Positions 1 to 64,000 of a stretch of DNA of 64,000 nucleotides are shown here, piece by piece (position 1 is the stretch's first letter; every line of letters starts with the position of its first letter). Below the pieces are notes generated by a model, which worked only from the letters and a program-made list of their open reading frames with translations, was not told where the DNA came from and did not search any database. The translations under genes and the position numbers were made by a program. This DNA is from Planctomycetota bacterium (GTDB lineage Bacteria > Planctomycetota > UBA1135 > GCA-002686595), in contig NZBA01000063.1 of NCBI GenBank assembly GCA_002686265.1, positions 82,634-146,633 on the forward strand, read 5' to 3'.

Positions 1-1
1 C

Positions 2-412
2 GGCCTGCGCGACCGTGGCCTGCGCGGGCGCACGGTGACCCTCAAGGCGCGCTCGCCGGACTTCAAGACCGTCACGCGCACCCGCACCATCGAGACTCCG
101 ACCGGGATCGGCGCGCGCATCTACTCCGTGGCGCGCGAGCTGCTCGAGCAGGTTCCCGCCGGGCCCCTGCGCCTGATCGGCGTCTCGGTCTCCAGTCTCG
201 AGGACGTTCGCGCTCCCTTGCAGCGCGGGCTCTTCGGCGCTGGCGCGAGTGATCCGGGGCGCACGCGCTCGGATTGGCTGGCGACGCGCGAGAAGCTCGA
301 GCGCATCACTCCCAGCCTCGACAAGCTGCGGCGCCGCTTCGGCCGCGGGACGATCCAGCCCGCCCGGTTGCTCGGCCGGGGTGCTAGCGATCGTCCGTCA
401 GATAGCTCATGA
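2..412 (+). CDS. dinB: DNA polymerase IV (Y-family, DinB), C-terminal fragment cut by window start
   Basis: Frame is open to the window edge; 'RTVTLKARSPDFKTVTRTRTI...LRLIGVSVSSL' is the typical Pol IV little-finger C-terminus. Confidence 0.85.
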   Translation, partial: GLRDRGLRGRTVTLKARSPDFKTVTRTRTIETPTGIGARIYSVARELLEQVPAGPLRLIGVSVSSLEDVRAPLQRGLFGAGASDPGRTRSDWLATREKLERITPSLDKLRRRFGRGTIQPARLLGRGASDRPSDSS

Positions 413-1547
413 ACGACATCCCGATGTCCGCGAACTGGTGCGGGCGCGGGACCTCGATGGCGTCCTTGATGCACACCTGCTCGCAGAGCTTGCAGGAAGT
501 GCAGTTCTTCGGGATCACTTCGGCCACGGTGGAGGTCTGCGGGTGGTGGAGGGCGCCGTCGTCGACCAGCGGGCGCATCACCAGGGCGTCGAAGGGGCAG
601 ACGTGGGTGCAGAATTCGCAGCCGGTGCAGAGCTCCTCGTGGACGAGGGCCTTGGGGACCTTCTTGGGCTTGATCTTGCCGACCAGGACCTCGCGGCTGT
701 CATCGATGGCGTCAAAGGGGCAGTAGACACCGCAGACCGAGCAGTTGATGCACAGCTCGGGGTCGATCTGATAGCGCTCCTCGCCGCCGGTGATGGCGTT
801 GGTCGGGCAGACGCGCTCGCAGATCGAGCAAGCGGTGCAGGCGTCGGTGATGAAGTGAGATTCCCAGCTCCATTCCTCCATCGTCCGCTCGTCGCGGAAC
901 AGGACGATTTCCACCAGGCCGTGGGCGTCGCTGCGTTGCTTGAAGCCGACCAGGCCGCGCTCGATGTCCATCGTCGTGGTGAACTGCCCCGGGAAGGAAC
1001 TCGACGTGTGGGTCAGGGCGCGCATCTTGGGGTCGGTGACCCAGGCGGTGATCAGCAGCGAGCCAGCGACGGTGTAGACGTGCGAACCGTAGGCGGGCAT
1101 CCCCTCGGGCAGGCCGTAGCGGAAGCGATCGCGCACGGCGGGAACGCGCGTCGGTAGCTGCAGGCGCACGCGAACGTGGTCGGCGAACTCCTCGACGGAG
1201 AGGTCGCGGCCATAGCGGCGGTCGCGCTCGCGGGTGTCCTCCTCGACGCCGCGCCAGCGGGCCCACTCGATCTCCCAGCCGTCGACCTCGTCGAGCTGTG
1301 CGAGGTCCTCGGCCGGCGGCAGCTCGCCGGAGTAGCCGATGGCACTCGTCGGGCAGGTGTCGACGACCGTGCGGGCGCTGTAGAGCGTCGAGTCGTGGTC
1401 CTCGATCTCGTGCGCCTTCTCGTCGTCCCCCATGACGAAGACCTCGGGGAACTCCTGGCAGCAAGCGTCGCAGGCGATGCAGAGCTCGGGGTCTACCCGG
1501 AAGGTCTCCCGGGTGGAGAGGGTCTGCTCGCTGGTCGGTTCGGCCAT
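384..1547 (-). CDS. Multi-cluster 4Fe-4S ferredoxin-like protein
   Basis: Five Cys-rich cluster motifs: CIACDACCQEFP, CTACSICERVCP, CINCSVCGVYCP, CTGCEFCTHVCP, CTSCKLCEQVC; likely start MAEPTSEQ at 1547. Confidence 0.8.
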   Translation of the reverse strand: MAEPTSEQTLSTRETFRVDPELCIACDACCQEFPEVFVMGDDEKAHEIEDHDSTLYSARTVVDTCPTSAIGYSGELPPAEDLAQLDEVDGWEIEWARWRGVEEDTRERDRRYGRDLSVEEFADHVRVRLQLPTRVPAVRDRFRYGLPEGMPAYGSHVYTVAGSLLITAWVTDPKMRALTHTSSSFPGQFTTTMDIERGLVGFKQRSDAHGLVEIVLFRDERTMEEWSWESHFITDACTACSICERVCPTNAITGGEERYQIDPELCINCSVCGVYCPFDAIDDSREVLVGKIKPKKVPKALVHEELCTGCEFCTHVCPFDALVMRPLVDDGALHHPQTSTVAEVIPKNCTSCKLCEQVCIKDAIEVPRPHQFADIGMSFMSYLTDDR

Positions 1548-1840
1548 GGTCGTGGGAGGCGCGGCGGTCGGACGGGAGGCGGGGAGATGGGGGAGGGCCT
1601 TCGGAGGTGCTCCGACGGGCCATTGTGCCGCAAGGACGGGTTGGGGCAAGGCCTTGACGGAGGCGGAAGGGTGCACCGGGGGGCTCTCGGGTGGGGCCGC
1701 TGCCCGTGCCGCGCACCGCCGGCCCCCGGTCTTTGGCGTCTCTCTCGGGCATGGGGCGGGTCGATTTGGTACATGCAGGCCCACCGTCGGCTCGCGCGCG
1801 CTCCGGGCGCGTGGCCGGCCGAGTCGAGATCTGCCGCACC

Positions 1841-2992
1841 ATGGACCTCTCTCCCGCGTTTCCCTCCCGCGCCCCGCGCGCGGCCGCTCTCGCCCTCGCC
1901 TTGTGCGCGGCGTGCAGCGACGGCGGCGGCGACGGCTTCATCGACGGTCTTGTGGCCGAAGGAGCGGATCCGACAGGCGTCTATGACGCCGGCTACACGA
2001 TCCTGACCTCGACCGGCTGCGGCCTCGAGCCCGACGACACGGGCGCCATCCTGGTCGTGGTCACGCCGGCGGCCGACGGCGCCTATCGGGTCCACATCCG
2101 CCTCGACGGCGCGACGGACATCGGACCCTACGTGGGCACGGTCTCGGCCGTCTCGCTCGGGGAGGTCCAGCTGAGCGTGACGGGTGTCGGCGCGCTCAAT
2201 GAGGGGACGCCCAACGAGATCCTCTACGACCTTGGGGGCACGACCCTGATCGCGGGTGGCGGTCCGCTCTCGGGCACCCTGGCGGAAGTCGTCAGCGGCG
2301 CGGCGAACTGCACGGTCACGCGCGCGATCTCCGGTTCGAGCGGGAGTGGCTCGAGCGACCTCTCGGGCACCTGGGCCTTCGAGCTCGCGACGAGCGAGGC
2401 CGACAGTGGCTGCGCGGACGCCACTTCGGAGGCGCCCGAGGAGCTGACGGGCATCTTCACCGGCCTGGGCGGGGACAGCTACCTCCTGAGCCTCGACGAC
2501 GAGGCGGGCGACGTCGACGGGCTGGACGTGGTCGCCAACGGGGACGAGCTCCTCGTCAGCGGCAGCTACGACGAACAGGACGGCGCCCTGGAGTGGACCA
2601 TCACCGTCGCCTCATCGGCGGTCACGATCTTCGACGACTTCGTCACCGGCAGCCTGACCGTGAACCTGAGCGGTGGGATCGAGTGCGAGCGCGTGCTCGG
2701 GATCTTCGCCATGCGAACCTCCACGAGCGTCCTCGTGGGCGACGGGTTCTTCGAGGGCGCGTGGCTCTCGGCGGGCGGCTCGCGGCGGCAGCAGGTGCTC
2801 CTGCGCCTGGAGGCCCTCCCGCTCGGCGCGCAGGGGGCCTTTACCGCAGCCGGAGTCGGCGGAGACGGTCCCTTCCTGCTCGCGGGACGACTGCGCACCC
2901 CCTGGGAGGTCGTCGGCCGGTTGACCCTCTGCCGTGACGGCGGCGAGGGAGTCGCCGGCGGACCCGTCCACCTGTGGCGCACCGAACGCTGA
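1841..2992 (+). CDS. Secreted lipoprotein of unknown function
   Basis: MDLSPAFPSRAPRAAALALALCAAC: signal peptide with lipobox-like LCAAC; open frame to 2992. Confidence 0.6.
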   Translation: MDLSPAFPSRAPRAAALALALCAACSDGGGDGFIDGLVAEGADPTGVYDAGYTILTSTGCGLEPDDTGAILVVVTPAADGAYRVHIRLDGATDIGPYVGTVSAVSLGEVQLSVTGVGALNEGTPNEILYDLGGTTLIAGGGPLSGTLAEVVSGAANCTVTRAISGSSGSGSSDLSGTWAFELATSEADSGCADATSEAPEELTGIFTGLGGDSYLLSLDDEAGDVDGLDVVANGDELLVSGSYDEQDGALEWTITVASSAVTIFDDFVTGSLTVNLSGGIECERVLGIFAMRTSTSVLVGDGFFEGAWLSAGGSRRQQVLLRLEALPLGAQGAFTAAGVGGDGPFLLAGRLRTPWEVVGRLTLCRDGGEGVAGGPVHLWRTER

Positions 2993-3609
2993 TGACGGGC
3001 ATGCAGGTCGTCGACTCCAAGCGCAACCCGTTCATCGCCCGTACCCTTGCGGCCGTCGTCCTGGCCGCTGCCTCGTCGGGCTGCGTCGAGATGCCGATCC
3101 GAAACTACACCGTACACCTCGGCCAGCGCGCTCTGGACGCGGACGGCTGGGAGCCGGTTTCCGACCAGCTGACCCTCGGCGTCGAGACCGACACCTATCG
3201 ACCCGCGGACGGCTGGGGGATGGAGATGGGGGCGCTCTACTCGCGCGACGAGGGCACTCGTGCGATCGACGGCCTGAGCTCGGTGGAAGCCAAGGGGGCG
3301 ACCTGGGAGCTCTACCTGGGCGCCCGCAAGACGCTGAAAACGAGCGTTGGGAAGGCGCACCCCTACCTCGGCGGCGGCCTGACCTGGATCTGGTCGGACT
3401 TCGAGGCATCCTCGGGCGACCAGACCCTCTCGGGCAGCGACGACTCGCCGGCCCTCTACCTACACTGCGGCGTGATCTGGCGCGTCGGCGCCTCCCTGAA
3501 CGTCGGGCTCGACCTGCGCGTGGTGACGGGAGCGTCGGCGGACATGTTCGGCATCGACGGCGATGCGGACTATGCCCAGGTGGCCCTCGGCGTCGGCTTC
3601 CAGTTCTGA
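2992..3609 (+). CDS. Outer-membrane beta-barrel-like (lipo)protein of unknown function
   Basis: TGATG stop/start overlap with previous CDS; lipobox-like ASSGC; alternating beta-strand pattern ending in aromatic residue (VALGVGFQF). Confidence 0.6.
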   Translation: MTGMQVVDSKRNPFIARTLAAVVLAAASSGCVEMPIRNYTVHLGQRALDADGWEPVSDQLTLGVETDTYRPADGWGMEMGALYSRDEGTRAIDGLSSVEAKGATWELYLGARKTLKTSVGKAHPYLGGGLTWIWSDFEASSGDQTLSGSDDSPALYLHCGVIWRVGASLNVGLDLRVVTGASADMFGIDGDADYAQVALGVGFQF

Positions 3610-3614
3610 ACGCC

Positions 3615-6320
3615 TCAGTGCGCCTCGAGCCAGTTCGCGCCCCAGCCGAAGTCGACCGAGAGGGGCACGCGCAGGTCGGCGGCGCCTTCCATGCACTCGC
3701 GTACGAGTTCGACGGTCGGCTCGAGCTCCGAGCGCGGGACCTCCAGGAGCAGCTCGTCGTGGACCTGCAGCAGCATTCGTCCGGCGAGAGTCGAGTCGGC
3801 CAGGCGCGTCTCGAGATCGATCATGGCGCGCTTGATGATGTCGGCCGCCGAACCCTGGACGGGCGTGTTGATGGCCGCGTTCTCCGCGAATGAGCGGGCG
3901 CGCGGGCTGGAGGAGGTGAGCTCGGGAATCCGGCGCCGGCGCCCCATGAGCGTCTCGACCCAGCCGGTCTCGCGCGCGGCCGCGAGCAGGGAGTCGATCC
4001 ACTCGCGCACGGTGGGGAAGGAGGCGAAGTAGCGCTCGATGAACTCACGCGCTTCGACCACCGTGAGCCCTGTCTCGCGCGCCAGGCGGGCGGGTCCCAT
4101 GCCGTAGAGCAGGCCGAAATTGATGGCCTTGGCGCGGCCGCGCAGCTCGCGGTCGACCTCTTCGGGCTCGACGCCGAAGACCATCGCGGCGGTCGAGGCG
4201 TGGATGTCGCGGCCATGTTCGAAGGCCTCCACCATGGCCGGGTCGCCGCTCAAGTGGGCCATGATGCGCAGCTCGACCTGGCTGTAGTCCGCCGCGAGCA
4301 GCACCCACTCACCGTGCTCGTCGGCCTCGCGCGGTACGAAGGCCTCGCGCAATCGGCGCCCGCGCTCGGTGCGCACGGGGATGTTCTGCAGGTTTGGGTC
4401 GCTGGAGGCCAGGCGGCCGGTGGCGGCGGCGACTTGGCTGAAGGAGCAATGGATGCGCCCGGTTCGCTCGTTGACGAAGTTCGGCAGGCTGTCGACGTAG
4501 GTGCTCTTGAGTTTGGCCAGTTCGCGGTAGGCGAGCAGGTGGCGGACGATTTCGACTCCGCCGTAGCTCTCCGAGAGGGTCCGGTGATCGGTGCTCCAGC
4601 CGGTCTTCGTGCGCTTGGGGCGTTTGACCCCGGCCGCATCCTGGATGCGCAGCTTCTCGAACAAGATCGAGCCGAGGGCCTTGGTGCTATTGACGTTGAA
4701 CTCTTCACCCGCGAGGCGCCGGAGGGCCCCGACGGCCTTCTCGAGATCCGCCGACAGGTCGACGGCGAGCTCCTCCAAGAGGCCCGTGTCGAGCCGGATT
4801 CCACGTTCCTCCATGGCGGTCAGTACGCCGGTCAGGGGCATCTCCAGCTCCCAGAACAGCTTCTCCGCCTCGTTCTCGACCAGCTCGGGCTCGAGGGCAT
4901 CTCGCAGGCGGAAGGTCACATCGGCATCCTCGCAGGCGTATTCGGCGACAGTTTCGACCTCCACCTCGGCCATCGTCACCTGCTTCTTGCCGGTCCCGAT
5001 GATCTGCTTGGTCGGGATCTTGCGCAGGTCGAAGAAACACAGGGCCAGGTCGTCGAGGTTGTGGCGGCGGGTGCCTCCCGCGGCGCAGTAGCTGGCGATC
5101 ATCGTGTCGAAGTCGGCCGGCGGGACGCGTAGACCGTTGGCCGTGAACACGAGGGCGTCGTACTTGTAGTTCTGCCCGATGCGCTCCAGGGCGGGGTCGC
5201 ACAGGAGGGGCGCGAGGCGCTCGAGCAGGGCGTCGCGGCCTCCGGCGAGCACCTGCGGCTCGAGATTGAAGGGCACGTAGAAGGCGCGCCCGCCCCCGGC
5301 GCTGAAGGAGACGCCGACCAGCTCGGCCTCGAGGGGGAACAGGCTCGTGGTCTCGCTGTCCACGGAGAAGCGTCCGGCCGCGGTGAGCTCGGCGATCATG
5401 GTTTCGAGCGCCGCTTCGTCGCGCACGGTCAGGTAGTCGCGGGGGAGCTCGGGGCTCGGACCTCGGGAGAGGCGCTGGGCGAGGCTCTGGAAATCGAGGG
5501 CACCGAAGAGCTCTCCCAGGGCCTCGGTGTCGGGCTCGGGATCGCGCACCGCGTCGAGGCCCGGATCGAGGGGCACGTCGCGCCGGATCGTGACCAGATC
5601 GAGGGACATCTCGAGTTGCTCTCGGTCGCGCTCGATGTGTTCGCGCGCCTTGCCCTTGACCTCCTCGAGTCCCGCGAGGACGCCGGCCACCGAACCGAAG
5701 CGGTCGATCAGCTTGATGGCGCCCTTCTCGCCGATCCCCTTGACGCCGGGGACGTTGTCGGAGGCGTCGCCCATGAGCGCCAGCACGTCGATCACGTGCT
5801 CGGGGGTGCAGCCGAACTTCTCGCGCACCGCGTCACGATCCTCGATCAGAAGGTCGATCCCGGGCTTGAAGACGTTGTAGATCCGGACCCGGTCGCTGAC
5901 GAGCTGCATGAAATCCTTGTCGCCCGAGACCAGCAGCACCTCCCAGCCTTGGGCGTCGGCCTGCGTGGCGAGGGTGCCGATCACGTCGTCGGCCTCGTAG
6001 CCGGGGACCTCGAAGATCGGGATTCCGTGGGCGCGGACGATGGCGCGAATGTCGTCGAGTTGATCGACGAGCTCCTCGGGCATGCGCTGGCGGGTGGCCT
6101 TGTAGTCGGTGAACTGCTCGTGGCGGAAGGTCCTCCCCGGCGGGTCGAAGGCCACGGCGATGCGCTCGGGGCGCTCTTCCTCGAGCAGCCGCCGCAGGGT
6201 CATAGTGAAACCGTAGGAGGCGCCCGTCGGCCGCCCCTCTCGGGTCGTGAGCCCGGAACGGGCCATGGCGAAGTGGGCGCGGTAGGCGAGGGCGGTGCCG
6301 TCGAGCAGGAACAGGCGCAT
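3615..6320 (-). CDS. polA: DNA polymerase I with 5'-3' exo, 3'-5' exo and polymerase domains
   Basis: 5' nuclease region (DGTALAYRAHFAM...GYEADDVIGTLA); DSETTSL and YACEDAD exo motifs; LLAADYSQVELRIMAHLSGD, RGRAKAINFGLLYGM, LLQVHDELLLEVP polymerase motifs. Confidence 0.97.
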   Translation of the reverse strand: MRLFLLDGTALAYRAHFAMARSGLTTREGRPTGASYGFTMTLRRLLEEERPERIAVAFDPPGRTFRHEQFTDYKATRQRMPEELVDQLDDIRAIVRAHGIPIFEVPGYEADDVIGTLATQADAQGWEVLLVSGDKDFMQLVSDRVRIYNVFKPGIDLLIEDRDAVREKFGCTPEHVIDVLALMGDASDNVPGVKGIGEKGAIKLIDRFGSVAGVLAGLEEVKGKAREHIERDREQLEMSLDLVTIRRDVPLDPGLDAVRDPEPDTEALGELFGALDFQSLAQRLSRGPSPELPRDYLTVRDEAALETMIAELTAAGRFSVDSETTSLFPLEAELVGVSFSAGGGRAFYVPFNLEPQVLAGGRDALLERLAPLLCDPALERIGQNYKYDALVFTANGLRVPPADFDTMIASYCAAGGTRRHNLDDLALCFFDLRKIPTKQIIGTGKKQVTMAEVEVETVAEYACEDADVTFRLRDALEPELVENEAEKLFWELEMPLTGVLTAMEERGIRLDTGLLEELAVDLSADLEKAVGALRRLAGEEFNVNSTKALGSILFEKLRIQDAAGVKRPKRTKTGWSTDHRTLSESYGGVEIVRHLLAYRELAKLKSTYVDSLPNFVNERTGRIHCSFSQVAAATGRLASSDPNLQNIPVRTERGRRLREAFVPREADEHGEWVLLAADYSQVELRIMAHLSGDPAMVEAFEHGRDIHASTAAMVFGVEPEEVDRELRGRAKAINFGLLYGMGPARLARETGLTVVEAREFIERYFASFPTVREWIDSLLAAARETGWVETLMGRRRRIPELTSSSPRARSFAENAAINTPVQGSAADIIKRAMIDLETRLADSTLAGRMLLQVHDELLLEVPRSELEPTVELVRECMEGAADLRVPLSVDFGWGANWLEAH

Positions 6321-6505
6321 GGAGGTGGTGGCGTGTGGAGTGTCGATCCAGAGGCCCATCTTCGGCGCTGGAGCCGCCGGGATCCACCGGTCGGGCCGGT
6401 CGCGCGCTCGATCGGCGGCGGTTTCCGCTGCCACAACCTCCCACGGCGGGTAGTGTGGAGTGTGGGAGGCTGGGCCCCCGCCGTGGGGAAGCGGCTGGAG
6501 CAAGC

Positions 6506-8398
6506 ATGTACACCCTCCTCGCAACGTCCCTCTTGGCCGCCTGCCCCCCCCCGGCCATGGGCGCATCGGGCGAGTTGTCCGAGGGGTTGGTGAGCGCGTT
6601 GGCGTCCGCGCGCGGGGAGCTCGTGCGGGTGAGCGTCGTGCTCGCCGACCAGCTTCCCCCCCAGGAACTGATCGCGGCCGGCACCCTGAGCGAGCGCCGC
6701 TTGCGCCGGGCCGAGGTGATCGGCTTGCTCGGCACCCACGCCAGCGCCTCCCAGGCGGACTTGCTGGCGGAGCTGGGAACCCTGCGCGCCGCCGGACACG
6801 CGCGGCGCATCGTGCCCCTGTGGGTCGCGAACGTGGTGAGCGTCGACCTGGATCGGACGGCGGCGCTGGCCGTCGCCGCGCGCCCCGACGTGGCCAGGCT
6901 TCACTACTCCCGGCCGCGCGGGAGTGAGGTCCTGTCCTCGGCGTCGGCAGCGACCCCCGTCCTCGCGCCCGCCGCCGTGGGCGGCGGTTTGCAGTGCGGC
7001 GTCGACCTGATCGGGGCGGACGATGTCTGGTCGCAGCACGGCATCGACGGGAGGGGCGTGGTCGTGGGCGTGATCGACACCGGCCTGTGCCTCACCCATC
7101 CCGACATCGCCGGACAGGTCTGGCGAAACCCGTTGGAGATCCCCGGCAACGGGATCGACGACGATGCCAACGGCTACATCGACGACCGGAACGGCTGGAA
7201 CTTCGAGAGCCAGAGCAACGATGTGACCGACCACCACGGCCATGGCTCCCACGTGGCCGGCACCTTGGCCGGGGACGGCACCGGGGGAGCGCGCTGCGGC
7301 GTGGCGCCCGGGTGCGAGGTGATGGTGCTGAAGTTCTTCAACGATCTCGCGGGGGAGGCATCGGTCTGGGAGGCGATGCAGTACGGCCTCGACAACGGCG
7401 CCGATGTTCTCTCGGCCAGCTTGGGCTGGCACCACTCCTGGGGGCCGGACCGGGCGATGTGGCGCACGATCTGCGACAACGTCACCGCCGCGGGGATGGT
7501 GGTCGTCTTCGCGGCCCACAACTTCGGCTGCAACAACCCTCCCGACGACGTGACGACGCCCGGCGACGTGCCCACGGTGATCGCCGTCGGCGCCACCGAC
7601 TGCAACGACGTGAAAGCCGGATTCAGCAGCTGTGGACCGTCGACCTGGCAAGGCGTGCCCCCCTACAACGACTTCCCCTATCCGCCCGGCTTGCTGCGGC
7701 CGAGCATCAGTGCTCCGGGCGACCAGGTCCTCTCGCACCAGGGTTGCGGCGGCTACGTCACGATGAGCGGCACGTCGATGGCGACGCCGCACGTGGCGGG
7801 AGCCCTGGCCTTGATGCTGGAGGCGGACCCGACCCTCGACCAGTACTCGGCGGCGGGGATTCTGGAGGCGACGGCGGTCGATTTGGGACCGCCGGGGCAT
7901 GACAACGAGACCGGCGCCGGCCGCCTGGACGCTCTCGCGGCGGTGACGGCCGCCCTGGCCAACGGGAACTTCTGCGCGGCGAAGCAGAACTCCTGTGGGA
8001 GCCAGCCATCGATCAGTGCCGGCGGGCAGTCGAGTGCCTCGGCGACCTCCGGGTTCTGGATCGTCGGCTCGGAGGCCCACGCGAGCGAGGTCGGCATCCT
8101 GGCCTACACCCACGCCGGGGCGGCGTTCCCGCCCCTGCCCTTCTTCGGCGGCGAGCTGTGCCTGCGCTTTCCCCTGCGCCGCGGCCCGATCGTGTCCAGT
8201 GGCGGTACCCCCGGGCAATGCGACGGCTCGCTCGACCTGGACATGAACGCCTTCGCCTCGGGCAACGCCGGCGGCGCCCCCGCGCCCTTCCTGCTCGCGC
8301 CGGGGACGACGGTCCACTGCCAGTGGTGGGCCCGAGACAGCGGCGACCCGCTCGGCGTCTACCTCACCGACCGGCTCGAGTTCATCGTCGGTCCCTGA
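6506..8398 (+). CDS. Secreted subtilisin-like (S8) serine protease with extra C-terminal domain
   Basis: GVIDTGLCLTHPDIAG (Asp), HGHGSHVAGTLAG (His), GYVTMSGTSMATPHVAGALAL (Ser) catalytic motifs; signal peptide. Confidence 0.92.
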   Translation: MYTLLATSLLAACPPPAMGASGELSEGLVSALASARGELVRVSVVLADQLPPQELIAAGTLSERRLRRAEVIGLLGTHASASQADLLAELGTLRAAGHARRIVPLWVANVVSVDLDRTAALAVAARPDVARLHYSRPRGSEVLSSASAATPVLAPAAVGGGLQCGVDLIGADDVWSQHGIDGRGVVVGVIDTGLCLTHPDIAGQVWRNPLEIPGNGIDDDANGYIDDRNGWNFESQSNDVTDHHGHGSHVAGTLAGDGTGGARCGVAPGCEVMVLKFFNDLAGEASVWEAMQYGLDNGADVLSASLGWHHSWGPDRAMWRTICDNVTAAGMVVVFAAHNFGCNNPPDDVTTPGDVPTVIAVGATDCNDVKAGFSSCGPSTWQGVPPYNDFPYPPGLLRPSISAPGDQVLSHQGCGGYVTMSGTSMATPHVAGALALMLEADPTLDQYSAAGILEATAVDLGPPGHDNETGAGRLDALAAVTAALANGNFCAAKQNSCGSQPSISAGGQSSASATSGFWIVGSEAHASEVGILAYTHAGAAFPPLPFFGGELCLRFPLRRGPIVSSGGTPGQCDGSLDLDMNAFASGNAGGAPAPFLLAPGTTVHCQWWARDSGDPLGVYLTDRLEFIVGP

Positions 8399-8604
8399 GT
8401 GCCCGGGCCCCGAGAGGGTCTTCCAGGCTTGTAGTGGGCGTGTGTTGCCGTTTCCCGGCCCTTCCCGGGCGACTTCTGTACACTGAGCCAGTACCGCCGC
8501 CCGCGTGGCAGCCCCGGATTCGACTGGGCTAGCCGGCCCCGCGGCTTCGCTGAGAACGGCAGGATTCCATTAGCGTGCTCACCGCGCTTGAGAGGAAGAA
8601 CGCC

Positions 8605-10205
8605 ATGAACTGCAATACAACCTCACGTTCGCATCTCCGAGGAGCGCGGGATCTCGCACTCCGGTGCCTTCCCGCCACGGTCGCTTGCGCCTTGCTCGCG
8701 CAGGTCGGGCTGGGCCAAACCGGCTTCGGACCGCAAGAGGTGATCTCCTTCGACGCTGACGGCTCCTGGGCCGTCTTCTCGGCGGACCTCGACGGGGACG
8801 GGGACCTCGACGTCCTCTCGGCCTCTCGCGACGACGACAAGATCGCGTGGTACGAGAACGTCGGCGCGGGGAGCGGGGTCGGTGGAGGCTCCTTCGGTCC
8901 GCAGCGCATCATCACCTCTTCGGCGGACGACGCGTGGGACGTGTGCGCGGCGGACCTAGACGGGGATGGGGATGCCGACGTGCTCTCGGCGTCCTACAAC
9001 GACAATCTGATCGCCTGGTACGAGACGACGGGACCGGGACCTTCGGTCTCCCGCGGGTGATTTCCAATACCGCCATCGGTGCGACGAGCGTTCACACCAG
9101 CGACCTCGACAGGGACGGAGACTACGACGTCCTGTTCACCACCCTCACCAACAACCGCGTGAGCTGGGCGGCGAATCTCGGCAACGGGCTCTTCGGAGCG
9201 CCGACGGTGATCACGCAGCTGGTTGACTGGCCCCAGAACGTCACCACGGCGGACCTCGACCTCGACGGAGACGCTGACGTCCTGACCGCTTCGCACGGGG
9301 ACGACAAGATCGCCTGGTACGAGAACACGGAGAATGGCTCTGGAATCGTCGGGTTCGGTCCCCAGCGCGTCATTTCCACGGACGCCGACGGGGCCAAGCA
9401 CGTGTCCACGGCGGACCTGGACGGCGATGGAGACTTGGACGTGCTGGCGGCTTCGGACCTCGACGACAAGATCGCGTGGTATGAGAACCAGGGCGGCGGG
9501 AACTTCGGCTTGGAGGAGCTGATCAGCCTCACCGAGGACGGGGCGCGCTGTGTCGAGGGCGAGGACCTCGACAGGGATGGCGACATCGACCTCCTCGCGG
9601 CCGCCTTTCACGCGGGCACGGTCACTTGGTACGAGAACCTGGGCGGCTCCTTCTCTGCGCACCTCATCTCCAGCGATGCACTGAGAGCCAACGATGTGTT
9701 CGCAGCGGACCTCGACGGAGACGGTTTCGCCGACGTTCTCTCGGCCTCGCGGCTGGACAACAAGGTCGCCTGGTACCCGAACACCGGCGGCTGTGTCCCG
9801 CCCACGCATTTCTGCCAGACGAGTCCGAATACGGTGGGGCCGGGGGCGCTGATCGGAAACATCGGCTCCACCAGCCATTCCGCCAATGACTTCGTGCTCA
9901 CCGGGAGCTTCGCACCGGCAAACCAGACGGGGATCTTCTACTACGGCAGCGTCTCGATCTCCGAGCCCTTCGGCGAGGGGATCCGGTGCATCGGTGGCAC
10001 GACCTTCCGCCTGATCCCGGTGTCCATTCTCCCCAGCGGCCGCGCGTCCTTCGCCCTCGACCTGAACCAGCCTCCGGCCAACTCGCCGCCGGGCGAAATC
10101 ACCCCTGGCTCCACTTGGCTGTTCCAGTTCTGGTATCGCGATCCCACCGGAGGTCCGGCGGGGTTCAACTTCACTGGAGGGCTCGAGGTCCGGTTCTGCC
10201 CCTGA
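8605..10205 (+). pseudogene. Secreted FG-GAP/VCBS repeat protein, split by a single-base frameshift near 9024
   Basis: Repeats 'DLDGDGDxDVLSAS..DDKIAWYEN' continue from the first frame (8605-9060) into another frame (to 10205); inserting one A at about 9024 restores 'WYENDGTGTFGLPRVIS'. Confidence 0.85.
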
Positions 10206-10348
10206 TCGGATTCCACGTAGCGCACCCCGCTCTTCCACGCTCTTCCACGGCTCGTCGCCGTGGGAGAGCGGGCCCGACCGCTCGCGGACCATCCAGCGCC
10301 GGCATCGGGTGAGGATGACCGCTGGTCTCGGCGGCGGCGGACGACAGA

Positions 10349-11395
10349 ATGGGGGGCATGACCTCGGCCGACGCTCGCGACTCCTCGCCTCCCTCTCCGG
10401 TTCGCGTCTTGGCGGGCGGCGTGCTGATGGGGCTCGCGAATCTGGTGCCCGGTGTGAGCGGCGGGACGATGATCCTGGCGGTGGGGCTCTACGATCGCTT
10501 CATCGCCGCCGTGGCCCAGGTCACCAGCCTACGCCTGAGACGTGACTCCCTGGTCTTCCTGGCCTTGATAGGCGTCGGCTCCGTGGTGGCGATCGTCTCC
10601 TGCTCGGGTGTGGCCGTGGACCTGGTGAGCGAGCGGCGCTGGGCGGCCTACAGCCTGTTCATCGGCATGACCTTGGGCGGGACGCCCGAGCTCGCGCGCG
10701 AGTGCCGGCCCGTGGGCCCGTCGGTCTTGATCGCCTTCGCCGGCGGCTTGGGGCTGATGGCGGGTCTGGCCTGGGGCGTGGGCGACGCGGGCCTGGCGGT
10801 CTCGACGCCCCTGTTGATCGGCGTCGGCGCGTTGGCGGCCTCGAGCATGATTCTGCCGGGAATCAGCGGTTCTTACATTCTGTTGATCTTCGGCGTCTAC
10901 GAGGTCGTGATCGGCTCGCTCAGTGCCCGGAGCTTGCTCGAAGACACGGCGGAGTCCCTGCGCGTCGTCGCACCCGTGGTGCTCGGCTCCGGGGTGGGGA
11001 TCGCGCTCCTGAGCAACCTCCTGCGGCGACTCCTGACCCGCAGCCCGCGACCTTCGCACGCCGTCCTGCTCGGTTTGCTCGTCGGCTCCGTGCTGGGCCT
11101 GTGGCCCTTCCAGGAGCCCCTACACGCCGACCTCGCCCACGGGGGGAGGCGCGAAGTCGTGGAGCGCGTGCTGGCGGGAGCCACGGCGGGGGAGCTTGCT
11201 GAAGAGGGGGTCGCTGGCGTCTCGGAGCAAGTGGCGCAGGAGTGGCGGCAGGACTACGGGACCCTGAGTGTCTCCGAGCGCAAGCGCGCCGCGGCGCGCC
11301 TGCTGCGCTTCGCTCCCGGTGCGGGGCAGATCCTCGGGGCATTGGCTCTGGTCGTCGCGGGCGCGGCCGTGACCCGCGCCCTCGCGGCGCGCTGA
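10349..11395 (+). CDS. DUF368 family membrane protein (PopT-like polyprenyl-phosphate transporter family)
   Basis: GVLMGLANLVPGVSGGTMILAVGLYDRFI and LPGISGSYILLIFGVYEVVIGSL signature segments; multiple TM segments. Confidence 0.85.
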   Translation: MGGMTSADARDSSPPSPVRVLAGGVLMGLANLVPGVSGGTMILAVGLYDRFIAAVAQVTSLRLRRDSLVFLALIGVGSVVAIVSCSGVAVDLVSERRWAAYSLFIGMTLGGTPELARECRPVGPSVLIAFAGGLGLMAGLAWGVGDAGLAVSTPLLIGVGALAASSMILPGISGSYILLIFGVYEVVIGSLSARSLLEDTAESLRVVAPVVLGSGVGIALLSNLLRRLLTRSPRPSHAVLLGLLVGSVLGLWPFQEPLHADLAHGGRREVVERVLAGATAGELAEEGVAGVSEQVAQEWRQDYGTLSVSERKRAAARLLRFAPGAGQILGALALVVAGAAVTRALAAR

Positions 11396-11598
11396 CGGGG
11401 GCCCCCAGTGCGGGGGGCGCGTCGTGGCACCGCTCGCGGCGGGATCAGGGACGGATGGCGCACGAATCCGCAACCCGTTGCTGGGGGGCGTATAGTGATG
11501 TCTGACCCTGCGGGAGATGCGAGCGCCTGCCCATCGCCGCCTCGGTATGCCCGGACGGCCTCCGTCGGGGTCAGTTCCTCTCAGATGACCGACCGCCC

Positions 11599-13320
11599 AT
11601 GAGCCACACTCCCTCGGACCGAAGCGCGAAGCGACCTCGCGCTCTCACCGTGTGCTGCACGGCCGTCCTGATCTGGACGGGCATCGCGCTCCCTTCGGCG
11701 CCGGCCGTGGGCGCCGGCACTCAGCTGACGGCCGTCCACACCACCCGCGTCGCGGATCCCAAGCTGGACGGCGGAGGCGTCGAGGTCTCGTTCCTGCTCT
11801 CGCCGACCGGAATCAACGAGCGCGTCATCGTCGAGGCCTTGAATCCCCACGGAGTCGTCGTCTGCACCGTGGCCGATGCGCAGATGACGGGTTCGGCCGA
11901 TCCGATCGAGCTCTTCTGGGACGGCCTGAGCGACCAAGGACGCTACCTCGACACCGGCGACTACCAGCTGCGCGTGCGCCTCGCCTCGGGGGCCGCCGCC
12001 GACCTCCTCGCGCCCGTTTCCCTCGTGCGCCTGGGCGTGTGCGAGATCGAGGCCCAGGCGAGCGGGACCGCCGACTACCACCTACCCGAGAACGAGTTCC
12101 AGCTGGTCTACTTCAAGAAGGGCGGCGTGCTCTACAAGTACTACGCAACGCCTGCTATCCACGAGTACGTCTCCCTGGCCCAGGCGGGGGAGGTCTCCGA
12201 CCTGGACCTGGACAACGGTGAGCCGCGCCCGGCGGTCGCGGTCCACACGGCGACCGACGAGCCGGTGCTGTCGGGCTCCGCCTACGAGACACGCTCCTAC
12301 AACTACCCTCTGTGCTACGCCGTCGGCGCGCGCCCGCGCTTCGAGTTCACCTTCGGCGCTACGAGCACCAGTGCGGGAGGCGTGCAGCAAAGTGCCGGCT
12401 ACCCCGTCGGGGGCGTCGAGCTGAGGTTGACCGTCGGGGGCGGGGGAGGAGCGTGGACGGCGCAGTCCGACGCCGTCACGCCCGGAGGAGTGGCCGTGTT
12501 GGTGGGACCGAAGCTGCCCGCTTCCCTCGCGCGGCGCGAGTGGGAACTAGAGCAGGCCTACGAGTACAGCAGCGACGGCGGGGCGAGCTGGAGCGCGGTC
12601 CCCGGCTCTCACACGAGCGTGCACCGCTTCTACACGACCCTCGCCACGCCGCGCTTCACGCAGAACGACAGCGGCCAGCAATACGCGGGCCCCTGGGTCG
12701 AGGTGATCGACTACGTCACCGGCTGGTCGGAAGCCCTCGGGATCGGCGCACGCGATGCCGCGGGCGTCGTCGAGGCGGGCATCCGAGGCTTCTTCGGCCA
12801 GCAGGGGGCCGTTCCGACCTCCCTCGAGGGCGTCATCTACGACGCCTATCCCCAGGGAGGAGACGGCGGCGCCAACCACTACTTCATCAACAACCAGCAC
12901 CGAATCGACCTCTCGGCGCTCTTCGCATCCCACGCCAACGGGGTCTTCGTGAACTGCTCGGACTGCGCCGGGAGCACCTCGACCATGCTGGCGATGATGG
13001 GGATCGAGAATGTGCAGCTCGTGCATCTCGGCTTCATGCAGCTGCGGGCTATTTGGGGCATCGGCACCTCGGGCTACACGACCAACCTGTGGGGGAATGG
13101 CCACTCGTTCAGCTACCACAAGATCATCACGCGCGACGGCGGCGTACACGTCTCCGACGCTTGCATGTGGGTGGACGAGGACGGCAACCCCAACAGCACG
13201 CCGGGCGTGCCCGGCTTCAACAACGACCGCGAGTGGGACGGCCAGCCCGCGGGCTACAACTACTTGTCTTCCTACAACAACACCGGCAAGTCCTTGCAGG
13301 ACCTGCCCAAGATCCGTTGA
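11599..13320 (+). CDS. Secreted protein with FlgD-like Ig segment and possible transglutaminase-like C-terminus
   Basis: N-terminal hydrophobic segment; 'FWDGLSDQGRYLDTGDYQLRVRL' FlgD-Ig-like; Cys...His...Asp arrangement NCSDCAGSTSTML / FSYHKII / VSDACMWVD. Confidence 0.6.
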   Translation: MSHTPSDRSAKRPRALTVCCTAVLIWTGIALPSAPAVGAGTQLTAVHTTRVADPKLDGGGVEVSFLLSPTGINERVIVEALNPHGVVVCTVADAQMTGSADPIELFWDGLSDQGRYLDTGDYQLRVRLASGAAADLLAPVSLVRLGVCEIEAQASGTADYHLPENEFQLVYFKKGGVLYKYYATPAIHEYVSLAQAGEVSDLDLDNGEPRPAVAVHTATDEPVLSGSAYETRSYNYPLCYAVGARPRFEFTFGATSTSAGGVQQSAGYPVGGVELRLTVGGGGGAWTAQSDAVTPGGVAVLVGPKLPASLARREWELEQAYEYSSDGGASWSAVPGSHTSVHRFYTTLATPRFTQNDSGQQYAGPWVEVIDYVTGWSEALGIGARDAAGVVEAGIRGFFGQQGAVPTSLEGVIYDAYPQGGDGGANHYFINNQHRIDLSALFASHANGVFVNCSDCAGSTSTMLAMMGIENVQLVHLGFMQLRAIWGIGTSGYTTNLWGNGHSFSYHKIITRDGGVHVSDACMWVDEDGNPNSTPGVPGFNNDREWDGQPAGYNYLSSYNNTGKSLQDLPKIR

Positions 13321-13333
13321 AAGGACGTGGGCG

Positions 13334-14212
13334 ATGAGCGCGACGTATCCCCTGATCTTGTTCGTCTGCTCTGTCTCGCTGCTCGCCGGTCGTGCGGCGG
13401 CCGGGCCCGCGCAAGGGGTCGTCGGAGCGAAGGACCCGCGGCTGGCGGAGGTGCGCGCCCTCTATGGGCGTGACCGCTGGCCGAGTGGTTCGCGGCGCGC
13501 GGGATTTGACCTCGGCGCGGCCGTTCTCGAAGGCTACGCTGGCGCTCGGCCCGCGGGTCTCGAGGGCCTGGTCACGCGACGCTTCCAGGGCACGCGAAAG
13601 GGAGATCGGGGTTTCGTCGTGGAGCTGCGCGTCGGCGACACCGTCGCCGAAGCCCAGGAGCAACTTCTTTCCTGGTTGGCGTCGGCCAGCACCCCCGAGC
13701 GCGTGCCCCGCGCCCGCGAACTGGGCGTCGGGGTGGGCGAGCTCGGTTTTGTCGGCCGCTCCCGCTACGGGGACGATCACCCCGAGTGGATCGCCTTCGT
13801 GCGCGGCAACGTCGCCTTGCGCATCGTCGCGCGCGACTTGCGTTCGGCGGGCCGGCCGCGTCTGGGCGCCGTGGCCCGTGCCCTGGACCTTGGAGTTGCC
13901 GCCGGGCGGCTCTTGGAGCCCGACGAGGTCGTCGAGCACCCTCTGATCACCCGCCTGGCATGTGCGCGCGGGCGAGCCGTGGCGGGGGAGCGCCTGCGGA
14001 TAGAAGTCGCCGCCGAGGATCCTCTGGGGGGGATCGTGCGCTTCTTCTGGCACCTCTCGGGCCCGGCGACGGGCTACATGGAGCGCGACGAGCAGGGCGC
14101 CTGGTGGCTCCACACCACCGGCCCCGGCGAGTTGAAGCTGACCGCCGTGGCCGTGGGCTCCGGCGGGACCTTCACCCGCCGGTCCCTGGCGCTGGTGCTG
14201 GAAGACGACTGA
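13334..14212 (+). CDS. Secreted protein of unknown function
   Basis: Signal peptide MSATYPLILFVCSVSLLAGRAAAG; open frame directly after preceding CDS. Confidence 0.6.
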   Translation: MSATYPLILFVCSVSLLAGRAAAGPAQGVVGAKDPRLAEVRALYGRDRWPSGSRRAGFDLGAAVLEGYAGARPAGLEGLVTRRFQGTRKGDRGFVVELRVGDTVAEAQEQLLSWLASASTPERVPRARELGVGVGELGFVGRSRYGDDHPEWIAFVRGNVALRIVARDLRSAGRPRLGAVARALDLGVAAGRLLEPDEVVEHPLITRLACARGRAVAGERLRIEVAAEDPLGGIVRFFWHLSGPATGYMERDEQGAWWLHTTGPGELKLTAVAVGSGGTFTRRSLALVLEDD

Positions 14213-14214
14213 GC

Positions 14215-14240
14215 GCCTCCCACGCAGGCCTCCCACGCAG
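14215..14240. repeat. 13-nt perfect tandem duplication
   Basis: gcctcccacgcag x2 immediately after the stop of the 13334-14212 CDS. Confidence 0.95.
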
Positions 14241-14252
14241 GTAGGGCCGGCG

Positions 14253-14294
14253 CCTAGATCCCGGCCCCCGAGTCCTAGATCCCGGTCCCCGAGT
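14253..14294. repeat. 21-nt tandem duplication (x2) containing the stop codon of the adjacent sulfatase
   Basis: cctagatcccggcccccgagt / cctagatcccggtccccgagt; on the minus strand reads DSGTGI* DSGAGI*. Confidence 0.95.
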
Positions 14295-15621
14295 CGATGA
14301 GCCCTGTCATCTTGTTCCGCAGGTAGCGGAATGCACTCAGGTCGGTGGCGTTTGGGGTGCCCCCCTTGAGGAGGTTCACTTGTTCCCAGGGGTCGAGCAC
14401 CAAGTTGTAGAGGGCGTACTTCTTGGTGGGAACCTCGAACCAGATCAGCTTGTAGCGCTCGTTGCGGATCGTGCGCGCGGCGAACTCGTACGGTCCCGGG
14501 CCGTTGGGGTGGAAGATCTCCGAGTAGACCGTCTGGCGCTGGGGCAAGGCGTTCGTTGCCTCGAGGTAGGGGTAGGCGCTGACCGAGTCGAGCTCCACGC
14601 CCGGAAGGCTGGCCTCGGCGTCGATTCCGGCCATGTCGGCGATGGTTGCGAAGAGGTCGACGAGGGAGACAAGGTGGCTCACCTCGCGTCCGGGAACGGC
14701 CACCGACGGCCCCGAGATGATCAGCGGCACGTTGACGCCACCCTCGTAGCAGGTCAGCTTGGCGTGGTCAGGGTCGAATGGCGCGACTGTGCTCTCACTG
14801 GGCGTGCCGTTGTCGCCGGCGAACACGATGTTCGTGCGCTCCAAGGTGTCGCTATCGATGCTGGCCAGCAGGCGCCCGATCTCGGTGTCCATGGCCTCGA
14901 TGTCGGCGCAGAAGTAGGGCCGCGGGTCGATGCGCGGACCGGGGTCGGGCAGCTCGACCGTGAAGAGCTCGTCGGGCGGAGTGTGCAGGGGCGTGTGGGG
15001 CGCGTTGAAGGCTACGTAGCAGATCCAGGGTTCCGGGGCGGTCTCGAGCCACTGTCGGGCTGCCTCGACGGTGCCGACGGTCGCGTAGTGGGTGATGACG
15101 GAGAAGTTCCCGTTCACCCAGGCCGGCCAGAAGTAGTAGTCGTACGGCTCCTTGAAGTTGCCTAGGGTGCCGTTGAAGTGATCGTAGCCGGCGATGTTGG
15201 GCGAGAGGCCGCCGCCGACACTGCCGTTGCCGAGGTGCCACTTGCCGATGGCGGCGTGGCTGTAGCCGAGGTCGTCGTGGAGGTCGAACAACTCGGGCAG
15301 GATCACCTCCGAGGTGGGCAGGGCGTAGCTCGTGGGCGCGAGGCCGAGGGCCATGCCGATCCCGGTTCGGAAGCCGTGTCGTCCGGTCTGGATCGCGGCC
15401 CGCGTCGGGGAGCAGACCGGGTTCGCCCACGTGTTGCGGAAGAGCACGCCGCCCGCGGCCAGGGCGTCGATGTTGGGCGTGGGCGCCAGGTCCTGCCCTT
15501 CGGCGTAGGCTCCGATGTTGTCCACACCCACATCGTCGGCCAGCAGGATCAGGATGTTCTCCTGCGCCGTGGCGGTTCCGGCGATGGCGATGAGGGCGGC
15601 GATCTGGATGTTGGTCTTCAT
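14275..15621 (-). CDS. Secreted sulfatase (arylsulfatase family)
   Basis: NILILLADDVGVDNIGAY; CSPTRAAIQTGRH formylglycine motif (C-x-P-x-R); signal peptide MKTNIQIAALIAIAGTATAQ. Confidence 0.93.
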   Translation of the reverse strand: MKTNIQIAALIAIAGTATAQENILILLADDVGVDNIGAYAEGQDLAPTPNIDALAAGGVLFRNTWANPVCSPTRAAIQTGRHGFRTGIGMALGLAPTSYALPTSEVILPELFDLHDDLGYSHAAIGKWHLGNGSVGGGLSPNIAGYDHFNGTLGNFKEPYDYYFWPAWVNGNFSVITHYATVGTVEAARQWLETAPEPWICYVAFNAPHTPLHTPPDELFTVELPDPGPRIDPRPYFCADIEAMDTEIGRLLASIDSDTLERTNIVFAGDNGTPSESTVAPFDPDHAKLTCYEGGVNVPLIISGPSVAVPGREVSHLVSLVDLFATIADMAGIDAEASLPGVELDSVSAYPYLEATNALPQRQTVYSEIFHPNGPGPYEFAARTIRNERYKLIWFEVPTKKYALYNLVLDPWEQVNLLKGGTPNATDLSAFRYLRNKMTGLIDSGTGI

Positions 15622-16048
15622 GGCTGGGGGTTCCTCCGCGGGTGGCAGATCCGAGCCGGCTCTCGCCTCCGGCGCGGGAATGGGGAATCCGAATCAGTAT
15701 CTGCGCGTGAAGTGTGCCACGGAATGCCCGTGCTCGCCACGGAACGGACAGTTTCACGCGGTTTCCCCCTACCCAGGCGCCAGGGAGCGGGTGCGGCGGG
15801 CCGTCGCGACCCCCTCAGTCTCGTTGGGGCCTCAGGCTCGGGGCCGGTGCGGTCAGCGGTGGCGCGAAGCCCTCATCCGGCCTCGCTCGAGGCCCCGATC
15901 CGCGGGATTGGGCGAGGGCGGAGCCCGAGTACCACTCATGTCCCCCCCCCGGGGCGCTCGGATGCGCTCGACCGTCGCGGTCGGGCTACCTGGGAGCCGT
16001 GCGACACGCTCTCGCACGTCCGGGGGGCGCGAGTAGGATGCTCCCTCC

Positions 16049-17431
16049 ATGAGCATCGCTCTCCTGCTGGGCGGGGCCGCCATCTCTCTGTCCGCGGCGT
16101 CGGCACCGGGGCACGAAGTCACTGGCGATGTGCCGGCGCGTCCCAACCTGCTGCTGTTCGTCTCCGACGACCAGCGCGCCGACCACCTCGGGTGCGCCGG
16201 CCACCCGTTCCTGCGAACACCGACCATCGACCGCCTCGCGAGCGAGGGCGTGCGCTTCGAGAACGCCTTCGTGACCACCGCGATCTGTGCCGCCAGTCGC
16301 GCCAGCCTGTTGACGGCGACCCGCGAGGGGACTCACGGGTTCACCTTCGGCACGCCCGCGCTCTCCCTCGCCCGCGTGCGCGAAGCCTACCCGCGCCTCC
16401 TGCGCGAAGTGGGCTACGAGACGGGGTTCGTCGGCAAGTGGGGGATGCGCCTGGAGCAGGGAGCGCGCGCGCTCCTTCTTGATCACTTCCATGCACTCTC
16501 GCGCACTCCCTACTTCAAGTTGCAGGCTGACGGCGGCGAGCGGCACTTGACGGACCTGACAGCCGAGGGGGCGATCGCCTTCCTCGACGGCTTCGACGGC
16601 GCGGCGCCGTTCTGCCTGACCGTGAGCTTCCATGCTCCGCACGCCGAGGATTCCGACCCGCGGCAGTACTTCTGGCCGCGCGCCCAGGATGGGCTGTACG
16701 AGGAGTGCGCCATCCCGCCGGCGCCGCTCTCGCATCCCTCGGACTTCGAGTCTCTGCCGCGCTTCCTGCGCGAGTCCATGGGCCGTGAGCGTTGGGGCTG
16801 GCGCTTCGACACGACCGCCAAGCGCGAGGCGATGGTGCGCGGGTACTGCCGCATGATCACCGGCGTCGACGCCGCCGTCGCGCGCGTGCTCGCCGCCCTC
16901 GCCCGGCGCGGGTTGGACGAGAACGCGGTGGTGGTTTTCACCAGCGACAACGGCGCCTTCCTCGGCGAGCGCGGCTTGGCGGGCAAGTGGCTGATCTACG
17001 AGGAGTCGATCCGCGTACCCCTGGTTCTCTTCGACCCGCGAGAGGACCGTCCCCTACGCGTGGCGGTCGAGGATGCGACCGTCTTGAACCTCGATATCGC
17101 CCCGACGCTCCTGGACCTGGCCGGAATCGAGGTTCCGGCCTCCTACCAGGGGCGGAGCTTGTTGCCGCTGCTCGCCGGCAGCGCGAAGTCATGGCGCACG
17201 GACTTCCTCTACGAGCACCGCTTCGAGCATCCCGACATCCCTGCCAGCGAGGGCGTGCGCGATGGGCGTTGGACCTATGCTCGCTATCCGGGGCAGCGCC
17301 CGCCGGCCGAACAGCTCTTCGACCGTGCGCGGGATCCACTCCAGGCGCGCAACCTGGCGGCGGACCCCGCGCACGCCGATGTCCTCGGGCGCCTGCGGAG
17401 GCGCTGTGAGCGCCTGCTGGCCGGCCCCTGA
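16049..17431 (+). CDS. Secreted sulfatase
   Basis: PNLLLFVSDDQRADHLGCAGHPFLRTPTIDRLASEGVRFENAFVTTAICAASRASLLTA (C-x-A-x-R type formylglycine motif). Confidence 0.92.
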   Translation: MSIALLLGGAAISLSAASAPGHEVTGDVPARPNLLLFVSDDQRADHLGCAGHPFLRTPTIDRLASEGVRFENAFVTTAICAASRASLLTATREGTHGFTFGTPALSLARVREAYPRLLREVGYETGFVGKWGMRLEQGARALLLDHFHALSRTPYFKLQADGGERHLTDLTAEGAIAFLDGFDGAAPFCLTVSFHAPHAEDSDPRQYFWPRAQDGLYEECAIPPAPLSHPSDFESLPRFLRESMGRERWGWRFDTTAKREAMVRGYCRMITGVDAAVARVLAALARRGLDENAVVVFTSDNGAFLGERGLAGKWLIYEESIRVPLVLFDPREDRPLRVAVEDATVLNLDIAPTLLDLAGIEVPASYQGRSLLPLLAGSAKSWRTDFLYEHRFEHPDIPASEGVRDGRWTYARYPGQRPPAEQLFDRARDPLQARNLAADPAHADVLGRLRRRCERLLAGP

Positions 17432-17537
17432 GCTCGACCGGGCCGGCGCGGTCGGGCCCGCGCCACAGGGCGGTCCGCGGCGAGCCGTGGTCGCCTTGAG
17501 CGCGTGCCGGGGCGCAGTGCCTCAGGCGCGTGGATCC

Positions 17538-19225
17538 ATGCCCAGGAATCCGATGACTCGCTGTCTGTTGCCGACCCTTGCCGCACGGTCCCTCACCTGC
17601 GCGGCGGCGCAGGCTCAGGCCCTGCAACACTCCTTCATCGGCCAGGGCGTCCAGGATCACTTCGGCTACGCCGTGGCGGGCGGGGGAGACCACGACCTCG
17701 ACGGCCACGACGGCCTGATCGTGAGCGCGGTCTTCTACTTGACGCAGGAGGGCTACGTGCGCGTCCTCTCGGGACGCACCGGCGAGGTGCTCTACGCGAT
17801 CGAGAGCGAACACCGGACGGCGGGCTTCGGCTCCGACGTCAGCGGGCTGGGAGACGTCAACTCAGATGGCGTCGAGGACCTCCTCATCGGCGCCTGCTGG
17901 GACAGCGTCGACGTGCACTACGCGGGAGCCGTGCACGTCTACTCGGGGCGCAGCGGCCAGCCGCTCTAGGTCCTCTCGGGAACCGACGCCTTCGACCTGT
18001 TCGGCAAGTCCGTCGACTCCGCGGGTGACGTCGATGCCGACGGAACGCCGGACTTCATCGTCGGCGGTCCCGGTTCGGACCGCGACGGGGAGAGCTGTGG
18101 CTCGGCCTGGGTTTGCTCGGGTGTGGACGGAGCATTCCTGATGGAGTTCGTGGGCGACAGTCCCGGGGACCGCCTCGGCTTCTCCGTCGCCGGAGTCGGT
18201 GATCTCGACTTCGACGGCCACGATGATCTTCTGGGCGGCGGCTTCTCCCGCGGCGGCAGCCGCGAGGGCCACGCGCGCGTGTTCTCCGGAGCGGGCGGAA
18301 GCACTGTCCGGACCCACGGCGGCGCCTAGCAGTCGGCCACGGGCAGTTCGGTTGCCAGGCTCGGTGACGTGGACGGCGACGGCGCGGGTGACTACGCCGT
18401 GGGGGCCTACCTCGAGCGCGACCCCGCTGACTCTTCGCTGATCCGGGGCTCGGTGACGGTCTACTCGGGGCAGAGCGGCGCTGAGCTCTACAAGCTCTGG
18501 GGCGAGGTCGACAGCACCCTCGGCTGGTCCTGCGACGGCGCGGGAGACGTGGATGGAGACGGGGTCGGTGATTGGATCGTCGGGGCACCCTCGGTCGATA
18601 CTTCCGCCGGAGCGCAGCGCTACGCGGCGGTTCACTCGGGACTCGACGGCAGCCTCCTGTTTCGGATCGACGGAGAGGACGTGCAGTTCGCCTTCTCCCT
18701 CCGCGGAGCGGGGGACGTGAACGGAGACGGACTCGCGGATCTCATCGTGGGCAACCTCAAGGAGAACAGCGCAGCCGAGAATGCCGGTGCCGCCCACGTC
18801 TTCCTCGGCGGCTCTCCCGCTCCCCAGCGGTACTGCAGCGCAGGGCCGAGCTCCGTCGGCGCGGGTGCGCTGATCGACTTCCGCGGTGGCCCTCGCTCTC
18901 GATCAACCAGTTCAGCCTGCTCGTGACGGGAGCCGTTCCCGGCCAGGCCGGGCTGATTCTCCATGGTGGGCCCTCTTCCGCGGTGCCCTTCGGCGACGGC
19001 GTGCGTTGCAATGGTCCTCCCGCCTGGCGCCTGCCCGCCGTCGTCGTCGACGGCGACGGCGCGGCTGAGTCGGCCCTGGACTGTTCGGTTCCGCCGGCGG
19101 GCTTCGGGCCCGGCCAGCTCCTGCCCGGCGTTCCGTGCGGGATTCAGTTCTGGTACCGCGATCCGGCGGCGGCGGGTGCCGGGTTCAACCTCTCGGACGC
19201 CCTTCTCTTCACACCCTGTCCCTGA
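17538..19225 (+). pseudogene. FG-GAP repeat secreted protein interrupted by two in-frame TAG codons and one frameshift
   Basis: FG-GAP repeats (GLGDVNSDGVEDLLIGA, GVGDLDFDGHDDLLGG, GAGDVDGDGVGDWIVGA) in one frame with TAG at 17967 and 18327; frame changes at about 18890 into 'PSLSINQFSLLVTG...FWYRDP...FTPCP'. Confidence 0.85.
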
Positions 19226-19230
19226 AGATC

Positions 19231-19247
19231 CGGCTCTGCCAGAGCCG
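19231..19247. terminator. Hairpin between convergent genes
   Basis: CGGCTCT-gcc-AGAGCCG inverted repeat in the gap between 19225 and 19271. Confidence 0.55.
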
Positions 19248-19270
19248 CCGGTGCCCCCGGCGCCGTGCGC

Positions 19271-21028
19271 TTACACCCCTGGGTCCGTTCCGCAGCGGAA
19301 GTCGGCCAGGATCAGCTCGAGGTTCGTCTGCCCGCGGAACGTGTTCCAGCCCGGCGTGTAGACGGCGTGGACGGGCGTGCCCATGGCGAGTTCGTCGATG
19401 CGCCCGCCCATGCCGAAGGCGAGGGCCTTGAGGACGGCCTCGCCCCGGCGCAGCTCCATCATCAGGTGGGTGCGGTCCGCGCCGAGTAGGCGCGGGGGCC
19501 GGGCCAGGCGCGTGTCGCGCGAGAGGAGCACCGGTTTGCCGTTGCGTTCGCCGAAGGGCTGGAGTCGCCCGATCTCGTCCATCAAGCGCGGCGTCATCTC
19601 GCCCAGGGGGAGCTCGCCGTCGATCCAGAGCGGGGGCCGCTCGAGCTGGCACAGGCCGAGCTCTCCTGCGCGCGCGCAGAGCGCGTCCCGCAGGCTGTCC
19701 ACGCTCGCGCCTGCGATGTCCATGCCCGCCGCCTGGGCGTGGCCGCCGTAGCGCGGCATGTGCTCGCTGCCCGAGTGCATCAGCGCGAGCAGGTCGACTC
19801 CCGGCACGGAGCGGCCGCTGCCCCGTCCCGCGTCGCCGTCGAGGCCGATCACCAGGCTGGGGCGGTGGAAACGGTCCACGAGGCGCGAGGCCACGATCCC
19901 GACCACGCCCTGGTGCCAGTCTTGGCCGGCGACGACCATCACTGGGTAGCGCGTCGGATCCGCGAAGCGCTCGGCCTCGTCCATCGCCTGGAGGGTCACT
20001 TCGCGTTCGATCCGCTTGCGCTCGCGGTTGAGGTCGTCGAGCTTCCCGGCCAGAGCCCTCGCTCCGGCGGCGTCGCGGGAGATCAAGAGCTCCAGGGCCG
20101 TGCGGGCGCTGCCCAAGCGGCCGGCGGCGTTGATGCGCGGGCCGATCTGGAAGCCGACGTCCTCGGCGGTCAGTCGCCGCCGGTCGAGGCCGCAGACCTC
20201 CAGCAGGGCGGTCAGGCCCGCGTGCTCGGCGTTGCCCAGCGAGCGCAGGCCGAAGTGTCCCAGGATGCGGTTCTCGTCCACTAGCGGGACCACATCGCAG
20301 ACCGTGGCGATGGCAACGTAGGCCATGGCCTCCACCAGGAACTCGTGCAGGTCGACTCGGACGCGGCCGCCGTCGGAGAACTCCTCGCACAATCCCCAGG
20401 CCAGCTTGAAGGCCACGGCCGCGCCGCACAGCTCACGGAAGGGGTACTCGGAGTCGGGGAGCTTGGGGTTGATGATGGCGACGGCCGGCGGGAGCGCGCC
20501 CAGGGGCGGCTCGTGGTGGTCGGTCACGATCGTCTCGACCCCTGCCGCGGCGAGGGCGGTGATCGTCTCCAGCGAGGAGGTGCCGTTGTCCACGCTGACG
20601 ATCACCTTGGCGCCGACGTCGCGTGCGCGTTCGATCGAGTGGGTGCCGAAGGCGTAGCCGTCGGTGAAGCGGTTGGGGATGTGCCAGGCGACCTTGGCGC
20701 CCAGGAGTCCGAGCACTCGCACCAGGAGCGCCGTGCCGGTGACACCGTCGACGTCGTAGTCGCCGTGGACGAGGATGACCTCGCCCTCGCGCACGGCGCG
20801 CGCGAGTCGTTCGCAGGCCGCGTTCATGCCCGGCAGGAGGCGCGGGGCGTGGAGGCGCATCAGGCTGGGCTCGAGGTGGTCGGCGACGGCCTCGGGATCG
20901 CTCATTCCGCGCAGCACGAGCAGTCTGGCGACGATCTGGGGCAGGCTGTGCGCGCGGGCGAGGGTCTCGACCGCGCCCTGCTCCGCCTCGCGCAGCTTCC
21001 AGGTCGGGCGGGCGGAGACGAGGGTCAT
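19271..21028 (-). CDS. recJ: Single-stranded-DNA-specific exonuclease RecJ
   Basis: VHGDYDVDGVTGTALL, VTDHHEPP (DHH), GRLGSARTALELL, GVVGIVASRLVDRFHRPS motifs. Confidence 0.95.
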   Translation of the reverse strand: MTLVSARPTWKLREAEQGAVETLARAHSLPQIVARLLVLRGMSDPEAVADHLEPSLMRLHAPRLLPGMNAACERLARAVREGEVILVHGDYDVDGVTGTALLVRVLGLLGAKVAWHIPNRFTDGYAFGTHSIERARDVGAKVIVSVDNGTSSLETITALAAAGVETIVTDHHEPPLGALPPAVAIINPKLPDSEYPFRELCGAAVAFKLAWGLCEEFSDGGRVRVDLHEFLVEAMAYVAIATVCDVVPLVDENRILGHFGLRSLGNAEHAGLTALLEVCGLDRRRLTAEDVGFQIGPRINAAGRLGSARTALELLISRDAAGARALAGKLDDLNRERKRIEREVTLQAMDEAERFADPTRYPVMVVAGQDWHQGVVGIVASRLVDRFHRPSLVIGLDGDAGRGSGRSVPGVDLLALMHSGSEHMPRYGGHAQAAGMDIAGASVDSLRDALCARAGELGLCQLERPPLWIDGELPLGEMTPRLMDEIGRLQPFGERNGKPVLLSRDTRLARPPRLLGADRTHLMMELRRGEAVLKALAFGMGGRIDELAMGTPVHAVYTPGWNTFRGQTNLELILADFRCGTDPGV

Positions 21029-21166
21029 GGGCTCAGCATAGCGCGGAACGCCCGCGAAACCTCCGGCGGCGGGGCGAACCGGGCGATCGGTGCGGCCCTC
21101 GCTCTCGGGGAGGTAGTTCGATGCGCGCGCTTGCCCGGGATCAGCGGGCCGGGGAGACTGGTCGCC

Positions 21167-22597
21167 ATGGCGGCCGCCGAAGAGCGACGCGGGGAGGCGT
21201 TCCGGCTCCTGCCCGGCGTGGACGAAGCCTCACGGCTCGACTCGATCGCGCCCTTGGTCGAGGGGGCCGAGGCCGAGCGCGAGCTCGTGCTGGGTTTGGT
21301 GCGTGGCATCCTCGAGGAGTGGCGTGCGGAGATCGTTGCCGGGCAGTTGGACGCAGAGACCCTCGCCGGGCGCCTGGAAGGGGGGGAGCTGGCTCGCGGG
21401 GTGGCCTCGCGCCTGGCCCGCGAGCGGGGCGGCGGTTTGTGGAGGGTCGTGAACGCCACGGGCGTGGTCCTCCACACCGGCCTCGGCCGTGCACCCGTCC
21501 ACCCCGAGGTCGCCTCGGCCATGGCGCGCGCCGCCGTGGGCTACTGCGTGCTCGAGGTCGACCGGTTCAGCGGCGCGCGCAACGAGCGCGACGCGCACCT
21601 CGGTACCCTGCTCGAGCGCCTGACCGGCGCCGAGGCGGGGATCGCGGTCAACAACAACGCCGGGGCGGTGCTGCTCTGCCTGCAGACCTTCGCCGCGGGC
21701 CGGGCCGCGGTCGTCTCGCGCGGCGAGTTGGTGGAGATCGGTGGCTCGTTCCGCGTGCCCGAGATCATGGCGCGCGCCGGTGTCAGCCTGCGCGAGGTGG
21801 GCACCACCAACCGCACGCGCGCGGCGGACTACGAGCGCGCGGCGGGGGATGGTGCCGGCTTGTTGATGAAGGTCCACACCAGCAACTACCGCGTCGTGGG
21901 CTTCACCGGGGAGGTCGATCCCGCGGAGTTGGCGGAGATCGGCCGGAGCAGCGGGACGACGACCGCCTTCGACCTGGGCTCGGGCCTCCTGGAGGCCGCC
22001 GGTTCGGCGCCGCTCGACATGCTGGGGGCCGAGCCCCTCGTGCGTGATGCGGTCGCGAGCGGGATCGACGTCGTGACCTTCTCGGGCGACAAGCTGCTCG
22101 GTGGTCCCCAGGCCGGCCTGCTCGTCGGCCGTCGTGCCGTGATCGACGCCCTGCGCCGGAATCCAATCTACCGCGCCTTGCGCTGCGACAAGGTGACCTT
22201 GGCGGGGCTCGAGGCGACCCTCGAGCTGTACCTCGCCGGGCGCGCCGACGAGTTGCCCGCGCGCCGTCTGTTGCGCGCGAGCGCGGCGGAGCTCGAGCCC
22301 GTCGCTGCTCGCGTTGCGCGGTTCGTGGCGGCCCTCGAGGGGTTTGAGGCCGAGGTTGTCCCGGGGCGCTCCCAGCCCGGCAGCGGCAGCGCTCCCGGTG
22401 TCTTCCTCGATACTCCGGTCGTGTGCGTGCGGCACACCGAGCGCTCTCCCGACGAGCTCGCCGCTGCCTTGCGTGCCGGCGACCCGCCGGTCTTCGCGCG
22501 TATCCACGACGAGCGCCTGCACCTCGATCCGCGGGCGCTGCTGGAGGGAGACGAGGAGCGCCTCGCGACGGCCTTCGAGCTTCTGGCCTCCGGCTGA
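21167..22597 (+). CDS. selA: L-seryl-tRNA(Sec) selenium transferase
   Basis: VVNATGVVLHTGLGRAPVHPEV, VNNNAGAVLLCL, REVGTTNRT, TFSGDKLLGGPQAGLLVGR, NPIYRALRCDKVTLAGLEATL are characteristic of SelA. Confidence 0.96.
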   Translation: MAAAEERRGEAFRLLPGVDEASRLDSIAPLVEGAEAERELVLGLVRGILEEWRAEIVAGQLDAETLAGRLEGGELARGVASRLARERGGGLWRVVNATGVVLHTGLGRAPVHPEVASAMARAAVGYCVLEVDRFSGARNERDAHLGTLLERLTGAEAGIAVNNNAGAVLLCLQTFAAGRAAVVSRGELVEIGGSFRVPEIMARAGVSLREVGTTNRTRAADYERAAGDGAGLLMKVHTSNYRVVGFTGEVDPAELAEIGRSSGTTTAFDLGSGLLEAAGSAPLDMLGAEPLVRDAVASGIDVVTFSGDKLLGGPQAGLLVGRRAVIDALRRNPIYRALRCDKVTLAGLEATLELYLAGRADELPARRLLRASAAELEPVAARVARFVAALEGFEAEVVPGRSQPGSGSAPGVFLDTPVVCVRHTERSPDELAAALRAGDPPVFARIHDERLHLDPRALLEGDEERLATAFELLASG

Positions 22598-22762
22598 GCC
22601 GCGGGAGTGGCCGAGGCGCGCTCGGAGGCGTGTGCGACCGCCGCCCGGCGCCCGTCGCCGGTGCGCGGGGCGAGCCGGGTGCGTACGGTCCTGCTCCCCT
22701 GGGAGAGGGCGCTGCGCGCCTCGCGCGTGATCCCGTCCGATCGGCGTCCGTCGCGGGTGCTC

Positions 22763-23554
22763 TCAGGCCTCGATGCGGTTCGCGAGCGCGTCCACGAGAG
22801 CGGGCGTACCGAGCACCACGTTCTCCGTTCCGTTCTTGCGCGACGGCCAGGTCCGGTGGCGTCCGCCGGCCTCTTCGACCAGGACCTGGGAGGCGCGCAG
22901 GTCCCAGGGATGGAGTGCGGCGTCGAGCACGACGTCCACCGCGCCGCGCAGGGCCAGGGCGTGGCCGAAACAGTCGCTGTAGCCGCGCAGCAGGTCGATC
23001 TCGGCGAGCAGTTCCGCGTGGATCGCTCCCAGGCCTCCCTCGCGCATGCGGTCGGGGTCCTGCACGGCGAGTAGGGCGCCGGTGAGGGTCTGGCGCCCCG
23101 ACACTCGCACCGGCCGTCCGTCGCACCAGGCCCCCAGTCCGCGGGCGGCGCCGTAGGTCTCGCCTAGGGCCGGCAGGTGCAAGACGCCCACGAGCGGCAG
23201 GTCACCCCCGTCGCCTTGGGTCACCAAGGCGATGAGTGTGCCGAAGTGCGGAATACCGCGCACGAAGGAGAGCGTCCCGTCGAGGGGATCGACGACCCAG
23301 CGGTACTCGGCGCCGGTCTCTTGCAGTCCGCCCTCCTCGCCCAGGATCTCCACCTCGCCGAGCAATTTCGAGGCTTGCAGGACCTCCCGCGCCGTCGCTT
23401 CCGCCTCGGTGTCGGCGCGGGTCACCAGGGTTCCATCGGCCTTCTCCTCGGCCGCCACCGACGGGTCGCGGAACCAGGCGAGCGCGCGTTCTCCCGCGGC
23501 CCTTGCCGCCGCCGTCGCCAGTTCCAGGGCTGCCTCGAGGGTCTCGCGCTGCAT
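22763..23554 (-). CDS. Inositol monophosphatase family phosphatase
   Basis: WVVDPLDGTLSFVRGIPHFGTLIAL and HPWDLRASQVLVEEAGG IMPase motifs. Confidence 0.88.
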   Translation of the reverse strand: MQRETLEAALELATAAARAAGERALAWFRDPSVAAEEKADGTLVTRADTEAEATAREVLQASKLLGEVEILGEEGGLQETGAEYRWVVDPLDGTLSFVRGIPHFGTLIALVTQGDGGDLPLVGVLHLPALGETYGAARGLGAWCDGRPVRVSGRQTLTGALLAVQDPDRMREGGLGAIHAELLAEIDLLRGYSDCFGHALALRGAVDVVLDAALHPWDLRASQVLVEEAGGRHRTWPSRKNGTENVVLGTPALVDALANRIEA

Positions 23555-23757
23555 GGGTTCGACGGTAGCAAACATCGGCGTGGACCACCCGGGGGCGCGC
23601 GTCGGTCCGTGAGCCGCGTCGCGAGGGCGACTTCCCTCTCGGTGACGTCGGCTGCCCCCGGCTTCCGCGGTAGAACCGTAGGGTGGCGGTGGGGTAGTGC
23701 GGCGCGGCGGCCGAGTGGCGGCGCGCCGGCGCGGGAGTTGGCGAACGTGGAAACGGG

Positions 23758-23870
23758 TGAGCACGCCAGCGCGGGAGCACGCCAGGACGGCAGGACGGCA
23801 ACGCGGGAGCGCCGCAAGGCGCCGGCACGGCAAGGCGGGAGCGCGGTCGTGCGCCGGCGCGGTGCCGAGC
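23758..23870. repeat. Degenerate short tandem repeats, intergenic
   Basis: GCACGCCAGCGCGGGA / GCACGCCAGGACGGCAGGACGGCAACGCGGGAGCGCC... repeated GC-rich words. Confidence 0.6.
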
Positions 23871-23893
23871 TAGCCCGGAGGCGGCGGGCGGGC

Positions 23894-25093
23894 CTACTCC
23901 TTGGACAGGCGAAACCCGGTGCCCTGGCGAAGGAAGTCCGTCGCGTCGTCGAGAACACTCCCTCGGAAGTGGGCCTGAAGCAAGGACATGAGCTCTTCGT
24001 CGGGGATCCGGTAGTTGGTCTTGCGCTCCCAGCCGCCGTTGCCCAGGTCGACGCGGCTGTGCTCGTCGCGGAACAGGCGCAGCTGCTCGACGAAGGCGCT
24101 CAGGTTGGGGCGGTGGTGGCGGGCCAGGAAGCGCACGAGACCGTACGCGAGCTTGGCCGGTCCCTCTTCGAAGCGACCGCGATCCCAACCGGCGATTTCC
24201 TCGAGGCGCAGGGGCCCCCGCTCGCCCTTCCTCAGGCGCTCGCCCAGGTCCGCCTCCCAGCCGACGTGCTCGGTGGCCGAGACGAACTCGCTGCGGTAGG
24301 GGAAGCAGTAGAGCCCGCCGGTGAGTTCCATCTCCACGTGCCAGGCGAGCCCTTGGACCAACCAGAAGGGCAGCTGGGCGAAGCGGCGCACCAGAAGCAT
24401 CTCCGCCACGCGGTGGACGACTTCGTTTTCGGGATCCCACTCATTCTGGCCGCTGGCCTGCTCGATGTAGGCGCCGATCAGGGGCTTCTCCAGGACGAAG
24501 CCGGTGAAGCGTCCGGCGCTTTCGACCCAGTGGCGCAGGTAGGGTTCCAACTCCCCCAGCCTGGCGAGTACAGCGGCGTAGTCCGCTTCCGTGCTGACCG
24601 CGAACATCACGCAGGTCTCGGTCTCCAGGGGCCAGGTGCCCGCGCCCCAGGTGTAGGAGTAGCTGTACTCGCCGGAGGCCGAGTCGGTCACTCCCGAGTC
24701 TTCGGGTGCGCCGTCCGCCCCGCCCGCGGCCACTCCCCGTCCATCGCCCACCGGAGGGTCCGCGTCCCGCTTGGGCAGGGGCACGAGTTCGTCGAAGAGG
24801 ACGGAAGTCCTGCCGATCAGCTCGAGCTGGCGTTCCCATTCCCCGCTCGACGGCGACCGGATCAGGAGCACCCGAGCGTTGGCGGAGAGGTGCATGCGGT
24901 AGTCGTGCTCGACGACCCAATCGGCCCAGGTCTCGGCCGCCGCGGCCGGTCCGGGGCCGACCTCGCTCGGCAGGCGATCGAGGGTGTAGGTGCTACCTTT
25001 CCATTCCACGCAGGGATCCTGGAGCGTGGGGCGGAGGGGCGTCGAGTGGCCGGATCCCTCCCATGAGAGCAGAGCGAGTGCGAGGCAGAGCAT
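23894..25093 (-). CDS. Secreted protein, possibly related to gluzincin-like (peptidase MA-type) folds
   Basis: Signal-like N-terminus; 'ENEVVHRVAEMLLVRRFAQLPFWLVQGLAWHVEMELTGGLYCFPYR' resembles MA-clan neighbourhoods but has no HExxH. Confidence 0.5.
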   Translation of the reverse strand: MLCLALALLSWEGSGHSTPLRPTLQDPCVEWKGSTYTLDRLPSEVGPGPAAAAETWADWVVEHDYRMHLSANARVLLIRSPSSGEWERQLELIGRTSVLFDELVPLPKRDADPPVGDGRGVAAGGADGAPEDSGVTDSASGEYSYSYTWGAGTWPLETETCVMFAVSTEADYAAVLARLGELEPYLRHWVESAGRFTGFVLEKPLIGAYIEQASGQNEWDPENEVVHRVAEMLLVRRFAQLPFWLVQGLAWHVEMELTGGLYCFPYRSEFVSATEHVGWEADLGERLRKGERGPLRLEEIAGWDRGRFEEGPAKLAYGLVRFLARHHRPNLSAFVEQLRLFRDEHSRVDLGNGGWERKTNYRIPDEELMSLLQAHFRGSVLDDATDFLRQGTGFRLSKE

Positions 25094-25308
25094 GGCGTGC
25101 GTGGGTCGGGGTTGCGGTGCGGTCGCCGGGAAGCGAGCCGCGTGGAAAGCGGAGGTGGTTTGCTCGTGGCGGGCCCTGCGGGGCCCGCCCTCACGGGATC
25201 CTAGACGGTTGCCGGGTGGTGGTCACCGGCGGGTGCGCCTTCACGTTCGTTCGGGTCCCTCCCGCGAGCCGCCGAGGTGCTGGGCGGACGGTTCGGGGAC
25301 GGGAGCGC

Positions 25309-26745
25309 TCATTCGACGGCTTGCCCGCCGATCACCAGACCGTCTAGGCCTCCCGGTGGGGCCCAGTCGCGCACGGCCGAGACGGCCTGCCAGCGCACCG
25401 CATCGTCGAGGCCCTCGTCCGTCGCCATGGAGAGCAGCAGGTCCACGGCGTCGGCCCGTGCCCCCCCGACGTTCCCGCGCACCAGGTTCTCCGCCGCGAA
25501 GACCGTCACGTTCGGCGGGATGCTCACGCTCGGGTCGTCGCTCCGCGCGTAGGCGTCGCGGAGTAGCTCGACGACCGCCGGACCGCGGTCGGGTGTGAGG
25601 GTCGCGGTCAGGAGTGCCTGGCCCCGCACTGACGGATCGGGATCCCGCAGGGCGATGTCCAAGAGCCTCTGCTCACTGGCACCGGTCATCCCGGCCACGA
25701 GCATCTGGCGCGCCGTAGTGTCCTGGCTCCCGCTGTTCAGAAGGTGCTCGTACTCCCCTTCGAGAGCCTCCCAGCCTCCGGGCCGGCTACCGAGGATGAG
25801 AGCCTCGGCGTGCTCGGCTCCCTGCGCCAGTTGGCCGAAGACCTCCGCCGCCCGGTCCACGGGAGCCGCCGTCACCAGCGCTCCGAGCACCGCCTTGCGC
25901 AACTCGTCCGACTCTGCGTCCGCGTACAGTTGCTCCGCCAGAGCCAGGAAGCGTCCCTCATCGTCCTCCAGCAGGGCCGCCAGGGCGACCCGAACGGCGA
26001 CGGGATCGGCGCCCTCGTTGGCCAGCAGGGCGTAGAACTGCGTGCGGTCCTCATCCTCGGCGAGGCCGTCGGCGAGGTGGGAGAAGAGCCTGCTGAACTC
26101 GTCGGACAGGTCGGGGTAGCCCGCGCGCAGGTCGATGATGTCGCGCAGGTAGGTCAGGTCGAGGACCGGCCTGCCCGCGACGGCGACAGCCGAGAGCTGA
26201 CCGATCAGCTGCTCGCGGAGAGCGGGAGAGAGTCTCGGGAGGGACTCCAGGAGGGTCGTCACCAGGCGGCGGCCTCCTTCCGCGTCCTCGGCGCCGGGCT
26301 GGTGCGCGTACTGGAGGGCCGCCGACAGCAGCATCATGGCTCCACGCGTGGCCGCGGGGTCCTCGTCCAACACGCCACTCTCGAGGAGGGCGATCACCTC
26401 GTAGACCCGGTTCGGGTCGGCGAGCAGGGCCTCCAGCTGCTCCGCGAGGAGATCCGGGTTCCCCGTTCCCAGCGAGGCGGGCAGGTCGCGCAGGAGGGAG
26501 GTCCAATCGGATCCGGCCTGGCCGGACGCGGGAGCACCCTGTTCACCGGCGAGCGAGACGCGCTCGGCGACGGAGCTTGGGCGCGCGGACGGGTCGAGGC
26601 CGCCGTGGGGACGGAGGTCCGAAGCCGTCGACGCCGCAGGGACCATCATCGCGGCGGAGGGCGTGCCTCGCATCCGCCTTATCACCAGTACGCCCGATAC
26701 ACAGAGGACGGCAGTGATGCCCCCCCAGATCAACAGGTTCTTCAA
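25309..26745 (-). CDS. Membrane-anchored protein with HEAT-like helical repeats
   Basis: TTG start LKNLLIWGGITAVLCVSGVLVI TM helix; Ala/Leu-rich helical repeats; 'LDIALRDPDPSVRGQALLTATL' is HEAT-like. Confidence 0.55.
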   Translation of the reverse strand: MKNLLIWGGITAVLCVSGVLVIRRMRGTPSAAMMVPAASTASDLRPHGGLDPSARPSSVAERVSLAGEQGAPASGQAGSDWTSLLRDLPASLGTGNPDLLAEQLEALLADPNRVYEVIALLESGVLDEDPAATRGAMMLLSAALQYAHQPGAEDAEGGRRLVTTLLESLPRLSPALREQLIGQLSAVAVAGRPVLDLTYLRDIIDLRAGYPDLSDEFSRLFSHLADGLAEDEDRTQFYALLANEGADPVAVRVALAALLEDDEGRFLALAEQLYADAESDELRKAVLGALVTAAPVDRAAEVFGQLAQGAEHAEALILGSRPGGWEALEGEYEHLLNSGSQDTTARQMLVAGMTGASEQRLLDIALRDPDPSVRGQALLTATLTPDRGPAVVELLRDAYARSDDPSVSIPPNVTVFAAENLVRGNVGGARADAVDLLLSMATDEGLDDAVRWQAVSAVRDWAPPGGLDGLVIGGQAVE

Positions 26746-26834
26746 GGTGTTCTCCCCTCTTCTCTCCCGGGTCCGAAGCTCAGTTCGTGGAGCATAGCGT
26801 GTGCGCCCTGCCCGGAGACAGGGCGCCTTCCCGC

Positions 26835-27329
26835 TCAATGGCACGACTCGGTCTTGAAAGTCTCGATCGTCCCGATGTTGCCACCATCGCTGCAGTCACA
26901 GCTCGGGATTGCCAGGCCGACCCCGAGAACCGAGGCGTTTGCGCATTCGCATTGCTCGTAGGTCACCGGCAGCAGGCCCGCCGGGACGCACCGCATCCCT
27001 TCGGCGGGGGCTCCGTGACACTCACCGTGGGCGGGGTATGTCAGTTTCTTGTCCGGACACTCCGGACCCAGGATGCTGATCTCGTAGCCGAAGATGATGA
27101 CGCCCATGCCGCAGGTCTGCATCCCGATGGTCACCACCTCGGCTTTCACGTTGCAGGCCCGCGTGTCGGGGCACGGCGGCGCCTGAGCCCGGGTGAGCAT
27201 GGGCATCGCCGAGAGCGCCGCGACGCCCAGGAGCGCTCGGGACAATCCGATCGCCCGTCGTTCCGTCAACCTCGTCCTTCGTCGCTCCGACTTCATCCTG
27301 TCCTCTTCTGCTCGTGCCTTCGATCTCAT
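26835..27329 (-). CDS. Small secreted Cys-rich protein of unknown function
   Basis: Signal segment followed by about 120 aa with many Cys (CPDTRAC, GMQTCGMG, GPECPD, GECHG, EQCECAN, PSCDCSD). Confidence 0.5.
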   Translation of the reverse strand: MRSKARAEEDRMKSERRRTRLTERRAIGLSRALLGVAALSAMPMLTRAQAPPCPDTRACNVKAEVVTIGMQTCGMGVIIFGYEISILGPECPDKKLTYPAHGECHGAPAEGMRCVPAGLLPVTYEQCECANASVLGVGLAIPSCDCSDGGNIGTIETFKTESCH

Positions 27330-27522
27330 CGCCGTTTCCTCTCTACCCTTGTCCCCAGTGGTTCTCGCACGGCCCGCTGGGAAGGTCCCGCGCCGGCCTG
27401 GGCCGCCTTCGGACGCCCTCGTCTCCATGGACCGCACCGACCGCCCGCCGGTGGCACTCGCAGACCGTGGTCTTGGAGAAAAGCGGGCCGCCGTCTCCGC
27501 CGGCCGCGGGTACACTCCGCCG

Positions 27523-28590
27523 ATGGAGCCGACCGAGACGAGAGCGAAGCGCCTCACCGACTACGCCGACTGCGCCGGGTGAGCGGCCAAGATGCCCCAA
27601 GGGCAACTCGCCCAGGTGCTGGGCGGGGTGATCGACCAGACCGACGAGCGCCTGCTCGTGGGCCCGGGCTCCGTCGATGACGCGGGAATCGTGGCCCTCG
27701 ACACCGTCGTCGAGGGCGGCACAGGCCTGGCCCTGGTCCAGACCGTCGATTACTTCCCACCGGTGGTCGACGACCCGTACTTCTACGGGGCGATCGCCGC
27801 GGCCAACGCCCTCTCCGATGTCTACGCCATGGGCGGCCGGCCTCTGTCGGCCCTCAACCTGGCGGGCTTCCCGAGCGAGTTCCCCGACGAGTGGCTGGCT
27901 GAGATCTTCCGCGGCGGCTTCGACAAGATGCGCGAGGCGGGGGCGGTCGTCGCCGGCGGGCACACGGTGCGCTCCAAGGAGGCCCAGTTCGGCTTCGCCG
28001 TGACTGGCGTCGTCGAACGCGAGGCTTGCATCACCAACGCCGGTGCCCGCGAAGGAGATCGGCTGTATCTGACCAAGCCGATCGGCATGGGGACGATGAC
28101 GACCGCCGCCAAGGCCGGGCGTGTCGAGCCGGAGCAGCTCGAGCCCGCCTCGCGCTTGATGGCGACCCTCAACGCCGACGCCGCCGAGGCCATGTGCGCC
28201 GCGGGGGCGAGCGCCTGCACGGACGTGACCGGCTTCGGTCTCGCCGGCCACGCTCACAACGTCGCTGCCGCCAGCGGCGTCACCCTGCGCATCGACCTGC
28301 GGTCCGTCCCGATCTTTCCGGGGGCCTTCGATCTCGCGCGCGCCGGTAGCCTCTCGGGTGGCTCGAAGCGCGGGCGCGCCTCGCTCGGGGAGGGCGTTGG
28401 CATCGACCTCGGCCTCGACGAGTCTCTCGTCGGCCTGGCCTTCGACGCCGAGACCTCCGGCGGGTTGTTGATCGCCATCGCTCCCGAGCGTGCCGCGGCC
28501 CTCGAGGGAGAGCTCGCCCGGCGCTCGGTACAGGCGCACTCCGTCGGGGGGTGCACAGGCCCCTCGGAGCGGCGCGTCGAGCTCGTCTAG
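27523..28590 (+). CDS. selD: Selenide, water dikinase; selenoprotein with in-frame UGA (Sec) at 27580-27582
   Basis: MEPTETRAKRLTDYADCAG-U-AAKMPQGQLAQVLGGV... then SelD core (VQTVDYFPPVVDDPYFYGAIAAANALSDVYAMGGRPLSALNLAGFP; VAGGHTVRSKEAQFGFAVTG); same frame on both sides of TGA; TAG stop at 28588. Confidence 0.95.
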
Positions 28591-28677
28591 GGCGCTGGTG
28601 GAAGCGACTCGCCCGCGCGCCTCTCGCCGTGAACCGCCCGCACTGCGCGGGGCGGGTGCCTGCCGGCGGGATCCCGC

Positions 28678-30252
28678 GTGGCCGCCGGAGATGGGAAGCC
28701 GCACCGTATCTGGGCCGTCGTGAGCGAGAGCAACGACCCCCCCGACCCGCGCGCGGAGGCGGCCGCCCCGCCCGCGGAGGAGCCTGCCGCAACCGGTCCG
28801 CCCTGGATTCTCGGCTTCCGCGGTCTGCCCCTCGAGGCTCCCGAGAACACCCTGGCTGGGTTGCACCGGGCGGTCGAGGCCGGCGCAGACGGCGTGCACT
28901 ACGAGCTGCGGGCCTGCGACACGGGCGAACCCCTGTTGATGGCCGACGCGACCCTCGAGCGCACGACGGACGGGGCCGGGCTGTTGGGGGACGCGACCCT
29001 ACCCCAGCTGTTCGCCCTCGATGCGGGAGGCTGGTTCGAGAAGACCTTCGTCGGCGAGCCCATCCCGCTCTTCGACGAAGTGCTCGAGCTCGCCGCCGGC
29101 GCGAGCAGTGACGCTCCCCTGCACTGCATCCAGCTCGCCGAGCCCGGCCTGGCGGGGATGGTTGCGCGGCGCCTGGTGGAGTCGGGGCCCGCCCGCTTCG
29201 CCCGCGTCGCCTCTTCTCGGCGCGAGGATTGTCTGGAGCTGCGCGACGCCGGCGTCGAGAGCTTGTTCCTCGCTCCCTGGCTCGACCGCGACGCCCTTTG
29301 TTTCGTGCGCGACGAGTGCCTGGCCGGCTTGGTGACCCCCGCCGGCGGCTGGAGTGGCGCCCTCGCCCGCGAGTCGTGGCCTTGCGAGCGCTGGGAGTTG
29401 GGGGTCGAGGAGCCCGACGACCTCCTGCGCGCCTGCCGCGCGCCCCTGGCCGGCGTGATCAGCGCCGAGCCGCGCCGCGCCCGTGCCGTGCGCGCCTTGG
29501 TGGCCCTCACGCCGGCCGACGAGGGGCCGTTCCCGGTGAGCGCTCCCGAGCTCGCCATCCAGCCCGGCTTCGAGGCCGAGTGCGGTGGCGAGTGGCGCGG
29601 TCGCTGGACCTGCGCCGCGCGCCTGCGCAATCCTTTCCCGCACGCCGTGGAGGTTCGCTGCCAGGTCTTCGTGCGCCGCGGGGCGTTCGAGGTCGGCTGT
29701 CTGCCGGCCGAGGTACGCCTGGGGCGAGGCGAGGAGCGTGAGCTGCCGTTCGATTTGGCCGGCGGCTCCTGGAGCCCGGGCGGCGACCCACTCCTGGCCG
29801 CGTTGTTCCGTTGGGGTCCCGGCCCCGGACGGCGGGCGGGCAAACTGCTGCTCGATGCGCCCCTGGTTCGTCGTCGCAGTGTCGTCGCGGATCCGATCAC
29901 ACGCCGTGTCCCGATGCTGCGCGAGAGCCCGGTTCAGAGCGCCGCTTCGATGACCGTGCGGCGCAGGGGTCGAGAGCTGGCCGTGGCGGTCGAGAACGCC
30001 GGCGGCCTCCTCGATGCCGAGAGCGTCGTGTTCCTCGACGGGGTCGTGCGTCGGGGCGGCGCGGGGCTGCGCCTGCGCCTGCCCGTCGACTTCGACCGGC
30101 GGCGCGGGGGCGTGCCGTTCACCTGTGGCTTCGTCGGCCGCGTTGGGGGGTCCTCTCCGCCGCGGCGTGAGCTGCGCCGCTGGGCCGGCGGCCTCCCGGT
30201 GGTTCCCGGTTCGGGAGCCCCGGGCTCGTTGCTGCCTCTCGAGGGAGCCTGA
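28678..30252 (+). CDS. GDPD-like TIM-barrel protein with degenerate catalytic residues plus C-terminal beta-rich region
   Basis: GFRGLPLEAPENTLAGLHRAVEAGADGVHYELRACDTGEPLLMADATLERTTDGAG matches GDPD N-terminal motifs but with GFRG instead of GHRG and MAD instead of xHD. Confidence 0.75.
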   Translation: MAAGDGKPHRIWAVVSESNDPPDPRAEAAAPPAEEPAATGPPWILGFRGLPLEAPENTLAGLHRAVEAGADGVHYELRACDTGEPLLMADATLERTTDGAGLLGDATLPQLFALDAGGWFEKTFVGEPIPLFDEVLELAAGASSDAPLHCIQLAEPGLAGMVARRLVESGPARFARVASSRREDCLELRDAGVESLFLAPWLDRDALCFVRDECLAGLVTPAGGWSGALARESWPCERWELGVEEPDDLLRACRAPLAGVISAEPRRARAVRALVALTPADEGPFPVSAPELAIQPGFEAECGGEWRGRWTCAARLRNPFPHAVEVRCQVFVRRGAFEVGCLPAEVRLGRGEERELPFDLAGGSWSPGGDPLLAALFRWGPGPGRRAGKLLLDAPLVRRRSVVADPITRRVPMLRESPVQSAASMTVRRRGRELAVAVENAGGLLDAESVVFLDGVVRRGGAGLRLRLPVDFDRRRGGVPFTCGFVGRVGGSSPPRRELRRWAGGLPVVPGSGAPGSLLPLEGA

Positions 30253-30473
30253 GGAGGAGGGGGGGCGCCGCCCGGCGGAGCTCGAGGACCAGGCCCGTGC
30301 TCCGTCTCGCCGCGCCGCGGTCGGACCGGGCGTTGCACCGGTCTGCGCGCTGGGCGCCGCGCTGGATTCGGCGGGGGCGGAGCGCGTGGAGCGCGTCACC
30401 TCTCGGGGCGCGTGGCTGGGCCGCCCCGGCGTCGCCCTGGACTCTCGCGCTCGTTACACTGCCACCTCAAGGT

Positions 30474-30571
30474 GGGAGTGGATCCGTGCTGGTGTGCGGC
30501 CCGGTCTTCAAAGCCGGTTGGGTCTCGTGAACAGCGGGACCGGTGGGTTCGATTCCCATGCACTCCCGCCA
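30474..30571 (+). tRNA. selC: tRNA-Sec (anticodon UCA), 98 nt including encoded CCA
   Basis: Aligns position-for-position with E. coli tRNA-Sec from memory: GGGAGUG acceptor, 6-bp D stem CCGUGC/GUGCGG, CCGGU-CUUCAAA-GCCGG anticodon arm, 7-bp variable stem GGUCUCG/CGGGACC, T arm GUGGG-UUCGAUU-CCCAU, GCCA 3' end. Confidence 0.95.
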
Positions 30572-30626
30572 CCTCCGCGCCCCTCGCCTGGGGCGCGTGA
30601 TCCGGGCGGTGTAGACTGGCGCGGCG

Positions 30627-32333
30627 ATGGAGGAGGTCGAGATGGAACGGGATTTTGGGGAAACCGCGCCGACTGGCCGCGGTCCCCGGCACTGGGGGAG
30701 CCTGAGCGCCGAGCGACGCGAGGCCCCCGGTCCGCCCCGCCCCAAGCCCAGCGGGCAGCTCTCACTCGAGTCCCCAGGGCCCCTCCCCGCGCCTCGCCGC
30801 CACCGGAGCCCGCGCTCCCCCCGCCCCCCCGTCAGGACCCTCGCCGTCCTGGTTGCCTTGGCCGCCGCCACGGCCGCCGATCCCGTCTCCCCCCAGACCG
30901 AACCGCCGCGAGTCACCCACGTCGCGGTCGACCGCGAGCTCGACATCGCCACCTTGGCTCTCGTGCAGCGTGGCCTGCGCGAGGCGCGGGCCGAGGACAG
31001 CCGGGCGCTGGTGGTCGAGATCGACACTCCCGGCGGCTCGATGGAATTGATGAGTCAGTTCGCCGGGCTGCTCGGTGCCCAAGGCTCCGCCGAGCTGGTG
31101 ACCGTGGCCTGGGTCAACGGACAGGCGACCTCCGCCGGTTCCCTGGTGGCCCTGGCCTGCGAGCGCGTCTTCGTCACGCCGACCGGCACCATGGGCTCCG
31201 CCATGCCGGTGACCGTCGGCCCGGGTGGGCTCGCCGCCGTGCCCGAGCAGGGTGGCCTGCGGGAGAAGGTGACCTCCCTCGCACGGGCGGAGTTCCGGGC
31301 CGTGGCCGCTGGGCGCGGACGCTCGCCGCGGTTGGCGGAGGCCATGGTCGACCCCGAGCTGGAGGTGCGCCTCGTGCGCCGCGGCGGCGAGGCGCTGTTC
31401 ATGAACGGCCGAGAGTGGGACGATGCCTTCGAACGCGGGGACGCGATCGAGCTCGTACGCACGGTCTGCGGACGCGGACGACTCCTGAACGTGACCGGCC
31501 CCGAGGCCGTCGAGTTGGGCCTGGCCGACGGCACGGCCGCCTCCCTGCCCGAGCTCCTCTCGCGCCTGGGTGTCGCCGGGGCCTCGGTCACCACCCTGGA
31601 ACGCTCAGCCTCCGAGGAGATCCTGGCGCTGCTGGAGAAGACCACGCCCCTGTTGATCGCGATCGGCCTGATGCTGGGCTACGCCGAGCTCAAGGCCCCA
31701 GGCTTCGCCCTGCCCGGCATTCTGGCCCTGGCGTGCTTCGCACTGGTCCTCGTCGGCAAGTACCTGACCGGACTCGCGGACGTGCCCCACGTCGTGCTCG
31801 TGACCGTCGGCTTCGCCCTGATCGCCCTGGAGCTCTTCGTTCTGCCGGGCACGATCTGGATTGGCCTGGCCGGGACTGCCTGCGTCTTGGGTGGACTGGT
31901 CCTGTGCGAGCTGGGTCCCGGCGCGAGTCTCGGCAGCCCCCTGAGCCGCGACCTCGCTCTCGCCGCCGCCCGACGCATGGCCCTGGCGGGGGGCGCGGGC
32001 GCGGCGGGCATCCTGGTCCTCTCGCGCTTCCTACCTCAGACGCCGCTCTTGAAGCGCCTCGTCATCACGCCGCGGGAGACCGCCGCGGCAGACTTGGCCC
32101 CCGCGGCCTTGCCGGGCAGCCTCGGGCGCGCCCTGACGGTGCTGCACCCGGTCGGGAAGGTCGTCCTGGATTCCGACATCGCCCACCCGCGCGAGGCGCG
32201 CGCCGAGGGGGAGCAAATCGCCGGCGGGGCACGGGTGCGCGTCGTGGCGGCGGACGATGTGGGCGGCCGCCTGCTGGTGGAGCCCGCCCCCGCCGAACCC
32301 GCCGAGTCCGCGGAAGTGGAAGAAGCCCCGTGA
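30627..32333 (+). CDS. NfeD-like membrane-bound ClpP-class serine protease (long form); start uncertain
   Basis: VEIDTPGGSMELM, NGQATSAGSLVALAC (Ser), multiple TM helices, C-terminal OB-like region. Confidence 0.88.
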   Translation: MEEVEMERDFGETAPTGRGPRHWGSLSAERREAPGPPRPKPSGQLSLESPGPLPAPRRHRSPRSPRPPVRTLAVLVALAAATAADPVSPQTEPPRVTHVAVDRELDIATLALVQRGLREARAEDSRALVVEIDTPGGSMELMSQFAGLLGAQGSAELVTVAWVNGQATSAGSLVALACERVFVTPTGTMGSAMPVTVGPGGLAAVPEQGGLREKVTSLARAEFRAVAAGRGRSPRLAEAMVDPELEVRLVRRGGEALFMNGREWDDAFERGDAIELVRTVCGRGRLLNVTGPEAVELGLADGTAASLPELLSRLGVAGASVTTLERSASEEILALLEKTTPLLIAIGLMLGYAELKAPGFALPGILALACFALVLVGKYLTGLADVPHVVLVTVGFALIALELFVLPGTIWIGLAGTACVLGGLVLCELGPGASLGSPLSRDLALAAARRMALAGGAGAAGILVLSRFLPQTPLLKRLVITPRETAAADLAPAALPGSLGRALTVLHPVGKVVLDSDIAHPREARAEGEQIAGGARVRVVAADDVGGRLLVEPAPAEPAESAEVEEAP

Positions 32334-32815
32334 CCTGGGCGTTCCTCCTCTTGGGCCTGGGCCTGGTGCTGATCGTGGCCGAGCTGCTGATCCCTAGCTT
32401 CGGCCTGCTCGGGCTGGGAGCGAGCCTGGCGATCATCGCCGGCGGCGTCCTCGCCTGGCGCGAGGATGCGCTGACGGTCTACATGATCACGAGCGGGGTC
32501 TGCGTGCCCACGGCCGTGATGGCGGGCTTCAAGCTCCTGCCGCGCAGCCCCTTGGCGAAGTCCCTCATGGCCCAGGGATTCTCCACCACCGACAACCGCG
32601 CCGTGGATCCACGCGACGCGAGCCTGATGGGGGCCGAGGGCGAGGTGCTCGCAACCCTGCGCCCCTCCGGCGTGGCGCGCCTCGACGACCGACGAGTCGA
32701 CGTGGTCAGCCGCGGAGAGATGATCGAGATCGGCGCGCGCGTGCGCGTCATCGAGTTGCTCGGAAACCGCGTGGTCGTGGCGGAAGCCGAAGACGCGACC
32801 GCCAGAAGGAGATAG
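32330..32815 (+). CDS. NfeD-like short protein (TM plus OB domain)
   Basis: GTG start overlapping the upstream stop; two TM helices then '[56 protein letters not shown]' NfeD OB domain. Confidence 0.9.
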
Positions 32816-32817
32816 AG

Positions 32818-33846
32818 ATGGAACTGCTCGAAAACGTCGGCCTCGTCCTGGCGGGGCTGCTGCTCCTGGTCTTCCTGTTCGCGTTCCTGAGCTACGGGAA
32901 GCTCTACCTGCGCTCGGTGCTGACCAAGGCCGGCGTCGGGATCTTCGACATGATCGCGATGCAACTGCGCAAGGTCTCTCCGGGCACGATGGTCGACGCT
33001 GCCGTGATGCTCGTGCAGGCGCGATTGGACGGCATCGACACGCGCGATCTCGAAGCCCACTTCCTCGCCGGCGGCCACGTGATGCGGGTCGTGCAGGCGT
33101 TGATCTCCGCCGACCGGGCGGGGCTGAACCTCGACTTCCGCACGGCGGCCAGCATCGACCTGGCGGGACGTGACGTCCTGGAGGCGGTCAAGGCCAGCGT
33201 GACGCCCAAGGTCATCGACTGCCCCAACCCCGAGTCCGGTAAGACGACCATCGCCGCGGTGGCCAAGGACGGCATTCAGGTCCTGGCCAAGGCGCGCGTG
33301 ACCGTGCGCACGAACATCGCGCGCCTGGTGGGCGGGGCCGGGGAGGAGACGATCATCGCACGAGTAGGCGAGGGCATCGTCAGCACGATCGGCTCGAAAG
33401 ACACCCACGCCCTGGTGCTCGAGAATCCCGACGACATCTCCAAGGTCGTGCTCTCGCGCGGGCTGGATGCCGGGACGGCCTTCGAGATCGTCTCGATCGA
33501 CATCGCGGACGTCGACATCGGCATCAACATCGGCGCGCGCCTGCAGGCGGACCAGGCGGAGGCGGACAAGCGCGTGGCCCAGGCCCTGGCGGAGAAGCGG
33601 CGTGCGATGGCCGTGGCGGCCGAGCAGGAGTTCAAGGCGTCGGTGCAGGAGAACCGGGCCAAGGTCGTCCTGGCCGAGGCCGAGGTGCCCCTGGCCATGG
33701 CGGAGGCCCTGCGCGGCGGCAACCTGGGTGTCATGGACCTCTACCGCCTGCGCAACATCGAATCCGACACGGACATGCGCCGCAGCATCGCCGGGGGCGA
33801 TGGAGATGGGCCTTCGGGGAGCGACGACGGCGGGGTGGAGGGGTGA
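32818..33846 (+). CDS. floA: Flotillin-like protein FloA
   Basis: Typical full-length Flo[13 protein letters not shown]..., [44 protein letters not shown]. Confidence 0.95.
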
Positions 33847-34616
33847 GCGAGGCCCCGTTGGCGGGGGTCGCGCTCGCGATCTCCTCCGACCTGCTCGAGA
33901 CGGCGCTGGTGGCGCTCTTTCTGTTGGTGGCGGCCGCCCAGGCCATCCTGCGGCGCGTGGGCGGCGATGAGCCGCGGCCTCGGCGGCGCGCGGCACCCCC
34001 CTCGCGGACCGAGCGCCTGCCCGGGCACGGGGGCGGGGGGCGGGAGGTCGAGGGCGCGGGCGACTGGCGCGCTCTACTCGAGGGCCGCTCCCCGGCGGCA
34101 CCCGAGCCCCGGCCCGAAGGCCGCGCGTCTCCCGCTCCCGGCGCCCCGCCGAGCCCGCCGGCCCCGCCGGAACCGCCCCACGCCGACCGAGCGACCCCTT
34201 TGCGCGAGTTCACCACGAGCGCCCTACCCAAGAGGACAGCGTCCCTCCAGGGCGACCTACCGCGGCCGCGGGAGGCCATGGTGGGTGCACCGGCGCCCGA
34301 GGTCGGGGGGGGGGGCGGGACGTCTGGCAATCTCGCTTCGGACTTCGGCTCCGACCGTCCCTCGTGGCACATGCTCGGTGCCGGCGATCTGGCTCACGTT
34401 CCCTCCGAGGACGCTCCTGGAATCGAGCCTTCCCTAGCGGCCTCTCTCGCTCGGCACGAGGGCCACGCGGAGGGGGCGCGTCCGCGGCGCGACGCCCGGG
34501 TGAGGGCCCTGCGCTCGCGGGACGCCTGGCGGAAGGCCGTCGTGGCCGCCGAGGTCCTTGGCCCGCCCGTTTCCCTGCGCTCCCCAGAGAACGCGCCGGG
34601 AGCCCTGCAGCGGTGA
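33843..34616 (+). CDS. Hypothetical protein overlapping the end of floA; TM plus proline-rich region
   Basis: ATGA-type overlap with floA stop; N-terminal TM '[20 protein letters not shown]'. Confidence 0.5.
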
Positions 34617-35132
34617 GTCGCCACCTGTGGCTCGTGAAGTCCGAGCCGTCGGTGTTCGCCTGGGACGACCTGTGGGCGTCCGTCGATCGGAGGACCTGCT
34701 GGGACGGGGTGCGCAACGACCAGGCGCGCAACTTCATGCGCGACGAGATGAAGGTCGGAGACGGAGTCCTGTTCGCCCACTCGCGTACCGACCCTCCCGC
34801 GGTGGTCGGCGTGGCCACGGTTTGCCGCGAGGCGTACCCCGGCCCGACCCAATTCGATCCCTCCGATGCGCACTTCGACCCGCGCAGCGAGCGTGAGGCC
34901 CCACGCTGGATGATGGTGGACATCGAGGCCGCGCGAGCCTTCACGCGGGCGGTTCCCCTGGCCCAAATCCGCGCCAACCGCAAGTTGGCGAAGATGGCGC
35001 TGGTACAGCGCGGCCAGCGCCTCTCCGTTCAGCCCGTCACTCCCCGGACAGTGGCGCGAGGTACTGCGGATGGGCGGCCTGGAGGAGTCTGGGACCCCGC
35101 CGCGGCTCAGGCGCCGGGCCAGAGGAAAGTGA
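34613..35132 (+). CDS. EVE-domain protein; apparent +1 C frameshift near 35042-35045
   Basis: RHLWLVKSEPSVFAWDDL...RTCWDGVRNDQARNFMRDEMKVGDGVLFAHS is EVE; removing one C from CCCC gives 'QPVTPGQWREVLRMGGLEESGTPPRLRRRARGK*'. Confidence 0.85.
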
Positions 35133-35277
35133 AGACGCCCGCGGTAGCCGCGCCGTAGACCACGCCGTCGACGACGAAGCGGGCCGTCGTGGACCAGGAG
35201 AGTCCCTTCCAGATGGACTCGTGCACCGAGGAAAACGCGTAGCTACCGACGGCTGCGACCAGAGTGAACGAGAACAC
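35107..35277 (-). CDS. Small membrane protein (about 56 aa from GTG; start uncertain)
   Basis: Not in ORF track; frame reads VFSFTLVAAVGSYAFSSVHESIWKGLSWSTTARFVVDGVVYGAATAGVFTFLWPGA*, coherent TM/amphipathic pattern. Confidence 0.45.
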   Translation of the reverse strand: MFSFTLVAAVGSYAFSSVHESIWKGLSWSTTARFVVDGVVYGAATAGVFTFLWPGA

Positions 35278-35669
35278 GGCCGAGGCCGAGGCCGCGGGCT
35301 CGCGCCACCCCCACCAGCGGCCACCCGTCAGGCCGGGCGAGGCGACCCTCGAGACCCCGAGCGGGGGCCGTGGAGGCGGTTTTTCGATGCCTGATCGCGA
35401 TCCGGGAATCTAGCGGTGTTCGTCCCTGTGATGAGCCATAAGTAACTGTAAAAAAGTCAGTTAGGAGTTCCTTGGCGCGTCGTTGCGCAGTGCCGCCCAC
35501 GTGGGGCAGGGCCTTTTTCCGGCCTCTGGGGCCGGTTGCGGGGTTGATCGGCGTGCTCGAATGTGGTCCTACAGAACGCCTACAGGGGGTCGGGACGGCT
35601 TTCCTGCGCCTCGCGGCGTCCCTCCGACCCCATCGACCCACGATCCACCATCCCCGAGAAGAGGGAATC

Positions 35670-35864
35670 ATGAGCGATAACTTCGAGCGCCTGAAGTCGG
35701 TTGTCGAGGACACCACGGACGATGTCGCAAAGGCCGAGTCCGGCAACAAGGCCGCCACCTCGAGGGTCCGCAAGCAGATGCAGGCGGTCAAGGCCATCGC
35801 CCAGGACATCCGCAAGGAGATGCTGGAGCTGCGCGACAGCGGCGGCGCCGGCGGCGGAGCCTGA
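35670..35864 (+). CDS. Histone H1-like (Hc1-like) small basic/acidic protein
   Basis: MSDNFERLKSVVEDTTDDVAKAESGNKAATSRVRKQMQAVKAIAQDIRKEMLELR resembles bacterial H1-like proteins ('GNKAA.TRVRK'). Confidence 0.75.
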   Translation: MSDNFERLKSVVEDTTDDVAKAESGNKAATSRVRKQMQAVKAIAQDIRKEMLELRDSGGAGGGA

Positions 35865-36028
35865 GCACCCTGACCGGTACTCCCGCGGTCCGTGCCCTAT
35901 CCCGCCTACCGGGCCCGCGGTTGGGCCGTGCGGCCGCCTCGGGAGCGAGGTGGCCGGCTGGCGGGAGTGATCGCCGGAAGCGCCCGGACCTTCTCCGGGT
36001 CGTGCCCGGACGGACCTGAGTCGACACT

Positions 36029-36066
36029 CTGAATCGACACGGCCCGGCTGAATCGACACGGCCCGG
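36029..36066. repeat. 19-nt perfect tandem duplication (x2) with a partial third copy upstream
   Basis: ctgaatcgacacggcccgg x2, preceded by ctgagtcgacact. Confidence 0.95.
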
Positions 36067-36097
36067 AGGCCGTCCCCCGGCGGGACGGCCTCCGGGC
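36061..36097. terminator. Strong hairpin terminator between convergent genes
   Basis: GCCCGGAGGCCGTCCC - ccggc - GGGACGGCCTCCGGGC perfect 16-bp stem. Confidence 0.85.
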
Positions 36098-36127
36098 TTC
36101 TCCCGCGAGCCGCCGGCGGCCCTTCAC

Positions 36128-37216
36128 TCAGTAGCGGAACGGCCAGGCCGCGAAGGTGCGCTTCACGCGCAACCACAGGCCCAGGAGCCCGAGGGGCTCG
36201 ACCACCAGCAGCACGCAGACGCCGACCGCGAACAACAAGGTCGAGCGCTGGTGGGAGGAGAGGTCCGCGACGAAGGGGATCCAGCCGCCCACGGTCTCCA
36301 TTAGCGGCGCGAGACACACGAACAACAGCGCGCCGGCCACGGCGCCGAAGATCGTCCCCACGCCACCGAGCACGATCATCGCGATGTACTGGACCGACAG
36401 GTTCAGATCGAACGGAGGCTCGATCGTGATGTACTGCTGCTGGTAGGCGAACATCGAACCCGCCACCCCGGTCAGGAAGGACGAGACTCCGAAGGCCAGT
36501 ACCTTGCTGCGGGCCGGGTGCACGCCGAGCACCGATGCGGCCAGGTCCTGATCGCGGACGGCCATCATTGCCCGCCCGCTGTTGGAGTGTGCGAGGTTCT
36601 TGCCCAGCCAGGCCGCTCCCGCCGCGAGGAGGAGAAACAGGTAGTAGAGCTTCCGATCGAAGCCGAGGGTGACAGGGCCGAGCCGCCAGGGCGTGCTGAA
36701 GCGAAGCGCCTCGCCCGCCGCGTCCGACCCACCCGCGTACATGCGCACCGCCATGCCCGAGACGCCGTGGGTGAGCTCGGGCAAAGAGTGCAGGAGGTGG
36801 CTCGTCAGGAACAGGATGCCGAGGGTTACGATCGCCAGGTAGAGCCCGCGCAGACGCAGGGCGAAGGGCCCGACCGCCAAGCCGACCGCCGCGGCCACCG
36901 CTCCGGCGCAGGGCATCGCCAGCCAGAAAGGCAGCTCGAGGCGCTCGCCGAGGACGGCCGTCGTGTAGGCACCCAGGGCCAGGAAGGCGGCATGGCCCAA
37001 GCTGATCTGGCCGGCGAAGCCCGTCAGGATCATCAGGCCGACCGCGCCCACGACGGCGATCAGCGCCAGGTTGGCGGTCGTCAGCCAGCGGTCACTGGCG
37101 ACGAAGGGCAGAGCGAGAGCCACCAGGACCCACAGGGCGAGGCCGGCTTGCGCCCAGCGGTCCTCGAACAGGCGCAGGTCCTGCTCGTAGCGCGTGACCA
37201 GCGGGCGGGTCGGCAT
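36128..37216 (-). CDS. Branched-chain amino-acid-type ABC transporter permease (LivM family)
   Basis: GFAGQISLGHAAFLALGAYTTAVL; LRGLYLAIVTLGI; GGVGTIFGAVAGA. Confidence 0.93.
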   Translation of the reverse strand: MPTRPLVTRYEQDLRLFEDRWAQAGLALWVLVALALPFVASDRWLTTANLALIAVVGAVGLMILTGFAGQISLGHAAFLALGAYTTAVLGERLELPFWLAMPCAGAVAAAVGLAVGPFALRLRGLYLAIVTLGILFLTSHLLHSLPELTHGVSGMAVRMYAGGSDAAGEALRFSTPWRLGPVTLGFDRKLYYLFLLLAAGAAWLGKNLAHSNSGRAMMAVRDQDLAASVLGVHPARSKVLAFGVSSFLTGVAGSMFAYQQQYITIEPPFDLNLSVQYIAMIVLGGVGTIFGAVAGALLFVCLAPLMETVGGWIPFVADLSSHQRSTLLFAVGVCVLLVVEPLGLLGLWLRVKRTFAAWPFRY

Positions 37217-38112
37217 CAGACGCGCTCCACTTCCCGCGTACCGAACAGCCCGTGTGGTTTCACGATCAGGAACAGGATCATCACCACGTAGGGGAAGACG
37301 GCGTGGAAGTTCCTCCCGAACTCGCCTAGGTAGGGGTTCACATAGCCCTGGCAGAGAACTTCGAGCACACCGAGCAGGACCCCGGCCAGCACCGTGCCCC
37401 AGGCCGAGTCGAGGCCGCCGACGATCACCGCCGGGAAGGCGCGCAGGGCCACGAAGCCCAGGTTCGTGTCCACATTGCGCGGGAACATGCCCAGGAAGAT
37501 CCCCGCCAGGGCGGCGAAGAGGCCGGCCAGAAACCAGGTCGCGGCGAAGACGCGGCCGACGGGGATGCCGAGCGCGAGGGCCGTCTCCTGGTCCGACGCA
37601 GTGGCGCGCATCGCTACGCCGAGCTTCGTGCGCCGGACCAGCAGGAAGAAGGCGGCCAGGGCGGCGGCGCCCGCGCCGAGGGCGGCCACGGAGTTCATCA
37701 GCAAGCTCGCTCCGGCGACGTCGACGGTGGTGAGCGGATCCCAGGGCGTCGGCATTCCGCGTGTCTGCGGGCCCCAGGCGATGAAGATCACCGAGCGCAG
37801 GACGGAGCCGACGAAGATTGTCACGATGATCGTCACGAAGACCGGGCGGCCGATCATGGGGCGGAGCACGAGGCGCTCCACAGCCGCCGCGAGGAGCCCG
37901 GTTGCGACCAGGGCCGCGGCCAGGGCGACGCCCCAGGGCAAGCCCGCGCCGCACAGGCTGATCATCGCGAAGGCACCGAAAGCCAGGAGCTCGCCGTGGG
38001 CGAAGTTGAAGACCGCGCTGGCGCGGTAGATGACCACGAACCCCAAGGCGATCAGGGCGTAGATCGTGCCGAGGGAGAGCCCGGAGACGGTGAGTTGCAG
38101 CCAGGTGCTCAC
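37216..38112 (-). CDS. Branched-chain amino-acid-type ABC transporter permease (LivH family)
   Basis: GTIYALIALGFVVIYRASAVFNFAHGELLAFGAF; VIVGGLDSAWGTVLAGVLLGVLE; GTG start overlapping the upstream stop. Confidence 0.93.
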   Translation of the reverse strand: MSTWLQLTVSGLSLGTIYALIALGFVVIYRASAVFNFAHGELLAFGAFAMISLCGAGLPWGVALAAALVATGLLAAAVERLVLRPMIGRPVFVTIIVTIFVGSVLRSVIFIAWGPQTRGMPTPWDPLTTVDVAGASLLMNSVAALGAGAAALAAFFLLVRRTKLGVAMRATASDQETALALGIPVGRVFAATWFLAGLFAALAGIFLGMFPRNVDTNLGFVALRAFPAVIVGGLDSAWGTVLAGVLLGVLEVLCQGYVNPYLGEFGRNFHAVFPYVVMILFLIVKPHGLFGTREVERV

Positions 38113-39953
38113 GAGCGCGCTTCCTTCCGGTACATGGACTCGATCAGCGGGTCGTAGAGGCGCGCAACCTCGCGGCGGCGCACTTTCTGGGTCGCCGTCA
38201 GCTCGCCGTCGTCCTGGTGCAGCTCCTTCACGAGGAGTCGGAAAGCGCGCACCTGCTCGACGCGCGCCAAGCCCTCGTTGGCCAGCCGGAGCTCGCCTTC
38301 GATCAGTGCGCGCACCTCCTCCTTGGAAGAGAGGTCCTCGAACGAGGTGTAGGGCAGCTTGCGCCGCGCGGCCCAGTCGCCCACGGCGTCGGGCTCTATC
38401 TGGATCAGGGCCGCGACGAAGGGGCGCGCGTCTCCGATGGCCACGGCTTCCTTCACGAACGGGCTGCCCTTCATGGCGTTCTCGATCTTCTCGGGGCTGA
38501 GGTTCTTGCCGCCGGCGGTGATCAGGATCTCCTTCTTGCGACCGATGATCGAGAGGTAGCCGTCCGCGTCGATCGCACCCAAGTCGCCCGTGTGCAGCCA
38601 GCCCTCCGCATCGACAGCCTCGGCGCTCGCGGCCTCGTCGTGCAGGTAGCCGGGGAACACGAGGGGTCCGCGCATGAGCACCTCGCCGTCGTCCTCCAGG
38701 CGGACGTCGAGGCAGCCGAAGGGCGGACCGACCGTTCCCAGGCGCACGGCTTCGGGCGGGTTCACGTGGCTGGCGCCCCCGCACTCGGTCATGCCGTAGG
38801 CCTCCGCGATGCGGATGCCCAGGCCGTGGAACCACAACAGGAGCTCCTTCGAGATCGGTGCGGCGCCGGTGATCGGCAGGTGACAGCGGCGCATCCCGAG
38901 GCGCTCCTGCAGGGCGCGGAAGACCAGCAGGTCGCCGAGACGCCACAGTGCTCCGTCGAGGGGGCGCGGGCACCGTGCCAGGCGGCGCTCGGCGATGGCG
39001 CGGCCGGTGGTGCTGGCCCAGTCGAAGAGGCGGCGCTGCGGCCACGAGGCGTCGCGCATCTTGAGCGTGACCATGGCGTGCATCTTCTCCCAGATGCGCG
39101 GGACGCCGAGGAAGAGCGTCGGCGACACCTCGCGCAGGTCGCTCTGTACGGTTTCGATGCTCTCGCCGAAGTGCACCGTCGCGCCGACGGTCAGGGGGAT
39201 GAAGAAGGTGAAGATCTTCTCGGCGACGTGGCACAGGGGCAGGTAGGAGAGCACCGTGTCGTCCGCGGACAGGCCCAAGGTCGGCGTCAGTGCCCGAGCG
39301 GCGGCCAGCACGGCGGCCGGCGCGAGCAGCGCCCCCTTGGGGTCTCCTGTCGTGCCCGAGGTGTACACGACCATGCTCGGCTCGTCGGGGTCGAGGGCCG
39401 CGAGGCGCACGGCGAACCAAGCCTCGTCGTCGGTGCCCGCTTCCAGGAAGCGCTCCCAGTCCATCAAGCGCGGGTCGTCGTAGTCGCTCGTGCCGCGCGG
39501 ATCGAACACGACGACGCGGCGCACCGAGGGCGTGTCGGCGGCGACCTCGATCACCTTGTCGACCTGCTCCTGGTCTTCGCAGAAAACGAGCGTCGAGCCG
39601 CTGTGGCGCAGGACGTAGGCCACGTCGTCGGGCGGATTGGTCTGGTAGATCCCGACCGCCCGCGCACCGACGCTCTGGGCGCCGAGGTCGGCGAAGAGCC
39701 ACTCGGTGCGGTTGTCACTCAGGATCGCCACGTGGTCGCCGGGGCGCACGCCGAGGGCCCAGAGGCTCGCCGCGGCCGCGCGCACGCGCTCCAGGTACTC
39801 GCGCCAGGGGAACTCCCTCCAGATCCCGAGGGTCTTCTCGCGTAGGCCGACGCCTTCGGGCCGTTCGCGGGCCAGCAGGGTCAGGCGCCCGGGCAGGGTC
39901 GAGTCCAGCGGGTCGGCCGTCGCCGCGGGCTGGGGCCGCACGGGTTCAGTCAT
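38109..39953 (-). CDS. AMP-dependent long-chain acyl-CoA synthetase family protein
   Basis: VVYTSGTTGDPKGALL, AYGMTECGGASH, GWLHTGDLGAIDADGYLSIIGRKKEILITAGGKNLSPEKIE. Confidence 0.95.
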   Translation of the reverse strand: MTEPVRPQPAATADPLDSTLPGRLTLLARERPEGVGLREKTLGIWREFPWREYLERVRAAAASLWALGVRPGDHVAILSDNRTEWLFADLGAQSVGARAVGIYQTNPPDDVAYVLRHSGSTLVFCEDQEQVDKVIEVAADTPSVRRVVVFDPRGTSDYDDPRLMDWERFLEAGTDDEAWFAVRLAALDPDEPSMVVYTSGTTGDPKGALLAPAAVLAAARALTPTLGLSADDTVLSYLPLCHVAEKIFTFFIPLTVGATVHFGESIETVQSDLREVSPTLFLGVPRIWEKMHAMVTLKMRDASWPQRRLFDWASTTGRAIAERRLARCPRPLDGALWRLGDLLVFRALQERLGMRRCHLPITGAAPISKELLLWFHGLGIRIAEAYGMTECGGASHVNPPEAVRLGTVGPPFGCLDVRLEDDGEVLMRGPLVFPGYLHDEAASAEAVDAEGWLHTGDLGAIDADGYLSIIGRKKEILITAGGKNLSPEKIENAMKGSPFVKEAVAIGDARPFVAALIQIEPDAVGDWAARRKLPYTSFEDLSSKEEVRALIEGELRLANEGLARVEQVRAFRLLVKELHQDDGELTATQKVRRREVARLYDPLIESMYRKEARS

Positions 39954-40734
39954 CGCGATCTCCCATGCCGGTGTAGGCCTCGACGACCGCCGGATCGTCT
40001 GCCACCTCCACCGGCGTCCCCTCGGCGATCAGCAGGCCGAAGTCCAAGACCGCCACGCGCTCGGCCAGGTCCATCACGAAGCCGAGGTCGTGCTCGATCA
40101 GGAGCATCGAGATGCCCAGCTCCTCCTTGACGTCCAGGAGGTAGCGCGCCATGTCCTCGGTTTCCTCCTGGTTCAGCCCCGCGGTCGGCTCGTCGAGAAG
40201 TAGGAGTCGCGGCTCCATGCACACAGCGCGCCCGAGCTCGACGCGCTTCTGCACACCGTAGGGCAGGATGCCCGCGGGGGTCTTGCGATAGCGCTCGAGG
40301 TGCAGGAAGTCGATCACCTGTTCGACCCGCTCGCGGTGGCGGACCTCGGCGCGGCGCGCGGCGCGCGTCCAGAGTAGGTCCTGCCACCAGCGCGACTCGA
40401 AGAGGTGATGGCGGCCGAGGAGCATGTTCTCGAGCACGGTCAGCTGCTCGAAGAGGACGATGTTCTGGAACATGCGCGCGATGCCGAGCCCGGCCGAGCG
40501 GTGGGGAGGGAGGCGCGTCAGGTCTCGGCCGTCGAGGTGCAGGGTGCCGCTCTGGGGGCGGTAGAGCCCCGAGATGCAGTTGAAGAGCGACGTCTTACCG
40601 GCGCCGTTGGGCCCGATGACCGCCTGCAGGCTGCCCCTCGCGACGGTGAGGTCGACGCCGCGCAGGGCCCGGACCCCGGCGAAGGAGAGCTCGACGCCGC
40701 GAAGCTCCAGCTCCGCGCCCTTCACGACAGCCAC
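39946..40734 (-). CDS. ABC transporter ATP-binding protein (LivG family)
   Basis: Walker A GPNGAGKT; LFNCISGLYRPQSG; LLLLDEPTAGLNQEE. Confidence 0.94.
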   Translation of the reverse strand: MAVVKGAELELRGVELSFAGVRALRGVDLTVARGSLQAVIGPNGAGKTSLFNCISGLYRPQSGTLHLDGRDLTRLPPHRSAGLGIARMFQNIVLFEQLTVLENMLLGRHHLFESRWWQDLLWTRAARRAEVRHRERVEQVIDFLHLERYRKTPAGILPYGVQKRVELGRAVCMEPRLLLLDEPTAGLNQEETEDMARYLLDVKEELGISMLLIEHDLGFVMDLAERVAVLDFGLLIAEGTPVEVADDPAVVEAYTGMGDRDD

Positions 40735-41507
40735 CGCCTGCGGCGCCGGTAGTGCTTGATCCGACGGTAGTCGGTCTGCCCGTCTCCGCCGAGGCCGAGG
40801 TAGAACTCGCGTACGTCCTCGTCGTCGGCGAGCTCCTCGGCCGTTCCCTCGTGCACGACGCGGCCGTTCTCGAGGATGCTCGCGCGGGAGGCGACGCTCA
40901 GAGCCATGGCGGCGTTCTGCTCCACGAGCAGGATGCTCAGGCCGTCGTCCGCCAGGGAGCGGATGAGGTCCGCGACCTCACCGACGATGCGCGGCGCCAG
41001 GCCCAGGGAGGGCTCGTCGAGCAGCAACAGCCGTGGGCGCGACATCAGCGCGCGCGCGATGGCCAGCATCTGCTGCTCGCCGCCGCTCAGGTAGCCCGCC
41101 TGCTGTCGGCGGCGGTCGGCCAGGATTCCGAAGCGCTCGTAAGCGCGCTCGAGGCCTTCGGCAGCCTCCCTGCGCGACACCGCCCAGGCGCCCGCCAGGA
41201 GGTTCTCCTCGACCGAGAGCTCCACGAGCACCCGGCGCCCCTCCATGACCTGGGCCAGGCCGCCTCCCACGATCGAGTCGGCCTTCTGCTCGGCCACCTC
41301 CCGACCGTCGAAACGCACGTGCCCCTTGGTGATGCGTCCGTCGTGGATGTCGAGCAGGCCCGTGATCGCCCGCAGGGTCGTCGTCTTGCCGGCGCCGTTG
41401 GGGCCGAGCAGTGCCACCGTTTCTCCGCGCGGCACGTGCAGGGTCACGCCCTTGAGGACCAGCACCACCTGGTGGTAGACGACCTCGAGGTTGGAGACTT
41501 TCAGCAT
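40722..41507 (-). CDS. ABC transporter ATP-binding protein (LivF family)
   Basis: GPNGAGKTTTLRAITGLL; LSGGEQQMLAIARALMSRPRLLLLDEPSLGLAP. Confidence 0.94.
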   Translation of the reverse strand: MLKVSNLEVVYHQVVLVLKGVTLHVPRGETVALLGPNGAGKTTTLRAITGLLDIHDGRITKGHVRFDGREVAEQKADSIVGGGLAQVMEGRRVLVELSVEENLLAGAWAVSRREAAEGLERAYERFGILADRRRQQAGYLSGGEQQMLAIARALMSRPRLLLLDEPSLGLAPRIVGEVADLIRSLADDGLSILLVEQNAAMALSVASRASILENGRVVHEGTAEELADDEDVREFYLGLGGDGQTDYRRIKHYRRRRRWLS

Positions 41508-41530
41508 CGGCGGCGTGCGTCGGCGCGTGA

Positions 41531-42787
41531 TCAGTCGCCGGTGCCGCCGCGCTCGGCGAAGGGAGCGACGACCGTCCAGCTCCCGGCCGTGAAGTCGGGG
41601 CGCAGGATGCGCGTCAGGGTCCCGGCGACGTAGGGCGATGCCGCGTAGCTGATCGGTTGCAGCATTCCGCCCCCGGTGAAGTCGGTGATCTCGTGCAGGG
41701 CGGCCAAGAAACCCTCGCGGCTCACGTCACCCGCTTCGAGTCCGCGGCGGAAGGCCTCGATCCCCGTCAACCCCTGGAGATAGGACATCATCACGTAGAA
41801 GTCCGGCTCGCCCTGGTCCTTTCCGTGAGCCTCCCAGGCCGCCATGAACTTGTTCATGCCTGGCACCGGTTCGTTCCAGTAGGGCAGGCCCGTGACCCAG
41901 TAGAAGCTCTCGAAGACCGACGACGGGATCACGTCGGGCTTGAAGAAGGCGTCGATCCAAGAGGGCGTGCTTCCGATCCAGATCGGCGCGTACTCGAGTT
42001 GGGCCGCCGTGCCGAGGATCGGCCCGGTGGCGCTGGGGATGGTCGTCAGGAGCACGTGCGTCGCGCCGGCGTCCTTGAGGGCCGTGATGACCGCGGTCAT
42101 GTCCTTCTGCCCGGGCGCGACCGTCTGCTCGCTCGTGATCGTCACGCCGTGCAGCGCGGCTTGGTTCAGCCAGCCTGCTTGGCCGTCCTTACCGTAGTCG
42201 TCTTGCTGGTAGACGATGCCCGCCTTGACAGCTTCCGCGCCGCCGGCCTGCTCCACCGCCCAGTCCATGGCGCGCGCCGCCTCCAGGCGGTAGCTCGGAC
42301 CGATCGGCGGGGTCGAGGCGTTCTTCGCCATCTCCGAGGAGAGGCTGGCGGGGAAGGCGACCATGGTGTCCGCGGCGAGCATGTCGAGCAGCGGCAGGGT
42401 GTTGGGCGTGCCAAAGCTGGTGGCGAGGTAGAGGACCTCGCCGCGGATCTCGCGGTAGGCCTGGACCGAGCTCTGGGGGTTGTAGGCGTGGTCGCGCTCG
42501 ACGAGCTCGACGGTCCAGCCCTCGGGCAACAGGCCGCTCCCTCCGGCGTTGATCTGCGCCGCGAGCACGCGCTTGCCGAGGGCGTAGGGCACGCCGATCG
42601 CGGCCCCGGGGCCGCTCACGTCGTTCAGGCAGCCGAGCTGGAGTACCCGCTCACCGGCGTCGACACCGGGCCCGCTGCGCAGCCCTCCCGCGGCGGGCGC
42701 GCCGGCGTTCGGCTCACCCCCCGAGCAGGCGGCGAGGTGGGCGAGGACGATCGAGATGATGGTGCGGCCGGTCGGTCTTCGGGACAT
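41531..42787 (-). CDS. Periplasmic substrate-binding protein (LivK family)
   Basis: Lipobox-like AACSG; LQLGCLNDVSGPGAAIGVPYALGKRVLAAQINAGG; typical PBP type I pattern. Confidence 0.9.
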   Translation of the reverse strand: MSRRPTGRTIISIVLAHLAACSGGEPNAGAPAAGGLRSGPGVDAGERVLQLGCLNDVSGPGAAIGVPYALGKRVLAAQINAGGSGLLPEGWTVELVERDHAYNPQSSVQAYREIRGEVLYLATSFGTPNTLPLLDMLAADTMVAFPASLSSEMAKNASTPPIGPSYRLEAARAMDWAVEQAGGAEAVKAGIVYQQDDYGKDGQAGWLNQAALHGVTITSEQTVAPGQKDMTAVITALKDAGATHVLLTTIPSATGPILGTAAQLEYAPIWIGSTPSWIDAFFKPDVIPSSVFESFYWVTGLPYWNEPVPGMNKFMAAWEAHGKDQGEPDFYVMMSYLQGLTGIEAFRRGLEAGDVSREGFLAALHEITDFTGGGMLQPISYAASPYVAGTLTRILRPDFTAGSWTVVAPFAERGGTGD

Positions 42788-42964
42788 GCTTCCTCCTCGT
42801 GCGCATGATAGGGGACCCCGCGCACGAACGTGAGGGGGGAGCGGCGTCGGCGGGATGCGCGGCGCGTGGGCGGTGACGCGGGCGCAGAGAATGACCGCCC
42901 CTGCGGCGTGGCCTCGCGCCTCCACCGGTGTAGATTGCACGCCCTCCCGGGGGGACCTCCAGCG

Positions 42965-44200
42965 ATGACCCGAACCGTCCAGTCCGACGAAGCCAGCGTC
43001 GAGCGCGTGCTCGACGCCTTCGCGCGCACGACCGACGAGATCGTGACCCTCGACGAGCTGCGCGGGGTCCTGCGCTCGGGGCGCCAGATCCGGATCAAGT
43101 ACGGCGTGGACGTCACCGCGCCGATGATGCACATCGGTCACGCGGTCAACCTGTGGATGATGCGCGAGCTGCAGGAGATCGGCCACAAGGTCGTCTTCCT
43201 GATCGGTGACTTCACGACGCGCATCGGTGACCCGACGGGCCGCGACAAGCTCCGGCCGGTGATCACGGAGGAGGAGATCGCCCGCAACGCCGAGGCCTTC
43301 ATCGAGCAGGTGGGGAAGGTGCTCCTGACCGACGAGGACGTGGTGGAAGTCCGCCGCAACTCGGAGTGGTTCGGTGACCTGCCGACGAGCAAGTTCCTGT
43401 CCCTGATGGAGATGGTGACCCACGAGCGCCTGCTCTCGCGGGACATGTTCCGAAAGCGGATCGAGGAGGGCGCCGGGCTCTACATGCACGAGCTGACCTA
43501 CCCGATCATCCAGGGCTACGACTCGGTGGAGCTCGAGTCGGACTTGACCATCGTCGGCTCCGACCAGCTCTTCAACGAGATGATGGGTCGCTTCTACCAG
43601 GAGCGCTTCAGCCAGAAGCCGCAGGTGATCATCACCACCAAGGTCACGCCGGGCATCGACGGCAAGCAGAAGCAGAGTAAGAGCCTGGGGAACTACATCG
43701 GCCTCGACCACGACGCGCGCGAGAAGTTCGGCCGCGTGATGAGCATCCCCGACAACCTGACCGCCGCGTACCTCTCGGTCTACACGGGTCTTGCCGACGA
43801 GCGGGTGGACGAGCTCGTGGCGCTCTCGGCTACGGACCCGATGGAGGCCAAGAAGATCCTCGGCCAGGCGATCGTCGAGCGCTACCACGGCGAGGAGGCC
43901 GCCGCCGCCGAGCGGCGCTGGTTCGAGGAGGTCTTCTCCCGCAGGCGCGAGCCCGACGACATCGAGGAGCGCTGCTTCAGCGAGGCGCCGGCCACGGCCT
44001 TCGACCTCGCCCGGGCCTGCTTGGGCACGAAGGAATTCAGCAACAGCGACATCCGGCGCCTGTTCCAGCAGGGGGCGGTGAAGCTCGACGGCGAGAAGAT
44101 CCCCGAACTGACCGAACCGGTGGAGCTCTCCGCCGAGTGCCGCACCCTGCGCCTGGGCAAGCGTACCTGGTTCAAGGTTCGTCTGACGGACTCACCCTGA
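42965..44200 (+). CDS. tyrS: Tyrosyl-tRNA synthetase
   Basis: IKYGVDVTAPMMHIGHAVNL (HIGH), LTIVGSDQLFNEMMGRF, KQKQSKSLGNYIGL (KMSKS equivalent), C-terminal S4-like 'SNSDIRRLFQQGAVKLDGEKI'. Confidence 0.95.
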   Translation: MTRTVQSDEASVERVLDAFARTTDEIVTLDELRGVLRSGRQIRIKYGVDVTAPMMHIGHAVNLWMMRELQEIGHKVVFLIGDFTTRIGDPTGRDKLRPVITEEEIARNAEAFIEQVGKVLLTDEDVVEVRRNSEWFGDLPTSKFLSLMEMVTHERLLSRDMFRKRIEEGAGLYMHELTYPIIQGYDSVELESDLTIVGSDQLFNEMMGRFYQERFSQKPQVIITTKVTPGIDGKQKQSKSLGNYIGLDHDAREKFGRVMSIPDNLTAAYLSVYTGLADERVDELVALSATDPMEAKKILGQAIVERYHGEEAAAAERRWFEEVFSRRREPDDIEERCFSEAPATAFDLARACLGTKEFSNSDIRRLFQQGAVKLDGEKIPELTEPVELSAECRTLRLGKRTWFKVRLTDSP

Positions 44201-44236
44201 GGCCGCGCTCCCCGCCGGCGCGATAGCACGGGGAGC

Positions 44237-44539
44237 GTGCACCGGGCCCCGTGGATCCTACCGCTGGCGGCGGCGCCGTCGGCCCTCGCCCAGCACGAGC
44301 TCCTCGAGCTGACGGCCTCGGATGGAGCCGCGGGAGATGTGTTGGATACGGCCGCGATCCATGACTAGCGCGTGCTCATCGGCGCCGATCAGGACGATGA
44401 CCACGGCGGCGGCTGCGGTTCGGCGTATGTACTCGACGCCCTGGCGGGCGAACGGCTGCCCGTGATCGGGGCCGAGCGCCTCGGGCTTCAATCTGACGAA
44501 CGGTCTAGAGGTCCTCTTGGGGACCTAGCAGCCCGTTGA
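44237..44539 (+). pseudogene. Fragment of a secreted FG-GAP-type protein with in-frame TAG at 44366
   Basis: GTG frame: VHRAPWILPLAAAPSALAQHELLELTASDGAAGDVLDTAAIHD*RVLIGADQDDDHGGGCGSAYVLDALAGERLPV..., matching the FG-GAP consensus 'ISGDRVLVGAxxDDDxGxxSGSAYVFD'. Confidence 0.7.
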
Positions 44540-44701
44540 ACAACGCCCCATTCCGACTTCGCCCACCTTGAAGCGACGAAGGTGTCTTCGTTTCGCCACG
44601 GATCGCCTCCAACGTGCCGCCGGCAGTCCGGGGGCTCCCTCACGAGCTTTCACGCGGGGAAACGCGGGCGAGAGTGACCCTCTGGCGGATCCTCACGAGC
44701 G

Positions 44702-45544
44702 TCATCCAGTCGTGATGATCGGCTGGGCGTTCTCCTGGCTGCAGAGGACGACCAACAGATTCGAGACCATCGTTGCTCTGCGATCCCCGTCGAGCTCGAC
44801 CACGCCGCGCTCGGCGAGGTCGTCGAGAGCGTGCTGGACCATCGAGACCGCACCCTCGACGATTTTCGTGCGCGCGGCGATGATCGCCTCGGCTTGCTGG
44901 CGCTGGAGCATGGCTTGGGCGATTTCGGGGGCGTAGGCAAGGTGCGAGATGCGCGCCTCGAGGACTTCGATCCCGGCTCTTGCGAGCTGCTCGGCGAGCA
45001 TCGCCTCCAGCTCACCGGCGACCTGCGCGGAGTCGCCGCGCAAGCTGACGACCTCCTCGTCGCTCCCCTCGTCGTAGGGATGGACTGAGGCGATGGCGCG
45101 CACGGAGGTCTCCGCCTGGATGTCCACGTAGCTGGCGTAATCCTCGACGTCGAACAGGGCCTGGGCGGTGTCGCGCACCTGCCACACGACGACCGCGCCG
45201 ATCTCGATCGGATTGCCGCGTGCGTCGTTCACCTTGATCGTCTCGCTGGCGATGTTGTGCGCCTTGAGCGAGAGCTTGTGCTTGAGCGTAAAGGGGTTGG
45301 TCCAGAAGAAACCCTGCCGGCGGACGGTGCCCTTGTAGGTCCCGAAGAGGACCATCACTCGCGCCATGTTCGGGCCGACGATGAAGAAGCCAGGCAAGCA
45401 CAGGGAGAACAGCGGCACCAAGACGAGTCCGAAGGGGCGGATGAGGGCCACCCCCGTCGCCACGGTCGCGAGCCCTCCCAAGAGCACGGGCCAGGCCGAG
45501 ATGGGGCGGAAAGGGCGTTCCGAGGAGGCTTGCGCTTGGTTCAT
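44702..45544 (-). CDS. SPFH/band-7 domain membrane protein
   Basis: Two N-terminal TM helices; VLFGTYKGTVRRQGFFWTNPF; ARISHLAYAPEIAQAMLQRQQAEAIIAARTKIVEGAV. Confidence 0.9.
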   Translation of the reverse strand: MNQAQASSERPFRPISAWPVLLGGLATVATGVALIRPFGLVLVPLFSLCLPGFFIVGPNMARVMVLFGTYKGTVRRQGFFWTNPFTLKHKLSLKAHNIASETIKVNDARGNPIEIGAVVVWQVRDTAQALFDVEDYASYVDIQAETSVRAIASVHPYDEGSDEEVVSLRGDSAQVAGELEAMLAEQLARAGIEVLEARISHLAYAPEIAQAMLQRQQAEAIIAARTKIVEGAVSMVQHALDDLAERGVVELDGDRRATMVSNLLVVLCSQENAQPIITTG

Positions 45545-45692
45545 CGGTGCATCGAGGTGGAGGTCGAGATCGAGGTCGGGGTGGCGACGTGGCGGCGCGG
45601 GCCCCGGGGCGTTCTCCGGTCCTACGCAGGGGCAGCCGGGCGATTCAACCGATCCGTGGAGAGGGTCTGCCCGCGCCCTCGCGGCCGCCGCA

Positions 45693-46970
45693 TCAGGGTT
45701 CGAGGGCCAGGGAATGGTAGGTCCCCGCCGCCACGGCGACGAACCAGGTCCCCCCAGGCGTGTCCGTGACCACACCGGAGCCGTCCGCTCCCCAAGAGAC
45801 GAGCGCGCCGCCACCGGTGACGGCGAGGGAGTGGTGCTCGCCCGCGGCCAGGGCCGTGAAACCGGTCTCGGTGGGGGTCTGGGTCACCTCGCCGTCGAGG
45901 TCGCGCCCCCAAGAGGTGATCGTGCCGTCGGCGCTCAGGGCGAGGGAGTGGTAGCCGCCGGCCGCCAGGGCGACGAAGCCCGCGCCCGTGGGCACGTCGC
46001 TCACCTGACCGAACTGGTCCGCGCCCCAGGCGATGACGGAGCCATCGGCCTCCAGGGCAAGGGAGTGGGCGCCGCCGCCGCTCAGGGCGACGAAGCCCGC
46101 CCCGACCGGCGCCGAGGACACCTGGCCGTCGGCGTCGTCGCCCCAGACGGCGAGCGTGCCGTCGGCGTGCAGGGCGAGGGAGTGTGCCTCCCCCGCGGCG
46201 ATGGCGGTGAAGCCGTCGCCCGTGGGCGTGAGCGAGATCAGACCTTGGAGGTCGCGTCCCCAGGAGACGAGTGAGCCGTCTTCGTGCAAGGCAAGGGAAT
46301 GCTCGCGCCCGGCGGCGAGGGCCGTGTACCCCGCTCCCGCCGGCGTCTCGGAGACCTGGCCGAAGCCGTCGAGGCCCCAGGCGACGACTGAACCGTCCGA
46401 GCGCAGGGCCAGGGAGTGGGCGCCGCCCCCGGCGATCTGCATGAAGTGCGCCTCATCGGGGGTCAGGGAGACTTGTCCGTCGAGGTCCAGTCCCCAGGAC
46501 CGCGCGAAGAACTCCACATCCGACGGCACCCAAACCGTCTCCGCTTTCTGGTCGGTGAGCCCGTCGGTGTCGCGTACCTCCAAGCGGATCTCCACCGAGC
46601 CTCCCTCCTCGTAGGTGTGGCCTGAAGTCTGGATGGTCGACCAGACGGTGTCCCACGCGCCGTCGTCCTCGAAGTCCCAGCGCACCTCGAGGAGATCGGA
46701 AGGGTCCTCGGCGTCCGAGGAGGGCCGGGCGTCGAGGAACACCTCCAGGGGTGCGGGTGTGCTCCAGGCGAACTGGGCCGAGGGCGGACTGGGCAGATCA
46801 CCGCCCCCTCCGCCGCCGCTTCCTCCCGTACCGCCGCCTCCGCCGCCGCCTCCCCCCGTGTCTCCGCCGCCGCAACCGACCGCAAGCCAAGCGAAGAGGA
46901 GCGATGCTCCCGTCGGTCCGCACCGCCGGTGAGCGTTTCGGGGCGGGGCGGAGCGCAAGGGGTTGTTCAT
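45693..46970 (-). CDS. Secreted protein with PKD-like domain and seven RCC1-type repeats
   Basis: Seven 'HSLA' units ('GAHSLALRSDGSVVAWGLDGFGQVSETP' etc.); N-terminal 'LDARPSSDAEDPSDLLEVRWDFEDDGAWDT' PKD-like; lipobox-like AVGCGG. Confidence 0.85.
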   Translation of the reverse strand: MNNPLRSAPPRNAHRRCGPTGASLLFAWLAVGCGGGDTGGGGGGGGGTGGSGGGGGGDLPSPPSAQFAWSTPAPLEVFLDARPSSDAEDPSDLLEVRWDFEDDGAWDTVWSTIQTSGHTYEEGGSVEIRLEVRDTDGLTDQKAETVWVPSDVEFFARSWGLDLDGQVSLTPDEAHFMQIAGGGAHSLALRSDGSVVAWGLDGFGQVSETPAGAGYTALAAGREHSLALHEDGSLVSWGRDLQGLISLTPTGDGFTAIAAGEAHSLALHADGTLAVWGDDADGQVSSAPVGAGFVALSGGGAHSLALEADGSVIAWGADQFGQVSDVPTGAGFVALAAGGYHSLALSADGTITSWGRDLDGEVTQTPTETGFTALAAGEHHSLAVTGGGALVSWGADGSGVVTDTPGGTWFVAVAAGTYHSLALEP

Positions 46971-47048
46971 CTCTCAGACGGGTACGGGATCGGGTTCGAG
47001 CGGCGACTCTAACCTGCACTCCGTGCCGCGATCTACAATCCCGGCCGC

Positions 47049-48260
47049 ATGGCCCCCCGACCGCCCCGTTCCCTGATCATCGTCTCCCGCGACTACGGGG
47101 AACTCGGCCTCGCCTGCTCCCTGCTGCACGGGCAGCGCCTCGCGCGCGAGGCGACTCTGCTCCTGCCCGGATCGCTGTACTTCGAGAACGAGCGGAACTT
47201 GCCCGTGAACGCTTATCCCTACTCGAAGGCGCGTGACATTCGCGAGGTGGTGGCCGCGACGCGGCCCGAGCTGGTTTTCCTCCTCTCGGGGTACCTGCTC
47301 TCGAACGACGGACTGCTCTCCCCCGGCGCCGTGGAGGAGCTCGTCGAGCACCTCGAGGAGAGCGGCGCGACCCTGCTCACCAGTGATCCTTTTCTGGGCA
47401 TGGCCGCGAATCTCGACCTCGGCCAAGTCGACATGGAGATGCTCGTCGCCCGCTACCCGCGCTGGTACCGACCGCTCCTGCGGCTCTTGCTGCGCATTCG
47501 CTCGCGCGGGGGAGTGGAGCTGTGCGCCGTCCCCGCCCTGCGCCGTCTGATCCACCTCTACCCGACCGCTGTCCCCCGGGCCGAGGGCTTGCCCGAGGCG
47601 CGGCGTTTGAGCGTCTTCAACCCAATCCCGGTCCTCCCGGCGGGAAACCGCGGAGATGAGAGGCTCGCCGGGGAGGGAGAGGCGCACGGAGGGGAGGCGA
47701 CGCCCCCGCGCTGGCTCTTCCTCCTCTCCAGCGCGGACCTCCACGGGCAGTCGGTTCAGACGGGGCTCCTCGACTTCCTCGACCTCCTCGTGGCCCGCCT
47801 CGCCGACGCCGTCGAGCTCGGCCGACGCCCGAGCGTGATCGGCTCCCAGCGCCTGGCAGAGCTCCTGGCGGGGCGGGTTCCGGACGAGGTCGAGTTGGTC
47901 TCGACCTGCTCCTTCGCCGATTTCACCCAGCGCCTGCTGGAGGCCGAGTTCGCCTTCTACTGGAACGCCTTCTCCCACTCTGTTCTCTTGCGCGTGGCGA
48001 ACGGGCTGCCCGTGTTCCTGTTCGATCGTGGCCACCTCGCCCAGACGGTCGCGCCTTTTCAGGCCGCGGCGCTCGCCTGCCACTTCGCGGGCATCGGGTT
48101 GCCAGAGCTGGACCAGCGCGAACCGTTGGATGCCGACGATCTAGCGCAACGCGCTTCGGCGGCCGCCGGCGACCTGCGCGCCATTCTCGCCCACTGGCTC
48201 GCCTCGCCGACGCCCGACGAGCTGGGCGCCCTGCTGCAAGCAGAACGGGCGGAGGCCTGA
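47049..48260 (+). CDS. Uncharacterised protein, possibly glycosyltransferase-like (GT-B pattern)
   Basis: Long open frame; alternating beta/alpha pattern; 'NGLPVFLFDRGHLAQTV' near C-terminus. Confidence 0.5.
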   Translation: MAPRPPRSLIIVSRDYGELGLACSLLHGQRLAREATLLLPGSLYFENERNLPVNAYPYSKARDIREVVAATRPELVFLLSGYLLSNDGLLSPGAVEELVEHLEESGATLLTSDPFLGMAANLDLGQVDMEMLVARYPRWYRPLLRLLLRIRSRGGVELCAVPALRRLIHLYPTAVPRAEGLPEARRLSVFNPIPVLPAGNRGDERLAGEGEAHGGEATPPRWLFLLSSADLHGQSVQTGLLDFLDLLVARLADAVELGRRPSVIGSQRLAELLAGRVPDEVELVSTCSFADFTQRLLEAEFAFYWNAFSHSVLLRVANGLPVFLFDRGHLAQTVAPFQAAALACHFAGIGLPELDQREPLDADDLAQRASAAAGDLRAILAHWLASPTPDELGALLQAERAEA

Positions 48261-48303
48261 GGCCCCCGCCCGTGTCCGCTTGCCGAGTGCGCTCCAGGCG
48301 CCC

Positions 48304-48362
48304 GCCCGCCGCGGGCGCTTCCGCTAGAAGATCCTGCCCGCCGCGGGCGCTTCCGCTAGAAG
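48304..48362. repeat. 27-nt direct repeat (x2, 5-nt spacer) containing the stop codon of the adjacent gene
   Basis: gcccgccgcgggcgcttccgctagaag at 48304-48330 and 48336-48362. Confidence 0.97.
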
Positions 48363-49246
48363 GTGTAGCCGAACATGTCGTCGACGACGACGTCCCACCC
48401 GGTCTCGGTGCCGCCGAGAATCAGCATCCCGGAGAACTCAACCCCGGTGGTGCCGACGTACTTCACCTCCCAGTCGCCTGCGAGAGTGTCGAACATCTTG
48501 AACCCGGTCAGGCCCGCATCACTGAAGCCGATCAGCGCGACCTCTTCGCTGTCGTAGCCACCCGAGAAGTAGCCGCCCAAGATCTGGGAGGGAGGGCCGA
48601 AGACGACGTTGGGAGGAACGGGGACCGAAATCCCGTTGGGGTAGTTGGCGGCGCTGTTGAAGGCGAGGAAGTTGCTCCCCGAGCGCGGCGCCACGCCCGC
48701 GTCGTAGTTCTCGCTCAGCACCGCGCCGCCGTTGCCGCCATTGAAGTCCCAGCCGTCCCAACCCGTGTTGAGGAAGACCAGGCTCCCGCGCGCTCCCAGG
48801 AGGGGGTAGGTGTTCGAGAAGGAGCTCGGTTCGGCCTCCTCCTCGAAATCCGTGCCGGAGGTGACGGCGCCGCCGCCCGAGGAGGGCAGGGGCGTACCGG
48901 CGAACGGCAGACCGGCGTCGGTCTTGGCTTGCGTCGCTCTGTTGACGAGCTCCTGTAGACGCGCGATGCCCTGGTCGGAGGTCCAGTAGCGGACCAGTTC
49001 ATCCAGCTCATCGCTGCTAGCGGTCTTGCCCGGGACTCTCGCCGCCTGGGGGAGTCCAGGGCGGGGAGGAGCGGTGGACGGGGCAGTCGGTGCCTTGGGG
49101 GTCGGGGTGCGCTGGGAGGTGACGTCGTCGCGGTCGGAGCCGAGGCTCGAGGCCGAGAAGGCCAGGACGCATCCCGCGGCCGCGGCCGCGATCCACTGAG
49201 GGGGCGCTGTGTGCATGGTGGGTTTCCGCTGATGTGGTGTTGACAC
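48356..49246 (-). CDS. Secreted protein of unknown function
   Basis: N-terminal signal 'WIAAAAAGCVLAFSASSLG'; open frame ending at TAG 48356. Confidence 0.6.
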   Translation of the reverse strand: MSTPHQRKPTMHTAPPQWIAAAAAGCVLAFSASSLGSDRDDVTSQRTPTPKAPTAPSTAPPRPGLPQAARVPGKTASSDELDELVRYWTSDQGIARLQELVNRATQAKTDAGLPFAGTPLPSSGGGAVTSGTDFEEEAEPSSFSNTYPLLGARGSLVFLNTGWDGWDFNGGNGGAVLSENYDAGVAPRSGSNFLAFNSAANYPNGISVPVPPNVVFGPPSQILGGYFSGGYDSEEVALIGFSDAGLTGFKMFDTLAGDWEVKYVGTTGVEFSGMLILGGTETGWDVVVDDMFGYTF

Positions 49247-49394
49247 CGGGCGTCTGCGCCGGGACCAGACAGGGCGCGTGCGCCGCCCGCGGCGGACGGC
49301 GCATCGGCGCCCGTTCCGGGGGGCGTATCCTCCTCGAGCTTGAAAGGATACCAGGAATCGGCCCGCGCGATGTCATCGAGTACGATAGACCTCC

Positions 49395-51116
49395 ATGGGA
49401 CAGATGGAGGAAACGCCTGCCGAGGGGGGCGGTGGGGGGACGATGAGCCCGTCCGGGGGCGGCGGAACCCTCTCCCCGGCCCGTGTCGTCGGTCTCTTGG
49501 CCCTGGCCGCCCTGGCAGCGGCGGGCTGTTTCCTCCGTCAGGGGCGTGAGACGCGACACCGGTTGGAGGCTCTCGCGCAGGAGTTGGAGCTCCAAAATGC
49601 CGCCCTAGCCCTCGAGTACGGCCGTATCCTCGCAGCGGGCGAGGAGCTGACCCAGTCCGCCACCGCCGCCTGGGAGCGGTTGGGAGCCCTGGAGCGCACG
49701 ACCTCGCAGGAGCGCGCCGACGCTGGTCGCGCGCGGGGCGGGGCGGAGGAGATCCTCGCGTTGCGCCGAGCGGCTCTCGGCGCCGAGCACCCCCTCAGCT
49801 TGGACGCCGTCGCCCGCCTCGGCAGGCTGGAGCTCGCCGCGGGCCGGGCGGACGATGCCCAGGCCCACTTCAGCGAGGCGCTCGAGGGCTGTCGGGCGGC
49901 TCTGGGGGTTGAGCACCCGGTGACCATCGACACCCTGCGCGGGCTGGGACGGGCGCTGGTCGCTGGGGGGGAGGCGGCGGCGGCCGTAGCTCCTCTGCGA
50001 GAGGCCAGCGCAGGCTTGCTGCACCTCTACGGTGTGGAACACCCCGACATGCTGGTCGTCACCGGAGACTTGGCGGAGGCCCTGGCCCTCGGCGGGGAGC
50101 GGGAGGAGGCCGAGGCCCTCCTGCGAGAGGGAGCGGCGGCGCGCCGCACGAGCCTGGGAGATCGGCACCTCGTCACCCTGAGCGCTGTGCAGCGCTTGGG
50201 CTTGCTGCTCGCCGGCCGCGGCGAGCACGCCGAAGCCGTCGAGCTCCTGCGCGAGGTTCTCGAGGGGCGGCGAGCGGCCCTGGGACCCGACCATCCCCTG
50301 ACCCTACGCTCGATCTCGAAGCTCGGCGGTGTGCTCTGGGCGGGTGGTGACATGGCTGCCGCCGAACCGCTCCTGCGCGAGGCGCTCGAGGGCCGCCTTT
50401 CACGCTGGGGAGGCGCCCATCCGCTGACCCTCAAGGCCTTGTCGAACCTGAGCTCTCTCCTGGTGAAGAGCGACCGCTTCTTCGACGCCGAGGTGCTGCT
50501 GCGCGAGGAGTTGGATGCGCGCCGCCGGGTGCAGGGCCCCAGCGACCCGGCCGCCCTGCGCGCGGCCGAGAAGCTCGGCGTCGTCCTGATCGGATTGGGT
50601 CGCCTAGGAGAGGCGCTAGACCTGCACCGCGACGTGCTCGAGCGGCGGCGCCTCACCCTGGGAGACCAACACCCGAGCACCTTGGCGGCGCTCCGCAAGC
50701 TGGGCGCCGTGCTCGTGAACATGGGGCGGCTGGTCGAGGCCGAGCCCCACTGGCGCGAGGTGCTCGAGACCGAGCGCAGTCGGATGGGGGCCGATCATCC
50801 CGACACCTTGGCGGCCGCCTCCGACCTCGGGGGCCTGCTCATGCGTCAGGGGCGCCTGGAGACCGCGGAGCCTTTTCTGCGCGAGACCCTCGCCGGGCGC
50901 CGGCGCGTCCTCGGTGCGGAGCACTCCGACACCCTGGGCGCCGTGCGCAATCTCGGCGCCCTGCTGGCGGCCCGCGGTTTGACCGAGGAGGCCGAGGAGC
51001 TCCTGAACGAGGCCCTGGCCGGCTTCCGCAAGCTCCTGGGCGACGAGCATCCCTACACGCTCGAGACCCGCGAGGCCGTGGAGCGCCTAGCCCGCGGGCT
51101 GCCCGTCGGTGGCTGA
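49395..51116 (+). CDS. Membrane-anchored kinesin-light-chain-like TPR protein
   Basis: About eleven 42-aa repeats of the type 'LLREVLEGRRAALGPDHPLTLRSISKLGGVLWAGGDMAAAEP'; N-terminal TM 'VVGLLALAALAAAGCFL'. Confidence 0.88.
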   Translation: MGQMEETPAEGGGGGTMSPSGGGGTLSPARVVGLLALAALAAAGCFLRQGRETRHRLEALAQELELQNAALALEYGRILAAGEELTQSATAAWERLGALERTTSQERADAGRARGGAEEILALRRAALGAEHPLSLDAVARLGRLELAAGRADDAQAHFSEALEGCRAALGVEHPVTIDTLRGLGRALVAGGEAAAAVAPLREASAGLLHLYGVEHPDMLVVTGDLAEALALGGEREEAEALLREGAAARRTSLGDRHLVTLSAVQRLGLLLAGRGEHAEAVELLREVLEGRRAALGPDHPLTLRSISKLGGVLWAGGDMAAAEPLLREALEGRLSRWGGAHPLTLKALSNLSSLLVKSDRFFDAEVLLREELDARRRVQGPSDPAALRAAEKLGVVLIGLGRLGEALDLHRDVLERRRLTLGDQHPSTLAALRKLGAVLVNMGRLVEAEPHWREVLETERSRMGADHPDTLAAASDLGGLLMRQGRLETAEPFLRETLAGRRRVLGAEHSDTLGAVRNLGALLAARGLTEEAEELLNEALAGFRKLLGDEHPYTLETREAVERLARGLPVGG

Positions 51117-51188
51117 GCGCACCGGCCGCCGACGGAAATGCCCGCGGTGCTTCTCGCACCTCTGGGGCGGCCCGGGGATGATCCGTCC

Positions 51189-51551
51189 GTGAAGATCGTC
51201 CTCTTCGTCGGCATCGGCGGCTTCGTCGGAGCCGTACTGCGCTACGCCGTGTGCGCCTGGCTCCCCGCGGAGCGCCTGGGATTCGGCACCCTGAGCGTCA
51301 ACCTCCTCGGCTGCCTGGCGATCGGCGCCGTTGCCGGCTGGGTCGAGACGCGCGGGGACCTCGATCCCCAGACCCGCGCCCTGTTCATCAGTGGCGTCCT
51401 GGGCTCCTTCACCACCTTTTCCGCTCTCGGCATCGAGATCGTGCTCCTCGCCCGCGACGGCCGCTCCCTCGCGGCCTGCGCCGTGGTGGCGGCGCACCTG
51501 CTCGGGGGGCTGGGCGCCGTCGTCCTCGGCCGCCTGCTGTTAGTGCGTTGA
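51189..51551 (+). CDS. crcB: Fluoride exporter CrcB/FluC
   Basis: GIGGFVGAVLRYAVCAWL, GTLSVNLLGCLAIGAVAG, ISGVLGSFTTFSALGIE. Confidence 0.93.
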   Translation: MKIVLFVGIGGFVGAVLRYAVCAWLPAERLGFGTLSVNLLGCLAIGAVAGWVETRGDLDPQTRALFISGVLGSFTTFSALGIEIVLLARDGRSLAACAVVAAHLLGGLGAVVLGRLLLVR

Positions 51552-51574
51552 GCGCCCCGGCTCCGCCCGTGTGA

Positions 51575-53053
51575 TCAGTCCCGCGCGGCGGCCCAGGCGA
51601 GGCCGCGCTCGATCACGGCCTCGAGGCCGGCGGTCTTCTCGGGATGTGGGCTGAACAGCAGCACGCGCCCGGCGCCGTAGAGTGAGCGCACGGCGGCGGG
51701 CTTGCCCACCATCATCGCCGGGTCGGCGCCGTTCTCGCCGATGCCGGTCGTGAAGCGTGCCAGCACCTCGGGCATCGAGCGCTGCGGCCCACCTTCGGGC
51801 TCTCCGCCGGCGGCGGGCACCATCAGCGGGCCCTGGGCGAAGTGGATGTCGTGCTCCTCGCCCGCCTCCGCAGCCAGGAGCTCCTCGCCGGCCCGGCAGA
51901 CTTCCACGCGCACGGTTCCGTTCCCGCGCCGCCAGTGCTCGCGGTCGTGGCTGTCGAGGGCGATCAGGTGCAGGCCCCAGGTGTAGTTGTCCAGGGCTAG
52001 GTAGGCGCCCGCGCAGACGCCCACGTACCCGCCGCCGGAGGAGACGAAGGCGCGCACGCGTTCGCGGCCCCGTGCTCCGAGGGCGCGCGCCTGGCCGCTG
52101 CCGCTGCCGCCCGGGAACAGCAGGGTGTCGAAGGAGCCGAGGGCGCCGTTGCCGATGTCCGCCGGGCCCACGCGTTCCACGCGCCAACTCGGCAAGAGGC
52201 CCTCGAAGAGCGCCGGCCCTCCTCCCGTCCCGCCGCCGTCGAACAGGGCCAGGGTCGGCGTGCTCGCCGTCGGGTCGACGAGGCGTCCGGCGGAGTCGTC
52301 GGCCATTCCCAGCTCCTCCAGCAGAGCGGCTGCCAGGCACCGGTGCTGGCGGCAGCGGGTCGAGAGCGGTTGGGAGGTGTGGGTCGTCTCGAACAGGTGA
52401 GCCTCGATGTCACGGAGTTGCGCGACCGCGCCGACGAGGCTTCCCGCGACCGTCGGGCCGAGGGCCACGAAGCGCCGTTGGGGCTCGTCGATGTCGGCGT
52501 TGACCGCCGCCAACAGCCGCGCCCGCCGGGGGTGGTCGGCGGCGCGCTGGGTGATGACGCTCGAGCCGACGCTCTTCGAGCCCGCGGCGCGGAACCCGTA
52601 GCCCTCGTGCAGGTCCACCAGCACGTCCGGCTCCCAGCGCAGGACGAATTCCCAGATGCGCGCGGCCTGGTCGCTGTGGTGTTCGCGGGCGGTGGGGGGG
52701 AAGTGGCGATTGAGGTCGCCCGCCTCGTCCTTCAGGCCGGGGATGCGGCGCCGCCGGGCGGCCAGGGCGGGCTCGTTGCAGCGTGGCAGGACCACCAGGC
52801 GCCCACGAGTCACGGTCCAGGTCGCGATCTGGCCCGCGGCGCGCGCCCCGGCGGGCTCGTCGCCGTGCATGCCGCCGGTGATGACGACCGTCGGGCCGGG
52901 AGCGTCGGCGCTGTAGGCGCTCCAGTCCGTCTCGAACGGCGTGTCGGGGGCCAGGATGCCGACGGTGCGCTCGTCGGCCGCGACGGTGGCGGCCAGCAGG
53001 GTCGCGGCTGCGACGCATCGCAGGGCGCGGGCGCGGATGGGGAACACTCCCAT
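51575..53053 (-). CDS. Secreted fusion of M14/ASTE-AspA-like zinc carboxypeptidase and class I glutamine-amidotransferase-like (BPL_N-type) domain
   Basis: GGMHGDEPAGARAAG and DVLVDLHEGYGF (zinc ligands), then 'LLFPGGSGSGQA...VRAFVSSGGGYVGVCAGAYLA' and 'GRVLLFSPHPEKTAGLE'. Confidence 0.8.
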   Translation of the reverse strand: MGVFPIRARALRCVAAATLLAATVAADERTVGILAPDTPFETDWSAYSADAPGPTVVITGGMHGDEPAGARAAGQIATWTVTRGRLVVLPRCNEPALAARRRRIPGLKDEAGDLNRHFPPTAREHHSDQAARIWEFVLRWEPDVLVDLHEGYGFRAAGSKSVGSSVITQRAADHPRRARLLAAVNADIDEPQRRFVALGPTVAGSLVGAVAQLRDIEAHLFETTHTSQPLSTRCRQHRCLAAALLEELGMADDSAGRLVDPTASTPTLALFDGGGTGGGPALFEGLLPSWRVERVGPADIGNGALGSFDTLLFPGGSGSGQARALGARGRERVRAFVSSGGGYVGVCAGAYLALDNYTWGLHLIALDSHDREHWRRGNGTVRVEVCRAGEELLAAEAGEEHDIHFAQGPLMVPAAGGEPEGGPQRSMPEVLARFTTGIGENGADPAMMVGKPAAVRSLYGAGRVLLFSPHPEKTAGLEAVIERGLAWAAARD

Positions 53054-54428
53054 CTACCCCGAGCGCGGCTTCGCGTTCCAGATGCGCGTCGAGAGCAGGA
53101 GCCCGAGGATGGCCGCGGGCAGCACCACCAGCAGCCAGATGCGCCAGTTCACCGGGTCGGTCTGAGCCTCGCCGGTGGGCAGGATCTTCCCCAGCAGGAT
53201 CGACTGAGCGCCGAAGCCGAGGTAGACCATGCCGTCGATGATGCCGACCGCCACTCCGGCGTTCTTGCGGCCGCCGAAGTCCATGCTGGCGGTCCCCGAG
53301 AGCATGCCGTGCACCCCGATCACGCTCAGGATCGAGAACATCAGCACGAACCCGGCGAAGGGGCTCGTGATCACCATCGCCGTGCCGCCGATCGCGACGG
53401 TCGCCAGGCCGTAGAGCAGTACGGCCGAGGGCCCGCGGCGCGATTGGAAGACCCGGTCGGAGAGGGTCCCGGCGAAGACGCCGCCGAGGATTCCGGAGAT
53501 GCACAGGAAGGCGCCCCAGTGGTGGCTGAGGAAGGTCTGCCCGGTCTCGTGGGCGAACACGAAGCCCCACTTCATGATCCCGCCGCGCACGAAGCCGCTG
53601 CAGGTCTCGATCAGGACGATGGTCAGGATGACGGGATTGGAGAGCATGCGCCCGGCGATCCGGAGCACCGAGAGGCGCTCGCCGGAGGCCTCGATGGTCG
53701 CGTCGCCCGGATCGAAGTCGGCGTGTCCCGCGTCGCTCGGGCGGTCGAAAACGACGAAGTAATCGAGCACGGCGAAGCCCAAGAGGATCATCGTCGGGAT
53801 GAAGAAGACCCACTTCGTTTCGAGGTTCTCGACGATCGGCGTCCCCCAGTCGTAGGCGAAGTACAGGCCGAGGGAGATCAGGATGCCGAAGATGCCGCCG
53901 AAGGTGCCGCGCTCACGGACGTGGAACCAGTGGGCGTTGACCTTGACGATCGAGACGGCGCCGAAGCTCTGGAAGTACATGTTCAAGGCGTAGAGCGCGC
54001 CGAAGGGCTTGACTAGGCTGCCCTCCCAGCCCGAGTGCAGCACGAACCCCATCCCGAGGTTGGCCGCCGCCGCGCCGAGGGCGGCGGCGAGGATCGTCTT
54101 GCGCCCGCCGAAGCGATCGGTCAGCGGCCCGTTGATCAAGAAAGCGAGGGCGTAGGTCGTCGTCCCGATCACCGTGATGGTGCCGAGCTCGTCCTTGGTC
54201 ATGATCCCGGTGACCTTGGCGACGTTGATGTTGTAGCGCCCCATGTAGAGGAACGCGTAGGTCAGGCCCAGGGGGAGCCAGTTCAGGATCCGGCGCGCAC
54301 GAAATGCGTTCGAGTGGCCGAGCTCCGTGCGCGGCAGGCGGCGCAGCACGAAGGTGATGGCGACCAGCACCAACAGGATCGAGAGGACCTCCTGGGCCAG
54401 GGGCGAGAGCGATTCGATGAAATCCAAG
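53054..54428 (-). CDS. MFS transporter, organophosphate:phosphate antiporter-like (GlpT/UhpT group); start uncertain
   Basis: YAFLYMGRYNINVAK, TYALAFLINGPLTDRFGGRKTIL, 12-TM hydrophobic pattern. Confidence 0.85.
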
Positions 54429-54553
54429 CGGAGAGCCTCCGGGCGTGCGCGGGTGGGGCGAGGGCGGCATGATCGGTCTCCCGCCGGGTGGGCGCAAGGA
54501 CGCATCGCGCACCTGCTCCCGTCCTCCGTCCGGCCGACCACCACAGACCCTCG

Positions 54554-55885
54554 ATGATCAGAACCCTCACCACGCTCGCCCTCGCGGCCCCCCTCGCTTC
54601 TTCACCCGCCGCTGCGCCCGCCGAGCGTCCGCCGAACGTGCTCTTGATCCTCTCCGACGACCAGGGCGCCGGGGATGTCGGGGCCTGGGGTTCCGTGGAC
54701 GTCGTCACGCCCAATCTGGATCGTCTGGCGGCCGAGGGGGTACGTCTGACTCAGTGTTACGCCGGTGCGCCGGTCTGCTCGCCCTCGCGGGCGTCCCTGC
54801 TCACCGGGCGCGTGCCGCAGCGTTGCGGCGTGCCCGGCAACGTCGCGCGCGGCGCGGTGGGACTGCCGGCGGCGGAGACTACCTTGGCGGAGCTCCTCGC
54901 CGGCGCGGGGTATGCCACGGGCCTGGTGGGCAAGTGGCACCTCGGCCACGGCGGCGGTCGCGGGCCCCTGGACCAGGGTTTCGACGCCTTCTTCGGGCAC
55001 AAGGGCGGCTGCGTCGACAACTACAGCCACTTCTTCTACTGGAGCGGCCCGAACGTACACGACCTGTGGCGCGGCGAGCGCGAGGTCTGGGAGGAGGGCG
55101 TGCACTTCGGCGATCTCGTCGTGCGCGAGGCGCGCCGCTTTCTCGCCGAGCACCGCGAGCGGCCCTTCTTCCTCTACGTGCCCTTCAACTCACCTCACTA
55201 CCCGCTCCAGGGCAAGCGGACTTGGCGCGAGCGCTACGCCGAGCTTCCCTCGCCGCGTCGGCACTACGCTGCTTCGCTCTCGACCCTCGACGGGCAGGTG
55301 GGGGAGATCCTCGCCGCCCTCGACGACTTGGACCTCCGCCGCAACACCCTGGTCCTGTTTCTCTCCGACCACGGCCATTCCACCGAGGTGCGTGCTCTCG
55401 GCGGTGGCGGGAGCGCGGGACCCTATCGTGGCTCCAAGTTCAGCCTGCTCGAAGGGGGCATTCGCGTGCCGGCGATCGCGCGCCTGCCGGGCGTGATTCC
55501 GGCGGGGGAGGCGCGCGATCAGCTCTGTGCCGCGGTGGACCTGTTCCCCACGGTCGCCGAGCTCTGCGGGGTGGCGTACCGCGCCGGGAGCCTCGACGGC
55601 CGGAGCCTGGCCGCCGTCCTGCGCTCCGCCGAAGCTCCCGCTCCGCAGGATGAGCTCCACTGGCAGCTCGGTGATCAGTGGGCCGTGCGTTCCGGCGACT
55701 GGAAGCTGGTCGTCAATGGCCGCGATACCGACGGTTCACGCCTGCAGGGTTCCTGGAGTACTCTCCTCTGCGATCTCGCCGCGGACGTCGGCGAGAGCGC
55801 CAACTTGGCCGCGGTACACCCAACGAAAGTGGAACTCCTGACGGAGCTCCATTTTCGTTGGCGCGAGGGTCTAGCAGGCCGGTGA
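54554..55885 (+). CDS. Secreted sulfatase
   Basis: NVLLILSDDQGAGDVGAWG; APVCSPSRASLLTGR formylglycine motif; GKWHLGHG. Confidence 0.94.
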   Translation: MIRTLTTLALAAPLASSPAAAPAERPPNVLLILSDDQGAGDVGAWGSVDVVTPNLDRLAAEGVRLTQCYAGAPVCSPSRASLLTGRVPQRCGVPGNVARGAVGLPAAETTLAELLAGAGYATGLVGKWHLGHGGGRGPLDQGFDAFFGHKGGCVDNYSHFFYWSGPNVHDLWRGEREVWEEGVHFGDLVVREARRFLAEHRERPFFLYVPFNSPHYPLQGKRTWRERYAELPSPRRHYAASLSTLDGQVGEILAALDDLDLRRNTLVLFLSDHGHSTEVRALGGGGSAGPYRGSKFSLLEGGIRVPAIARLPGVIPAGEARDQLCAAVDLFPTVAELCGVAYRAGSLDGRSLAAVLRSAEAPAPQDELHWQLGDQWAVRSGDWKLVVNGRDTDGSRLQGSWSTLLCDLAADVGESANLAAVHPTKVELLTELHFRWREGLAGR

Positions 55886-55935
55886 AAAGCCCTGCGAAAA
55901 GTCAGGCCGCCTCCGCTGCCAAACCCCTACCGTCA

Positions 55936-56024
55936 GATCCCTACGGCCCGATCCCTACTGCCCGATCCCTACTGCCCGATCCCTACTGCTCGATCCCTAC
56001 TGCTCAGGCCGATCCCTACTGCTC
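55936..56024. repeat. 14-nt tandem repeat, about six copies, ending at the stop codon of the adjacent gene
   Basis: GATCCCTACKGCYC five times in register (55936-56005), then a sixth after 5 nt (56011-56024). Confidence 0.95.
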
Positions 56025-56400
56025 AGGGGCCCTTCGGCTTGCGGCCGCGGGGCAGATTCGCCTTGGGCGCCTTGAAACCCTGAGAGGTGAGGAAGGCGGC
56101 CAGGCCCTTGCGGCTCTCGGCGAGGGCGTGACGCAGGAGCGTCTCGCCTTGTTCCGCCGCTACGTCGAGGGCGCGGTCGATGTTGCGCAGGGACGCGATC
56201 GCGGCCTTGAAGGCCGGGGAACGCTTCATCTCGCGCGTCTTCGCCCGGTTTCTGACATCGGAGATCTTCGCCTGCAAGTCCGCGATGAGGTCCTCGTCCG
56301 AGCGGCGCGTTTGTCTCCTTGCCGGGGCGGTTTTCTGCTTCACCTTCTTGGGCGCTCTCTTCTTTGCTTTCTTCTTGGTCTTCGCCATTACGCTTCCCAT
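56023..56400 (-). CDS. Small Lys/Arg-rich (histone-like) protein
   Basis: MAKTKKKAKKRAPKKVKQKTAPARRQTRRS basic N-terminus followed by helical region. Confidence 0.65.
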   Translation of the reverse strand: MGSVMAKTKKKAKKRAPKKVKQKTAPARRQTRRSDEDLIADLQAKISDVRNRAKTREMKRSPAFKAAIASLRNIDRALDVAAEQGETLLRHALAESRKGLAAFLTSQGFKAPKANLPRGRKPKGP

Positions 56401-56638
56401 TTCGTCTTTCTCTCGTCTTGGAGAGTCGTGTCTCTCATTGCCTATTCTCGGGATCCACGCGATCTAGATCCATGAAAGGCGAGCGTGGGCGGAAGCTAAC
56501 TCAATCAAGCCCACCGTGCAAGTATGATGGGTTTGCGACTCGGGGGTTTTCTCCTTCGCCGGGGCCCCGTTTCTTCTTCTCCTGGCCGGGCCGTTTTCGC
56601 CTTTCCGGGCCCACCGGCAAGGCGTGGAGCGGTCAGGC

Positions 56639-57265
56639 ATGATTCCTTCTCCCGCAGAGCTTCGAGCCCTCGCCCGCCGCGACCCACGCCTGGGTCGCGC
56701 CATGGGGAGTGTCTCCCCGTTTCCAGGTTTCCCCGCGGGAGGCGGCGGGCGGGGGCGGACCCACTTCGAGGAGCTGGCGCGGGCGATCGTCCACCAGCAG
56801 CTCGCCGGCGCCGCCGCGCGGACGATCTGGGGCCGTGTGCGCGCCCTGGGCGACGGAGCGAGGTCCTTGGGGCCGGAGGCGATCGTCCGCCTCTCCGACG
56901 AACGCCTGCGGGGCGCGGGCCTTTCGCGCGGGAAGCTGGCCGCCCTGCGGGACCTGTCCGAGCGCGCCTGCGATGGCCGCCTGCGCCTGCGCTCCCTCGG
57001 CCGCCTCGCGGACGGGGAGGTGGTCGCGCGCCTCGTGGAGGTCCACGGGATCGGGGTCTGGACGGCCCAGATGTTCCTGCTCTTTCGCCTCGGTCGTCTG
57101 GATGTGACGGCTCCAGGCGACCTTGGCTTGCGGGAGGGACTGCGTCGGCTCGACGGCCTTGCCGAGCGCCCGACCCCGGCCGAGTTCGAGCGACGGGCGG
57201 AGGTCTGGCGACCCCTGAGGAGCGTGGCCAGCTGGGCTTTGTGGCGGCTCGCGGACGAGAGCTGA
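56639..57265 (+). CDS. DNA-3-methyladenine glycosylase II family (HhH-GPD)
   Basis: THFEELARAIVHQQLAGAAARTIWGRV; LVEVHGIGVWTAQMFLLFRLGRLDVTAPGDLGLREGL (HhH plus catalytic Asp region). Confidence 0.9.
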   Translation: MIPSPAELRALARRDPRLGRAMGSVSPFPGFPAGGGGRGRTHFEELARAIVHQQLAGAAARTIWGRVRALGDGARSLGPEAIVRLSDERLRGAGLSRGKLAALRDLSERACDGRLRLRSLGRLADGEVVARLVEVHGIGVWTAQMFLLFRLGRLDVTAPGDLGLREGLRRLDGLAERPTPAEFERRAEVWRPLRSVASWALWRLADES

Positions 57266-57340
57266 GCATCTGGGGAAATCCCTGGAACCCTGCTCCGCGA
57301 TCCTCATCATGCCCTGGCTGACAGCGACCCACGAGTTGGG

Positions 57341-59152
<1,812 letters not shown>

Positions 59153-59220
59153 GGCCAGCCCGGCAGGCGCCCAGGCCTGCCTGAGCGGCCGGCAGTGCGT
59201 ACACTCCAGCACCGAGGACC

Positions 59221-61512
59221 ATGCCGCAGTCCGCTCCCAGCCAGCCGTCCGCCCAGGGCGATCCCCATCGAGGGCTCCTGTACCGCGCGTGGGCCGGATT
59301 CGTCAGCTTCGTATTCCTGGCGTTGACGCGGCTGTTCTACCGGGTGCGCGTCGAGGGCGCCGAGCACCTCCCGGCCGAGGGCGGCGTCCTGCTCGTCTGC
59401 AACCACCTCTCCTACATCGACCCGCTGTTCGTCGGCGTCGCCAGCTCGCGCCGGCCACGCTTCATGATGTTCCGGGATTTCCTTCGCTTCCCGGTCATCG
59501 GTGGCTTCGCGCGCCTGATGGGGACGATCCCGATTTCGTCGGAAGACACGACCGCCCAGAAGCGGGCCGCGATCGTCGCGGTCTCGCGCCTGCTCTCCCA
59601 GGGTGCAGTGGTGTGCATCTTCGCCGAGGGCGCGATCACCCGTACCGGCAACGTGATGGGCTTCGCCCGCGGCTGCGAGCGCATCGCCCGCAGGGCGCGC
59701 GTGCCCCTCGTCCCGATGGCGCTCGACGGCTTGTGGGGCAGCGTCTTCAGCTTCCAGGGCGGCCGTGCCCTGCGCAGGCTGCCGAGCCCGTGGCGGCGGC
59801 GTGTGCGCGTCCGGCTCGGGGCCCCGCTCCCGAGCGACACGCCCGCCTGGGAGGTGCGCCAGCACGTCCAGACCCTCCTCGGCGATGCGCGCGCCTCCCA
59901 GTGGAGCGGCTGTGCGAACCTCCCGGAGCTGTTCCTGCGTTCCGCGGCTCGCCACGCACGCCGGCTGGCGATCGTCGACACGATGGGCGCGCGCCTTTCC
60001 TACCGACAGGTCCTGCAGAAGGCCCTGGCCCTGCACCGCGTGATCGAGCGTCGCTTCGCTGGGGTCGAGCGCATCGGCCTCTACCTGCCGCCGGGGGCGG
60101 CCGGGGCCGTGGCCAATCTGGCGGTCTCCCTCACCGGCCGGGTGACGGTCAACCTCAACTACAGTCTCGGGCCGGCCGCCCTCGCCGATTCGATCGAGAC
60201 CGCCGGCCTCGAGGTCGTGCTCACCTCGCCGCGCTTCCTCGAGGCCCTCGGCAGCGGCTCGCCCGCGACCGAGGAGGCGACCGTCGATCTGGAGTCGGTG
60301 GCCGAGTTGGTGCGCCCGCTCGACAAGCTGTACGCCTTGGTCGGCTCCTTCCTGCCGGGTGCCCTGCTCGCGCGCCTGGTGCTGCCAGTCGAAGACGCCT
60401 CGCAGCCGGCGACGATCCTGTTCTCGAGCGGCAGTACCGGCGCGCCCAAGGGGGTCGTGTTGAGCCACCGCAACCTGCTCGCCAACCTGCACGCGTTTTC
60501 GGACACGGTCGAGCTCGGGCCGTCCGACCGCGTCTTGGGCGTGCTGCCCTTCTTCCACGTCTTCGGCTACAACGTCACGCTCTGGGCACCGCTCTGTCGC
60601 GGCGCGCGCGTTTGCTACCACGCACGGCCGACCGATGGCGCGGTCGTGGCGCGCCTGTGCGCCGAGGAGCGGCTCACGATCCTGCTCGCCACTCCGACCT
60701 TCTACCAGCTGTGGATGCGCCGGTTCGAGCGCGAATCGATCGCGAGCGTGAGGATGGCCATCGCCGGCGCCGAGAGGCTCCCGCCGGCCCTCTCCGATGC
60801 CTGGCGCGAGGCCCTCGGCGGGCGCCTGTTCGAGGGCTACGGCTGCACGGAGCTCTCGCCCGTCGTGGCGGTCAACCACCCCGACCGCGGCGAGGAGGGC
60901 CACCGCCAGAGTGGCAGCTCGCCGGGCAGCGTGGGGCGCCCGATCCCTGGAGTGAGCGTGCGCATCGTCGATCCCGACTCGGGGGCGAGCTTGCCTCCCG
61001 GCCGCGACGGCTCGATCGAGGTCCACGGCCCGAGTGTGATGGGGGGCTACCTCAACCGCCCGGACTTGAGCGCGGAGGTCCTGAGCGAGGGCTGGTACGA
61101 CACGGGCGACGTCGGCCGACTCGATCGTGAGGGTTTCCTGACCCTTACCGACCGGCGATCGCGCTTCAGCAAGATCGGCGGCGAGATGGTGCCCCACGGA
61201 CAGGTGGAGAGCGTCCTCGACGAGCTGACGCGGGCCTTGCACGCCGAGGGTGGGGGCGCCCCCCAGGACGCGCCCGGGCTGTGCGTGACCGCCGTCGCCG
61301 ATGCACGCCGCGGAGAGCGCCTGGTCGTGCTTCACACGCCCTTGGGCTTCGAACGCGAACGGCTCGTCGCTGGCCTCTCGGCGAGCGAGGTGCCGCTCCT
61401 CTTTCAGCCTCGGCCCGACAGCTACTTCGAGGTCGAGAGCCTCCCCGCCCTCGGCAGCGGCAAGACGGACCTGGCCGGAGTGCGGGCGGCGGCCGAGGGC
61501 CTCACGGGCTGA
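59221..61512 (+). CDS. Fused glycerophospholipid acyltransferase / acyl-ACP (CoA) synthetase (Aas-like)
   Basis: PlsC-type NHLSYIDP (HX4D) and FAEGAITRTG; AMP-binding ILFSSGSTGAPKGVVLSH, WYDTGDVGRLDREGFLTLTDRRSRFSKIGGEMV. Confidence 0.92.
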   Translation: MPQSAPSQPSAQGDPHRGLLYRAWAGFVSFVFLALTRLFYRVRVEGAEHLPAEGGVLLVCNHLSYIDPLFVGVASSRRPRFMMFRDFLRFPVIGGFARLMGTIPISSEDTTAQKRAAIVAVSRLLSQGAVVCIFAEGAITRTGNVMGFARGCERIARRARVPLVPMALDGLWGSVFSFQGGRALRRLPSPWRRRVRVRLGAPLPSDTPAWEVRQHVQTLLGDARASQWSGCANLPELFLRSAARHARRLAIVDTMGARLSYRQVLQKALALHRVIERRFAGVERIGLYLPPGAAGAVANLAVSLTGRVTVNLNYSLGPAALADSIETAGLEVVLTSPRFLEALGSGSPATEEATVDLESVAELVRPLDKLYALVGSFLPGALLARLVLPVEDASQPATILFSSGSTGAPKGVVLSHRNLLANLHAFSDTVELGPSDRVLGVLPFFHVFGYNVTLWAPLCRGARVCYHARPTDGAVVARLCAEERLTILLATPTFYQLWMRRFERESIASVRMAIAGAERLPPALSDAWREALGGRLFEGYGCTELSPVVAVNHPDRGEEGHRQSGSSPGSVGRPIPGVSVRIVDPDSGASLPPGRDGSIEVHGPSVMGGYLNRPDLSAEVLSEGWYDTGDVGRLDREGFLTLTDRRSRFSKIGGEMVPHGQVESVLDELTRALHAEGGGAPQDAPGLCVTAVADARRGERLVVLHTPLGFERERLVAGLSASEVPLLFQPRPDSYFEVESLPALGSGKTDLAGVRAAAEGLTG

Positions 61513-62626
61513 GGGCCGCGGCGGAGCCTCGGGCGGGAGCGACCGCCCGCGCGAGGGCGGGGTCGTGCTCGCGCCCGAGGAGCAGGTCGGCCGCCAGGCG
61601 TCCCACGCCCACGGCACTCGAGATTCCGTGGCCCCCCAGGGCGGCGACCCACTCCAGGCCCGCGACGTCGGGATCCGCTCCGATCAGGAATTCCTCGTCG
61701 GCGGCGAAGGTGCGCAGGCCGGCCCAAAAGTGGGCGGCGCCGGCGTCGGCGGCGGGGGCCAACAGGTGCGCCGTCTTCTCCGCGATGCGCTCGCGAACGC
61801 TCTCGTCGGCCTCCCATTTGTCGGGATCGACCGCGCTCTGATCGCAGGCGCACAGGAGCCAACCGCCGCTCTCGGGCCGGGCGTAGAAGCCGTCGGCGTC
61901 GGACCACAGCACGGGACCGGCGGGGTCGACGTTCCTATCGGGGCCGGTCACCAGGAGGTGGCGGCGCGTGGGGCGCAGGAGGACTCTCGAGCCCGCCGCC
62001 CGGGCGAGGGCGCCGGCCCAGGCCCCGGCGGCCAGGACGACGCGCGCGGCCCTCAGACGCTCCCCGTCCTCGAGGACCACGCCGTCCACCCGACCGTCGC
62101 CGACCTCGAGCGCGGTTACGCGCGCGCCGGTCCGCAGGCGCACCCCCGCGCGCCGCGCGCCGCGCACGAGACCGTCGAGCAGGGCCGCGACGTCGATGCG
62201 GCCCTCCTCGCGCAGGAGGACCCCCCCTTGGGCGCGGCCGGTGAAAGCCGGCAGGAGCGCGCGCAGGTCGGCCTCGTCGAGGTGCTCGACGGCTCCGGCC
62301 GGGCGCGCGGCGAGCCAGCGCTCCAGGGAGGAGGGCGTGGGATCGGCGGGCACGAGGACCGTGCCGCAGGGAGCCAGCAGCGGGACGGGGGCGAAGTCCT
62401 CGGGCGGGGAGGCGAGGAAGCGCGCACTTTGCTGCGCCAGGCTCGTCGCGGCCTCGGACGGGCACCAGACACGCAGGATGGCCGCATTGAGAGCCGTGGA
62501 GTGGGCTCCGAGCTGCTCCTCGGCCTCGAGCAGCACGACATCGCTCTCGCCGCTCTCGGCCAGGGCCCAGGCCGTGGCGGCACCGGCGATCCCACCGCCC
62601 ACGATCGCGAAGCGCGTGCGCTGCAT
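61502..62626 (-). CDS. FAD-dependent amino-acid oxidase/dehydrogenase (DAO family)
   Basis: RFAIVGGGIAGAATAWALAESGESDVVLLEAEEQLGAHSTALNAA dinucleotide-binding motif; VLAAGAWAGALA. Confidence 0.88.
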   Translation of the reverse strand: MQRTRFAIVGGGIAGAATAWALAESGESDVVLLEAEEQLGAHSTALNAAILRVWCPSEAATSLAQQSARFLASPPEDFAPVPLLAPCGTVLVPADPTPSSLERWLAARPAGAVEHLDEADLRALLPAFTGRAQGGVLLREEGRIDVAALLDGLVRGARRAGVRLRTGARVTALEVGDGRVDGVVLEDGERLRAARVVLAAGAWAGALARAAGSRVLLRPTRRHLLVTGPDRNVDPAGPVLWSDADGFYARPESGGWLLCACDQSAVDPDKWEADESVRERIAEKTAHLLAPAADAGAAHFWAGLRTFAADEEFLIGADPDVAGLEWVAALGGHGISSAVGVGRLAADLLLGREHDPALARAVAPARGSAAALSP

Positions 62627-62681
62627 GGGGCCGAGTGTCATCGTCGGGACGGACGGGGGAAGGAGCCGCGCGCGCCCTCTC

Positions 62682-63257
62682 TCAGGTGCTGCCCCGGCGC
62701 AGGTCCAGCACGCGCGCCAGGGCGGTCAGCACCAGGGCGTTGTCGATGCGTCCCTCCCGCACCCAGTGCCGGATCTCCTCGGGGGAGCGCGTCAGGACCT
62801 CGATGTCCTCCCCGGGGTCGAGGTCCTGCTCGTGGGTCAGGACGGCCTCCTCCGCCAGCCACTGGTGGCAGAGGTTGTCGAGGAAGGCCGGATTGGGATC
62901 GACGTGCCCGAGGTAGGTCCAGCGCTCGGAACTGTAGCCGGTCTCCTCGCGCAGTTCCCGGCGCGCCGCGTCCCCGTGGTCCTCCCCCGGGTCCACCACG
63001 CCGCTGGGGATTTCGGTCGTGACCGACGCGGACCCGAACCGGTATTGCCGCACGAGCACGAGATCGCCCTCGGTGGTCTCCGCCAGCACGTTGACCCAGT
63101 CGGGCGCCTCGAGCACGAGGCGCTCGAACGGTTCCTGCGAGCGCGGGTGGATCAGGGTGTCCCAGCGCGGGCGGAAGAGGACCAGGGAGTCTCCGTGCCG
63201 GCTGGCGCGGTTCTCCCAGGGGCGGGGCCCGGGAGCATCGGGCGGGGGGGGATCCAT
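62682..63257 (-). CDS. NUDIX hydrolase (ADP-ribose pyrophosphatase-like)
   Basis: EIPSGVVDPGEDHGDAARRELREETGY matches the Nudix box GX5EX7REUXEEXGU. Confidence 0.93.
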   Translation of the reverse strand: MDPPPPDAPGPRPWENRASRHGDSLVLFRPRWDTLIHPRSQEPFERLVLEAPDWVNVLAETTEGDLVLVRQYRFGSASVTTEIPSGVVDPGEDHGDAARRELREETGYSSERWTYLGHVDPNPAFLDNLCHQWLAEEAVLTHEQDLDPGEDIEVLTRSPEEIRHWVREGRIDNALVLTALARVLDLRRGST

Positions 63258-63559
63258 CGCCGGGATTGTAGGCGAGCCCGACCGTGACGGGGCGTTGGGG
63301 TCTGTGAGAGGCCGAGGCCTCGGGGTGCGAGCCGGAGGAGCCTCGGAAGCGTGCAAACCCCGTGGCTACAGCATTTCCGGAGATTCTCCACCACTTTTCT
63401 GCCCTTCCCCTACCCTAGGAACTCGTGCCACGGTCGGATTCGACTCCTGCGGGCGTGTGGGCCCGCCAGCCGACTGTGGACAGAGAGACCATCCCCACGG
63501 GACCATTCGATTCCCCGGTGCCATCTCCGGCCCCACCCCTACTTCAGAGAGAGACACAG

Positions 63560-64000
63560 ATGCGAACCTCCTTCCTCGCCATCGCGGCCCTTGCCGGCGC
63601 CGCCTTCATGCCTGCCAGCGCGCAGATCGGCTCCGCTCCGGGGGCCGGCGGTGTTCGGGCCCAGAAACCTCAGAGTGCGCAAGCCCTCGCCCACAAGCAG
63701 GCCGCCCAGAGCAGTGGGCTGTTCCAGTCGGCGGCGGCTGCTTCGACCTCGGGCGGCTGGCTCGGGACTGGTGGCGACGACTGCGCCGCTCCGACCGCCG
63801 TCTCCGGCCAGGGGGACTTCCCCTTCGACAACGGCGCGGCCACCACGGGCGGCGAGGGGCAGAGCAACAGTCTCTGCTTCGCCTTCGGCACCTCGGGCGT
63901 CAACAACGACGTGTGGTTCGACTGGACGCCGGACTGTGACGGGGACGCCGTCGTGACCATGTGCGGCGGCACCGGCGTCGACACCAAGATCGCCGGCTAC
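63560..64000 (+). CDS. Secreted protein, N-terminal part, cut by window end
   Basis: Signal MRTSFLAIAALAGAAFMPASAQ; 'DDCAAPTAVSGQGDFPFDNGAATTGGEG...NDVWFDWTPDCDGDAVVTMCGGTGVDTKIAGY' domain running off the window. Confidence 0.75.
   Translation, partial: MRTSFLAIAALAGAAFMPASAQIGSAPGAGGVRAQKPQSAQALAHKQAAQSSGLFQSAAAASTSGGWLGTGGDDCAAPTAVSGQGDFPFDNGAATTGGEGQSNSLCFAFGTSGVNNDVWFDWTPDCDGDAVVTMCGGTGVDTKIAGY

Follow-up and report, generated by a model that had tools for sequence, protein, structure and literature searches.

The locus raises the question of why a subtilase and two FG-GAP repeat proteins, all apparently secreted, end in the same C-terminal domain, and whether this domain, hereafter the tail, sorts its hosts or attaches them to the cell surface.

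Three tails in one locus

The tails lie where a reading made from the DNA letters (hereafter, the sequence-only reading) had placed them in the window, that is, the whole 64-kb stretch of DNA analyzed here. A profile HMM built from the copies in the same genome, with the window copies left out, matched all three: the subtilase tail at 7964-8395 (E = 7.9e-14), the tail of the first FG-GAP protein at 9804-10202 (E = 2.8e-48), and that of the second at ~18830-19222, in the part 3' of a frameshift (E = 2.8e-31). As a control, an HMM of all copies gave 0 matches in ~8,000 reversed ORFs from ~90 genome stretches. The relevant features of the window are as follows:

6506..8398 (+), secreted subtilase (S8 peptidase), host protein 1 (Pfam PF00082, E = 1.1e-50)
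7964..8398 (+), subtilase tail domain, diverged subfamily, type III (CxAKxNS..., QWWARD), ending at the stop codon
8605..10205 (+), FG-GAP repeat protein with signal peptide, host protein 2 (FG-GAP_3 in both frames)
9804..10205 (+), type I tail domain of the first FG-GAP protein (ends ...GFNFTGGLEVRFCP), ending at the stop codon
17538..19225 (+), remnant of the second FG-GAP protein, host protein 3, with a signal peptide from 17538 (frames, sequence, domain search)
18828..19225 (+), type I tail of the broken second FG-GAP gene, crossed by the frameshift (leave-window-out HMM)

The subtilase gene (6506..8398) has a start and a signal peptide, MYTLLATSLLAACPPPAMGASG, that can be read directly from the sequence, and its tail, initially described as a diverged copy, is indeed a separate subfamily of the same domain in which the predicted strand order is kept. 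Of these host genes, two are interrupted, either as pseudogenes or through assembly errors. The first FG-GAP gene is split over two frames, with the signal peptide from ~8605 in frame 1 and the remainder in frame 3, and the reading frames together with the sequence place the frameshift near 9030-9050. Two in-frame TAG codons (17967 and 18327) interrupt the second FG-GAP gene (17538-19225), and its tail contains a frameshift near 18890; this gene is either a pseudogene or a carrier of sequencing errors. Profile search revealed no fourth tail copy within the 64-kb window. The two sulfatase-like genes located between the tail-bearing genes, at 14275-15621 (-) and 16049-17431 (+), both lack the tail. 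Elsewhere in the window, ARAGORN called a selenocysteine tRNA at 30474-30571 (+), and an ORF at ~21.3-22.6 kb resembles SelA (selenocysteine synthase), so that the window may encode a selenocysteine system.

Number and position of the tails in the genome

A single tail used as a query retrieved 120 places in the genome to which the window belongs (G000; 5.07 Mb, 92% complete). With an HMM of 61 tails (E up to 1e-4, 150 of 200 candidates scored), at least 128 copies were detected, an estimated ~3% of the proteins as reckoned from the 5.07 Mb rather than from a gene count. The median pairwise identity among full copies is 37%. The stretches around the 120 copies yielded 125 ORF records, of which 122 are distinct after removal of three repeats of window genes. 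Each of the 125 records contains exactly one tail, and in 114 of the 122 distinct ORFs, the tail ends 0-1 residues before the stop. Of the eight exceptions, two are fragments. In the other six, the tail stands behind the signal peptide or in mid-protein, with an FGE-sulfatase or beta-helix domain after it. Non-terminal copies, with another domain after the tail, thus account for ~5%, so that the domain does not depend on a free C-terminus.

Four such proteins (L083, L095, L060, and L088) combine the tail with a subsequent FGE-sulfatase domain, and in L090, a signal peptide precedes an N-terminal tail and a right-handed beta-helix-like region. An FGE-type domain is also present in GldK/PorK of type IX secretion; that this domain is common to GldK/PorK and the four tail proteins is probably a coincidence. 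Several other copies in this genome are fragments or are broken by stops or contig ends (C111:2441, C34:5972, C12:6700, C135:137665, C15:22380, and C108:126). These broken copies, which resemble the second FG-GAP gene of the window, reflect either frequent decay or assembly errors.

Host proteins and exchange of tails

Signal peptides were identified by a rule that combines a basic n-region, a hydrophobic stretch, and a small residue at the cleavage site. This rule assigns a signal peptide to 94 of 110 complete hosts, compared to 64 of 210 neighboring ORFs (p = 6e-22), and several hosts that fail the rule show a visible signal peptide with an uncharged start. With the tail removed, 83 hosts sort into 42 groups that share no similarity with one another. 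Dozens of Pfam families are represented, nearly all of those listed being of secreted kinds: FG-GAP, subtilase, glucose/sorbosone dehydrogenase, arylsulfotransferase, matrixin- and reprolysin-type proteases, C-type and legume lectins, CotH, lamin-tail, sulfatase, amidase, phytase-like, metallophosphatase, and plastocyanin. The 42 host groups and the excess of signal peptides bear out the proposal that the tail is carried by unrelated secreted proteins.

Similar hosts bear different tail subfamilies, and the single-linkage host group that includes the window subtilase bears four tail kinds. On the tail tree, host labels change at least 19 times, with a minimum of 6 and an average of 29 for shuffled labels; therefore, tails and hosts have been exchanged repeatedly, yet not freely. 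This pattern bears on one alternative, namely, that exported proteins carry the tail as a cap for folding or stability or as a pro-domain, possibly cleaved and with no targeting information. Such a role would suit a domain that is compact, confidently folded in the models described below, and usually located at one end of the mature protein. However, the occurrence of several tail subfamilies within one host group argues against any host-specific folding match, and for a generic folding aid, absence from most of the other planctomycetes searched would be odd. We consider a capping role improbable.

Distribution of the tail

A scan of GTDB genomes revealed 80 loci, nearly all from Planctomycetota or from organisms labeled as uncultured or unclassified bacterium. 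These loci contain 128 foreign ORFs with one tail each, and in 125 of them, the tail ends at most two residues from the stop. Across the own and foreign ORFs, the terminal share is ~93-98%. The claim that the domain is shared only at C-termini hence stands for 114 of 122 own and 125 of 128 foreign ORFs and fails for the internal copies; these are infrequent, and the hosts are signal-peptide proteins rather than cytoplasmic ones.

In a first scan, 53 of 392 Planctomycetota genomes were positive. Tails from distant families have a broader form (YGxGxxGSxG...PFxGGTLLV...Q...DP...SNGL), likewise located at the stop, and a broader profile built from 28 of them raised the number of positives to 78 of 392, with none detected in the remaining 314. 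The search of planctomycetes with a tail profile suggested in the sequence-only reading therefore extends the family well beyond the locus: the 78 positives comprise all 41 genomes of the same order and 37 others in ~15 families. Positive genomes in the 392-genome scan usually contain many copies (a reported count of 11 means at least 11), and fuller scoring in two distant families, f44 and f24, gave 27-86 copies. All 40 targeted hosts from other genera, mostly of distant families, end in the tail at the stop; by the simple rule, a signal peptide is present in 32 of 40 complete ones. The tail had no match in PLSDB plasmids, and spread by plasmids was rejected for this reason.

Sequence relationships and predicted structure

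No Pfam-A model covers the tail, with isolated weak matches obtained for the 61 and 28 tails scanned. The same sequences matched no NCBIfam model at E up to 0.1, including type IX models; NCBIfam does contain models of type IX tails. Sequence searches of the PDB revealed no convincing relative. Antibody light chains also matched the tail profile, but only over a brief FG-x-G segment, and these matches were discounted as chance. A description of the domain was not found in the open-licence literature, which is not proof of absence. The tail is therefore undescribed in the protein databases, with no model in Pfam or NCBIfam, in agreement with the initial impression that it is not an existing characterized domain.

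AlphaFold2 modeling of the first FG-GAP tail of the window together with 80 foreign tails yielded an all-beta structure (mean pLDDT 97.0, pTM 0.90), and the subtilase tail was modeled with the same strand order (pLDDT 83.6, pTM 0.78). Structure prediction, proposed along with the original observation, thus gave a confident model, a predicted Ig/Fn3-like beta-sandwich of ~120-140 aa. In Foldseek searches of the PDB with both modeled tails, the best neighbors were mostly of the Ig/Fn3 type, with a TM-score of at most 0.51 on the query and none at E < 1e-3; the weak neighbors include adhesin repeat and carbohydrate-binding proteins, none significant. BFVD, a viral fold library, contained nothing significant for the tail model. 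Conservation within the family of the window is highest at G59, C62, R69, and the Q-x-W-x-R-D-P block, in which Q and D are the only residues invariant across the broad superfamily. Cysteines are located near both ends and at RC in subfamily I and have another layout in subfamily II, and some members lack any conserved Cys. Given the two layouts and the Cys-less members, disulfides are not universal, being likely in some tails but not general. The description as a longer, folded, Cys-containing domain accordingly stands for the fold and for most members but not for those without a conserved Cys.

The fold brings to the fore a second alternative, that the tail is a CBM- or lectin-like Ig/Fn3 module for substrate binding or adhesion, which keeps secreted enzymes on particles, matrix, or polysaccharide and has no sorting role. 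The Ig/Fn3-like fold with its weak, non-significant adhesin repeat and carbohydrate-binding neighbors, the tolerance of a non-terminal position in ~5% of the copies, and host kinds suited to particle-attached life are all compatible with adhesion. However, repeated or internal copies are common for CBMs and adhesive Ig domains, whereas the tail is single in every ORF examined and terminal in ~93-98%, and hosts such as the amidase, phytase-like, and plastocyanin proteins would have no need of a common ligand. We regard a purely adhesive role as rather unlikely.

Candidate machinery

Known sorting enzymes do not follow the tail. Sortase was detected in 0 of 45 genomes, with control genomes positive in three cases. 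Exosortase was found in 13 of 30 tail-positive and 4 of 15 tail-negative genomes and was not found in several tail-rich genomes, among them G030, G196, G367, G019, and G045. The genome of the window encodes an exosortase homolog (L203, G000:C24:10290-11168; E = 6.7e-30), and judging from this sequence match, it may have a PEP-CTERM-type system beside the tail. Secretin is present in 45 of 45 genomes, tail-positive and tail-negative alike; therefore, hosts could leave through a type II system, but this system cannot be the specific partner. Judged by their distribution across genomes, exosortase, sortase, and the type II secretin were each rejected as a specific partner of the tail.

A further alternative would make the tail a genuine CTD of type IX secretion, occurring in a planctomycete: it is C-terminal, attached to Sec-exported proteins, and predicted to adopt an Ig-like beta-sandwich like the RgpB CTD (PMC4804311). 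Against this, neither the 61 nor the 28 tails match NCBIfam, and SprA_N (PF14349) was not detected in 26 genomes of the family nor in 31 chosen genomes (27 positive and 4 negative), a search in which the control genomes also gave no match, leaving absence unproven. In addition, the literature describes the type IX system as confined to Bacteroidetes. We consider a true type IX CTD very improbable.

Proposed role of the tail

Taken together, single copies at the end of many exported proteins point, with some confidence, to a folded C-terminal domain by which certain Planctomycetota target or attach their secreted proteins. From these features, we infer that the tail directs its hosts to, or fixes them at, the cell surface or exterior. 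Hosts are predicted, for the most part, to cross the inner membrane via the Sec signal peptide; the tail would then fold in the periplasm, where the Cys-bearing subfamilies probably form a disulfide; a putative envelope receptor would recognize the fold rather than a linear motif and would either pass the cargo over the outer membrane or hold it at the cell surface. In the internal copies, the tail lies between the signal peptide and an FGE-sulfatase or beta-helix domain; therefore, if anything is recognized at all, it is the fold and not a free C-terminus, which shifts the balance somewhat toward attachment as opposed to a strict export tag. An argument against targeting is that the same distribution could arise if a domain with another role had spread within particular lineages.

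A more specific form of the targeting reading takes the tail to mark proteins for export by an undescribed system for outer-membrane secretion or surface display. Such a system would have its own receptor or translocon, would be confined to several Planctomycetota lineages, and would be functionally a counterpart of type IX outside Bacteroidota; this we put forward tentatively, at short of even chances. To our knowledge, how planctomycetes place many of their enzymes and structural proteins on or beyond the outer membrane is poorly known, and the tail family suggests an unrecognized route for sending proteins to the surface or attaching them there. With one domain marking at least 128 proteins in a single genome, and with its presence in some lineages and absence from many others, partial phylogenetic profiling, the approach that revealed exosortase, and tail-swap localization become feasible. 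Many hypothetical secreted proteins would also gain an annotation from the tail, along with an indication of their probable location.

Comparison with known systems

Like the LPXTG signal of the sortase system, where it serves surface attachment, the tail is a C-terminal label on varied secreted proteins, but it contains neither LPXTG nor a hydrophobic tail, and sortase is missing from the 45 genomes. Fibronectin-III and bacterial Ig-like adhesin repeats, the best Foldseek matches, share the overall fold class predicted for the tail; unlike them, the tail is never tandem here, and no match reaches E < 1e-3.

PEP-CTERM consists of a short motif, a transmembrane helix, and a basic end and shows a many-copies-or-none distribution (PMC1569441). 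The tail resembles it in this spread, in its signal-peptide proteins and diverse hosts, and in being a C-terminal homology domain. However, it is a soluble folded domain ending ...GFNLSDGLEVTFCP, with no PEP motif or transmembrane helix, and exosortase does not track it; the likeness to PEP-CTERM drawn in the sequence-only reading is therefore wrong in mechanism.

The nearest known kind is the type IX CTD, shown in the case of RgpB to be an Ig-like beta-sandwich functioning as a signal for outer-membrane export (PMC4804311). For the tail, too, an Ig-like beta-sandwich is predicted, and this domain likewise occurs once per protein, at the C-terminus of many unrelated proteins exported by Sec. 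It differs in its length of ~130 aa and nine predicted strands, compared to seven in the CTD, in the conserved Q-x-W-x-R-D-P and RC motifs with no family-model match, in its few non-terminal copies, in its phylum, and in that SprA was not found, in a search with no positive control. The likeness to type IX tags thus holds for predicted fold and for behavior but extends neither to the family models nor to SprA, the search for which was uncalibrated. The best reading of this comparison is that the tail acts like the Bacteroidota type IX CTD, yet would belong to a separate family with separate, putative machinery.
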